Shown here: positions 1-37,295 of the stretch, in pieces
Layout: each line of letters opens with the position of its first letter
Numbering within the stretch: the first letter of the stretch is position 1
Source of the DNA: a virus
Length of the DNA: 37,295 nt
Reading direction: 5' to 3' (one strand)
Virus record (IMG/VR): IMGVR_UViG_3300028610_000771
Span: 1 to 37,295 of that record
Program-made: the position numbers and the translations under genes
Notes under the pieces: generated by a model
Told to the model about the DNA's origin: nothing
The model's database searches: none
The model's input: the letters and a program-made list of their open reading frames with translations, nothing else

Positions 1-3000
1 TCCCCCTCCAGAACCTCCTCCGCCAGGCGGTGCCGCAACCGCCGGGGTGATTCGCATTCGATCATCATTCGTGACGTCTGCGATTTCCCCAGCATGTAAT
101 TCAAACATACCATCCTCTTTTACAAACTGTCTATTTGTCCCGGATGCGAATGCTGGGATCCTATCAACCGCCGGGCCCGTTTTTGAAAATCCAGGCATTT
201 GAATCCTGCGTGACTCGTCCGCAATTGACCTCACAATAGATCCCATTTTCCCCAATGCTTTCGTTTGGTCATCCGTTACTCCCAGCCAATCCTTAAAGAT
301 ATCAACCAACTCCCGAATATTATCTCCCATCTCTCGTTGGACTTCCTCGATCGGACGCATAGCATCAAGCCTGATTCCTTCAGCCCTTGCATTATCAATC
401 AATTCTTTTGTTCTGGCGTCAAGTGTTAGGTTGTATTGTTCCGAAAACCATAACTGCTCTGCCAGAAGTGGAGCAACAGCCCTCAATGAATCAACCTGAC
501 TTCCTCCGGCTGCCCGTAATTGATCGTAAAAACCCAGGGCATCCTGTTGGGATGCTTGGAAAATCTCTTGTGTCAAAAATGCAGTATTACCGAAGGCCCT
601 CAGCATTTCCTGGCTGGCGCCGATTGAATTAATCACGTCTTGATTGTCCGTGACAAATTGCCTCAGCCCAAACAGTTCGGACAACATCCCAGATTCAAAT
701 CCTCCAACTTGACCGATGTCGAATAATGTATCAAGCTGGGACCCCATGATATTGATAATCTCCATCATGGTGTTACCTTCAGCCTGAAGGCTGTTAAAAA
801 ATGCCATTGCGTACTGAGTAGCTCTGTCGAAATTCTCCTGACTTGTCATCTGTGAAAATTTCATATCCAGAGCGTCGAGCTGTTCAAGTGCTTCGGTGTA
901 TTCACTCGATCCAATTCTCAAATCAGATATACTTTTTTCAAGATCAACAATCTCTCTCGCGATGTCTCCGGGGACTTTTATATATTGGGAGAAGGCATTC
1001 AATCCGCTATTCAATGTGCTGTTTATGTATTCCGTAATCTCCGCAATCTCCTGACCACTATCTCTCATCTTCCGAATTATCCCGAGCATCTCGGCGGACC
1101 CCTCGGTCCCCAGCCGTTGAGCTTCCCCGACAAGTTTCGTCCAACTCGCGCCCATCGTTGTCAAGAATTCGCTTTGGGAAATGTACCCGCTCTCGAGATC
1201 TATGAATATCTCCTTGACCCGATTCGCCCAGTCTGCAAAATTGTCGACAGTAATGTCTGACTGATCCATAATATCGGACAACATGAGAGAGGTCGCGGCG
1301 TGAGTGTCGCCGACTTCCTTGGCGAGTTCCTTGAGTGACTCCGTCAGCGCCTCGTTCATTTTCATCCAGGAATTTTCGCGGGTGATTGCCTGGCCGATAC
1401 CGTCGCCAGACAGGAGAGATATTGCGCTGCCTATCGCTGAGACCACCCCCTGGATTATCATTGCCGGGTTCTTCTTAGATATCCCGACGGCGATACTGGC
1501 GGCACCTTCAGCAAGCCCAATCAGATCATCAGTTGTTTTATTCAACTCGACGCCCAGGCTTCCCAGAATGTCAGTGATTCCGGAAAGGACAGACTTCGAA
1601 AACTGGAGGACTTCGTTTGCATCTTCCCAATCTATGACCCACTTTTTCGTAGCCTTGGAGTTGTCTTTGACCTTTTTCATATTATCGAGCCAGGCAGTAC
1701 CGAGGAGGGGAAACTGCTCGAGTGTTTTCTTATTAGCCTCGTTCATAGCGTGTTTAATTCCGAAACCTTCCCTCTCAATCCCGAGCAATTTGAATAAGGA
1801 ATCGTCAATCTTTCGAATCTGCGGTTCCCATTCCTTCCAGATTTTCAGTCTAGCTTTTTCTAATTCAATATTTGCCGCAAGGATTTTCTTTCGCTCCTCT
1901 TCAGCGTCGGACAATTCCTCAACTTTGGCTGCCTCTTCGCTTGATGCTTCAATGACCCCCCGCTGTGCATCCCTGATTTTTTTATATGCTTTTCGTAAGG
2001 CGTTATTCGCCTTAGTATGTTTGGTCAGGAGTTGCAATAAATTTATATTCTTAGTTGCGTAATCGTCAGAGGATGACGTGATCCGTCGCATCTCAACATT
2101 AAAGGCTCTGAGCTCTTTTGTTTTCCCCATAGCTTGCTTGACTTGCTGGATCGCTGTCACGATATCACTGTAAGAATCCCGGTACGATGCTAGATCAGCC
2201 TTTTCCTTTCTCAATTCATTTGCAAACTGGCCGAAGTCCTTCGTGAATTTAACGAATTTATTTGTCGCTTTCGCTATCCATCCAATAAATTTCATGATAC
2301 CTTTGCTGAATTCGGCCAGCCCCGCCACTGCACTTTTAATAAATGCGCTGACATCTTCCTTATTCTCGTTTAACCATTTGCTCAAGGCTTTCATTCCGGG
2401 CAATAGTTTTTTAGTAAGGACGGCCAGGAATTCGTTCTTGATGGCGGTCACGGTTGCGCGGAGGGTTGACTGTTGTTTCCTGAAGGCGATATTGGTGTTA
2501 TCGGTCTTTTTCCCCATAGCGTCAAGCGCTTCGGTATATCGTTTCATTCCTTCTTTACTGGTTAAAACGGCAATCGCGTTGAATGCTTCAATGGAACCAA
2601 ATAAATCTTTCTGCGCCTGGACATCACCCTTGACTTTGTCTGTCATATCCTTCATGAAACCGGTAAAACCTTTTGCCGAAACCGCTGCAATATCAAATTG
2701 AATCTTTAATCTTTTCGCTGCCACTCTGGCCTGTTCCGTTGGCGTGGCGATATTGGCAACGATAGCCTTCAACGAGGACATGGTCTCGGTCGTTTTTATA
2801 CCTCCCGCCGTAAGGGATGCGACAATCGCATTGAGTTCCCGGAATTCGATCCCGACAGATTTAGCTACGCCCATGACTCGCCCAAAAGAACCCGCCAGTT
2901 CATTGACTGTCGTCATTCCTCTTTTGTTCGTTTCGAAAAAGATGTCTGAAATCTCCGAAGCCTGATCGACTCTGAATCCGTAAACATTCATCGCGGTCGC

Positions 3001-3489
3001 TATCACCTTGACAGCCGAATCCATGTCCGTCAAACCAGCCTTTGCGAACCGGGCGGCATCGCCTACGAACTTGACGGCCTCTCCCGGCTTCACACCGGCA
3101 GAGAGAGCCTGATACATGCCCTTTGTCAATTCGGTAGCGGATCCAAGTTCCCCAGCCATGTCGAGAATCTCGTTTCTAAAAACCGACATATTAATAGAGC
3201 TATCGCTGACCAATGTTGTCACGTTTGCCCACTGATCCTCGAAGTCCATCGCCTCATTGACGACGTCACTCACCGCCCTTTTTAATGTTCGGAGGGATGC
3301 GGTCAATCCTTTGGCGACCAGGGCACCGACAGCCATCGATTTCCATAGACTGCCAAAATTCTTTTTCCCTTCCTTGCCGGTTTTCTCCGCAGTCTTGCCG
3401 AGTTGCTTAATTTCTCCGCCAGCTTTCCGGACGGATACTATCCCCTTTTTTGTATCTACAAGTATGACAAGTTCTAGAGTCTCAGCCAT
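1..3489 (-). CDS. Tail tape measure protein (C-terminal end cut by window edge)
   Basis: Sets tail length and is threaded through the tail tube; it probably also acts in DNA ejection. The frame is open from the ATG at 3489 to the left edge (1163 codons). Residues about 70-350 carry the phage tape-measure core: a Met/Ala/Gly-rich helical region with a run like ELGSATELTKGMYQALSAG. A Lys/Glu-rich coiled-coil stretch follows near residues 430-580, then a hydrophobic Ala/Gly segment around residues 640-680. The last visible part contains FASGTNRQ...ELHAGE and a Gly-rich tail, typical of tape-measure C-termini, so the stop is probably close beyond the edge. The ATG lies just after the stop of the frameshifted chaperone, behind a modest AGGTAG site. 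Confidence 0.93.
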   Translation of the reverse strand, partial: MAETLELVILVDTKKGIVSVRKAGGEIKQLGKTAEKTGKEGKKNFGSLWKSMAVGALVAKGLTASLRTLKRAVSDVVNEAMDFEDQWANVTTLVSDSSINMSVFRNEILDMAGELGSATELTKGMYQALSAGVKPGEAVKFVGDAARFAKAGLTDMDSAVKVIATAMNVYGFRVDQASEISDIFFETNKRGMTTVNELAGSFGRVMGVAKSVGIEFRELNAIVASLTAGGIKTTETMSSLKAIVANIATPTEQARVAAKRLKIQFDIAAVSAKGFTGFMKDMTDKVKGDVQAQKDLFGSIEAFNAIAVLTSKEGMKRYTEALDAMGKKTDNTNIAFRKQQSTLRATVTAIKNEFLAVLTKKLLPGMKALSKWLNENKEDVSAFIKSAVAGLAEFSKGIMKFIGWIAKATNKFVKFTKDFGQFANELRKEKADLASYRDSYSDIVTAIQQVKQAMGKTKELRAFNVEMRRITSSSDDYATKNINLLQLLTKHTKANNALRKAYKKIRDAQRGVIEASSEEAAKVEELSDAEEERKKILAANIELEKARLKIWKEWEPQIRKIDDSLFKLLGIEREGFGIKHAMNEANKKTLEQFPLLGTAWLDNMKKVKDNSKATKKWVIDWEDANEVLQFSKSVLSGITDILGSLGVELNKTTDDLIGLAEGAASIAVGISKKNPAMIIQGVVSAIGSAISLLSGDGIGQAITRENSWMKMNEALTESLKELAKEVGDTHAATSLMLSDIMDQSDITVDNFADWANRVKEIFIDLESGYISQSEFLTTMGASWTKLVGEAQRLGTEGSAEMLGIIRKMRDSGQEIAEITEYINSTLNSGLNAFSQYIKVPGDIAREIVDLEKSISDLRIGSSEYTEALEQLDALDMKFSQMTSQENFDRATQYAMAFFNSLQAEGNTMMEIINIMGSQLDTLFDIGQVGGFESGMLSELFGLRQFVTDNQDVINSIGASQEMLRAFGNTAFLTQEIFQASQQDALGFYDQLRAAGGSQVDSLRAVAPLLAEQLWFSEQYNLTLDARTKELIDNARAEGIRLDAMRPIEEVQREMGDNIRELVDIFKDWLGVTDDQTKALGKMGSIVRSIADESRRIQMPGFSKTGPAVDRIPAFASGTNRQFVKEDGMFELHAGEIADVTNDDRMRITPAVAAPPGGGGSGGG

Positions 3490-3492
3490 GAT

Positions 3493-4301
3493 CTACCTTT
3501 TGGTTTTCGTCGGTCTTTTTGGTGGTCTGGTCTTCTTCGGCTTCACCCAGAAACCTTCCTGGATGGCCAGGATTTTTTCGTATTCCCCCAGAAGCAATAC
3601 TTCCGGAACCCGCAGCATTTTGCAAGCCGCCAGGAACGCCTCTATCCTTACATATCCCGCACTGTTTATCTGCGTACATATCAGTCTCCATATTTTAAAT
3701 GCGAGCTGATGTCTCGAGCGAATCGGCGGAGCTTCGGCGGGAGGTTCTTTCGTTCCGGCCGCTATCTGCTCCGCGAACTGTTTTCTGTATACTCTCTTCT
3801 GGTCGGCGCTTAGAACACGGTGGTCCTTTAAAAAGGCAGCGACCTCCTTTAGTTTTTTAGGTCATCAAGTTCCTGGGATCGCTCTTCGTATCCAATCTCT
3901 TTCAACGCTTCTTGACAATGAGTATAGAATTTCATGAACTTTATCGATGGGTATTTTGACAAAAAAACCAGATTCTTTTTGTTGAATGGTACCATGGTGG
4001 TGCTTAGTTTTTTTCCGTCTTTATCCAATTCCCACAGCATTTCAATTTTAGTTCCGTCTGCCAGCTCGCGCTTGATCAGAGATCCCCATACCAAATTATT
4101 GAGCTTTTCCCATTTGAGGATATACCTCATTATGAGAAGTTCGGCGAATTTCTCATTTGATCCGTCTTCCTTTTTTTTCTCGCTCCAATCTTTAGAGAGA
4201 TTTTTTGCCCGTCCATCTAGCTCCAAAATGTCCGCCTCTGTTGGATCCCCGATCGTGAATTCCGGTCCTCCGTCCATCACAATTTTGATTTGTTTCTCCA
4301 T
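3493..4301 (-). CDS. Tail assembly chaperone G-T fusion made by -1 frameshift
   Basis: The G frame starts at 4301 and stops at 3849, but the -1 frame is open from the slippery site at 3858-3852 to a TAG at 3495-3493. A ribosome that slips reads 119 further codons, giving a product of about 269 residues. The T part has no usable ATG, GTG or TTG near its beginning, so frameshifting is the simplest way to express it. It ends in a Lys/Pro-rich tail directly before the tape measure start. Known family behaviour (lambda G/GT): the fusion coats the tape measure during tail assembly and is absent from the virion. Order and spacing fit exactly. Confidence 0.85.
3849..4301 (-). CDS. Tail assembly chaperone G-like protein
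   Basis: A 150-residue acidic protein between the tail tube gene and the tape measure gene, the usual place of lambda G-like chaperones. The N-terminus begins with short beta-like segments (KIVMDGGPEFTIGDPTEAD) and the rest is helical. An AGGAGG site precedes the ATG. It terminates in CTA AAA AAC TAA, where the last seven sense bases form a slippery heptamer, so most ribosomes should make this short form and a minority the fusion. The family is recognised by position, size and the frameshift more than by a sequence motif. Confidence 0.8.
   Translation of the reverse strand: MEKQIKIVMDGGPEFTIGDPTEADILELDGRAKNLSKDWSEKKKEDGSNEKFAELLIMRYILKWEKLNNLVWGSLIKRELADGTKIEMLWELDKDGKKLSTTMVPFNKKNLVFLSKYPSIKFMKFYTHCQEALKEIGYEERSQELDDLKN
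3852..3858 (-). promoter_or_regulatory. -1 ribosomal frameshift site A AAA AAC
   Basis: In the G reading frame the mRNA reads CTA AAA AAC TAA, a textbook X XXY YYZ heptamer followed at once by the zero-frame stop. The -1 frame then continues open for 119 codons. An AGGAGG run (3849-3844) lies immediately downstream but has no start codon of the T frame within reach. A weak hairpin (CCTT/AAGG) follows about 15 bases later. Which element stimulates slipping cannot be told by eye. Confidence 0.85.
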
Positions 4302-4322
4302 AGTGCCTCCTTTGTTTTTTTT

Positions 4323-5528
4323 TTAATCAAACATAATTGAAAGTTCGTCGTCATATGCACTCGTCGCGAATGCTTCTCCGACCCTTGATCCGGTAAGTTC
4401 CTCATCGCCGGTAATATCTGGTGTCATGAATTCTGCTTGTGGGGCGTTGATTGTGTATCGATAATCTGAAGTATCCCCGACGGGCATGATCATCGAATAG
4501 GTCGCTTGATTGTCTGTGAAATAGAAATATTTAGCATATCCCTTTTTGACAACCTCGTCGACAGTGATAGCGATCTCCCGGTTTCCGGCCTTGACAATAC
4601 TTGACGGATAATCTGAATTGACCTTTTCGTCTCCGATCACGGTCAGATTGTTATTGACAACGATTTCAGCTTTCAGGATATCCAAATCGGCAGCTCCATC
4701 GGCGTCAATGTTCTCAGTGACTTGACCATATGCTCCATGAACAATGGTCCCGGAATCCGTTGCAGTCGGTAAAAATCCGCGGACTTCGGCATTATCTGGA
4801 ACCGATCCGACGAGAGCTTCGATAGTGACAATGTCGGTATCATAATCAATGGCGGATATAAGATATCCGGCGCCAGCGTTGTCTTCCCATGATAAATCGG
4901 CGAGTTGAAATTCGATCTTTGCTCCGACCTTGAAGACTTTCGCATTCGTGACGGTGATATCTGTATCCAATGCCTCGTATCCGGCAACGTCATTGACGTC
5001 TGTCGTTCCAGCCCAAACCATGCTCAGGTATGGACCAGTCAGAGACATCTGTCCGAGAGCCGCGTCTGATTCCCCAGCCTCAACGGGAAATGTTCCGACG
5101 TTTGAATATGCGCCAGCACACCAAAAAACAATATGACCCTGTCGGAAAGCTATCGAAAAAGAAACCAACGCAGTACCGACTGGCGCCAGCGTGTACTCGA
5201 CCGATGTCCCGCCGACAATCGTTTCGATTCCCATCAGGGATTTTAACAAGACACCACACCTCGGGGCGACTCCTCCAGATCCGGACGGCTTGATCAAGTA
5301 TGCGATCGCAAACTCGCCAACCATATATGGCCCTTTTACCGGAGGTAACTTCGACAACGTGTTTCTGAGTTGCGGATCCGGTTTATAGATCCGAGGCTGT
5401 TTGACGGATCCCTGTTCGATCAAGTTGACAACGTCAGTCGCCACAGGATAAATGAGTTCCCCCGGTGTGGTTTCTTCCTTGATAAAAACGAGTGTGTTCT
5501 TTGCAATTGCAACATTTTCACTTGGCAT
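4323..5528 (-). CDS. Major tail tube protein (putative)
   Basis: A 401-residue protein rich in beta-strand-forming residues (Val, Thr, Gly, Asp), placed directly before the chaperone pair, where the major tail protein lies in siphovirus-type genomes. It begins MPSENVAIAKNTLVFIKEE. Such N-termini (a short lead, then a VFIKEE-like strand) are common in tube proteins that load a reference value per subunit. The middle holds repeated YxTDIxTVT/IEAL-like strands, suggesting an inserted Ig-like domain, which would explain a length above the usual 200-300 residues. The start overlaps the upstream gene by 11 bases. Call based on order and composition. Confidence 0.65.
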   Translation of the reverse strand: MPSENVAIAKNTLVFIKEETTPGELIYPVATDVVNLIEQGSVKQPRIYKPDPQLRNTLSKLPPVKGPYMVGEFAIAYLIKPSGSGGVAPRCGVLLKSLMGIETIVGGTSVEYTLAPVGTALVSFSIAFRQGHIVFWCAGAYSNVGTFPVEAGESDAALGQMSLTGPYLSMVWAGTTDVNDVAGYEALDTDITVTNAKVFKVGAKIEFQLADLSWEDNAGAGYLISAIDYDTDIVTIEALVGSVPDNAEVRGFLPTATDSGTIVHGAYGQVTENIDADGAADLDILKAEIVVNNNLTVIGDEKVNSDYPSSIVKAGNREIAITVDEVVKKGYAKYFYFTDNQATYSMIMPVGDTSDYRYTINAPQAEFMTPDITGDEELTGSRVGEAFATSAYDDELSIMFD

Positions 5529-5745
5529 TTGTCACCGCCTGTTTTGGTTTCTTTTCAACTACCGGAGGTTTTAAATCCGCCGGATTGTCTGGAACCCATT
5601 CGGATGTACGGTTCAACGCGTGGGCTATTCCAATATCGAACATTCCACTCGTCGGCCCGTCCTTTTCTTTCTTGTAAAACTTTCCATATTTGGGAACCTC
5701 AGTAAACGGGAAGCCCCCCTTGTAAATCATCTTGATTTTTTTCAT
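5518..5745 (-). CDS. Small virion-module protein of unknown function
   Basis: 75 residues, basic N-terminus (MKKIKMIYKGGFPFTEVPKYGKF), a middle section mentioning NRTSEWVPDNP, and a Lys/Pro tail. No family recognised. It lies between the tail terminator-like gene and the tail tube and overlaps the tube start by 11 bases, so it is expected to be co-translated. A GAGGAG site overlaps the end of the upstream gene. Confidence 0.6.
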   Translation of the reverse strand: MKKIKMIYKGGFPFTEVPKYGKFYKKEKDGPTSGMFDIGIAHALNRTSEWVPDNPADLKPPVVEKKPKQAVTNAK

Positions 5746-5751
5746 TTCATT

Positions 5752-6204
5752 TTACTCCTCGGTTAATGATAATTTTAGCCCGGCAAAGGCGCTGAATCCT
5801 TCCGAATTAAAGTTCGGAATCTGACCCGGTTCAATATCTCCAGTTACCCAAATTCTCACAACTCCGATAGGCGGGTTGCTTGCGTTGTTCAATATGAGTT
5901 CCAATTCGTCGGTCATTTGGAGGACTCCTTTCGTATTCCCCTCCCCCATGACTGCCGTCTCTGGTTTCCATATTGATTGGTAAACATAGATGTCAATATT
6001 CCTTTTCCAGTATTGGGGCTTTGGCTTTGATTTATTTGGGAGTCCAGGAAGGCAGACAATCCCGACCGATGGCATTTTATACGAATGAATCGTATAAAAC
6101 CCCAACGGAGAATTTAAGATATAGGCCCGGTCTCCGATGGTTCCGGAATACTGCGCCCGGATCAAGGTCTGAATATACGCAAGTGAAGTTTTTCGACTGC
6201 CCAT
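5752..6204 (-). CDS. Tail terminator / tail completion-like protein
   Basis: 150 residues with the feel of the gpU/tail-terminator family: N-terminal helix (TSLAYIQTLIRAQY), then beta segments IDIYVYQSIWKPETA, a helix TDELELILNN and a terminal beta strand FSAFAGLKLSLTEE. It sits between the neck-type Mu G-like gene and the tail tube, where the terminator is expected. Start ATG overlaps the upstream TAA (TAATG). Likely role: caps the tail tube and forms the interface to the head. Identity rests on order, size and fold-like pattern. Confidence 0.55.
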   Translation of the reverse strand: MGSRKTSLAYIQTLIRAQYSGTIGDRAYILNSPLGFYTIHSYKMPSVGIVCLPGLPNKSKPKPQYWKRNIDIYVYQSIWKPETAVMGEGNTKGVLQMTDELELILNNASNPPIGVVRIWVTGDIEPGQIPNFNSEGFSAFAGLKLSLTEE

Positions 6205-6725
6205 TATGTCAGTTTCCTTTTCAGATCCTTCGGGATGTTTGTCATTTCCTTTTTAGCAGCTCTCGAGAAATTGCTGAAATGGCGCGCGGGAATTTCTAGC
6301 TCCCAGCCTTCCGGTAAAAATACCTTTTGAGCCATGAACCAACGCTTCTGCTTTGCTGTGATCGGATATGGTTCAACGCCTTCGTCGTGAACGAGAGCAA
6401 TGTCAATACCCTTGACGACCTTATTCGTTCTCAGGGCAACGCCGCCGTTGATCATAACCTTTTGCATACCGAACGGAATGGCGCTCGTTGAGAGGAGGGG
6501 TTTATTCCCTCGACCCTTTCCCTTCCCCTTCCGTCTCCACTTCTCAGTCAACGGAGCGAGGGCGTCCCAGGCTTCCCCGATGTTCGCCCCACTGGTTTGA
6601 AAGGTCCGGACTTGATCGGCCATTCCAATCTCGCCAGCGGCGTCGGCTATCATTTCAGAAGAGATAAGCCTCTCCGCTTTTTTTAGGAGCGGAGAGACTT
6701 TATTCCTTTTGATCTTAATTTCCAT
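6204..6725 (-). CDS. Virion morphogenesis protein, Mu gpG / P2 gpS-like
   Basis: 173 residues. The layout matches the phage virion morphogenesis family: a helical N-terminus, W-D-A-LAPLTEKWRRKG (the W..L...T..rk motif), a K-PLLSTSAIPFG strand (the kpLl.TG.L equivalent), ALVHDEGVEPYPITAKQK and a final IPARHFSNFS (the p.R.fl motif). Family members complete the tail or neck. TAATG junctions at both ends couple it to its neighbours. Confidence 0.75.
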   Translation of the reverse strand: MEIKIKRNKVSPLLKKAERLISSEMIADAAGEIGMADQVRTFQTSGANIGEAWDALAPLTEKWRRKGKGKGRGNKPLLSTSAIPFGMQKVMINGGVALRTNKVVKGIDIALVHDEGVEPYPITAKQKRWFMAQKVFLPEGWELEIPARHFSNFSRAAKKEMTNIPKDLKRKLT

Positions 6726-7126
6726 TACTTGAGAACTCCCGTCCCGAATTTCGATTCCTCAATCGGTGAATAAAATTCAACATCGCCAGAGCTTGAGGAC
6801 AGATCGGGGACCGTCCCGTCTCCGTCTCTGATTTCTTTCAGCTCCTCGAGGACGGCTTCCGCCGCTTCCTTGACGGCCTTGTTCACAACATCGGATCGGC
6901 GATATAACCATAGGTTAGCCAGGATTACAGATACACCATTGATGTAATCAGGCACCGGAGAAAAGGGAACCACATACTTGCTATTACAATAATAATCAAT
7001 TCGACCGTCAGCGTATTTGATAGCAGCTGCTATTTTGGCTGTCCCTTCCTCGCCGGTCCCGGCGATATTATTTAACGAAGTATCATACTTCGATTCCCTG
7101 ACCTCTGCCTCGGTGCTATATCCCAT
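6725..7126 (-). CDS. Head-tail connector, Mu gp36-like (DUF1320 family)
   Basis: 133 residues from the ATG at 7126 (a GTG three bases earlier is the alternative). The family pattern is visible: an N-terminal acidic part, AIKYADGRIDYYCNSKYVVPFSP (the a.iD.yl..ry.vP...p pattern), VILANLWLYRRSD and a C-terminal acidic helix plus a tail ending FGTGVLK. In Mu-type phages this gene follows the major capsid gene and encodes a head completion/adaptor protein. AAAAGG precedes the start. Confidence 0.75.
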   Translation of the reverse strand: MGYSTEAEVRESKYDTSLNNIAGTGEEGTAKIAAAIKYADGRIDYYCNSKYVVPFSPVPDYINGVSVILANLWLYRRSDVVNKAVKEAAEAVLEELKEIRDGDGTVPDLSSSSGDVEFYSPIEESKFGTGVLK

Positions 7127-7128
7127 CA

Positions 7129-7701
7129 CTACCTTTTACGCTTGCCGGACTTCCCGCCTTTCCCGCGTTTCCTCGGAACCTTTTTGACTGTCGGCTTTTC
7201 CGTTTCCGGTTCCGCCTTGGTCTCAGGCTCATCAGATTCGGGAGCCTCTTTCACGACAATGTCAACGCCTTCAATTTCTGGAGGATCTTCCATCGATTCA
7301 GCTTCAGGATCGACAAGCTCCTCCGGGATAATAGATTCCTCGGGGAGCAACATGACCCCCTCGTTTACGACGGTTCCATTCTGATCGGTGAGGATATTCC
7401 CGGCTTCCTTATCCTTGACGTCATCTCCGGAAACGGACTTGACTTCAACCATCGGCTCGAGAATCGGTTCTCCAATCTGTTCGACTGGAGGACTCTCGAC
7501 TGGTTCCATTGGTGTCGGCGCCTTGACCTTTTTCCTGTCGGCACTCGCTGCGCGCTGGATTTCATAGACAGGCCCCTCGAAAGGAATCGCCTTTGAAATA
7601 ATAAACTTGTCACACTCGCGCCACTCTCGGGTAACAATAAATTTACCGATACCCTTTTTTTTCGCCCCTTTATAATTCGGGGATAGCCTTATTTTAAACA
7701 T
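7129..7701 (-). CDS. Head-region protein with acidic Pro/Glu linker and basic tail
   Basis: 190 residues. The first 50 (FKIRLSPNYKGAKKKGIGKF) look folded and may correspond to the small gp35-like protein found next to the capsid in Mu relatives. Residues about 55-170 are a low-complexity acidic stretch dominated by Glu, Pro, Val and Ser (PMEPVESPPVEQIGEP and similar). The end switches abruptly to Lys/Arg/Gly (RKRGKGGKSGKRKR). The charge segregation suggests an extended, possibly virion-surface or assembly role. Family assignment is uncertain. Confidence 0.55.
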   Translation of the reverse strand: MFKIRLSPNYKGAKKKGIGKFIVTREWRECDKFIISKAIPFEGPVYEIQRAASADRKKVKAPTPMEPVESPPVEQIGEPILEPMVEVKSVSGDDVKDKEAGNILTDQNGTVVNEGVMLLPEESIIPEELVDPEAESMEDPPEIEGVDIVVKEAPESDEPETKAEPETEKPTVKKVPRKRGKGGKSGKRKR

Positions 7702-7722
7702 TAAGCCTCCTGTGTTTTAAGT

Positions 7723-8718
7723 TTACGCGTTGTAAATTTTCTGGATCACTTGCCAGAAACCAAAGCCGAGATTATACTCAGCCCGCGCTCCGTATGCGTA
7801 TTGATCAGACATAAATCTGTCACCTTCAAACCATTCGGCGGTGAAGGGTTCTGTTTCCATCATGATCAATGGGCGAATCGGCATGTCTCCGCGAACGAGA
7901 AACCATGACTCCTGAGTGTAAGTTGACTTGTGTCCATTGACATCGTAAGTGGTATCAGTGTTCAACCTTGCATTAGGAATCACTCCGGCCACTTGCCCGA
8001 AATAGGGGTTCCGATTATTAGAGGTGTCGAACTCTCGGAGAAACGCCTCGGTAAATATGGCGATATCTTCGGCCGCGCAAATAATGTAGGGCTTCGCTCC
8101 GGGACCATCGTCAAACATGGGATCCCCAGATCTTACATGAAGATTAAAAAATCCCTGTTGTGCCGATTCGAAATCAGCGGTCACATGGGCGACGGTATCA
8201 ACACCGGTTCCGGTGGTGATATTGTCGTTTGTGGCACCGACTCCGGGATCCGGATCATATACCGGGTGACTGTTTGAAAAGAATGTCTGTGTATCAAAAC
8301 ATCCCGCCCAGGGATATGTTCCTTTTGCTCCGCCTCCGGCCTGTTCTCCGTCTCCGCCTTTAAGGAAATCGAAAAATAGTTTATTCGGATGCTGCATGAG
8401 GGTCAATCCCATCTGATCAATTCTCGGTTTAATCATTCCGAGGTTCGGGGTCAAATCCCTTTTCTTTACGCCGATTGTCTTTTCCCAGACCCTTGACGTA
8501 ATGCTGAAATCGTGCTGACGCAATGCCTGAATGTCTCTGGTATCAATAAACTCTTTGACGCCGGAGAACTCTCCAAGCCAATCAAAATACGCGGTCTGAT
8601 CCTTCGTCTTGAAGATGGTTGAAAATAGATTCCAGGGTTGCCCCTTGGAATAGATGTCCATCGCATGGAACAGGGTTGTATTTGATGCTTTTCTCTGATT
8701 TACTGTAATGAATGCCAT
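7723..8718 (-). CDS. Major capsid protein, Mu gpT-like
   Basis: 331 residues, HK97-fold capsid of the Mu T type. Recognisable blocks: YFDWLGEFSGVKEFIDTRDI (family Y.WLG....v.E..g.R), then a SITSRVWEKTIGVKKRDL block (f....E.ti.V.r.di), MGLTLMQHPNKLFFDFL (m......hp..l....l) and CFDTQTFFSNSHP (yDGq.fF...Hp). The C-terminus carries the beta-rich WFLVRGDMPIRPLI...EYNLGFGFWQVI typical of the family. It lies downstream of the protease/scaffold and a decoration-like gene, the Mu order. Confidence 0.9.
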   Translation of the reverse strand: MAFITVNQRKASNTTLFHAMDIYSKGQPWNLFSTIFKTKDQTAYFDWLGEFSGVKEFIDTRDIQALRQHDFSITSRVWEKTIGVKKRDLTPNLGMIKPRIDQMGLTLMQHPNKLFFDFLKGGDGEQAGGGAKGTYPWAGCFDTQTFFSNSHPVYDPDPGVGATNDNITTGTGVDTVAHVTADFESAQQGFFNLHVRSGDPMFDDGPGAKPYIICAAEDIAIFTEAFLREFDTSNNRNPYFGQVAGVIPNARLNTDTTYDVNGHKSTYTQESWFLVRGDMPIRPLIMMETEPFTAEWFEGDRFMSDQYAYGARAEYNLGFGFWQVIQKIYNA

Positions 8719-8728
8719 GTCGTTCTCC

Positions 8729-9448
8729 TTATGTGATCAACAGACCGGCGGCTCTCATAGCTGCCAGTATGGCGTCGATGGTGGTTTTGTTGGCTGCTCG
8801 ATCAACGATCAACGCGTCAATTTCAACATTATTGAGATCAATGGCGGCTTTGAGGGCTGCGGTATCCACGATAGTTTGATCTGTGGCGGTATCGATTAAG
8901 GCCAGTTCTGCCTCCATTTCCGCTTTGGTGGGGGGATCTGTAAGGGATGTCGATGAAGCGTAGGCACCCTGAGTCATCGCGTCACAGGCTGCAGGATCAG
9001 ATGCTGTAGCGGCCCCGGCATCGGCAATAGCCGCGGCGATAATGGCTTTGGAATAAATCGGTTTCACTTCAACGAGATTTGTCCCCACAAATCGGACAAC
9101 CTTCCCAACATAAACCCCATTCCCGACTGTTTTGGTGAGAGTGTCGTCGTCTGAAATGTAAACGTCGAGGCCGATATCGGTTATGGCTGCACTTGCAAGA
9201 GTAGCAATAAAACGGTCAGGTCTTTCGACGATGACCTTCAGCGCCCCGCTTGCTCCGGAAGTGTTGTCCTTTTGCTCTTGGGCGATACCCTGAAAAATAT
9301 TGGCCGCTACGTCCGCCGCCGGGATGGCATAACCAGTGGCATCAACGCAGACCATCGCGCCTTGAAAAATATTGACGGCCGTTTTGACTTCAAGAGAGAG
9401 GCTTTGATCTCTCTTTTGTGATCTTAAAACATTCGCTGCGAGTGCCAT
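8729..9448 (-). CDS. Head decoration-like protein with helical C-terminal extension
   Basis: 239 residues. Residues 1-135 resemble small capsid decoration/DUF2190-type proteins found just before gpT: ALAANVLRSQKRDQSL, then short beta segments with GYAIPAADVAANIFQGIAQE and YVGKVVRF. Residues about 150-239 are Ala/Asp/Thr-rich with heptad-like repeats (AELALIDTATDQTIVDTAAL...VDRAANKTTIDAILAAM), suggesting a helical stalk or oligomerisation domain that the usual short family members lack. TAATG coupling to the protease gene. Confidence 0.6.
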   Translation of the reverse strand: MALAANVLRSQKRDQSLSLEVKTAVNIFQGAMVCVDATGYAIPAADVAANIFQGIAQEQKDNTSGASGALKVIVERPDRFIATLASAAITDIGLDVYISDDDTLTKTVGNGVYVGKVVRFVGTNLVEVKPIYSKAIIAAAIADAGAATASDPAACDAMTQGAYASSTSLTDPPTKAEMEAELALIDTATDQTIVDTAALKAAIDLNNVEIDALIVDRAANKTTIDAILAAMRAAGLLIT

Positions 9449-9906
9449 TAGTCACCTGCCGGTTTCTGGTTTGCAAAACTCCAGCTTTTTGGGACTTTGG
9501 TCTGATCACCATCCGGATTGACTCCGTCAAACCCGCCGAATTCCATCGCGGGCATGGTGTCATATATACCGATCTGGGCGGTGTAACTCGCCTCGTCCGA
9601 TTCCTTGAGTTTCAATAACACAGCGGAGACCCCGTCCTTTTGTGATGGCTGGATCTTCCCTTCCGCGATCAGCTTATCAATATCGTTTTCGACTGCGGTC
9701 TTGACGACCGTTTTCGAAAATTCAAGATTAGCTTTCTCGAGGTTCGTTTTGTCTTGCTCTAACGTGACGACCTTCGCTTTCTCCGCGTCGACTTCCGCTC
9801 TGACCAATACGATCTCGGCTTCATGGTCAGCCTTGAATTTAATCTCGGCTTTCCCGACTGCGATTGTTATGAGGGCGTCAACCTGTTCTTGTGTGTAATT
9901 TGCCAA
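9448..9906 (-). CDS. Nested scaffold protein (internal TTG start in protease gene)
   Basis: In frame with the protease, codon 222 is TTG at 9906-9904, preceded by AAAAGGAG with a six-base spacer, one of the best ribosome binding sites in the module. It opens exactly at the protease/scaffold boundary and would give 152 residues: ANYTQEQVDALITIAVGKAE, then a coiled coil of about 70 residues, then a short Gly/Asp-rich end. In Mu the scaffold Z is likewise made from an internal start in I. An ATG at 9911 is out of frame and closes after 14 codons. Confidence 0.6.
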   Translation of the reverse strand: MANYTQEQVDALITIAVGKAEIKFKADHEAEIVLVRAEVDAEKAKVVTLEQDKTNLEKANLEFSKTVVKTAVENDIDKLIAEGKIQPSQKDGVSAVLLKLKESDEASYTAQIGIYDTMPAMEFGGFDGVNPDGDQTKVPKSWSFANQKPAGD

Positions 9907-10569
9907 TTCATTCTCCTTTTTAAAATTTACCGCTTCGTCTAACTCGTCCGGATCCGGAGGAGGCGGAGTTTTCAATTCATCGATATTCCATTGACCGATA
10001 ATCCGGTCAGCCTCCTCGACTCCGTACAATTCGATAAACAAATCCCGGACCCTCTGGAACACCCCAGCGGTAACAAGATGTTTCCAATCCTGATCAGAAG
10101 AGACGAAGGAAAACTCCTCCTCTCCCTCCTCTTCCTTGTAGGTCAATTCTGGCATTTCTGGAATCGCTGGCAATTCTGCCCCCAGGAGCGCCAGGTGTTG
10201 CAAATACATTGATTTTAATGACGGCTCGTATCGAGCGTGTATACTCCATGTTTTGACAAGTCCCTGCTCGAAGACTTCAACAAGTTTGGGATGTACTAGC
10301 CAATCAGAAAACAATTTTTTACCATCAGTCCAGACCTTCTCGATCCATCCAAAGGAAGCCCAGGACTTCGGTCGCCCGGCTTCATGTGTGATTGTTATCG
10401 GCGCCTCTCTGAATTTGGGGTCATAAGAATCCACAATCTGCTTCATCTTTGCCGGTGTAAACGGCGGGTCCGTCTCTTTGCTTAATGCTGCGATAACAAC
10501 GCCATTGAATGGGATCATCTTCGATCTGTCGAAGACTGGGAAACCACTTTCTTTTTTTTGTTCGTTCAT
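9448..10569 (-). CDS. Mu I-like head maturation protease with C-terminal scaffold
   Basis: 373 residues. The N-terminal half fits Mu-like protease I: PITITHEAGRP with His62, FGWIEKVW, KTWSIHARYEPSL with a candidate catalytic Ser109, and HLALLGAELPAIPEM (the alt..PA-like end). A Pro/Asp linker (TPPPPDPDELDEAV) leads at residue about 215 to a Lys/Glu coiled coil that should be the scaffold. The protease is expected to trim the scaffold and itself during capsid maturation. An internal start for the scaffold alone lies at codon 222. AGGAG precedes the ATG. Confidence 0.85.
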   Translation of the reverse strand: MNEQKKESGFPVFDRSKMIPFNGVVIAALSKETDPPFTPAKMKQIVDSYDPKFREAPITITHEAGRPKSWASFGWIEKVWTDGKKLFSDWLVHPKLVEVFEQGLVKTWSIHARYEPSLKSMYLQHLALLGAELPAIPEMPELTYKEEEGEEEFSFVSSDQDWKHLVTAGVFQRVRDLFIELYGVEEADRIIGQWNIDELKTPPPPDPDELDEAVNFKKENELANYTQEQVDALITIAVGKAEIKFKADHEAEIVLVRAEVDAEKAKVVTLEQDKTNLEKANLEFSKTVVKTAVENDIDKLIAEGKIQPSQKDGVSAVLLKLKESDEASYTAQIGIYDTMPAMEFGGFDGVNPDGDQTKVPKSWSFANQKPAGD

Positions 10570-10583
10570 TGTTCGTCACTCCT

Positions 10584-10612
10584 TCTATAAATGATTAATT
10601 TTCATTTGTCAA
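10584..10612 (-). promoter_or_regulatory. TTGACA-N17-TATAGA promoter-like site before the protease gene
   Basis: On the minus strand TTGACA (10612-10607), a 17-base AT-rich spacer and TATAGA (10589-10584) form a good sigma70 match in the 39-base gap after the Mu F-like gene. The caveat is position: the ribosome binding site (10583-10579) abuts the -10, so a transcript starting here would lose it. The spacer contains an inverted repeat AAATGA/TCATTT. The same TTGACAAATGA string recurs at two other gene borders. Confidence 0.35.
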
Positions 10613-11574
10613 GCCTTTGTTTTTTTATCCAGCTCAGAGTCGAGCCGCTTGACTTCCTTCTCGTTACTATTTTCTTTCTTTGCGATCTTCGTGGAATACG
10701 CCTTCATGTTCACCGCCGGTTTGCTGAAATCCTCCTGTACCTCTGCGCCGCTGGCGGATGCGGTGTCGTCCCATTCAACACCGTTCCTCCTGGCGTATCC
10801 GATCGTTATCGGGAGAGTAGTTGATCGGCACGAATAGTGATTTGGAGGCCAGATAGATGACCATATTGAATGATCCTTCGGATACCTCAATCCACCAAGG
10901 GGGATACATATCTCTTCGGTTGTCCTGCTATCCCGCACGATGACATATTCAAACCCCTCGACAATGGGGGATCCCATTCCGGCCTGTCTCCTGGATAGAT
11001 TATAAATGCTATGGACATTCGTCCGGAAGACGGTCTCAACATGGTACGGCTTGAGCGGGGTAATCCCCCTCTTCTCGAATATTTCCTCGATATTCTCCCG
11101 CCACTCTTCGAAATCTAAGCCGGAATTTATCGAGTCAAGGAGGCTGTTCTTTACATCAATGAGGGCACCGGTCCGCTCTATCTTCTGGACGGAGAATGTC
11201 GTCGCCTTTATCTCGGGTAACGCTGCCTTGAATATCGCGGGAGGTATGATCTTTTTGGCCTTCAGGTTCGCGATCTGATCGTCAAGGGTATCAAAAAACT
11301 CAAAATCCGATTGTAGTTTTATACTGCCAGACTCGATCGCCTTGATATCCCGATCCATACTATCATACCCTTCAAGATAGGAGAGGGTGAAAGTTTTGTC
11401 GTACAATAGGCGAAGGGGTTTGATCAGTGGGGATAGATTCGCATAGTCGTCATAACTCTTTAGCTTCCGGAGTTCTTTTGTCCAGATGACAGATTGTTCG
11501 GCGTACAGCTCAACACCGAGGTCAAAGGATCTTTCCTCGAGTTGATCGATCTTTCGGTTTTCTATGTCTGGCAT
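10609..11574 (-). CDS. Minor head protein, Mu F-like
   Basis: 321 residues. The Mu F domain is visible at about 175-275: HVETVFRTNVHSIYNLSRRQ, then YVIVRDSRTTEEICIPLGG, KDHSIWSSIWPPNHYSCRST. The pattern (R.E...RT......a.r...; D..T...C...G; iwPPnH..CRs) is diagnostic. The last 45 residues are Lys/Glu-rich. Family members sit near the portal inside the capsid and are needed for head morphogenesis. It follows the portal with a TAATG overlap, as in Mu (gp29, gp30/F). Confidence 0.88.
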   Translation of the reverse strand: MPDIENRKIDQLEERSFDLGVELYAEQSVIWTKELRKLKSYDDYANLSPLIKPLRLLYDKTFTLSYLEGYDSMDRDIKAIESGSIKLQSDFEFFDTLDDQIANLKAKKIIPPAIFKAALPEIKATTFSVQKIERTGALIDVKNSLLDSINSGLDFEEWRENIEEIFEKRGITPLKPYHVETVFRTNVHSIYNLSRRQAGMGSPIVEGFEYVIVRDSRTTEEICIPLGGLRYPKDHSIWSSIWPPNHYSCRSTTLPITIGYARRNGVEWDDTASASGAEVQEDFSKPAVNMKAYSTKIAKKENSNEKEVKRLDSELDKKTKA

Positions 11575-12959
11575 TAGCTAATGGATTTCTTGTCCAGGTT
11601 TCTATAATACTTTGCAACTATCCCCTCTTGATGATTTATCGAAGCAGAAAAACCCTGCGGTAATCCACCGGTGGATCCTTCCGGAATGACGAGAAGGTCG
11701 TCCCCTTTCTCTGGCTGCTTCAATCCAAAGATTTCATATACCACCTTTTTGGTAACTGGGAGTTTCAGTTTCGCCAATAGGTCCATAACCTTCAACATGA
11801 CCTCCATGTTTTCTAGGTGCCCGGTAACGAATCTATATTTCGGATACTCGGTGACATTCGAGAAATTGTAATTGACCAGGGGGGGGATGATACAATCATT
11901 GATGACACTCTCCATCATAGAGACGTCAGATCCCAGGACGTCCCGACGAGTTACAGTGTCGCGGATCTTATCCCTTGCGTAGGATCCTACGCCCCCGGAA
12001 TCAAGAGAGCTGACCTGACCCAGGACCAGAAAGCACATTCCTTTGTCAAAATAGCTGGCTGCGTCGTGATACGTTTCTGCCCCTTCCTGCTTTGCCTGGA
12101 TCAATTCGAGAACGAGGCTCTCCGGGATCCGGACGCCTGTCCGCTGTTGAATGTTTTTTATAAAGTCGTCGACTTTCGCCTTCGTCTCTGGGTCTGCAAT
12201 AGTCCCCTTCACTACGACAATAGGAGTTACGAAATTTTCTAGGAAAATCTGCCAAAAATTGATAACGTTCCGCTTGATAAACCAATACCAATACAGATTG
12301 GAATAGAGAGATAAACCCCACCTGTTTTCGTATTTCTGATTGAAGGTCGTCACGACAAATTTGTTCGGCGGGAGTTTCATTCCGCTAGTGACAGTATTAT
12401 CAATGAGCCTCAGTTCGTCGGCATAGTTCCCGTCCTTTTGGTGTCCGGTTTTTTTCTTGAAACAAAAGAGAGTCTGCCTCCGGCTCATGAGATCCCATAA
12501 CCACCATTTGTTCTGGTACGGGTGCCAGATCATCTCGGTTATAGAGCATCCAACTTTTAAAGCCTCGAGCATCTGGTCAAGTTTCGAGTGCATGTTCGTT
12601 ATACCCTTAAAATTCTGGCGGACGAAATCAGTCACCTCGTTGTCCTCGCCAACGATCTCCCGCGGCATGGCGAGGAGGGATTGCTTTCGGAGCTGAATCA
12701 ACCCGGCGAGATATGGATCCGTCTCGTCCATCCTCGCAACCTGGGCGATAATGTCGGAGACGTCATCCTCAGATTGACCGAGGAAATATTCATTCGGGTT
12801 CTCTATTACATCGTCACCCACAAAAAACGGGGTAATCGTATCCCTAGCTGCCGCCTCGACCTGTCCTTTCGGAGGGGTGTCCTCGGGTGTAACCGGGGTC
12901 GGCGGTGACAACTGTATACTTGACCCCTGATCATTGTAAATTTTTATTGATGATTCCAT
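11574..12959 (-). CDS. Portal protein, Mu gp29-like (DUF935 family)
   Basis: 461 residues. Features of the Mu gp29 portal family: QVARMDETDPYLAGLIQLRKQSLLAMPREIVGE (the paired-helix start), a KLDQMLEALKVGCSITEMIWHPY block (l..ll.A...Gfsv.Eivw), LPPNKFVVTTF and a tunnel-like region with KAKVDDFIKNIQQRTG. It forms the dodecameric ring through which the terminase pumps DNA. It starts two bases after the large terminase ends. The C-terminal region 380-461 reads as wing helices plus a flexible tail. Confidence 0.88.
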   Translation of the reverse strand: MESSIKIYNDQGSSIQLSPPTPVTPEDTPPKGQVEAAARDTITPFFVGDDVIENPNEYFLGQSEDDVSDIIAQVARMDETDPYLAGLIQLRKQSLLAMPREIVGEDNEVTDFVRQNFKGITNMHSKLDQMLEALKVGCSITEMIWHPYQNKWWLWDLMSRRQTLFCFKKKTGHQKDGNYADELRLIDNTVTSGMKLPPNKFVVTTFNQKYENRWGLSLYSNLYWYWFIKRNVINFWQIFLENFVTPIVVVKGTIADPETKAKVDDFIKNIQQRTGVRIPESLVLELIQAKQEGAETYHDAASYFDKGMCFLVLGQVSSLDSGGVGSYARDKIRDTVTRRDVLGSDVSMMESVINDCIIPPLVNYNFSNVTEYPKYRFVTGHLENMEVMLKVMDLLAKLKLPVTKKVVYEIFGLKQPEKGDDLLVIPEGSTGGLPQGFSASINHQEGIVAKYYRNLDKKSIS

Positions 12960-12961
12960 TA

Positions 12962-14233
12962 TTAAGCCTCCATAAAGGATTTACGCGCACTCGGGCGCTT
13001 ATATGATTTAAATACCTGTTTCCCGGTTATGTATTCCTTTCTGAAACGATAGAACATTGCATATCTACCGGCATCAAGTAAATGATTTCCGAACGCTGCA
13101 ATCGGTTTCTTTTCGTCCGTCTCCTTTCCCTCTTTGTCCTCCGGCCATTTATACCCCGATCGCTCCTTGTGTAAATTCTGGTTCGCCGGGATCGAATATA
13201 TATCAGTCCAGACCTGATTCAGGAATCTACAACCATCAACCACACTTTTTTTTGGCTTGAAGCATGGAACGCAATTAAACCCGGCCAGGCTGATCGCTTC
13301 TATTCTCGATGGATCTTCATTATCTGCAACGATCAGACACGATTTATCCGGGATGACTGCGTTCATGTTGTCAATCAGTTGACCCTCTGTCTGCCTGGTT
13401 TGATAAATGAGTTCCCGGAAATAGAAGACTTTCTTTTCTTCAACCTTCCCGACCTTAATTTCAATCAGAGCATTCGGGGCAGTGAATCCAAAGTCAAGGC
13501 CGTATAGAGTTTCCCATGTCGCAGGAATGTCCTCGGGTTTAATGATCTGGAACCGGGGGAAGATTAACCCCGCTGGCTCCGCCCATAGGCCATCTAAATA
13601 AATCTTACGAAGAGTCGAATCCTTTTCCTTTTCCAATTCCCTGACATACTCCGGATCCTCCTCAAGGAGAAATGGGTTATCGAACACTGTTGAATGGTGC
13701 GTATATGCGACTGGATCTTTATTATCAAAAAATCTAATCTTGACCCATTTAGCCTCGGACTCATCCGGATTAAGAGATCCGATTATCTGTTTGTAATGCT
13801 TCGTTTTCCCCCGGAGACGCCGATTGACTTCTTTGAAATCCTTCTCGGTAAATTCTGAAAGCTCCTCCATCCATGCACTGGTCATGCCCTTGAATGATTT
13901 CATCTTCTCTGGATCATCAAGGCCGGTAAATATCAATATGTTCTTTTCGCCCCTGGCATTATAGAAAGTGATCCGGCGAAGGGTTTTATTATAATTGTAT
14001 CTGATCCCTTCCTCTTGCAGGATCTCTTCAAATACAGAAACCACACTATCGATAGTCGTGACCTTGTATTTTCTTATAATTACGAATTTATGATCGCCTT
14101 CGGTGAGGCAACGATATATGATTTTACGGGCAGCGAATTCTGACTTACCGCCTCCAGACCCACCACACAGGATGAGGAACCGGGACCGATTCCACAGGGG
14201 AGCTTCAAACTTTTCGGGTATCTGTATTCTCAA
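12962..14233 (-). CDS. terL: Terminase large subunit (packaging ATPase-nuclease)
   Basis: 423 residues. Walker A GGSGGGKS at 24-31, Walker B TSAWMEE with Glu123/Glu124 at 118-124, and a coupling motif IIGSLNPDE near 150-158. The nuclease domain has acidic positions in YGLDFGF, VADNEDPSRIEAI and LLDAGRYAMF. This arrangement matches PBSX/SPP1-type terminases rather than the Mu gp28 type. The start is TTG at 14233 in a TTGA overlap with the upstream stop, with AGGA upstream. It should work with a small subunit, possibly the protein at 16180-16653. Confidence 0.92.
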   Translation of the reverse strand: MRIQIPEKFEAPLWNRSRFLILCGGSGGGKSEFAARKIIYRCLTEGDHKFVIIRKYKVTTIDSVVSVFEEILQEEGIRYNYNKTLRRITFYNARGEKNILIFTGLDDPEKMKSFKGMTSAWMEELSEFTEKDFKEVNRRLRGKTKHYKQIIGSLNPDESEAKWVKIRFFDNKDPVAYTHHSTVFDNPFLLEEDPEYVRELEKEKDSTLRKIYLDGLWAEPAGLIFPRFQIIKPEDIPATWETLYGLDFGFTAPNALIEIKVGKVEEKKVFYFRELIYQTRQTEGQLIDNMNAVIPDKSCLIVADNEDPSRIEAISLAGFNCVPCFKPKKSVVDGCRFLNQVWTDIYSIPANQNLHKERSGYKWPEDKEGKETDEKKPIAAFGNHLLDAGRYAMFYRFRKEYITGKQVFKSYKRPSARKSFMEA

Positions 14234-14457
14234 AACATCCTGACCCTACCTCCTTTCACAGTGCCGATTCTTTTTATGTCTAGGCCACAACCTGAATGAA
14301 TAAAGTAGCCATCCTTACTCACCGCAACCGCGTCGCCTTCATGCATATCATGTCTACATTTACAGCATTGTTTGACGCCCCTCCTCCACCTGGGATCAAT
14401 CCCCGATTTGCTTTCGATGTCGCCATCAATGGTTGATTTACCGAATCTGATTTTCAT
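14230..14457 (-). CDS. Small zinc-ribbon-like protein
   Basis: 75 residues from the ATG at 14457, which has GGAGAG four bases upstream and overlaps the preceding stop as ATGA. Contains GVKQCCKCRHDMHEGDAV...HSGCGLDI: a C-x2-C pair followed by H and C, a likely single zinc site. No known role; it is coupled directly to terminase, which starts inside its stop codon. Confidence 0.65.
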   Translation of the reverse strand: MKIRFGKSTIDGDIESKSGIDPRWRRGVKQCCKCRHDMHEGDAVAVSKDGYFIHSGCGLDIKRIGTVKGGRVRMF

Positions 14458-14591
14458 TTGACTCTCCACGGTTTCGGGTCTGGCCTTGGTGTCGTTGGCC
14501 TTTTGCCGATATGGATATTGTTCTTAGGTGTCATCCCACATATAACAATAACAAAACATCCGATCATGGTAACTATGGCTAGACCGATCAT
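14454..14591 (-). CDS. Small single-helix membrane protein
   Basis: 45 residues. The frame starts at an ATG overlapping the stop of the upstream gene (ATGA) and ends in a TGA that overlaps the start of the next one (ATGA), which is strong evidence for a real coupled gene. Sequence: MIGLAIVTMIGCFVIVICGM as a transmembrane segment, then a basic Pro-rich tail (KRPTTPRPDPKPWRVK). Could be a lysis accessory or an envelope-targeted peptide; nothing decides. Confidence 0.65.
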   Translation of the reverse strand: MIGLAIVTMIGCFVIVICGMTPKNNIHIGKRPTTPRPDPKPWRVK

Positions 14592-14788
14592 TTCCCCGCC
14601 TTGTTTAGTCGGTCGACTATCTGGTTTATTTTATCGGGGATTTCATTCATTATTTCTGTCGTCATATACTGGCCCTCTGAATACAGTTCCATTTCTTTGA
14701 TTGGGTCCGGTTCCTTCTTGGCCGATCCGGGAGCGATACCAAGCCCACAGATACCAGCCAGTACACCGATAAAATTCTTCCTATTCAT
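14588..14788 (-). CDS. Small exported-like protein
   Basis: 66 residues from the ATG at 14788, which has GGAGG upstream and overlaps the preceding TGA (ATGA). The N-terminus MNRKNFIGVLAGICGLGIA looks like a signal peptide or membrane anchor (basic start, hydrophobic core, small residues), followed by a helical, mostly polar region (MNEIPDKINQIVDRLNKAGK). Its C-terminal motif DKINQIVDRLN resembles KKINELIDRVN in the upstream zinc protein (14785-15510), hinting at shared origin or interaction. Confidence 0.6.
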   Translation of the reverse strand: MNRKNFIGVLAGICGLGIAPGSAKKEPDPIKEMELYSEGQYMTTEIMNEIPDKINQIVDRLNKAGK

Positions 14789-15510
14789 TTCTTCCTCCTC
14801 CGACGACATATAGTGTGGAAGAATTCGCCATTCCCGAAAAAATTCGCCTCATCAACTAAGATCGGATATTTACAAATGGGGCACACCGGCCGACCTTTCT
14901 TCCCATTCACCCGATCGATCAGCTCGTTGATCTTCTTGGTGATATCCCCTATCATATCGTGAAATTCTATTGTGCCCGGATTTCTTGGATTATAGTCGCC
15001 CACCTGTAACCCATGATTATACTCTTCGATCTTCTCGATTTTCTTTTTCAAAAGATCCGGAACCCTCTCCATTTCTTGATAGAATTCCTCGACCTTTCTG
15101 GCCCTCTCACAATCCCAATGAACGTAACTATCATCCTTGGCTCGCCAGGTATACCCTCCCTGCATGACGCCTTCCACTGGTCCACCACATTCCGCGCATC
15201 TCTTTTTTTTATCCGCCTCCCTGCGCTTCACGCATTCAGCATGAACCATTCCAGGGGCATTGGCGACTATTCTCATTTCGCCTCCGTGTGGCTTATCGCA
15301 AAAGGCACACAGCGGAACCTCCTTGACCTCGATCGTGACCTCGATTGATCTTGGGGGCCATTGGTGATCCTTCCAGTCCTTTGGCTTTCCTCTTTTTTTT
15401 CTTGGATCAATTACGATTTTTAGATCGCATTGACTTAATACCTCAAGTTCCTTTCTAATTGAATCAATTGACCTATCTCCTCCAATCCATCCTCGCCTTT
15501 TGATTATCAT
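14785..15510 (-). CDS. Multi-zinc-ribbon protein with N-terminal WPPR module
   Basis: 241 residues from the ATG at 15510 (GGAGG site, ATGA overlap). Residues 1-70 carry a module ending QWPPRSIEVTIEVKEV that is paralogous to the whole upstream gene. Three Cys clusters follow: CAFCDKPH...HAEC, CAECGGPV...HWDC and CPICKYPI...FHTIC, each likely to bind zinc. A helix-rich section with EKIEEYNHGLQVGDYNP separates the second and third. It looks like a nucleic-acid or protein binding accessory protein. No family recognised. Confidence 0.65.
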   Translation of the reverse strand: MIIKRRGWIGGDRSIDSIRKELEVLSQCDLKIVIDPRKKRGKPKDWKDHQWPPRSIEVTIEVKEVPLCAFCDKPHGGEMRIVANAPGMVHAECVKRREADKKKRCAECGGPVEGVMQGGYTWRAKDDSYVHWDCERARKVEEFYQEMERVPDLLKKKIEKIEEYNHGLQVGDYNPRNPGTIEFHDMIGDITKKINELIDRVNGKKGRPVCPICKYPILVDEANFFGNGEFFHTICRRRRKK

Positions 15511-15701
15511 TTTACCTCCCGGATAATGACCTCGATTTCGACTTGACGCGGGGGCCATAATCGCTTGCCCCATTCTGCTGCTACGCCTTTCTTTTTATAT
15601 CCACCGATCAGCATTCCGCCATCCAAATCCATATCATGTTGAATCATTCGATCCAAAGTCGAACACTTCCCAACCCACCGCTTAAACTTTCGCCTTATCA
15701 T
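15507..15701 (-). CDS. WPPR-module protein, paralogue of the next gene's N-terminus
   Basis: 64 residues. MIRRKFKRWVGKCSTLDRMI and the end GKRLWPPRQVEIEVIIREVK align with the first 65 residues of the downstream protein (MIIKRRGWIGGDRSIDSIRK ... HQWPPRSIEVTIEVKEV). It thus appears to be a stand-alone copy made by tandem duplication. AAGGTAGT precedes the ATG and an ATGA overlap couples it to its larger paralogue. Function unknown. Confidence 0.6.
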   Translation of the reverse strand: MIRRKFKRWVGKCSTLDRMIQHDMDLDGGMLIGGYKKKGVAAEWGKRLWPPRQVEIEVIIREVK

Positions 15702-15710
15702 ACTACCTTA

Positions 15711-15773
15711 TCAAGTTTCCCTTTCACAGGAATCACACACAACGAACCAATCAGCTTCCTTTCTAAATGACAT
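15711..15773 (-). CDS. Very short ORF, possible zinc-ribbon remnant
   Basis: A 20-codon frame with a strong GGAGGAGAG site seven bases before its ATG. The peptide MSFRKEADWFVVCDSCERET looks like the first strand and Cys pair (C-x2-C) of a zinc ribbon that stops before its second half. Either a micropeptide or the truncated start of a lost gene; the good binding site argues that it is translated. Confidence 0.35.
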   Translation of the reverse strand: MSFRKEADWFVVCDSCERET

Positions 15774-15777
15774 TTAA

Positions 15778-15996
15778 CTACTCTCCTCCCTCCGCGCTCC
15801 TTCTGCCTTGCTTCGGAGCGTACCCACCGATTGGAAAAACAGGCTGTCTTTTCCAGAAATTACAGGAATGTTTCGGCCATACAACCCCGGAGAACTTATT
15901 TGATTTCGTGTTACAGCACCGCATCACCCACACATTGCCCCCGGCGCTCTCTGAATTCCCAGGATATACACACGTCCCACACCTTTCGTCACTCAT
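15778..15996 (-). CDS. Cys-rich small phage protein
   Basis: 72 residues with CGTC at 6-9, CC about 20 residues later and HSCNFWK. This C-x2-C ... CC ... C pattern, with a Trp/Phe next to the last Cys, is common in small phage zinc proteins of unknown function. It overlaps the upstream stop as ATGA. The C-terminal 20 residues are Gly/Arg/Glu-rich and probably disordered. Confidence 0.6.
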   Translation of the reverse strand: MSDERCGTCVYPGNSESAGGNVWVMRCCNTKSNKFSGVVWPKHSCNFWKRQPVFPIGGYAPKQGRRSAEGGE

Positions 15997-16187
15997 TCAA
16001 GCTCCTCCATGTAATCAATGACTGCCCGAAACGCTGCCTGTCTTTTTACCAGGTCGTCAACGAAATCAGCATCAGGAGAAATCAGCTCATCATTAATCAT
16101 ATTCTCAAAACAAGCAACTGACATCTTTAAACTTCCCTTCAACATCTCCCATACATCAGTTGTCAAAACTGGTTTCTTTTCACTCAC
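15993..16187 (-). CDS. Small helical protein of unknown function
   Basis: 64 residues if it starts at GTG 16187, which has GGAGG five bases upstream; an ATG at 16199 would add four residues. Predominantly helical: TTDVWEMLKGSLKMSVACF, then DDLVKRQAAFRAVIDYMEEL. It overlaps the end of the possible small terminase gene by eight bases, so it should be translated with it. No family recognised. Confidence 0.55.
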   Translation of the reverse strand: MSEKKPVLTTDVWEMLKGSLKMSVACFENMINDELISPDADFVDDLVKRQAAFRAVIDYMEELE

Positions 16188-16653
16188 CCTCACCTCCATT
16201 GTCTTTATCTTCCTCACCATTCCCACCATTGCCCGCACCGTTGCCAGACTTCGGCCTGATGATCTCGACTGTGATATGACTTAGTATTTCGGCCCGACCG
16301 CCCAGGGTGATTTTTAATTCCTTCAAGCCCTGGAGTTCGTGCAATTCCTTTGCTACTAGCAACTTGTCTCTGGTAGTCTTCGCCTTAGTATACAGATCAT
16401 CCATTCTGGCGAAGGCTCTGCCGAGTGCTTCAATTGAATCATACTTGGATAACTCCTTTAATAGTTCATGAACCGTGACCAGGTACTTGTCAAGTGAATG
16501 AATCGTTACATCCCAGGGACCGCCTATTTTATCCGGCATAGTCTTTGCGCTGGTAACTATTCGGAATATATCCTCTCTTCGATATCCCTCCATAACCAGC
16601 TTTAAAACGTGATCAACTCGGCGCCTTCGTTCTGCTTTATTGCATCGACCCAT
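16180..16653 (-). CDS. HTH protein, possible terminase small subunit
   Basis: 157 residues. The N-terminal 60 residues are basic with a helix-turn-helix-like pattern (RRRRVDHVLKLVMEGYRRED followed by IFRIVTSAK), then a helical linker (LDKYLVTVHELLKELSKY), a coiled coil with TRDKLLVAKELHELQGLKEL, and a Gly/Asn/Glu-rich tail. DNA-binding N-terminus, oligomerising helices and a short flexible tail are the layout of small terminases, and no other candidate lies upstream of the large terminase. Against it: about ten small genes separate the two. Confidence 0.45.
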   Translation of the reverse strand: MGRCNKAERRRRVDHVLKLVMEGYRREDIFRIVTSAKTMPDKIGGPWDVTIHSLDKYLVTVHELLKELSKYDSIEALGRAFARMDDLYTKAKTTRDKLLVAKELHELQGLKELKITLGGRAEILSHITVEIIRPKSGNGAGNGGNGEEDKDNGGEGE

Positions 16654-16879
16654 TAGTAAAACGTCCTTTACATTTGATCATTTTTCTTACAAAATCAATA
16701 ACCTTTCTGCATAAACCATACCACAATGATGTATTTTTTTGTACAACCGGGGCGTTTTTGATCAATTCTATTGTAGAAAATAGTCGCTTGATAGTTCTCA
16801 GGTGTGCAGCGTCGAGGACATGCTGTCTCTGTTCCAGAGGGAAATTATAAAACGGATGATTGGGCTTACCGGTTGACAT
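16637..16879 (-). CDS. Small helical protein of unknown function
   Basis: 80 residues. MSTGKPNHPFYNFPLEQRQH opens a helical protein with a basic C-terminal half (LCRKVIDFVRKMIKCKGRF). It overlaps the start of the HTH gene by 17 bases. The EQRQHVLDAAHLRTIKRLFS stretch could be a helix-turn-helix, but the match is not strong enough to call it a DNA-binding protein. Confidence 0.5.
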   Translation of the reverse strand: MSTGKPNHPFYNFPLEQRQHVLDAAHLRTIKRLFSTIELIKNAPVVQKNTSLWYGLCRKVIDFVRKMIKCKGRFTNGSMQ

Positions 16880-16885
16880 TCTTTC

Positions 16886-17140
16886 TTACTTAAAAATATC
16901 AATAATCAATTCTTCCGTTGTGTCTCGAATGAATTCATCATGATCTTTTCTGGAAAGCCCGTGATTAGCTGGTAAGTTTCTTGCCAAGATCTCTACAATA
17001 ATAGTATTCAAACTCATCTTTAACCTTTTGTCAGATCCGATCTGTTCTCTTAAATACTTTTTTGCATTTGCAATACTTAACGCTTGGTTTTCCTCAACTC
17101 TTCTTAATTCTTCTTTTGTTTGTTTTTGATTTTTGCTCAT
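16886..17140 (-). CDS. Small Lys/Glu-rich helical protein
   Basis: 84 residues from the ATG at 17140, chosen because AGGAGG lies four bases upstream; earlier in-frame codons have no such site. N-terminus highly polar (MSKNQKQTKEELRRVEENQA), then helices with KRLKMSLNTIIVEILARNL and DHDEFIRDTTEELIIDIFK. No family recognised. Confidence 0.6.
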   Translation of the reverse strand: MSKNQKQTKEELRRVEENQALSIANAKKYLREQIGSDKRLKMSLNTIIVEILARNLPANHGLSRKDHDEFIRDTTEELIIDIFK

Positions 17141-17153
17141 ACTACCTCCTGTT

Positions 17154-17321
17154 TTATTTGTTGACATTCTTCCATTCCTTCGGGATCTTAAATCCATAAG
17201 CCTTCACTGCATTAATCAATGCCCTTGCTGCCGAGTCGGGATTTGGATAAAAGGTAAGGGGGCCTACCCTCGAGGAGACCCCCCCGTTTTTTTGTGTGTT
17301 TTCGTTATCGCCTTTAGCCAT
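17154..17321 (-). CDS. Short conserved-looking protein (55 residues)
   Basis: 55 codons filling the gap before the AGGAGG of the next gene. The N-terminal 20 residues are polar, crossing a run of seven A and seven G bases; the second half (PLTFYPNPDSAARALINAVK then AYGFKIPKEWKNV) reads like a compact folded protein. The start codon lies inside a perfect 7-bp hairpin (TCGTTAT/ATAACGA, 17302-17326), which may limit initiation. No strong binding site is seen, so the start is less sure than the frame. Confidence 0.5.
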   Translation of the reverse strand: MAKGDNENTQKNGGVSSRVGPLTFYPNPDSAARALINAVKAYGFKIPKEWKNVNK

Positions 17322-17340
17322 AACGAGCGGACCGTCCTCA

Positions 17341-17556
17341 CTATCCCTGGTTATGGCGCTCGATATGATACACCCCCGTTCGTCTACGCAACTCTGAAAT
17401 ATTTCTAGTCACCGGGTGAACAGACCATGCTTTAATGTTATAACACCGCCCAAACCACATTCGCCAAATACACAAACATTTCTCGCCGTTCTCCATATAC
17501 TCAGATTTATACCGAAGCGGAAACAACTGTTTTAAATACCATAAAATTTTATTCAT
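17341..17556 (-). CDS. Small phage protein of the MWFGRCYN type
   Basis: 71 residues. MNKILWYLKQLFPLRYKSEY followed by ENGEKCLCIWRMWFGRCYNI is a pattern I associate with a short protein present in many phages (WYLKQL.PL.Y...Y..... W.MWFG.C), function unknown. GGAGGAATC precedes the ATG. The remainder (TRNISELRRRTGVYHIERH) is basic. Confidence 0.6.
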   Translation of the reverse strand: MNKILWYLKQLFPLRYKSEYMENGEKCLCIWRMWFGRCYNIKAWSVHPVTRNISELRRRTGVYHIERHNQG

Positions 17557-17564
17557 GATTCCTC

Positions 17565-17762
17565 CTATGTGTTTCTATATCCCCCATTCTTCCAATAAAT
17601 AAACACAACCGCGATGATAACAATAATCACCGGAGACAAGATCAACCACATGCTCCAGTCCCAAACCTTCGCCAGCTTCAAGGCGATTAATGAGAGCTGG
17701 ATTCCTCCGAGAGCCGAAGCTACCGCCCACCCTAATATTGACATTTCTCTATACCTAAACAT
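17565..17762 (-). CDS. Nested two-helix membrane protein, holin-like
   Basis: An in-frame ATG at 17762 has AAAGGAGG seven bases upstream, better than the site of the long frame. The 65-residue product MFRYREMSILGWAVASALGG... has two transmembrane helices separated by a short KVWDW loop and ends in a charged tail (WKNGGYRNT), the shape of a small class II holin. The upstream part of the long frame encodes RKQRR over the ribosome binding site, as expected when a GGAGG site is read through. Role in lysis is inferred from shape only. Confidence 0.55.
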   Translation of the reverse strand: MFRYREMSILGWAVASALGGIQLSLIALKLAKVWDWSMWLILSPVIIVIIAVVFIYWKNGGYRNT

Positions 17763-18071
17763 TTGACACCTCCTTTGTTTTCTCAATTCTTTATTGATAA
17801 ATCTTCTCAATTTTGTAGTATCCCTACGAGCCGTTATTAAAACTCCACGCCACGCAAACCATCTGCGTTGTTTTATTGACATTAGATTGGTTGTTTGAAT
17901 CTTATGGACAATTACTTTTCTTGGGAAATTAACAACACGGGGCCTCGGAATTCCTGGCAGCGGAACGACCTTCATTTTCTTTCCTGGGATCGGTTCAATA
18001 GTACATTTCTCTGGGGTACTATGGTGGAATTCCTTCGGCCAATCAATCAAAAAGCCCCTATCACTCGACAT
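17565..18071 (-). CDS. Basic protein fused in frame to a two-helix membrane domain
   Basis: 168 residues from the ATG at 18071, overlapping the upstream stop by 11 bases (a start seven codons earlier is possible). Residues 1-100 are basic and Pro-rich (IPGKKMKVVPLPGIPRPRVV, RRWFAWRGVLITARR, LRRFINKELRKQRR). The last 65 residues hold two hydrophobic helices (ILGWAVASALGGIQLSLIAL and WLILSPVIIVIIAVVFIYW). Because a strong internal start precedes the membrane part, this may really be two products from one frame. Confidence 0.55.
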   Translation of the reverse strand: MSSDRGFLIDWPKEFHHSTPEKCTIEPIPGKKMKVVPLPGIPRPRVVNFPRKVIVHKIQTTNLMSIKQRRWFAWRGVLITARRDTTKLRRFINKELRKQRRCQMFRYREMSILGWAVASALGGIQLSLIALKLAKVWDWSMWLILSPVIIVIIAVVFIYWKNGGYRNT

Positions 18072-18324
18072 CACTATCCCCAATCTCGTCAAGGATTTCG
18101 TCAGATTTGATTTCCCTCGGAGGTGTCACATACTTAGCTTTTTTTTTGTCCAATTGAACAATAATTTTTTTACTTAAAAGAGGACAATTGTCTGACAAAT
18201 AACTCAAAGTGCATTCCTTTAATTCCGGAGGTTCCGAGAGTATCCAACAATAATTCATTTGAATTCCATGAACAAAAAAAGGACAATTACTTTCTTTTTT
18301 CACCATGATTATTGTCGGTTTCAT
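18061..18324 (-). CDS. Cys-containing small protein of unknown function
   Basis: 87 residues from the ATG at 18324, overlapping the ParB-like gene's stop as ATGA. Four cysteines (CPFFVHGIQMNYCW, then KECTLSYLSDNCPLL) could form a zinc site. The C-terminus is charged (PPREIKSDEILDEIGDSDVE). No family recognised. An ATG six codons on (MVKKES) is an alternative start. Confidence 0.5.
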   Translation of the reverse strand: MKPTIIMVKKESNCPFFVHGIQMNYCWILSEPPELKECTLSYLSDNCPLLSKKIIVQLDKKKAKYVTPPREIKSDEILDEIGDSDVE

Positions 18325-18872
18325 TCGATCACCGTCCCGCAGTTCGGACAAACAATTTCCTTTTTATCCTTCGCCTCGAATTCGACATGATGAGAACCGG
18401 GTTCCGGAACTGGCTCGTCTGTGAAAAATTCAAGATGAAATTCCTCGAGGTCGATCTCTGGGGTCTGCAAAAGGTCGGCGATCTCAGGAGGAGTGATTTC
18501 GTGCAATTCCGAAAACTCATACAGCCCTTGACCTGTTATCTCTCCGAAACTTGAATTACCGGCGAGGAGGAGCCGGGCCGCTTCCTTTTTATTATCTGCC
18601 TCTATATCAGAAACCGGGATAGGACCAATCGTCCATCCATGATTGATCATCTCCCGGACGACTGCTATCCTCTGATGTCCGTCAATGAAATAATTGATTC
18701 CCTGATGCTTCCAGACCACCACAGGAAAACAGAATCCATGTTTGGCTATTATTGCCCGGAGCATTCCCGCGCTTTCGTTCGATAGTTCCTTGAGCCTTCC
18801 CTGAAAATCGACAAGATCTCCGATATCGACCAGCCTGTTCCCCGTACACCTGATTCGAATCTCATTTCCCAT
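18321..18872 (-). CDS. ParB/Srx-domain protein with C-terminal zinc ribbon
   Basis: 183 residues. Residues 15-115 match the ParB/sulfiredoxin nucleotide-binding domain: a VVVWKHQGINYFIDGHQRIA core with D64-G-H-Q-R68, followed by VREMINHGW, PIPV and EAARLLLAGNSSFGEI. Such phage proteins often sit near methylases or packaging genes, and some have nuclease or NTPase activity. The C-terminus ends IVCPNCGTVIE, one C-x2-C zinc half-site. A strong AAGGGGGATGA site precedes the ATG. The exact biochemical role is not known. Confidence 0.75.
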   Translation of the reverse strand: MGNEIRIRCTGNRLVDIGDLVDFQGRLKELSNESAGMLRAIIAKHGFCFPVVVWKHQGINYFIDGHQRIAVVREMINHGWTIGPIPVSDIEADNKKEAARLLLAGNSSFGEITGQGLYEFSELHEITPPEIADLLQTPEIDLEEFHLEFFTDEPVPEPGSHHVEFEAKDKKEIVCPNCGTVIE

Positions 18873-18880
18873 TCATCCCC

Positions 18881-18909
18881 CTTGTATTATTTTTAAAATC
18901 ATTTGTCAA
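18881..18909 (-). promoter_or_regulatory. TTGACAAATGA element before the ParB-like gene
   Basis: TTGACA (18909-18904) with a 17-base AT-rich spacer to TACAAG (4 of 6 bases of the -10 consensus). As at the protease gene, the -10 overlaps the ribosome binding site, so a plain promoter reading is doubtful. The 13-base string TTGACAAATGATT is identical to the one before the HNH leader. Confidence 0.3.
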
Positions 18910-18912
18910 GTT

Positions 18913-19089
18913 TTATTCAAAATCTCCCGACTCTGCAATGTCACAATTGAGATGAACGAACGCGCCGTCTTCATCCCTGCATGTTTCGTCATCGGGATAT
19001 ATCTCTTCATCGCACAGACCACAGAGAGCCAATGGTATCCGCTGGTCCGCCAATGGCGTCGGGTCAACGTTAATTACTTTTTTTATCAT
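18913..19089 (-). CDS. Short zinc-binding-like protein (58 residues)
   Basis: 58 codons from an ATG that overlaps the upstream TGA (ATGA). Sequence begins MIKKVINVDPTPLADQRIPL; then come ALCGLCDEEIYPDDETC and AFVHLNCDIAESGDFE: C-x2-C, a further C, then H-x2-C, a complete set of ligands for a treble-clef or ribbon. AGGAGGAAGAA upstream serves as its binding site. The gene fills the only gap in this stretch. Confidence 0.65.
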   Translation of the reverse strand: MIKKVINVDPTPLADQRIPLALCGLCDEEIYPDDETCRDEDGAFVHLNCDIAESGDFE

Positions 19090-19454
19090 TTCTTCCTCCT
19101 CTTAATCCTCGCTATAATTTCCGCCAGTCTCTCGGGAGTCACGTCCCCGATGTCACAATGTTCGATCCGATCGCCGTCCTTTGCGAATTCATGAGTTATA
19201 TTTTCGCCGTCCCTATTAGATATTAGAATCTCGGCGTTTCTACATTGGCTATATGGTGGGTTGACTCCGATCACATATATCAGCCTCCTTGAATATTCAT
19301 CATTTTCGTTATCGCAATAATTTCCATGACAAAACTGAATAGATATGGAATATCCATTCTCGAATGTCATCCAGAACCCTCGATACATCACGGCAAATCC
19401 TGGGGGCATTTCTTCCCTCGCCACTTCACGAATAATTTCTCCTATTTCTGACAT
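19086..19454 (-). CDS. Conserved-type phage protein of unknown function
   Basis: 122 residues from the ATG at 19454 (TGATG junction, GGGGGAG site). MTFENGYSISIQFCHGNYCD is a block (f.nGy.iSiqf...nYc) that I associate with phage and plasmid hypothetical proteins. It is followed by AEILISNRDGE and a C-terminal helix (TPERLAEIIARIKRRKK). Predicted cytoplasmic alpha/beta protein; function unknown. Confidence 0.6.
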   Translation of the reverse strand: MSEIGEIIREVAREEMPPGFAVMYRGFWMTFENGYSISIQFCHGNYCDNENDEYSRRLIYVIGVNPPYSQCRNAEILISNRDGENITHEFAKDGDRIEHCDIGDVTPERLAEIIARIKRRKK

Positions 19455-19645
19455 CACTCCCCCTTTTTATACTCCGCATCAATGAGGCTGCCGTCCTTCG
19501 AGAATATACATTTATGATCCTCGGATGTATCAACCTCACTTAATAATATCACCGGCTCACCTGGTACGGGTTGACAATGACCATCATGCCCCATAACTTT
19601 AATCGGCGGCCAGTTCGACCATTCACAATTTCGACAGGTTCTCAT
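19454..19645 (-). CDS. Small Cys-rich protein
   Basis: 63 residues from the ATG at 19645 (ATGA overlap). MRTCRNCEWSNWPP, then DGHCQPVPGEPV and HKCIFSKDGS: C-x2-C ... C ... C, a small zinc knuckle layout common among phage accessory proteins. No specific function. Confidence 0.55.
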   Translation of the reverse strand: MRTCRNCEWSNWPPIKVMGHDGHCQPVPGEPVILLSEVDTSEDHKCIFSKDGSLIDAEYKKGE

Positions 19646-19878
19646 GATTCCTTTAGATTGCAAATACCAACGATCACAACATCATTCAGCGGAACCTTAG
19701 TGATCTTAAATTCAAGCCCACATTCCGGACACGGGTCGGATCTCAAGTGAAGCCCCCCATGATTATGCGTTACCGTGTAAACAGTTCCGGGCGGCATCGC
19801 AGCCCATCCATTCGAGAGTCTTCTCAAAGATTTTACTCGCAATCCATTCCAATCTCTCATTAATTTCGGTCTCTTCAT
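19642..19878 (-). CDS. Small phage protein with CPECG motif
   Basis: 78 residues directly abutting the upstream stop, with GGAGGGG before the ATG. The pattern GLRVKSLRRLSNGWAAMPPG and TVYTVTHNHGGLHLRSDPCP ECGL, then ITKVPLNDVVIVG, is typical of a recurrent phage hypothetical protein: an SH3-like beta barrel (lR.l.N....iP.Gt..tV......) with one Cys pair. Function unknown. Confidence 0.6.
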   Translation of the reverse strand: MKRPKLMRDWNGLRVKSLRRLSNGWAAMPPGTVYTVTHNHGGLHLRSDPCPECGLEFKITKVPLNDVVIVGICNLKES

Positions 19879-20133
19879 TCACCCCTCCTTCTTCTTAATC
19901 CTAACAGACCCGCGCTCCGGGTATTCCTCTATTATTTCATATTCGGGACCACCGGGATCACCAAAGAGGACAACACTTCCCTTGATAAACGGATGCCCTG
20001 TGATTGCAATTTCCCAACTCTCTTGATCCCGAACCGCCCGCTTGTATCTCGCCCGGTTCCGCATCCATCGCGCCAGGGTGTAGCCAGTCAGCCAAACAAG
20101 ACACCCGATGAAAATCCAGAAACAAATACTCAT
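19879..20133 (-). CDS. Small membrane-anchored protein
   Basis: 84 residues. An N-terminal transmembrane helix (ICFWIFIGCLVWLTGYTLA) is followed by a basic stop-transfer segment (RWMRNRARYKRAVR) and a soluble beta-rich part (GHPFIKGSVVLFGDPGGPEY). ATGA overlap with the DUF551-like gene. Close to the endolysin, so a lysis accessory role is possible but unproven. Confidence 0.6.
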   Translation of the reverse strand: MSICFWIFIGCLVWLTGYTLARWMRNRARYKRAVRDQESWEIAITGHPFIKGSVVLFGDPGGPEYEIIEEYPERGSVRIKKKEG

Positions 20134-20366
20134 GGCGTCGCTTCCGGTGGGTCTGGTTTAATCTGCTCCGTCCAGTGGGACACTTCCATTAATTCAAGAT
20201 TGGAGTCCGTATCTCTCACATACCATGTTTCCGATTCACTCTCCCAATATCCCACGCGTACACCATCCCCATAGTCCTTTTTGAATCGAGGTGCATATAA
20301 ATAAACATCTGTTCCAGATTCCGGCATTTCGTCTGGAACCTTTTTCCATTCGGTTTTGGGTTTCAT
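20130..20366 (-). CDS. DUF551-like small protein
   Basis: 78 residues from the ATG that shares one base with the amidase stop (TAATG). The pattern EWKKVPDEMPESGTDVYLYA ... VRVGYWES...WYV... VSHWTEQIKPDPPEA fits the DUF551-type proteins of phages (W...p...P..g..Vl.......v..g.y......W........thW.p.p.pP). Function unknown. Confidence 0.7.
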   Translation of the reverse strand: MKPKTEWKKVPDEMPESGTDVYLYAPRFKKDYGDGVRVGYWESESETWYVRDTDSNLELMEVSHWTEQIKPDPPEATP

Positions 20367-20950
20367 TATTTCGTCTCCCACGCAATCGCATACGATACCA
20401 GCATTGCCCCGATCGCTTCCCCGAGAGCTTCCTGGTTCTCGATCCCTGATTTGACGTCATCCGGATTCGATATGAAAAAGGATTCAATCAGGAGACAGTT
20501 CGGAGCCTCAGACAAAATCGTTCCGCCTCGATCTTTTCGTCTCGTAGGTTTAATACTGCGGTTCCTTGTATCGAGGAGGAGGGAAATTCTCTCCGACATT
20601 ATCCTCGCCAGATCCGAGAGGTCGTCTTTCATTCGATTATAAAAATTCTGTACCCAGATCAAAACCTCCGTTCCCCTCACCGTATCCAGTGAATACGAAT
20701 TGCAATGAAAGGAGATAGTCAGGTTCGCCTCGAACTCCTTCACCTCTTCAACCAGGGCGGGAATTCCCTTCGTCCGATAAAATATTCTTGCATCGACCGG
20801 CGCCGGTTGACTGATCTCAAGCAGGATGTCCGCCATCTTCCGGAAAACAATCTGGACAAGTCCCTTATTGTATACAAATTCGGTCAGGCCATCAGCACTC
20901 GCGGCCCCCTGTTCGTCCTCTTCGTGCCCTACTATTAAAGCTATTTTCAT
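20366..20950 (-). CDS. N-acetylmuramoyl-L-alanine amidase endolysin (Amidase_3-like)
   Basis: 194 residues from the ATG at 20950, chosen for its AAGGAGG site. Motifs of the zinc amidase fold: ALIVGHEEDEQGA (first zinc His9), ANLTISFHCNS (second His near 83), GTEVLIW, and the catalytic block APNCLLIESFFISNPDD (Glu about 152). It would cleave the amide bond between MurNAc and the stem peptide. There is no signal peptide and no binding domain, so export needs a holin, and several small membrane proteins lie within 7 kb. Confidence 0.8.
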   Translation of the reverse strand: MKIALIVGHEEDEQGAASADGLTEFVYNKGLVQIVFRKMADILLEISQPAPVDARIFYRTKGIPALVEEVKEFEANLTISFHCNSYSLDTVRGTEVLIWVQNFYNRMKDDLSDLARIMSERISLLLDTRNRSIKPTRRKDRGGTILSEAPNCLLIESFFISNPDDVKSGIENQEALGEAIGAMLVSYAIAWETK

Positions 20951-21663
20951 GTTTCCTCCTTGTTTATTTGATTCGACTCCCATTCTCTTCTGGCAGCCTT
21001 ATAATGACTCTTCCCAGTAGACTCCGAATAATGTCCAAATATTTCAGACACTAAATCATATGAAATCGGGTGTCCCTCAATGGTGAATAAATTTTTAACC
21101 GCCCTCCTGTAAAGCTGATATAAGGTAAATCTTTCCCCGCCATTCGTTCCGACATTGGCATAATCAGAATCAGAAAAATAATACCCGTACCAGTAAAGGA
21201 ACCCCTTGCAACTACATTGATCATAAGTTCTCCGGTTGTGCCTTATTTTCAAGGCTAATTTAAAAATTTTATCTTTGTATCCGGGGTCATCGATGCTCAT
21301 TAATTTATCCTTCATTCCAATATAACTGAACCATTCATTTCTATATCCAAAGTGAGTGAGTCTTCTTCTGGTTCCGGAGCATGGCAAAGACATAATTTTT
21401 TTCATGGGTGCTGAGAAATCCTTTTTTAGAATTCCGATCGCCGGTATCTTTTTGTATCTATGTACTTGGCTTAATAGATTTAATTCGCCGATAAGTTTAA
21501 ATTCGATGACAAAAAGAGTTCCGGTTCTTTTATTGATGATCAATAAATCCGCATGGTCGTTATGTGAATGCCTTGGTACTTCTCCAAAATACCTCCAGTT
21601 TTTGCCTGTCAAATATGGTTGTATATCGCCTATAATTTTCAAAGCATATTCGTTCTCAGTCAA
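20947..21663 (-). CDS. PD-(D/E)XK nuclease-like protein of unknown role
   Basis: 238 residues. Starts at TTG 21663 with GGGGAG seven bases upstream; it ends in an ATGA overlap with the endolysin. The N-terminal domain shows a nuclease core: Glu28 (YFGEVPRH), Asp39 (HADLLIINK), Glu54-x-Lys56 (LFVIEFKLIG) and a following LSQVHRY helix. The C-terminal part is basic, with five Tyr/Trp-rich segments and a QCSCKGFLYWYGYYF stretch. It could be a DNA repair, packaging-related or host-DNA degrading enzyme. No named family fits. Confidence 0.6.
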   Translation of the reverse strand: MTENEYALKIIGDIQPYLTGKNWRYFGEVPRHSHNDHADLLIINKRTGTLFVIEFKLIGELNLLSQVHRYKKIPAIGILKKDFSAPMKKIMSLPCSGTRRRLTHFGYRNEWFSYIGMKDKLMSIDDPGYKDKIFKLALKIRHNRRTYDQCSCKGFLYWYGYYFSDSDYANVGTNGGERFTLYQLYRRAVKNLFTIEGHPISYDLVSEIFGHYSESTGKSHYKAARREWESNQINKEET

Positions 21664-21666
21664 GAA

Positions 21667-21798
21667 TCATCTCCCCTGGTCAACATCGTCGACCCGATCC
21701 GCCTTCCTCTTCTCTTTCCATCTATCATACAAATCAAGGACGATCATAATCGCGCCGACAGCAATGGCCAACTCTAAAACCTCACCAAAAAATATCAA
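21667..21798 (-). CDS. Small single-helix membrane protein, TTG start
   Basis: 43 codons in the gap between two genes, with a TTG that overlaps the upstream TGA (TTGA) and a GGGAAG site five bases earlier. The peptide is IFFGEVLELAIAVGAIMIVL as a membrane helix, then a charged tail (YDRWKEKRKADRVDDVD). The same TTGA junction is used by the large terminase here. Possible pinholin or spanin-type partner; only shape supports this. Confidence 0.45.
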   Translation of the reverse strand: MIFFGEVLELAIAVGAIMIVLDLYDRWKEKRKADRVDDVDQGR

Positions 21799-22154
21799 TT
21801 CGGCTTCCCGCCCTGGCCTGGGAGATGGATCATTTTCGGTTTGACTTTTTCAAATCCAACTCTGTCTCGAAGTTCCTTATGTTCGACATAGCTGATCTTA
21901 TGGAGGATAGTCACCTTTGAAGTCTTGTCAATTAAAGTTTGCTCACCGGCGAAACGAGTGACAAATATCTGAGCTTCATGAACTGCCTTTGCTGTCATAT
22001 GCTCAACGGCGTTTCCTATCCGCTCAAGGAGTTTATCTTTCCCCGTTACACAGTCAATAAATATCGACATAGTGAACGAGGCGGTCGGCTGATACTTGAC
22101 ATAGATCATCGCCGTGACATCAAATTTCCAAACGTTAAACTTTTTATTTTCCAT
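21795..22154 (-). CDS. Unknown alpha/beta protein
   Basis: 119 residues. Beta strands (KFDVTAMIYVKYQPTASFTM) and an N-terminal MENKKFNVW, then a helix (LLERIGNAVEHMTAKAVHEA), and a C-terminal Gly/Lys/Pro-rich tail. No family recognised. GGAGAAGA precedes the ATG. Confidence 0.55.
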   Translation of the reverse strand: MENKKFNVWKFDVTAMIYVKYQPTASFTMSIFIDCVTGKDKLLERIGNAVEHMTAKAVHEAQIFVTRFAGEQTLIDKTSKVTILHKISYVEHKELRDRVGFEKVKPKMIHLPGQGGKPN

Positions 22155-22161
22155 TCTTCTC

Positions 22162-22383
22162 CTACACTTCTATCATTCCAAGCTGGACAATATTCTTCAT
22201 CTCATTAATTGTTTGAATGTTATTCTTTTCCATTTTGTGTAGGAATTTATTAATATCAAGTAGGCTTGATTTGAAATCTTCACACAGCTCTATCACGCAC
22301 CACTTGCAATAATCATCAATTATATCGCTTTCCGGTTCGTCGTCTGGGAGAATACATCTCCCGCAAATTTTACAGTTTTTCAT
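22162..22383 (-). CDS. Small zinc-ribbon protein
   Basis: 73 residues from the ATG at 22383 (GGAGGAAGC, ATGA overlap). MKNCKICGRCILPDDEPESD, then DYCKWCVIELCEDF: two C-x2-C pairs, a likely rubredoxin-like or ribbon zinc site, followed by a helix (SLLDINKFLHKMEKNN). Function unknown; coupled to the RuvC-like gene. Confidence 0.6.
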   Translation of the reverse strand: MKNCKICGRCILPDDEPESDIIDDYCKWCVIELCEDFKSSLLDINKFLHKMEKNNIQTINEMKNIVQLGMIEV

Positions 22384-22856
22384 GCTTCCTCCTTCAATTT
22401 CAACCATAGAGCCTCGGCGGCCGCGAACGCTTGCCACTCATGCGCTTTTAGTTTGTAAGTCTTCTCGGTTTTCTTCAGGGTGTCCCCGTACCTGGCAATC
22501 ATGGCCGCTCGGATGTCTGAATTCTTCCCAGCTCTCTTGCCGAGAACAAGTTGCTTAATGTCTGTCCGCCGGATCCGGTGTAAAAAACTTTTGTCAACAC
22601 CACTGTCAATAAGTTTCTGGTAAATCCTGGCAGCTATCCAGACGGTCTCGAAAACATTATTCGGCACCACATGACCGAAGTTCTCCGGCATCTCTAGGCA
22701 AACAAAATGAGGGCCTCCAGTAAACTTTGCGAAACCCGAAATGTCATCTATTAAATTCTCATTTCTGACCGTGCCATGACTGATCAAAACTCTCCGATTA
22801 AAACTATAAGTAACAAACCCCGACTCCTCCGGTCCCGGATCTATTCCGATTATCAT
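22380..22856 (-). CDS. RuvC-like Holliday junction resolvase / RNase H-fold nuclease
   Basis: 158 residues from the ATG at 22856 (GGAGGAATC, ATGA overlap). MIIGIDPGPEESGFVTYSF places catalytic Asp6 on the first strand; FVCLEMPE gives Glu55; DIRAAMIARYG has Asp114, and LKAHEWQAFAAAEALWL forms the last catalytic helix, with His139/Glu140 where the family usually has Asp or His. It probably resolves branched DNA before packaging. The replaced last acidic residue needs checking. Confidence 0.75.
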   Translation of the reverse strand: MIIGIDPGPEESGFVTYSFNRRVLISHGTVRNENLIDDISGFAKFTGGPHFVCLEMPENFGHVVPNNVFETVWIAARIYQKLIDSGVDKSFLHRIRRTDIKQLVLGKRAGKNSDIRAAMIARYGDTLKKTEKTYKLKAHEWQAFAAAEALWLKLKEEA

Positions 22857-23095
22857 GATTCCTCCTTTTTTATTCCACACTGGTCAATATAATCAAACCA
22901 GATAATCCCGTCGACAATACTGAAGCCACTGGGGCAAGAGCATTGCTCCCATTTGGTCGTCATTAATAAACCAATGGTCGCCTCGTTGAATGCCTGTTGA
23001 ATTGTCGCGGACTTGACCTCCCTCCGCAGCTTCCAAAGCTCATGACCCAAATAATAGATCAAGGCTATTAACAAGACAGTGAATATTTTTGTCAT
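22853..23095 (-). CDS. Small membrane-anchored or exported protein
   Basis: 80 residues. N-terminal hydrophobic helix (IFTVLLIALIYYLGHELW), a helical stalk (KLRREVKSATIQQAFNEA) and a tail with three cysteines (QCSCPSGFSIVDGI ... DQCG). The topology resembles a one-pass protein with a periplasmic disulfide domain. ATGA junctions on both sides. Confidence 0.55.
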   Translation of the reverse strand: MTKIFTVLLIALIYYLGHELWKLRREVKSATIQQAFNEATIGLLMTTKWEQCSCPSGFSIVDGIIWFDYIDQCGIKKEES

Positions 23096-23361
23096 TCAGT
23101 CACCCCCGTATCTGGATACATAGACAATAGTCGTCTCAGCTTAACGAATGAAAATTCACCCCGACAGATCACAACCTGACCGCGGAACAAAACGGGAGTC
23201 CGGAGTCGCTGCCTTCGCTGGATCAATGCAACCTCCAGAATGTGGCTCGGTAGATTCTTGGAGTCCCTGTCATATATAACAAAATCAACACCGAGCGATT
23301 TCAAATTCGAATACATCTTCTTATCCTCACCACCCAAATATTGCCATTTAGTCTCGAGCAT
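23092..23361 (-). CDS. Small alpha/beta protein of unknown function
   Basis: 89 residues. MLETKWQYLGGEDKKMYSNL then KSLGVDFVIYDRDSKNLPSH, IQRRQRLRTPVLFRGQVVIC and a C-terminal helix. The order could suggest a small nucleotide-binding or glutaredoxin-like fold, but no catalytic motif stands out. TAATG coupling to the upstream gene. Confidence 0.5.
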   Translation of the reverse strand: MLETKWQYLGGEDKKMYSNLKSLGVDFVIYDRDSKNLPSHILEVALIQRRQRLRTPVLFRGQVVICRGEFSFVKLRRLLSMYPDTGVTE

Positions 23362-23627
23362 TATGAATTTACCTTGATATGGGCGATCGCTTCGTCAATC
23401 ATTTTTTTTAATATGAACAATGATTTTTTCGGAACATAAAGGTGGTATGAGTTCACTCCTCGATTGTCTTCGAGCGTTCGGGTCAATTGGAAATCCCCTC
23501 GCGCCGTTTCAACGAAAGACATTGTCGCGTATTTTTTTCCAAAAATATCGTCCGGCATACCACCAAATCCTTTCCCTTCTGGCTGTCCCACATGCGTTTC
23601 CACTGATACTGAAAATAATTTTTTCAT
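23361..23627 (-). CDS. Small protein of unknown function
   Basis: 88 residues from the ATG at 23627, with AAAGGAGGTAGT upstream. Beta-rich first part (LFSVSVETHVGQPEGKGFGG) and a C-terminal helix (LFILKKMIDEAIAHIKVNS). No family recognised. Its start overlaps the stop of a 56-codon frame as ATGA. Confidence 0.55.
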   Translation of the reverse strand: MKKLFSVSVETHVGQPEGKGFGGMPDDIFGKKYATMSFVETARGDFQLTRTLEDNRGVNSYHLYVPKKSLFILKKMIDEAIAHIKVNS

Positions 23628-23794
23628 ACTACCTCCTTTTGTAAACATGGGACAGCGGGAGGTCGGGCAGCTTCATCGGCTCGCATAATGCCCCGTACAC
23701 TTTCGGCCGGATCGAACGAGCTCCAAAATAAAAGCCTCAGCCAATCACAGCCCCCCGCTGAATTTGTGTCTCTCCATTCTCTGGCGACACCCAT
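23624..23794 (-). CDS. Short protein of unknown function (56 residues)
   Basis: 56 codons filling the gap between two genes: the ATG comes one base after the upstream stop and the TGA overlaps the next ATG (ATGA). The peptide MGVAREWRDTNSAGGCDWLR then LLFWSSFDPAESVRGIMRAD is Arg/Trp-rich. No clear ribosome binding site, so it would depend on coupling. Confidence 0.45.
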   Translation of the reverse strand: MGVAREWRDTNSAGGCDWLRLLFWSSFDPAESVRGIMRADEAARPPAVPCLQKEVV

Positions 23795-23795
23795 G

Positions 23796-24104
23796 TTATT
23801 TCTTCGGAGCTTTTTTTCGCCCCGAGCTTTTTTTCTTCTTAATTATCCTTACCACTTCAACCGCCGCCCAGACTGCACAGCCAAAAATCACACCCCACAA
23901 AAAAGCCTGAGCCAATGACAGGGCGACGACATTTGTTACATGATTGAAATACCTCTTGTCGAAATCAAGAAAGATTACCGCCCATATTCGAGAGAGGAAG
24001 TTCTGGAAGAACATCCCACACAAAAACACCACGGCAAACCAGAACGATTTTTTCCAGACCTTCAGGTTCCCGAATTTGAAATCAAGTGTAAACCAGTCTT
24101 TCAT
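23796..24104 (-). CDS. Membrane protein with two or three helices, holin-like
   Basis: 102 residues from the ATG at 24104 (ATGA overlap). Hydrophobic segments SFWFAVVFLCGMFFQNFL, IWAVIFLDF and VVALSLAQAFLWGVIFGCAV are followed by a strongly basic tail (IIKKKKSSGRKKAPKK), the overall shape of a holin. It lies 3 kb upstream of the endolysin in the same operon. Lysis role is inferred from shape. Confidence 0.55.
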   Translation of the reverse strand: MKDWFTLDFKFGNLKVWKKSFWFAVVFLCGMFFQNFLSRIWAVIFLDFDKRYFNHVTNVVALSLAQAFLWGVIFGCAVWAAVEVVRIIKKKKSSGRKKAPKK

Positions 24105-24283
24105 TTTAACCTCAAGCGCTGTTCGGTTTTCCAAACATCAATTGCATGGTCCGCCGAACTGTCTCGATAATGCGATGTTAGTTTAACTCGGCATCGCTCA
24201 CAATATATAAGCCCACCGCCATGCAGCAACGGAACATGTATTGGCTTATGATTAAATAGTTTACATATTATTTTTTTAATCAT
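24101..24283 (-). CDS. Small Cys-pair protein
   Basis: 60 residues from the ATG at 24283 (GGAGGGGGG, ATGA overlap). MIKKIICKLFNHKPIHVPLL then GGLIYCERCRVKLTSHYRDS: a C, two H and a C-x2-C pair give enough ligands for one zinc. Short proteins starting 'icklfnHkp' with a later C-x2-C recur in phages and plasmids. Confidence 0.6.
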   Translation of the reverse strand: MIKKIICKLFNHKPIHVPLLHGGGLIYCERCRVKLTSHYRDSSADHAIDVWKTEQRLRLK

Positions 24284-24543
24284 CCCCCCTCCCTCAAAAA
24301 CGGCATCAGCACACCCCGCCAATGCGAATTGGCTTTTTGCTTGGCTTGTTCTAATGTTTTTATTCCTTCTACTATAAGATCTTCTTTGTCATGTCCATCG
24401 CTCACATAAACCCAAAATCCATATTCACGGGGGTGCATTTTAAATATTTGATAAAATAAAACTCCAGAAAAAACTAACAAATTTTCTGATCTATAACATT
24501 TATTCTTGACTTCCGCAAACTCCAAATCCTTAATCTCAAACAT
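24280..24543 (-). CDS. Small protein of unknown function
   Basis: 87 residues. Mixed alpha/beta: MFEIKDLEFAEVKNKCYRSE, then a hydrophobic NLLVFSGVLFYQIF segment, YGFWVYVSDGHDKEDLIVEG and a C-terminal helix (LEQAKQKANSHWRGVLMPFL). It overlaps its upstream neighbour by eight bases. No family recognised. Confidence 0.5.
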   Translation of the reverse strand: MFEIKDLEFAEVKNKCYRSENLLVFSGVLFYQIFKMHPREYGFWVYVSDGHDKEDLIVEGIKTLEQAKQKANSHWRGVLMPFLREGG

Positions 24544-24733
24544 CCTCCCCCTCCCTCTTGATCGTGCCTTTTACTATTGGATTGTCTTCCCAACATCTAT
24601 TACATCTTTCTATTGATGGTTGTCTTTTAATCCAATACCATGCGGGACACATAATTAAATTCGGTGGACATCCCCTGATTTCCTTAAGCGGGATTCTCCC
24701 ACACACAACGATTTTATTTTCCACTATCTCCAT
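24536..24733 (-). CDS. Small Cys-rich protein
   Basis: 65 residues from the ATG at 24733. VVCGRIPLKEIRGCPPNLIM is followed by CPAWYWIKRQP and ERCNRCWED, giving five cysteines with one C-x2-C pair. Overlaps the upstream stop by ten bases. Zinc binding likely, function unknown. Confidence 0.5.
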   Translation of the reverse strand: MEIVENKIVVCGRIPLKEIRGCPPNLIMCPAWYWIKRQPSIERCNRCWEDNPIVKGTIKREGEDV

Positions 24734-24921
24734 CCTGCTTTTTCTGCATCCGGCCTTGACTTGTACATTTCTATTTTTGCTTTTCCGATTATGGTGTTCA
24801 AAATACACCCATCGATAATGACATCCTCAGGTAAGTTATTTTCTCTCCTATATTCATGGAACTTTGCTAAAATTCTACTATGAAGATCCTCACAATATGC
24901 TGGAATAAAATTAATGCCCAT
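24724..24921 (-). CDS. Small helical protein of unknown function
   Basis: 65 residues, directly abutting the replication gene's stop. MGINFIPAYCEDLHSRILAK, then FHEYRRENNLPEDVIIDGCI and a basic tail. GGAGG of the upstream gene's end supplies the binding site. No family recognised. Confidence 0.5.
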   Translation of the reverse strand: MGINFIPAYCEDLHSRILAKFHEYRRENNLPEDVIIDGCILNTIIGKAKIEMYKSRPDAEKAGWR

Positions 24922-25800
24922 TCAAACCTCCTCTTCTAATTTTTTCAAGTTCGCCTTTAGTCTTTTATACTGCGAGATATCCCCGGCCCCAGTCGGCGGG
25001 TCGGCTTCGTATTTAGCAATTATATTTTTGAGATTTTTTATTTTCTCCTCCCTCGTAGGTTCTTGAGAATTGTCAACCGGGAGAGGGTCGCGGGATTTTG
25101 TTTTTCGTTTTCCATTTCTCTTTGAACAAGACTCAAGTTTCTCTCTTAATGCTTCGTCCGATTCAAAACTATTTATATTCAAGACAACATTCCCCCACCT
25201 TTTCTCTAATCTATATTGAATATCCCATCCGTGCATTTTGAATGCCTTTTGGTAAATATCAAATCTTAAAGCCAACTCGACAACATATTTATATCCAAAT
25301 GATTTTATCAATTTTTCAGTTTCTTTCTTATGCGTGAATTTAATTTTAAATCTTTTCAATAACCAATCTTCTATTGCTTTTGTAAAATCTACTTTTGTAT
25401 TATCTACTTTTGTGGGTAGCTTTTTAGTAAACGATTCGTTTACCTTTTCGCTAATTTTCGTTAGCTTTTTAGTAAACGTTTTCTTTTTTGTTAACGGTTT
25501 CCATTCGTCGAAATTCTTATTAAATCTATATAAAACAATCTCTCCGTTATCTTTTTTGATAATAATTTTCATTGAAATTAATTTTTTTAAAGCTCTTATT
25601 ATTGACGGCTTCTTTAATCCAGTGGCTTGATGAAATTGACTAAGAGAGATCCAGTCCTCTTTTTTATTATAGCCATAAGTTTTCCGAAGGATTGTGTCAA
25701 GCACTTGCCTTGCCTCTCCTGGAATTCTCGTTCTGCACAATGCGTCCATGATCTCGTTAGCTATCGCCGTGTAACCTTTCTCTTTTTGTGGATTTGCCAT
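24922..25800 (-). CDS. Phage replication initiator, O-like N-terminal domain
   Basis: 292 residues. The first 100 fit the phage replication protein O family: MANPQKEKGYTAIANEIMDA, then RTRIPGEARQVLDTILRKTY, GYNKKEDWISLSQFHQATGL and KKPSIIRALKKLISMKIIIK, a winged helix that binds origin DNA. Residues 105-140 are a repetitive Lys/Thr region (TFTKKLTKISEKVNE, TKVDNTKVDFTKA) encoded by the iteron-like repeats. The C-terminal part (FTHKKETEKLIKSFGYKYVV ... WGNVVLNINSFE) may contact the helicase loader. It overlaps the HNH gene by 44 bases. Confidence 0.85.
   Translation of the reverse strand: MANPQKEKGYTAIANEIMDALCRTRIPGEARQVLDTILRKTYGYNKKEDWISLSQFHQATGLKKPSIIRALKKLISMKIIIKKDNGEIVLYRFNKNFDEWKPLTKKKTFTKKLTKISEKVNESFTKKLPTKVDNTKVDFTKAIEDWLLKRFKIKFTHKKETEKLIKSFGYKYVVELALRFDIYQKAFKMHGWDIQYRLEKRWGNVVLNINSFESDEALREKLESCSKRNGKRKTKSRDPLPVDNSQEPTREEKIKNLKNIIAKYEADPPTGAGDISQYKRLKANLKKLEEEV
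25377..25478. repeat. Iteron-like repeats and inverted repeats inside the O-like gene
   Basis: On the + strand CTTTTGT recurs at 25377, 25392 and 25407, exactly 15 bases apart, inside near-identical 15-mers. TAGCTTTTTAGTAAACG occurs at 25417-25433 and again at 25462-25478, 45 bases apart. Between them lie the inverted repeats GTAAACG-att-CGTTTAC (25427-25443) and GCTAA-N6-TTAGC (25450-25465). The region is AT-rich. Lambda places its origin iterons inside gene O, so this is a candidate origin; a codon-level repeat (TKVD) is the alternative reading. Confidence 0.5.
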
Positions 25801-26239
25801 TTTCCCTCTTTTTAGATTCTTTCTTTATAGAATCAAAATATTTCCGTATAGCATTATCAACATTCGATTGATCCAAAACTTGCCTCGACAGCACGAAAAT
25901 AAAAACATCATAGATATGCGATATTTTTAATTTCTCAAATGCTCTATTTAATTCATCGATATTAGAAGATAATTTAAATTTAGTTTTTATTGTATATAAA
26001 AAATCGTCACAAGATTTTTTGAATTTTTTCGATTCTTCCTCATGGCAATATTTACATAAAGTTATCAATTCGCTTTCATCATAATCCCAAGGGTCTGCGT
26101 CTTGTCGATATAAAACATGATGGACGTTCAGTGTGTCTTCGTCGCAATGACATTGCTGGCAAGAAAATTCATCCCTTTCTAAGATCTTTAATCTTTTTTT
26201 TTGCCACCGGGGATCTTTTAATTTTTCTGAATAAGTCAT
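25757..26239 (-). CDS. HNH nuclease domain protein
   Basis: 160 residues. HNH core at 20-70: ERDEFSCQQCHCDEDTLNVH with Cys27 and Cys30, His40-His41, DPWDYDESELITLC and CKYCHEEE with Cys62, Cys65 and His66. The arrangement (C-x2-C ... HH ... C-x2-C-H) is that of McrA-like HNH nucleases with a structural zinc. The C-terminal 90 residues are helical and basic. It may be a packaging-associated, homing-type or regulatory nuclease. It is the first gene after the structured leader, and its AGGAG and AUG lie in the leader's switch. Confidence 0.8.
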   Translation of the reverse strand: MTYSEKLKDPRWQKKRLKILERDEFSCQQCHCDEDTLNVHHVLYRQDADPWDYDESELITLCKYCHEEESKKFKKSCDDFLYTIKTKFKLSSNIDELNRAFEKLKISHIYDVFIFVLSRQVLDQSNVDNAIRKYFDSIKKESKKRENGKSTKRERLHGDS

Positions 26240-26385
26240 CTCACGCTCCTAGTATATAGCCCGAGGGAGGCGTGAGACCAGACAATACTTCCCTTTGATC
26301 TCTGGAGGAGACAGAGGGTTTGGTGAAAATGTATGGAACTCCCTCGGGCTTAATTTTGTTTTTTCTTTTCATATCCTGGTCTCAC
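26239..26385 (-). ncRNA. Structured leader RNA with pseudoknot topology
   Basis: Predicted from pairing on the minus strand. P1: GTGAGACCAG (26385-26376), at the expected 5' end of the transcript, pairs with CTGGTCTCAC (26281-26272), 10 of 10. P2: AGCCCGAGGGAG (26350-26339) pairs with CTCCCTCGGGCT (26269-26258), 12 of 12. The order P1-P2-P1'-P2' is a pseudoknot. A hairpin CTCTG/CAGAG (26316-26300) lies between. Competing fold: TCTCACG-c-CTCC (26277-26266) pairs with GGAG-CGTGAGA (26249-26239), covering the HNH binding site and the A of its start codon. The two folds exclude each other. Confidence 0.65.
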
Positions 26386-26391
26386 AACCCC

Positions 26392-26420
26392 ATCTTAAAA
26401 TATAAATAATCATTTGTCAA
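26392..26420 (-). promoter_or_regulatory. Sigma70-type promoter for the HNH/replication operon
   Basis: TTGACA (26420-26415), a 17-base AT-rich spacer and TAAGAT (26397-26392). Seven bases after the -10 the transcript would begin at G26385, the first base of pairing helix P1. The -35 overlaps the last codons of the upstream 50-residue gene. The -35 and its flank (TTGACAAATGATT) recur at 18909 and, partly, at 10612. Confidence 0.6.
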
Positions 26421-26562
26421 AAGGATTGTTATTCATAAACATAGAAATTAAAAGAAAATAAATCATCCACTCAACAAAATTTGCTCCCTCAACGATATTC
26501 ATTCTAGACAAAGCTGAAGAAACTATTCCGGTTACAAAAAGAAATATAAGTTTTTGTTTCAT
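26410..26562 (-). CDS. Small membrane protein (50 residues)
   Basis: 50 codons with an AGGAGGAGAA site directly before the ATG, one of the strongest in the window. MKQKLIFLFVTGIVSSALSR has a hydrophobic first segment, then NIVEGANF and a second hydrophobic stretch (VEWMIYFLLISMFM), ending NNNPFDK. Two short membrane helices are likely. No family recognised. It is isolated, with 115 bases upstream and the leader promoter at its end. Confidence 0.6.
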   Translation of the reverse strand: MKQKLIFLFVTGIVSSALSRMNIVEGANFVEWMIYFLLISMFMNNNPFDK

Positions 26563-26677
26563 TTCTCCTCCTCAAATCTCCCCCTGACGCCCCGATCTGC
26601 ATACCGACATAATACCAACTACCAGAGGGCACTATCGCGCGCCGTGACAACACCCTGCCCTAATGGGAAGTATGCCT
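26563..26677 (-). other. Intergenic stretch with nested inverted repeats
   Basis: 115 bases between the 130-residue gene and the 50-residue gene. On the minus strand GCATAC near its start and GTATGC near 26596 enclose GGGCA/TGCCC pairs around a GC-rich loop (GGCGCGCG). This could be a hairpin in the polycistronic mRNA, but no U-tract follows, so it is not an intrinsic terminator. No frame longer than 12 codons was seen. Confidence 0.3.
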
Positions 26678-27070
26678 TCAGTCACCATCTGGCGTTAGGT
26701 GTTCGGGTATTTTTAATATAAACCTCTGTGATCCCGGGCGATTCCTCTTGACCATATCTTTAAAATCGACATCAAGCTGCTCACAGATCCAACGGACCCA
26801 GGTCGGGTTTAAGCTATAAGTAGTATTGTCCATCTTGTCAAAGAACCAGGGTTCGCCCTGCTTGTGCAATCTGTATTCAGTTCCGAGCTGCCGCCATTCC
26901 CTCTGGCGGGAAGTGATCCGATATTCTCCGTCCCTCGGAGTCCGGAGATCCTCGGTCGCCTTGTCGATCTGATAACTCCTGACGGTGTAATAATAAAATA
27001 CATCCCGCTGGAGATTCATGAACACAGCGCGAGCGACCTCCAGGGCCGCCCGCTTCATTAGTACTTTCAT
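26678..27070 (-). CDS. Basic helical protein of unknown function
   Basis: 130 residues. MKVLMKRAALEVARAVFMNL, then a FYYYTVRSYQIDKATEDLRT section, ITSRQREWRQLGTEYRLHK and LNPTWVRWICEQLDVDFKDM; the last looks like a DNA-binding helix pair. Net basic. GGAGC precedes the ATG, which overlaps the upstream TGA (ATGA). In the recombination cluster, so a DNA-related role is plausible. Confidence 0.5.
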   Translation of the reverse strand: MKVLMKRAALEVARAVFMNLQRDVFYYYTVRSYQIDKATEDLRTPRDGEYRITSRQREWRQLGTEYRLHKQGEPWFFDKMDNTTYSLNPTWVRWICEQLDVDFKDMVKRNRPGSQRFILKIPEHLTPDGD

Positions 27071-27798
27071 TTACTGCTCCGGAATGTTCCTTTCGGTACT
27101 TCAATAATCTTAATGCCGTGGACAATAGATCCGACCTTCGGGTCGAATGTCTTGACCCATCCTTGCAATACCTTGTTGTCGAAATGATGAATCATACCGA
27201 TTGGGAGTTGTCCTCCGGCGATAGCATTGACGACCGCCATCTCGTCAACGACTTCCGCTTTCTTTTCGAAGGTTGTTGTGTAAGATCCGACTTCGGTTTT
27301 CATTGTCTTCTCGACGGCTTCAATGTCGGGAGCTGGTGCGACATAAGCGTCAGCCTCCTCGCTTTTCGCTTCAGCCTCTTCGGTTCTTCCTTGACCTTCG
27401 AGATCCTTCGCCCTCTCGTTGAGTCTCTTTTGTTTCGCCGCTTCCTTCGCTTCCGATTCTGCGATTCGTTTCCGGTTCGCATCTTCGATCCTTCGTCTTT
27501 CTGACAAGTCAAAATCTGAAATCTTTTTCCTTATGATTCCAATTGCACTATTGAGAGGGTCCGTGATACTAGCATATTGGGCGACAGATGCTTTCCACGC
27601 TTCGTGGAGTTTTGGGACTACCTTCCCGCGTTTCTTTAGTGTGTCCTTTATGATCGCATTAGCTACGGCGATATGATCTATCGCCGTTTCCTTGTCGCTA
27701 TTATTCTTTACGACCACCGACTCGGCGATTGATATTGATTCGTCTTTCCTTGACTCAAGAGCCTGGATCACTTCTTTTGCTGATAATTTTTTATTCAT
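27067..27798 (-). CDS. Coiled-coil protein of the recombination cluster
   Basis: 243 residues from the ATG at 27798 (AAAGGAGG five bases upstream). Residues 60-150 form a strong coiled coil with Lys/Arg/Glu/Ala heptads (DFDLSERRRIEDANRKRIAE, SEAKEAAKQKRLNERAKDLE). A C-terminal folded domain includes YTTTFEKKAEVVDEMAVVNA and VKTFDPKVGSIVHGIKIIEV. Proteins of this shape are often encoded next to RecT and its exonuclease in phages. Their function is unclear. Confidence 0.65.
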   Translation of the reverse strand: MNKKLSAKEVIQALESRKDESISIAESVVVKNNSDKETAIDHIAVANAIIKDTLKKRGKVVPKLHEAWKASVAQYASITDPLNSAIGIIRKKISDFDLSERRRIEDANRKRIAESEAKEAAKQKRLNERAKDLEGQGRTEEAEAKSEEADAYVAPAPDIEAVEKTMKTEVGSYTTTFEKKAEVVDEMAVVNAIAGGQLPIGMIHHFDNKVLQGWVKTFDPKVGSIVHGIKIIEVPKGTFRSSK

Positions 27799-28408
27799 TA
27801 ATACCTCCTTTGTAATTGAGTATCGACACACCACATAAGAATATTCGATACATGGTCCGGCAATACGGCCGCTTTATAAATCGAAATGTTCCATCTTTTT
27901 TTAAATACAAATTGTATAATTTTAACTTTGCGTCCTGATCTGCATACGCGACAAGCTGCATATGATCCCGCGCTTTCTGTTCGATCCCCGTTTTAATATC
28001 AACCAGCCATCCCCGATCGGGCATAATGATATCAGGCTTCCCCCCATAATTCCTTTTAGAGGTGAACTTGTTTTCAGTTATGACTTTCTCTTTCCGGATT
28101 GCATTCCAGTTGATCGATATCAGCCAAGCCTTAAAAGCATCGACATAATAAAGCAGATCTTTTGGGATATCAAAAACTCCGTACCCATTCATTAATGACT
28201 CACAAATTATATGAACAGCCGTCCCGCGGTCTGCGTACTCCTGGGGGATCTGGAATGTCTTCGGATAGATAAAATCAAGAACGTCAGACACAGCCAGGAC
28301 AGGTTTTCCGTCCCGACTGTATCCTTCGTGAATGGAGGTTAACTCCAATCGGTTACGGCTAGAGCCGCACGTGTTGTCAGACACTTTATTCTTCGCCATC
28401 TTCGGCAT
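27791..28408 (-). CDS. PD-(D/E)XK exonuclease, RecT partner (RecB/Cas4-like fold)
   Basis: 205 residues (an ATG three codons in is equally plausible). Motifs in order: RGTAVHIICESL with His66, VITENKF with Glu112, YGGKPDIIMPDRGWLVDIKT with Asp126, then Asp137-x-Lys139, and DHMQLVAYA with Gln151. These are the H, D, D-x-K and Q..Y positions of RecB-type nucleases. It presumably resects double-stranded ends so that RecT can anneal the strand. Overlaps RecT at its start and the coiled-coil gene at its end. Confidence 0.78.
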   Translation of the reverse strand: MPKMAKNKVSDNTCGSSRNRLELTSIHEGYSRDGKPVLAVSDVLDFIYPKTFQIPQEYADRGTAVHIICESLMNGYGVFDIPKDLLYYVDAFKAWLISINWNAIRKEKVITENKFTSKRNYGGKPDIIMPDRGWLVDIKTGIEQKARDHMQLVAYADQDAKLKLYNLYLKKDGTFRFIKRPYCRTMYRIFLCGVSILNYKGGINE

Positions 28409-29567
28409 CGGTAAAGAGTCCGGCCTTTTCGTCTGCTAAAAATCTTGTTTTCAGTATACCATACAGGGTTTGATTATTCACCTGAGCGATTGTTTCAACC
28501 CCTGCGAATTCTTTTTTCGGGTTCGTCGTTGCTTCGGTTAAATATTGGAGTGCTGCTTTTTGACTTCCAGTTGCATTCGTGATCTTCTGAAACAGGATGA
28601 GGCCCTTCCATCTAAAGAAGGCAGTCTCCGCCCGTCGTTCGTCGAGATCAAGAAACGAATTGACTGAGTCGTCCTCCGGAGAGTCTGGCGTCCTCGTCAC
28701 GGTTTTCAAAACAGATAGAATTTTCTCATCGGAATCATAATGTTTTTCCATTTCCTCCAAGAGATAGGCGGATCGCTTCGTCAATTTCTTCTCGACTTTT
28801 TTCTCGACCGTTGCCGCTGGGATCGCCTTCGGGGTGTCCCAGTCAGTTTCATCTGGAGCCTCGAGGATATTCAAATCTTTGTTGTAAAATTTTGTGGTTT
28901 CGTCCTGGCCGATAGACGTCTGGACATCTGACGACAGATCCATTAATTTCGAAAGTCTTTTAATGCAGGTTTTTTTTTGCATTTCCGGCTTCCAGTTTTT
29001 CCAGGGACCGTCCTTTGACTTTGCAGAGTCCTCGACCTTTTTTAATTCCTCGAGAGACATCACGATAAACTCGTCGGTTCCATCTTTCATTTTCGCATGT
29101 GCATAAGCGCACTTTGCGGCCCCGCGATCCTTCCCAAAATAAGGCCTATACTCGAGCCTTTCATTCAACCCATATTCAAAATCAAAAACATCTTTTTCAT
29201 ATACGACATGGGCGGTGATCTTCTTGAGCTCTCCGGAGTTCCTGATCATCTTAACAAGTCCCCGATAACCAAATTGAAATTGACATTCTAGCCGACCCGT
29301 GTATTTGTTTTTATAGGGTACTAGGTGAGCGAGCCCCAGGGGACCGCCAGGTTCGAGGCCGAACTGAGTACATTGCATCATGGCACCGATCAAGCTCTCC
29401 TGACTGCACTCCAAAAGCTTCGGGTTCCGACTCAATTCGGTCAGGAATATTCTCATCATTCGATTAGGATCCACATGCTTCGGAATTGTTTTTTTAAATT
29501 CCGGAAGATAGGACTTGACCAAGTCCATAACCGTCTCGTCTTTTTTTACTAAACTTTTACCAGCCAT
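28386..29567 (-). CDS. recT: RecT-family single-strand annealing protein
   Basis: 393 residues. Diagnostic stretch CTQFGLEPGGPLGLAHLVPY then KNKYTGRLECQFQFGYRGLV, KMIRNSGELKKITAHVVYEK and FDFEYGLNERLEYRP; later AYAHAKMKDGTDEF, a WKPEMQKKTCIKRL helix and LDLSSDVQTSI. Binds ssDNA and promotes annealing and strand exchange with the adjacent exonuclease. The usual family length is about 270, so residues about 260-393 are an extension, acidic at the end (LFTDAEDGEE). GGAGGAATGA precedes the ATG. Confidence 0.9.
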   Translation of the reverse strand: MAGKSLVKKDETVMDLVKSYLPEFKKTIPKHVDPNRMMRIFLTELSRNPKLLECSQESLIGAMMQCTQFGLEPGGPLGLAHLVPYKNKYTGRLECQFQFGYRGLVKMIRNSGELKKITAHVVYEKDVFDFEYGLNERLEYRPYFGKDRGAAKCAYAHAKMKDGTDEFIVMSLEELKKVEDSAKSKDGPWKNWKPEMQKKTCIKRLSKLMDLSSDVQTSIGQDETTKFYNKDLNILEAPDETDWDTPKAIPAATVEKKVEKKLTKRSAYLLEEMEKHYDSDEKILSVLKTVTRTPDSPEDDSVNSFLDLDERRAETAFFRWKGLILFQKITNATGSQKAALQYLTEATTNPKKEFAGVETIAQVNNQTLYGILKTRFLADEKAGLFTDAEDGEE

Positions 29568-29837
29568 TCATTCCTCCTTTGATAATGATTGTCTGATTTT
29601 ATACCGACACAGATCCATGATTGTGTTGATTCCGTCCGGTACTGATCCGTTCAATATCTCAGACTCGAGTCTAATGATTTCGTCAGGGTCCAGTTTGAAC
29701 CTAATTAAGCCGGGTGAGACATGGTCCACAATAATCTCGCGGCACTTCAAGGGAACTGACGACATTGGATCCTCGGTCCCTACAATGAGATTGACAGCGT
29801 CCCATTCCTTCCAGCCCAAAACAAATGCAACGTGCAT
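29568..29837 (-). CDS. Small protein of unknown function upstream of RecT
   Basis: 89 residues from the ATG at 29837 (AGGA six bases upstream). MHVAFVLGWKEWDAVNLIVG then PLKCREIIVDHVSPGLIRFK and a helical end. The frame continues upstream for 13 codons (DKKVKGKRSGPG) to an ATT at 29876 that has GGAGG with ideal six-base spacing, so the true start may be that rare codon. It abuts RecT and the two are surely co-translated. Confidence 0.55.
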   Translation of the reverse strand: MHVAFVLGWKEWDAVNLIVGTEDPMSSVPLKCREIIVDHVSPGLIRFKLDPDEIIRLESEILNGSVPDGINTIMDLCRYKIRQSLSKEE

Positions 29838-29871
29838 TCCTGGTCCTGATCTTTTTCCTTTTACTTTTTTA

Positions 29872-30081
29872 TCAATATTTCACCTCCTCGGTGGTAACTT
29901 TGGAATCAATGACTCGATACTTTTCATGGAGCCAGATATTTGTTATTTTTTTTGCTTTGGATTGCGACTCCGACCAAACCTGGCGGGAGCCTCTCTTCGT
30001 GTATTTCTGCGCCCCCTTCCCGAGCCCTCTCTGAAACTTCACCCAGTAATCCGTTTTGTATTTCTTTTTTCCGTCAATCAT
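29872..30081 (-). CDS. Small basic protein
   Basis: 69 residues, strongly basic: MIDGKKKYKTDYWVKFQRGL, then GKGAQKYTKRGSRQVWSESQ and KAKKITNIWLHEKYRVIDSK. It may bind nucleic acid, but no fold is recognised. AAGGAATCTAA precedes the ATG, adjacent to the upstream stop. Confidence 0.5.
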   Translation of the reverse strand: MIDGKKKYKTDYWVKFQRGLGKGAQKYTKRGSRQVWSESQSKAKKITNIWLHEKYRVIDSKVTTEEVKY

Positions 30082-30381
30082 TTAGATTCCTTGGATAACG
30101 CCGTTTATTCTCAATGCTTTTGCTTTTACTGTTTTTGTTTGGTGGATAATCTTGGCGTCATCAAAATTAGATTTCCCGCTTGTGTTCCATTCCGTATACC
30201 GTTCCCATTTCCCTTTGACCATAATTTCACATGTGTTGTTTCGTCTTAGCGGATCGACTTTGCTTTGCTTTTTTGAATACAAAAAATATTCCATATTTTC
30301 CTCCTCGTTCACTCCCGGAGCCGGGCCGTACGGTAGGTAGCCATTCCACCCGACCCCAGGGTCAACGAATAGGTCATTCAC
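30082..30381 (-). CDS. Small protein of unknown function (GTG start)
   Basis: 99 residues starting at GTG 30381 with AAGGTG four bases upstream; no better ATG exists in frame near the start. NDLFVDPGVGWNGYLPYGPA is Gly/Pro-rich, then a basic part (KWERYTEWNTSGKSNFDDAK). Overlaps the upstream gene by eight bases. No family recognised. Confidence 0.5.
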   Translation of the reverse strand: MNDLFVDPGVGWNGYLPYGPAPGVNEEENMEYFLYSKKQSKVDPLRRNNTCEIMVKGKWERYTEWNTSGKSNFDDAKIIHQTKTVKAKALRINGVIQGI

Positions 30382-30604
30382 TTAACACCTTGAATTTTTT
30401 AATAATAGACCTGCCCTTATCTTGGTTCCATAATTTGAGAGTTTCATTTCGGTTTTCATAATAACCGTCATGAGTCGCGATCCTTCCACCGAAAGGTTTT
30501 AGTCCTTCGTCGTGAAGAATACAAAGCCCTTTCTCGTTGAAAAAAACACATTCCCCATGATACCACCATCGATAATTTTCTTCCCCACCGTCTGATTTTG
30601 TCAT
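30374..30604 (-). CDS. Small Cys/His-containing protein
   Basis: 76 residues. YRWWYHGECVFFNEKGLCIL then HDEGLKPFGGRIATHDGYYE: two cysteines and three histidines could hold a zinc, and 'C.f.......C..H..GlkP.ggr...H' recalls YkgJ-like small proteins. Adjacent to the upstream stop. Function unknown. Confidence 0.5.
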   Translation of the reverse strand: MTKSDGGEENYRWWYHGECVFFNEKGLCILHDEGLKPFGGRIATHDGYYENRNETLKLWNQDKGRSIIKKFKVLSE

Positions 30605-30817
30605 CTATAACAAGATATCGACATCGCTTCCGGTATCGTTTATATCTTCGTCAGAATCAAAACACATCAACCGAAATTTTCCAATATGTTTCGTGTCGAA
30701 TAACCTTTCAATATCTTCTGGGACTGGCCAGCATGGAGTATTTTGACACATTTTTTTACAATCATCACAACTACATTCTGTAATTTTTTGGTCTTTTAAT
30801 TTTTCTTTTTTCGTCAT
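30605..30817 (-). CDS. Cys-cluster phage protein
   Basis: 70 residues with a dense cluster ECSCDDCKKMCQNTPCWPVP followed by EDIERLF. Several phages carry a protein with this C.C..C...C....CWP.PE signature, so it is likely a conserved zinc or iron-sulfur-like small domain. The C-terminal half is acidic. ATGA overlap with the upstream gene. Confidence 0.6.
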   Translation of the reverse strand: MTKKEKLKDQKITECSCDDCKKMCQNTPCWPVPEDIERLFDTKHIGKFRLMCFDSDEDINDTGSDVDILL

Positions 30818-31038
30818 ATCAACCCCACTTGCCCGGTATTATTTTTGATCTGATTCCAGAGCCAGTCGGTAACTCTGACGACCTTTTCTTTTTCGTCAAT
30901 GACCGCGTGAGACTTCGGGAACCAGCGGGTCTCGTTCCGACAATTCAATACCAGGAGATAGGCTTTCGGTGTCTGCGAAATCACCCTCCAAAAATCAATG
31001 GTATGCTTATGCGTTGATTTTATTTTCTCGTCTGTCAC
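30814..31038 (-). CDS. Small protein of unknown function (GTG start)
   Basis: 74 residues from GTG 31038, which overlaps the upstream TGA (GTGA) behind a GGGGGGTGA run. Beta-rich: THKHTIDFWRVISQTPKAYL, LVLNCRNETRWFPKSHAVID. The pattern (..Va.eT.kA.l......e.WfPkSq..v) is that of small phage proteins of unknown function that recur next to recombination genes. Confidence 0.55.
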   Translation of the reverse strand: MTDEKIKSTHKHTIDFWRVISQTPKAYLLVLNCRNETRWFPKSHAVIDEKEKVVRVTDWLWNQIKNNTGQVGLI

Positions 31039-31214
31039 CAATCACCCCCCGCCGTTTCGGCATCCCCAAAAGTACAGGGACCACACATTCCGGATACGGG
31101 TAAAATCGGGCGTTGTCCACACACCTCGCATTCATGATCCCAATCCGGCTCGACTTCTTTATCTTGCGCGATTTCTTTTCCTTTTTCTGTTCTTTTTTGT
31201 TTATCTTCTCTCAT
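31035..31214 (-). CDS. Small zinc-ribbon protein
   Basis: 59 residues from the ATG at 31214 (GGGGAAGTC, ATGA overlap). Polar Lys/Glu N-terminus, then HECEVCGQRPILPVSGMCGP and CTFGDAETAGGDW: two C-x2-C pairs of a compact ribbon, with the 'tGmCGpCtfGea' ending seen in many phages. Confidence 0.65.
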   Translation of the reverse strand: MREDKQKRTEKGKEIAQDKEVEPDWDHECEVCGQRPILPVSGMCGPCTFGDAETAGGDW

Positions 31215-31387
31215 GACTTCCCCGCTTTGGTCAGCACCCATCGGAGGGCGGTTAGCTTTGCCCGATTGCCAATCGTGATATCTTTTACTGATCGCGAATT
31301 TGGATTAGAAAAATAATATCTTTTTGGATTATCTATCTTATCCTGTACTACCGCTATCATTCTCTCAATCTCTTTTCTGGTTTTCAT
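31211..31387 (-). CDS. Short helical protein (58 residues)
   Basis: 58 codons filling the gap between two genes. The ATG has AAGGTGATGA directly upstream and the TGA overlaps the next ATG (ATGA). MKTRKEIERMIAVVQDKIDN, then a DITIGNRAKLTALRWVLTKA helix. The frame, binding site and coupling all support a real gene. No function known. Confidence 0.6.
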   Translation of the reverse strand: MKTRKEIERMIAVVQDKIDNPKRYYFSNPNSRSVKDITIGNRAKLTALRWVLTKAGKS

Positions 31388-31391
31388 TTCA

Positions 31392-32612
31392 TCACCTTCG
31401 TTTTATATAAATCCGTTCAAGCACATCACCAACCCGACTGCCTTCTGGTAAATTGGTTCGGTTGATACTGGACGTTTTTATATATTCAACCTTCATTTCT
31501 TTCTCATTAATAGTAACCTTAGTGATACCACCACAACCCCAGAAATCTCCAGTTCTCCATGATCCATAAAAATAGGTCCACAATAAGGTCTCCCACCATG
31601 ATTTTTCACGAGCGAATTTAGTTGTCCCCATACATACCAATTTCAAATCCTTGATATTGCGACTATGGAAAATATGGTTGTGTGCATACAAAGACAGATC
31701 CACCTCATGTTTTAGCATTATATCCGTGAGCCAGCACTGATCGATATCTGGAATTGAAAAGTTTATACCGGTAATTTCCTGGAGCTTTTTGTAATCATTT
31801 GGCAATGCCGCTTGACCTATCGCCACAGGCTTTGCCATAAAGTCCCCGTATACGTCCCCCGGCCAACCTCCAAACATCTTGTGTTGTACAAGGATCTTAT
31901 AAGTGGTGGATCTGTTCCTTTCGAGAACTCTCTCTATTTCGCCCTTCTGCCATTCCCCAATTTTATAATCTTCAACCATCTCGATGGGGTTTCTGTTTCC
32001 AGATTCACTATCCAGAATCATTAACATCACACCGAATCCATTCTTTTTTATTTCGATACACTCAGTCCGCCTACCGATGGGATTGATTCTTTTAATACAT
32101 CCTTCCTTTAACGGGGGAGGGACATCATGATTCCCATGTACGAATTTCACAGCACAGGGTATACGAGAGAATATATTATGGACGTACAAATCAAATATCT
32201 TTTGATATTCCATTATGTCTTCTGTTGTTGCCTGGTCATAATCCTTGAGTCCAAATCCGGGCCACAGGTTCAGCATCCCTATTGGGTGATAATCCCCGCC
32301 GATAATAACCATGTCCGGGTCTTCGTGCTTTATGATATATGCAATTGCGGAAGCCAAACAGAAACCATTAACCAGTTTCCACTCCTCACCTTCCGGGACA
32401 TAATCCGGATTCTTCAACAACTTGTCAACAAACATATTGACATATTCACCACTGAGCCGCAGGGTTCGGAGCCGTTCGTCTTTTAACTGCCATTCTTTAT
32501 CGTCAGCATCTCCGAAGGTGTGGGGATCCCCAATAAAAATAATATTCATTTCCGAAGCCCAGGCCCCAGAGCACAAAATTAAAAACAAGATAAATGTTTT
32601 TAAGGTTTTCAT
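31392..32612 (-). CDS. Secreted calcineurin-like metallophosphoesterase
   Basis: 406 residues. A signal peptide (MKTLKTFILFLILCSGAWA, predicted cut after Ala19) precedes the enzyme. All five motifs of the fold are present in order: Asp29-x-His31 in IFIGDPHTF, Gly-Gly-Asp107 in MVIIGGDYHP, Gly-Asn161-His162-Asp163, His244 in LVQHKM and His311-x-His313 in LYAHNHIF. A dinuclear metal phosphatase or phosphodiesterase acting outside the cytoplasm follows. Substrate unknown. Phages rarely carry an exported enzyme of this kind; here it lies inside the early operon, ATGA-coupled upstream. Confidence 0.85.
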   Translation of the reverse strand: MKTLKTFILFLILCSGAWASEMNIIFIGDPHTFGDADDKEWQLKDERLRTLRLSGEYVNMFVDKLLKNPDYVPEGEEWKLVNGFCLASAIAYIIKHEDPDMVIIGGDYHPIGMLNLWPGFGLKDYDQATTEDIMEYQKIFDLYVHNIFSRIPCAVKFVHGNHDVPPPLKEGCIKRINPIGRRTECIEIKKNGFGVMLMILDSESGNRNPIEMVEDYKIGEWQKGEIERVLERNRSTTYKILVQHKMFGGWPGDVYGDFMAKPVAIGQAALPNDYKKLQEITGINFSIPDIDQCWLTDIMLKHEVDLSLYAHNHIFHSRNIKDLKLVCMGTTKFAREKSWWETLLWTYFYGSWRTGDFWGCGGITKVTINEKEMKVEYIKTSSINRTNLPEGSRVGDVLERIYIKRR

Positions 32613-32815
32613 TTCATCACCTCTACGGCTTCCGGAACGTGGATCGATGCGAGTTCGTAAAACAGAAGTTCCTCGTCAATGTTTTCAAACTCCTCGGGGA
32701 AAGCTGATTTCATACGTTTTATAAATTCGTCCAGCTCGGCGGGCGTCGGTTGCTTATGGTCAAACCATCCCCATGACATCAAACAAAACATCTTAATGTT
32801 TTCGTCTTGTGTCAT
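32609..32815 (-). CDS. Small acidic helical protein
   Basis: 68 residues from the ATG at 32815 (ATGA overlap). MTQDENIKMFCLMSWGWFDH, then PTPAELDEFIKRMKSAFPEE and a DEELLFYELASIHVPEAVEV helix. Net acidic and all-helical. No family recognised; coupled to the phosphoesterase by ATGA. Confidence 0.55.
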   Translation of the reverse strand: MTQDENIKMFCLMSWGWFDHKQPTPAELDEFIKRMKSAFPEEFENIDEELLFYELASIHVPEAVEVMK

Positions 32816-33216
32816 TTCTTCACCAGCCCTGACGCGATCAGCGCCCATTTCCAATATTTCGGATCGCCGTGGAATGATAATTCGAATGTGCAGAGGATTG
32901 TATTCATTCTCGTCGCTCCGGTTATCGCCTTGACAAGGCGGAAACTATTCGCCGGATCCGAGGAATAAAGGGGATACCGGTCGAGACCGACGAAGGGGAA
33001 TCCCCTCAGTAACAATAGCAATTGATGGAAGTTCATCTCGAAGCACGAAATCAATATCACCCCATCTGTTTTTTTTCCGGTGTTATCGAATGTATGTTTC
33101 GACAAGCTGACCTTTATCGGGCGAACACGGGGAAGATTTTTTTTAACCTCGCGAACCGCCTTGTCGAATTTCTTGGTATTGAGTTTGAGTTGGAGTTTGA
33201 TATCTTTTGGTTTCAT
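32812..33216 (-). CDS. Unknown early protein
   Basis: 134 residues. Basic N-terminal half (MKPKDIKLQLKLNTKKFDKA, VREVKKNLPRVRPIKVSLSK) and a mixed C-terminal half with FEMNFHQLLLLLRGFPFVGL and TILCTFELSFHGDPKYWKWA. The second gene of the early operon. No family recognised. ATGA overlaps on both sides. Confidence 0.55.
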   Translation of the reverse strand: MKPKDIKLQLKLNTKKFDKAVREVKKNLPRVRPIKVSLSKHTFDNTGKKTDGVILISCFEMNFHQLLLLLRGFPFVGLDRYPLYSSDPANSFRLVKAITGATRMNTILCTFELSFHGDPKYWKWALIASGLVKK

Positions 33217-33410
33217 ACCCCCCTCCTCGCGAGACCCTGAATCGCTGAATCAAGAGACTCCCTTTTCTCGAGCATCCATTCGATGTTCAAAAGGTCCGTA
33301 CATTTCCCGATCGCATGATCGAGCTTCCTGAGTTTTTTCGAGAGGTTGACTTTCTTCTCTCTCATGAACTTACATTTTAATTTTTGATTCTTTTTGATCG
33401 TGTCTGACAT
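33213..33410 (-). CDS. First gene of the early operon, small basic protein
   Basis: 65 residues, basic and helical (KKNQKLKCKFMREKKVNLSK, KLRKLDHAIGKCTDLLNIEW). An AAAAGGAGG site precedes the ATG, and the strong promoter lies 25 bases upstream, so it should be among the first and most abundant phage products. No family recognised. Confidence 0.65.
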   Translation of the reverse strand: MSDTIKKNQKLKCKFMREKKVNLSKKLRKLDHAIGKCTDLLNIEWMLEKRESLDSAIQGLARRGV

Positions 33411-33434
33411 AACGACCTCCTTTTCATACTTCCT

Positions 33435-33462
33435 ATTATAAGGTTGTTTTTAAAAAAGTCAA
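33435..33462 (-). promoter_or_regulatory. Strong sigma70 early promoter
   Basis: TTGACT (33462-33457), a 16-base spacer and a perfect TATAAT (33440-33435), preceded by a 40-base A/T block that could act as an UP element. The expected start near 33428 gives a leader of about 18 bases that still contains the AAAAGGAGG of the first gene. It drives the whole early block leftward. Confidence 0.75.
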
Positions 33463-33469
33463 TAGTTTT

Positions 33470-33657
33470 TTTAAATTATTTTATTATTTTTTAAAAAACT
33501 GTGGATCCACACTTTTCGAAACGGGAATCGGAGACACTAGGGATATCTATCAGCTGAAGCCGGATCCGGCGGGCCCGGTTCGTATATAGTGTCCGTGCCA
33601 GCTCCCGGGTTGCTGCATATGGTGTCTATAAATGTGGAGAAAATTCCGGTAGTGTGC
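33470..33657. other. Palindrome-rich noncoding stretch upstream of the early promoter
   Basis: No gene. An A/T-rich part (33463-33497) is followed by about 130 bases dense in palindromes: TGTGGATCCACA (33500-33511), TTCGAA, GATATC, CAGCTG, GCCGGATCCGGC (33559-33570), GGGCCC, CCCGGG and CATATG. GACACTA occurs at 33533 and, inverted, at 33587; TGGTGTC lies at 33620. Operators or a packaging/origin element are possible. Nothing here proves a function. Confidence 0.4.
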
Positions 33658-33698
33658 AAAAAAAAAAGAGGAGGAAGGAACCGTTGAACCCTTCCTCC
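33658..33698 (-). terminator. Rho-independent terminator of the right-hand operon
   Basis: On the minus strand GGAGGAAGG (33698-33690) and CCTTCCTCC (33678-33670) form a perfect 9-bp stem with an 11-base loop, followed two bases later by ten T (33667-33658). It stands 49 bases after the last gene of the lysis-like block and separates it from the early promoter. Confidence 0.9.
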
Positions 33699-33746
33699 CC
33701 CTTGGTGGCACTTGGTACGCCTGGCGAGGGCGTTGGAGGTACTATT

Positions 33747-34385
33747 TTAAATATTTATTTTAAGAATCTTAACTACTAATCCTAGACCGCCGGTCGGATA
33801 TTTTTCTCCCTGAGCATTAATCCCCCAGCCCGCGAACGCGCCGAAGAATAACCAGCCGGTTTTTTTTCCCAATAGTATTTGATAGTCCGAGTCCCATGTC
33901 TCGATCTCGAGTTTGAGTGCTGTGATCTCTGTCCTTGATTCTCGGACGGATGTCTCGAGACCGGAGATTGTCAAATTTAACCCAGCGATCACCACGTCTT
34001 TCTTTTTGATAGTCGAATTCAGGAGGACGATGACTTCGGTTTTCTTTTTATCATCCTCCTCTAGCTTGTCATATTTCTCCTGAAGTGGTATGTCCTCTTC
34101 CCTGAGTTCGGTTATTTCGATATGGGACATGGTGGGGATTCTCGCCGCTTCAGCCTTGTATTTTTCCGCTTCGGCGTTTGACTTCTCGGCTGCGTCCTTT
34201 CTCGTCTCGGCGAGAGCGAGAGCATCCTTTAACTTTTTGTCGATCTTGTCGACCCTGACATCGACCTTGACCTTGTCCTCCCGGATCTTTTTCCGGAGGT
34301 CAGCATTCGAGCAGCTCTGTTTTAGATTCATGAAGAGAACGAAAGACAAAACGCAAATCAAAATCACCATCCATTTTTTACTCAT
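33747..34385 (-). CDS. Membrane-anchored coiled-coil protein (spanin-like topology)
   Basis: 212 residues from the ATG at 34385, overlapping its neighbour by eight bases. An N-terminal membrane helix (KKWMVILICVLSFVLFMNL) is followed by about 150 residues of heptad-rich coiled coil (AETRKDAAEKSNAEAEKYKA, VIAGLNLTISGLETSVRESR). The end (GWLFFGAFAGWGINAQGEKY, then GGLGLVVKILKINI) is Gly/aromatic-rich and could insert into or touch the outer membrane. This is the layout of an Rz-like spanin, but no Rz sequence match is claimed. Confidence 0.5.
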   Translation of the reverse strand: MSKKWMVILICVLSFVLFMNLKQSCSNADLRKKIREDKVKVDVRVDKIDKKLKDALALAETRKDAAEKSNAEAEKYKAEAARIPTMSHIEITELREEDIPLQEKYDKLEEDDKKKTEVIVLLNSTIKKKDVVIAGLNLTISGLETSVRESRTEITALKLEIETWDSDYQILLGKKTGWLFFGAFAGWGINAQGEKYPTGGLGLVVKILKINI

Positions 34386-34659
34386 CTGATCGTCCTCCCT
34401 TTTTGAAAAACTTATTGACCACATTTGATTTTTTTGCAAGGTGCTCGACCCCGTTCGCCAATCCGAAAATCCCTATTACAGAAATAAGAAATTTTGAAAG
34501 GATTTCGAGGGCCTTGAATGCGTCACCCTCCGGGATCAAAAAGACAATCATCCCCAAAAAAATAACAATGAAAATCATTGACCCAATACCCGCGACCCAT
34601 AATTTCCTTTTGCCTTCGAGCCGACCATTCAAGACCGGCGCTTCATTCTTCTTTATCAT
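34378..34659 (-). CDS. Two-helix membrane protein, holin-like
   Basis: 93 residues. Transmembrane helices KLWVAGIGSMIFIVIFLGMI and LSKFLISVIGIFGLANGVEH with short polar ends and a basic C-terminus (KKSNVVNKFFKKGGRSDE). Placed between two anchored coiled-coil genes. Size, helix number and the spanin-like neighbour fit a holin; direct evidence is lacking. Confidence 0.55.
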   Translation of the reverse strand: MIKKNEAPVLNGRLEGKRKLWVAGIGSMIFIVIFLGMIVFLIPEGDAFKALEILSKFLISVIGIFGLANGVEHLAKKSNVVNKFFKKGGRSDE

Positions 34660-35026
34660 CTTTTCCCCTCCTCGTCATGAGGATATTTTTAATTCCATCA
34701 ATGGAATTGAAAATCTTCTCTGTATTCCTTGCGTTCCCGACTTGCAACTCCGTCAAATGTTTTATGTTGAGTTCCGAAAGAGAGACCCTTGTTTTCAAAT
34801 CACTCGCTGACTTATCCGATGTCTCTATTTTTTGAAAAAGGGTTTTAATAGAATCTCCCACTGACTGGACTTTCTCTTTTATATACTTGAATGTTTCGCG
34901 GCAAGCCTTCAGGTTTTGGCTTTCGTGTGTTTTCGGTTTATTCATTTTCAGCACTCCATAAATAAAAGTCAATACGGTTGCCAGGGACCCTACAAATCCC
35001 AGGGCGATCGCGAGTTTATCGGTCAT
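34643..35026 (-). CDS. Membrane-anchored coiled-coil protein
   Basis: 127 residues. N-terminal helix (LAIALGFVGSLATVLTFIYG) and then a polar helical stalk (ETFKYIKEKVQSVGDSIKTL, SLSELNIKHLTELQVGNARN). Similar in plan to haemolysin XhlA-type lysis proteins, which carry the anchor at the other end. It overlaps the holin-like gene by 17 bases and the large gene upstream by four (ATGA). Confidence 0.5.
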   Translation of the reverse strand: MTDKLAIALGFVGSLATVLTFIYGVLKMNKPKTHESQNLKACRETFKYIKEKVQSVGDSIKTLFQKIETSDKSASDLKTRVSLSELNIKHLTELQVGNARNTEKIFNSIDGIKNILMTRRGKDDKEE

Positions 35027-35217
35027 TTTTTTATTGCATTGACTATCAGGCTAACCCCGTATCCAACAAAGGCGGCGACGGTTCCCCAGAAAACAAACCG
35101 GGGTTTAATCCAGTATCCAACAATACCCGCGAGTGCCATTGATAAAATAAATACTGGAGTGAAGAACTTCTCCTTGATGGTGTTAAAGTATCCTTTGAAA
35201 TCGACAAAATTTTCCAT
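35023..35217 (-). CDS. Nested two-helix membrane protein, holin-like
   Basis: In frame with the large gene, an ATG at 35217 has AAGGAG nine bases upstream behind nine A bases. The 64-residue product (MENFVDFKGYFNTIKEKFFT...) carries helices PVFILSMALAGIVGYWI and FVFWGTVAAFVGYGVSLIV joined by KPR, and ends NAIKK: the hairpin topology of phage holins. The long protein would place the same hairpin after its DP/EK linker. This repeats the arrangement seen at 17565-17762. Confidence 0.5.
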   Translation of the reverse strand: MENFVDFKGYFNTIKEKFFTPVFILSMALAGIVGYWIKPRFVFWGTVAAFVGYGVSLIVNAIKK

Positions 35218-36600
35218 GTGTTTCTTCTCCTTTTTTTTTGGTTTTCTTTCTGGATCCTTTTCTTTTGGATCCTCTTTTATTTCTGGATCCGGATCCGGTT
35301 TGTTTTCTCTCTGAAGGAATACGGTCTCGATATCAATATCCCGAGTCTCGTCCTCTTCAATAATACGCTTGACAATATCGAGCCCCTTTCCGAATTTGCC
35401 CCTCATGTGCAATTCCTTCCCGGCGAGTTTCTTCCATACCAGATCGGCAAAATCCCTGATACCCTCGCATTTAAAAGTATTGTCCCAGCACAGGAATTCA
35501 AAGAACCATTCCCGCTTGATCGAGAATCTGAGGGGATTGAAAATATTAAGAAAGTTCCGGGCCTTCTTAATAAACGCATAGTAATAATCAACTATGTGCT
35601 GGCCAGTATGCCGGATCCTGTTTCCGTCCTGATCTCTCCGAACGGAATCCCCGTCGTTTGATTCGTCAGAACTTTTCCGTTTTGGCATGTTTGCGTTATT
35701 CGCTACGATCCCTGGAAGATGTTTTGTTTTTATACATTGGTGCCGGGTCGCCCTCATATCAAGCTCGATCCTTTCGCCCCACTCCTTGGCTTTCCGGTTC
35801 CCCATTTCCTTGACCATGTCCTCAATTTCTTCTTTAATCCATCGCCACTTGATCAACGGTCTGTTTTTTTTCGTAGCGATCGAGACAATTAATTTCCGAA
35901 GAGACTTCCAGTGAATGTGTCCAGGTGAAAGATTCTGAAAACCAGACAACATATATTGCTCGGCGGTTTTCCCTTCCGGGAAATAGATTTTATTTGACAG
36001 GTTTTTATACCACTCCCAGCAAGCCGGGACATAATTGGTAATCCCTTCATTGCAATACACATGATAAACCTTCAAGCCTTTTCCAGCCCAATAGTTAAGC
36101 CTGTCAATGATAGCATTCTCATACATGGTCCGGGCGTATTTGGTTTTTGAATCCATGCCGTGAAATCCCCGTATCCCCAGGTTATTTAAATACCAGGGAG
36201 AGAATTTTTCCCGTCCGTCCTTCACCCCGCAATGGTCATTATATCGCCATTTAAAAGAAGCGTCCTCCGGGTACAAAAACAAAAGACATTGGCAAGCGAA
36301 ATCAAGCGCCTCAAAGAACAGAGGGTTCCACTGGTACGGCTTCCCTTTTTCTGGGAGTATGTATTTTTTTTTTTCGGGGTCCCAGGGGAACGGAGTACAG
36401 TGAATGCTCTTTGATTTATCATTGATAAAGGGGAACATCTCCGCAAGTCCCGACGCTCCGGAATGCAATGCCCTCAGAATCCACAATAAAATCCTTGGCT
36501 TGAGAACCTTGTTGCCTTTAAAGCACCCGCGATTTCCATTAAAAATTGCCAGCCATGCCGCGTGAACAATCGGCTGTTTTCTCTTTTTGTTATAGATCAT
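35023..36600 (-). CDS. Large unrecognised protein with C-terminal membrane domain
   Basis: 525 residues from the ATG at 36600 (AAGGAGATAATC). Residues 1-330 are rich in Trp, Tyr, His and Cys (NPLFFEALDFACQCLLFLYP, GLKVYHVYCNEGITNYVPAC) and look like a globular enzyme domain. An Asn-Glu pair at the end of a strand recalls clan GH-A glycosidases, but this is only a hint. A Lys/Arg/Asp part follows, then a DP/EK-rich linker (DPDPEIKEDPKEKDPERK) and two membrane helices at the end. A secreted or membrane-tethered wall-active enzyme is one possibility. I do not recognise the family. Confidence 0.5.
   Translation of the reverse strand: MIYNKKRKQPIVHAAWLAIFNGNRGCFKGNKVLKPRILLWILRALHSGASGLAEMFPFINDKSKSIHCTPFPWDPEKKKYILPEKGKPYQWNPLFFEALDFACQCLLFLYPEDASFKWRYNDHCGVKDGREKFSPWYLNNLGIRGFHGMDSKTKYARTMYENAIIDRLNYWAGKGLKVYHVYCNEGITNYVPACWEWYKNLSNKIYFPEGKTAEQYMLSGFQNLSPGHIHWKSLRKLIVSIATKKNRPLIKWRWIKEEIEDMVKEMGNRKAKEWGERIELDMRATRHQCIKTKHLPGIVANNANMPKRKSSDESNDGDSVRRDQDGNRIRHTGQHIVDYYYAFIKKARNFLNIFNPLRFSIKREWFFEFLCWDNTFKCEGIRDFADLVWKKLAGKELHMRGKFGKGLDIVKRIIEEDETRDIDIETVFLQRENKPDPDPEIKEDPKEKDPERKPKKKEKKHMENFVDFKGYFNTIKEKFFTPVFILSMALAGIVGYWIKPRFVFWGTVAAFVGYGVSLIVNAIKK
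35252..35296. repeat. GGATCC-containing short repeats in the linker of the large gene
   Basis: GGATCC occurs at 35252, 35267, 35285 and 35291 within 45 bases, encoding Asp-Pro repeats of the charged linker on the minus strand. It may reflect codon repetition or slippage rather than a site. Confidence 0.5.
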
Positions 36601-36610
36601 GATTATCTCC

Positions 36611-36934
36611 TTATTGAAACGACATACATTCAATGTTTCGGACTATCTCTTTGTAATGGGAAAGACCATAAGCGGCTGCCTCTTCTGGAGTTCCCATTAG
36701 ATCGCATTCGATCAGAGTTGTTTCTTCTGCAACCCTATCTCTAAGAACTGGATCCACCTTTTTCAAAAAGGGTTTCCACTTTTTATCAATAAACGTTTCG
36801 TAAAGAATGCGATCCGCCAAGACCGTATAACTCTTGATTGTCATTCTCACAATACACGAGAATGGCGTTCCGCCAAATTGAATGAGATAATATACCTCGT
36901 CTCCGATTTTGTACTTTGGTTGTAAATTTTCCAT
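36611..36934 (-). CDS. Small protein of unknown function
   Basis: 107 residues. MENLQPKYKIGDEVYYLIQF and KSYTVLADRILYETFIDKKW suggest an SH3-like beta barrel (kiGdeVyy...). The second half is helical (DPVLRDRVAEETTLIECDLM, EEAAAYGLSHYKEIVRNIEC). GGGAGG upstream of the ATG. Such phage proteins are widespread; role unknown. Confidence 0.6.
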   Translation of the reverse strand: MENLQPKYKIGDEVYYLIQFGGTPFSCIVRMTIKSYTVLADRILYETFIDKKWKPFLKKVDPVLRDRVAEETTLIECDLMGTPEEAAAYGLSHYKEIVRNIECMSFQ

Positions 36935-36944
36935 AAATCCTCCC

Positions 36945-37295
36945 TTAGTTAAATATAAAAAGCCACACGAGTTTTCCGCCCACCTCAGTGCCGGTGTTTA
37001 GAGTGAATTTTATATAATTTATTTCGCCAGCGGTTAAGGCCGCAGAAATATCCACCTCAACCGCCCCGTTCTCGTCGTCATAAAGTGCCGTTAAATCTGC
37101 CGCGATTTTAGTCCCCCAGGCCGTGGCCGGGTCATCTGATATAAATATTTCAAGAAACGATGTTGTAAAGGTTGTTTTTTGAACAGACGAAACGGTTCCG
37201 CCATTAACGCCAGCATTCGCCGTGTTCCCGGAAACCGAGGACGAAGAGGACGACCCGCCAGTGTTACCGATATCCTCGCTACTCACTTGACCATT
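36945..37295 (-). CDS. Ser/Gly-rich protein, C-terminal part at window edge
   Basis: The frame is open to the right edge (at least 116 residues), with a GTG at 37286 as a possible internal start, so the beginning may lie outside. A Ser/Gly/Asn-rich stretch (NTGGSSSSSSVSGNTANAGV) leads to a beta-rich end (TALYDDENGAVEVDISAALT, NYIKFTLNTGTEVGGKLVWL). A linker plus a beta domain would suit the tip of a tail fibre or tail-associated protein, which fits the position, but no family is recognised. Confidence 0.5.
   Translation of the reverse strand, partial: NGQVSSEDIGNTGGSSSSSSVSGNTANAGVNGGTVSSVQKTTFTTSFLEIFISDDPATAWGTKIAADLTALYDDENGAVEVDISAALTAGEINYIKFTLNTGTEVGGKLVWLFIFN

Follow-up and report, generated by a model that had tools for sequence, protein, structure and literature searches.

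The level and timing of the replication initiator of tailed phages after infection are poorly known beyond a few models. In plasmid pT181 the replication initiator gene repC is attenuated in its leader, and this attenuation is driven by antisense RNA. A close counterpart of the element described here is the leader of the initiator gene repZ in IncI-alpha (ColIb-P9) and related I-complex plasmids. This leader heads the initiator mRNA; a 5' loop pairs with the loop of a 3' hairpin near the initiator start, and the leader ORF repY overlaps that start. Translation of repZ requires the pseudoknot, which is disrupted by the antisense Inc RNA (PMC9977716). The same pseudoknot/Inc RNA theme and the pT181 repC attenuator appear among the titles cited by PMC10724649. 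The ColIb-P9 repZ leader was used as control: UUGGCGG hairpin loop; 29-codon repY; 3' hairpin loop CCGCCA; repY end at the initiator start; its pseudoknot was placed from the published motif, the folding program not having chosen it unaided.

Among phages, satellite phage P4 possesses a structured leader of its replication operon (seqA-seqB) with internal complementarity and possible self-limitation or immunity (PMC4825925), its CI RNA being processed and acting through separate target sites. A pseudoknot lies upstream of the replication gene 32 of phage T4 (PMC3014915); it consists of two coaxially stacked stems and is bound by the product of the gene, no leader ORF or terminator being reported. 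RBS-covering RNA hairpins occur near the starts of the endonuclease genes I-TevI, segB and mobE (PMC2988022) and are simple hairpins of the endonuclease gene itself. No description of the leader class reported below was found in the open-access literature; subscription journals could hold one.

Leader RNA of the window

The window is the whole stretch of 37,295 nucleotides that was analysed; all features given below are on its minus strand. The 5' strand of helix P1 (GTGAGACCAG / GUGAGACCAG; 26376..26385), the presumed 5' end of the RNA and equivalently placed in related leaders, is the exact reverse complement of the 3' strand P1' (CTGGTCTCAC / CUGGUCUCAC; 26272..26281), 26385-26376 pairing with 26281-26272 (10 bp, −16.8 kcal/mol). 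The 5' strand of P2 (AGCCCGAGGGAG; 26339..26350) is in the same way complementary to P2' (CTCCCTCGGGCT / CUCCCUCGGGCU; 26258..26269), 26350-26339 pairing with 26269-26258 (12 bp, −25.5 kcal/mol). Both helices were checked base by base; they are interleaved in the order P1-P2-P1'-P2', and 2 bases separate P1' from P2'. P1 forms a free 5' end, not a hairpin loop, and P2' is not followed by a U-run, unlike in many relatives. An inner hairpin (CCCUCUGUCUCCUCCAGAGAUCAAAGGG; 26291..26318) is predicted within the P2 loop; an extra hairpin at the equivalent position was found in locus L018 and, by eye, in L017.

Interleaved P1 and P2 have a joint stacking score of −52.6. None of 4,000 dinucleotide-shuffled sequences came up to it; these averaged −24.3 (sd 3.0), and the best of them scored −39.0. 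The pair is third-ranked among all interleaved structures in 1.1 Mb of related phage DNA, both strands. The two perfect helices of the original prediction, their interleaved topology in the right order and place, and the structured leader of pseudoknot topology at the head of a replication operon are upheld by these data. Its remark that no known family was recognised agrees with a search of the Rfam 15 covariance models, none of which gave a match above the gathering threshold for the leader; the sole match was a tRNA in L272, and weak matches (E up to 10) were noise.

The first full-length cistron after the leader encodes an HNH protein of 160 aa (Y.EKLKDPRWQKKRL type; 25757..26239; PF01844, phrog_119). 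It is overlapped by 44 nt by the gene of the replication initiator O (24922..25800; Phage_rep_O, PF04492, E 4e-24), which confirms the predicted continuation of the operon into an O-like initiator. Overlooked before was a 43-codon leader ORF (MKRKNKIKPEG...ILGA; 26241..26372) that begins 3 nt past P1, spans P2, P1' and P2', and ends 1 nt before the HNH ATG. Its 43-aa product gave no homologue by tblastn, nor in Pfam/PHROGs, and on this ground an ordinary conserved protein was rejected.

The promoter-like site TTGACA-N17-TAAGAT (26392..26420) is present as predicted, would start the RNA at P1 (about 26385), and is the best sigma-70-like site in the 3 kb scanned (10/12 consensus), but comparable sites in those 3 kb are at chance level (7 found, 7.1 expected). 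Relatives of the Bacteroidota type have a TAnnTTTG element whose end lies a few bases upstream of P1; outside this type a general promoter signal before P1 was unconvincing (12/26 vs 8.5 expected overall). Upstream of the leader, a 50-aa membrane-like ORF (26410-26562) with a strong Shine-Dalgarno sequence (GAGGAGGAG) and no family match ends just within the leader promoter.

The Shine-Dalgarno AGGAG and start region of the HNH gene (26239..26249) is the alternative partner of the 3' strands. P1' and P2' pair with AGGAG..GUGAGA through 8+4 bp and a single bulge, at −20.0 kcal/mol (p = 0.01 by comparison with start regions that were shuffled), where 7+4 bp had been predicted; the alternative pairing is thus real in the window. 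In 24 other loci the corresponding pairing is, with few exceptions, unremarkable (most p > 0.2). A two-state switch that covers the Shine-Dalgarno sequence was therefore rejected as a rule of the class, and at best it is specific to the window phage. The further idea of the original prediction, by which the RNA 5' end would select the state, is mechanistically close to the published plasmid repZ leader.

Recurrence, covariation and gene context

Relatives of the HNH protein (DPRWQKKRL type) are encoded by many uncultured phages. An interleaved pair was found upstream of them in 27 of 67 distinct regions (40%) and in 7 of 300 control genes (2.3%); a region was counted as positive when its best interleaved helix pair beat all 60 shuffles, and the controls were 300 other genes from the same DNA. 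Among the 54 interleaved structures scored as hits in the 1.1 Mb, 16 are HNH-linked, though HNH-upstream regions make up a very small fraction of this DNA. Crossing-helix folding gave a common plan. P1 stands at the 5' end of the RNA or close to it and is connected by an A-rich joint to P2; P1' follows in a loop, frequently after an inner hairpin, and P2' comes next, ahead of the start codon. Many relatives have a U-run between P2' and the start codon, pointing to control of transcription, not translation, in these members; the U-run is missing in the window and in the L035/L037/L047/L082 group.

Cultured phages have the leader as well. It lies upstream in the Burkholderia phages BcepMigl (with HNH), BcepIL02 and DC1 (both without HNH), and related leaders were found in Flavobacterium phage elemoF, Vibrio phages 1.213.O and relatives, and Bacteroides phage C3_41T2LP; in the Vibrio phages the 7-nt loop pair was seen by eye, the folding program preferring other pairings in some runs. 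In phage JC1 the sequences of P1 and P2 are quite different, with topology and order unchanged. The leader is not universal, since the regions tested in B. fragilis phage vB_BfraS_NCTC and in Gifsy-2 did not show it. Searches of 395 Bacteroidota genomes with model R1 (strict filters, no positive control) gave no match and are uninformative; a genome-contig search with the HNH protein of L018 (the first one) found nothing, and no useful close relatives of the window were obtained through its O and RecT proteins.

Covariation in homologous leaders, which had been named beforehand as the test, was found as strong compensatory change. Of the 24 pairs in 15 Bacteroidota-type leaders, 18 have changes on both sides, and 94.7% of cells are paired (73.7% with shuffled partners); when partners were slid by 1–3 columns, paired cells fell to 32–50%. 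A covariance model of the nested part only, the kissing helix being left unmodelled, was run on 43 sources, and the loops of all 43 matches are perfectly complementary: 40 as 7-mers by script (10 different pairs) and 3 as a CCGUAC/GUACGG variant, i.e. 11 sequence pairs within the Bacteroidota-phage subtype. Single compensated steps are seen among them (GUCGCAU/AUGCGAC, GUCGGAU/AUCCGAC, GUAGGAU/AUCCUAC), and G-U pairs occupy 12 cells in P3, as expected of RNA. In one group of eight sequences the mean loop identity is 0.51 vs 0.87–0.89 for the flanking scaffold; these eight were hand-picked, and the contrast is a pointer, not a selection test. Across many unrelated phages the fold is retained as its paired bases covary, which makes a hidden RNA switch for phage replication probable.

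Gene order was compared in two sets of loci. In most of 122 HNH loci the gene after HNH is replication-initiator-like, usually overlapping, and of differing families, as judged from N-terminal sequences, with Pfam confirmation for the initiator of the window only. This pairing of DPRWQKKR-type HNH genes with initiators of many families, the gene ends usually overlapping (e.g., L174:4001-4982), is striking in itself. From searches with two initiator proteins 117 non-redundant loci were collected; a kissing-loop finder located the RNA in 17 of them with HNH and in 39 without HNH, in agreement with the covariance model. The figure of 39 is a count of loci, some of them near-duplicates, and not of independent events. 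In the HNH-less loci the RNA often ends a few nucleotides before the initiator ATG (L297: RNA 2407-2497, gene at 2501); in a few it lies some 430–730 nt upstream of the initiator, an intervening gene being possible. Phages elemoF, Vibrio 1.213.O, BcepIL02 and DC1 likewise have the RNA before the initiator operon and no HNH gene.

HNH is consequently not the gene to which the RNA belongs, because phages without it retain the RNA before the initiator operon. The original prediction holds for a pseudoknot leader of the replication operon and fails where it centred this leader on HNH. The leader most likely serves the replication initiator O, and HNH is an optional cistron inserted between them. 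A role of the RNA as companion of HNH (a homing or RNA-guided unit) was dropped on the same evidence. In BcepMigl, HNH stands between a small HTH-type gene and the initiator; at its position a small gene annotated as helicase is found in phages CSP3 (L287:583-969) and JC1 (L289:522-908), and nothing in BcepIL02. The slot between leader and initiator therefore takes varied insertions.

Leader ORFs coupled to the next gene (ATG ORFs of at least 25 codons with a stop within 20 nt of the HNH start) were found in 17 of 35 RNA-positive loci vs 3.9 in shuffles (sd 1.9, maximum 10, 100 runs). RNA-negative loci also have such ORFs (15/53); these are mostly, perhaps, the ends of real upstream genes, and shuffles are for this reason the relevant comparison. 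The excess is an enrichment and does not prove translation. In 28 of 35 hand-curated leaders an ATG lies within P1 or close to it (17.8 expected). In Bacteroidota-type members the leader ORF is mostly short or missing, and in BcepMigl it was not seen.

Candidate mechanism and alternatives

The features listed above resemble those of RepY/RepZ in several respects. The phage leader, too, heads a replication-initiator mRNA; pairing of a 5' loop with the loop of a 3' hairpin is found in all 43 matches of the phage model, P1 being a free end in the window; and the leader ORF, which overlaps the initiator start in the plasmids, is predicted in the window to stop 1 nt before the HNH ATG. Burkholderia phages have the same UUGGCGG : CCGCCA(A) pairing, UUGGCG and CGCCAA being located at matching places in BcepMigl, BcepIL02, CSP3 and DC1; the UUGGCG loop motif is absent from the window. 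The phage version differs in its occurrence in tailed phages before different initiators, its variable loops, its often terminator-like 3' hairpin, and the extra cistron (HNH or small ORF) that can intervene. Plasmids use antisense RNA, whereas none was found for the phage leader; in the window there is no plus-strand promoter-like site between P1 and P2.

On balance we favour, as the probable explanation, that phage replication initiators are controlled by a pseudoknot switch of the RepZ type, which also has a terminator-like variant. The data establish the pairing, its covariation, the placement ahead of initiators whether or not HNH is present, and the leader-ORF enrichment; switching, its direction and any RNA acting in trans are what we infer. 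The folded region would be the 5' leader of the replication-initiator operon, with an RNA beginning at P1. P1 would pair with P1' inside the loop of the 3' hairpin (P2) just ahead of the first cistron, giving the P1-P2-P1'-P2' pseudoknot or, where P1 sits in a hairpin loop, a kissing complex. The short leader ORF begins within or next to P1, extends through P2 and ends where the first cistron starts; as proposed for RepY/RepZ in IncI plasmids, ribosomes on it may open the 3' hairpin and then pass to the following start codon. Together with translation of this ORF, pairing of P1 with P1' would settle whether the 3' hairpin acts, by blocking the start codon or, in relatives with a U-run, by ending transcription; the window phage would be controlled at translation, and relatives with a U-run perhaps through termination. 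In the window, P1' held by P1 would be unable to cover the HNH Shine-Dalgarno sequence, and therefore the pseudoknot would be the ON state; loss of P1, e.g., to a putative antisense RNA, would give OFF.

A transcription attenuator or immunity RNA like the CI RNA of P4 is an unlikely alternative. The 3' hairpin with its U-run would terminate transcription early, and the released small RNA would pair through its loop with nascent leaders, limiting replication or excluding a second phage with the same loop type. This reading accounts for the U-run after P2' in many relatives and for variable kissing loops (0.51 mean identity) on a conserved scaffold (0.87–0.89), as for a specificity element, and it has a precedent in P4, which shuts its own replication genes by CI-RNA-dependent termination (PMC4825925). 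Against it, the U-run is lacking in the window and in the L035/L037/L047/L082 group, the released RNA is putative, and the P4 leader itself, run as a positive control, gave no clear match to the P1-P2-P1'-P2' anatomy. Quite improbable is an autogenous leader, in which the initiator or the HNH protein would bind the pseudoknot and repress its own translation like T4 gp32: gene 32 is a known phage replication gene regulated through a leader pseudoknot (PMC3014915), but here the fold persists though the downstream initiators span many families, the pairing letters vary freely, and HNH is often absent.

The location at the head of a replication operon would also suit an origin or primer RNA, a transcript that primes or opens the phage origin and whose fold shapes the RNA-DNA hybrid; origins of the lambda type lie within the O gene. 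The enrichment of coupled leader ORFs and the leader ends just before start codons point instead to control of expression, and an origin role is very improbable. Control of the HNH homing endonuclease itself, of the kind exerted in T4-like phages by hairpins that cover the RBS of I-TevI or mobE, is hardly credible: HNH is indeed the next gene in the window, its Shine-Dalgarno sequence can be covered, and phage homing endonucleases have hairpins of this sort (PMC2988022), but the persistence of the RNA before the initiator operon without HNH (39 loci, BcepIL02, DC1) largely refutes it. Three trivial readings were rejected as next to impossible: inverted repeats arisen by chance, a plain terminator that serves the gene upstream, and a normal gene for a 43-aa protein. 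An ORF of this length does cover the region, but the 4,000 shuffles, the difference from control genes and the covariation speak against these readings, and a homologue of the 43-aa product was not found. An HDV-like ribozyme or a group I remnant, considered from topology only, was set aside because P1' and P2' are often nearly contiguous and a conserved catalytic core was not noticed; phage pRNA, a thought prompted by the kissing loops, found no support.

A covarying leader that precedes initiators of differing families, and that occurs in phages infecting Bacteroidota, Burkholderia, Vibrio and a wide range of uncultured hosts, offers a directly testable control point of replication. Given its resemblance to the copy-number switches of plasmids, phages and plasmids may have converged on the same RNA logic or may share it. 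Were the loops to act in trans, rapid loop change would define compatibility groups among co-infecting phages. A wider proposal is tentative: an unnamed widespread class of phage leaders would combine a conserved scaffold with a hypervariable kissing pair, and this pair would both control the initiator and act as incompatibility or immunity determinant between co-infecting phages, as the phage counterpart of plasmid copy-number control.

Further RNA elements in related contigs

In L002, in the ~100 nt that immediately precede the HNH start (2887), a tRNA-Met-like sequence (CAU anticodon; by eye) takes the place of the leader. Inspection by eye also showed another conserved RNA-like element, distinct from the leader, upstream of the same HNH family in L021, L042, L115, L182, L238, L199, L211, L061, L081 and L180; its pattern is GGCUAG...CGAAAAGC...CUGCCG, and its hairpin loop can pair with a strand just before the Shine-Dalgarno sequence. 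One phage contig, L417, contains two copies of the Bacteroidota-type leader (397-486 and 2054-2141).
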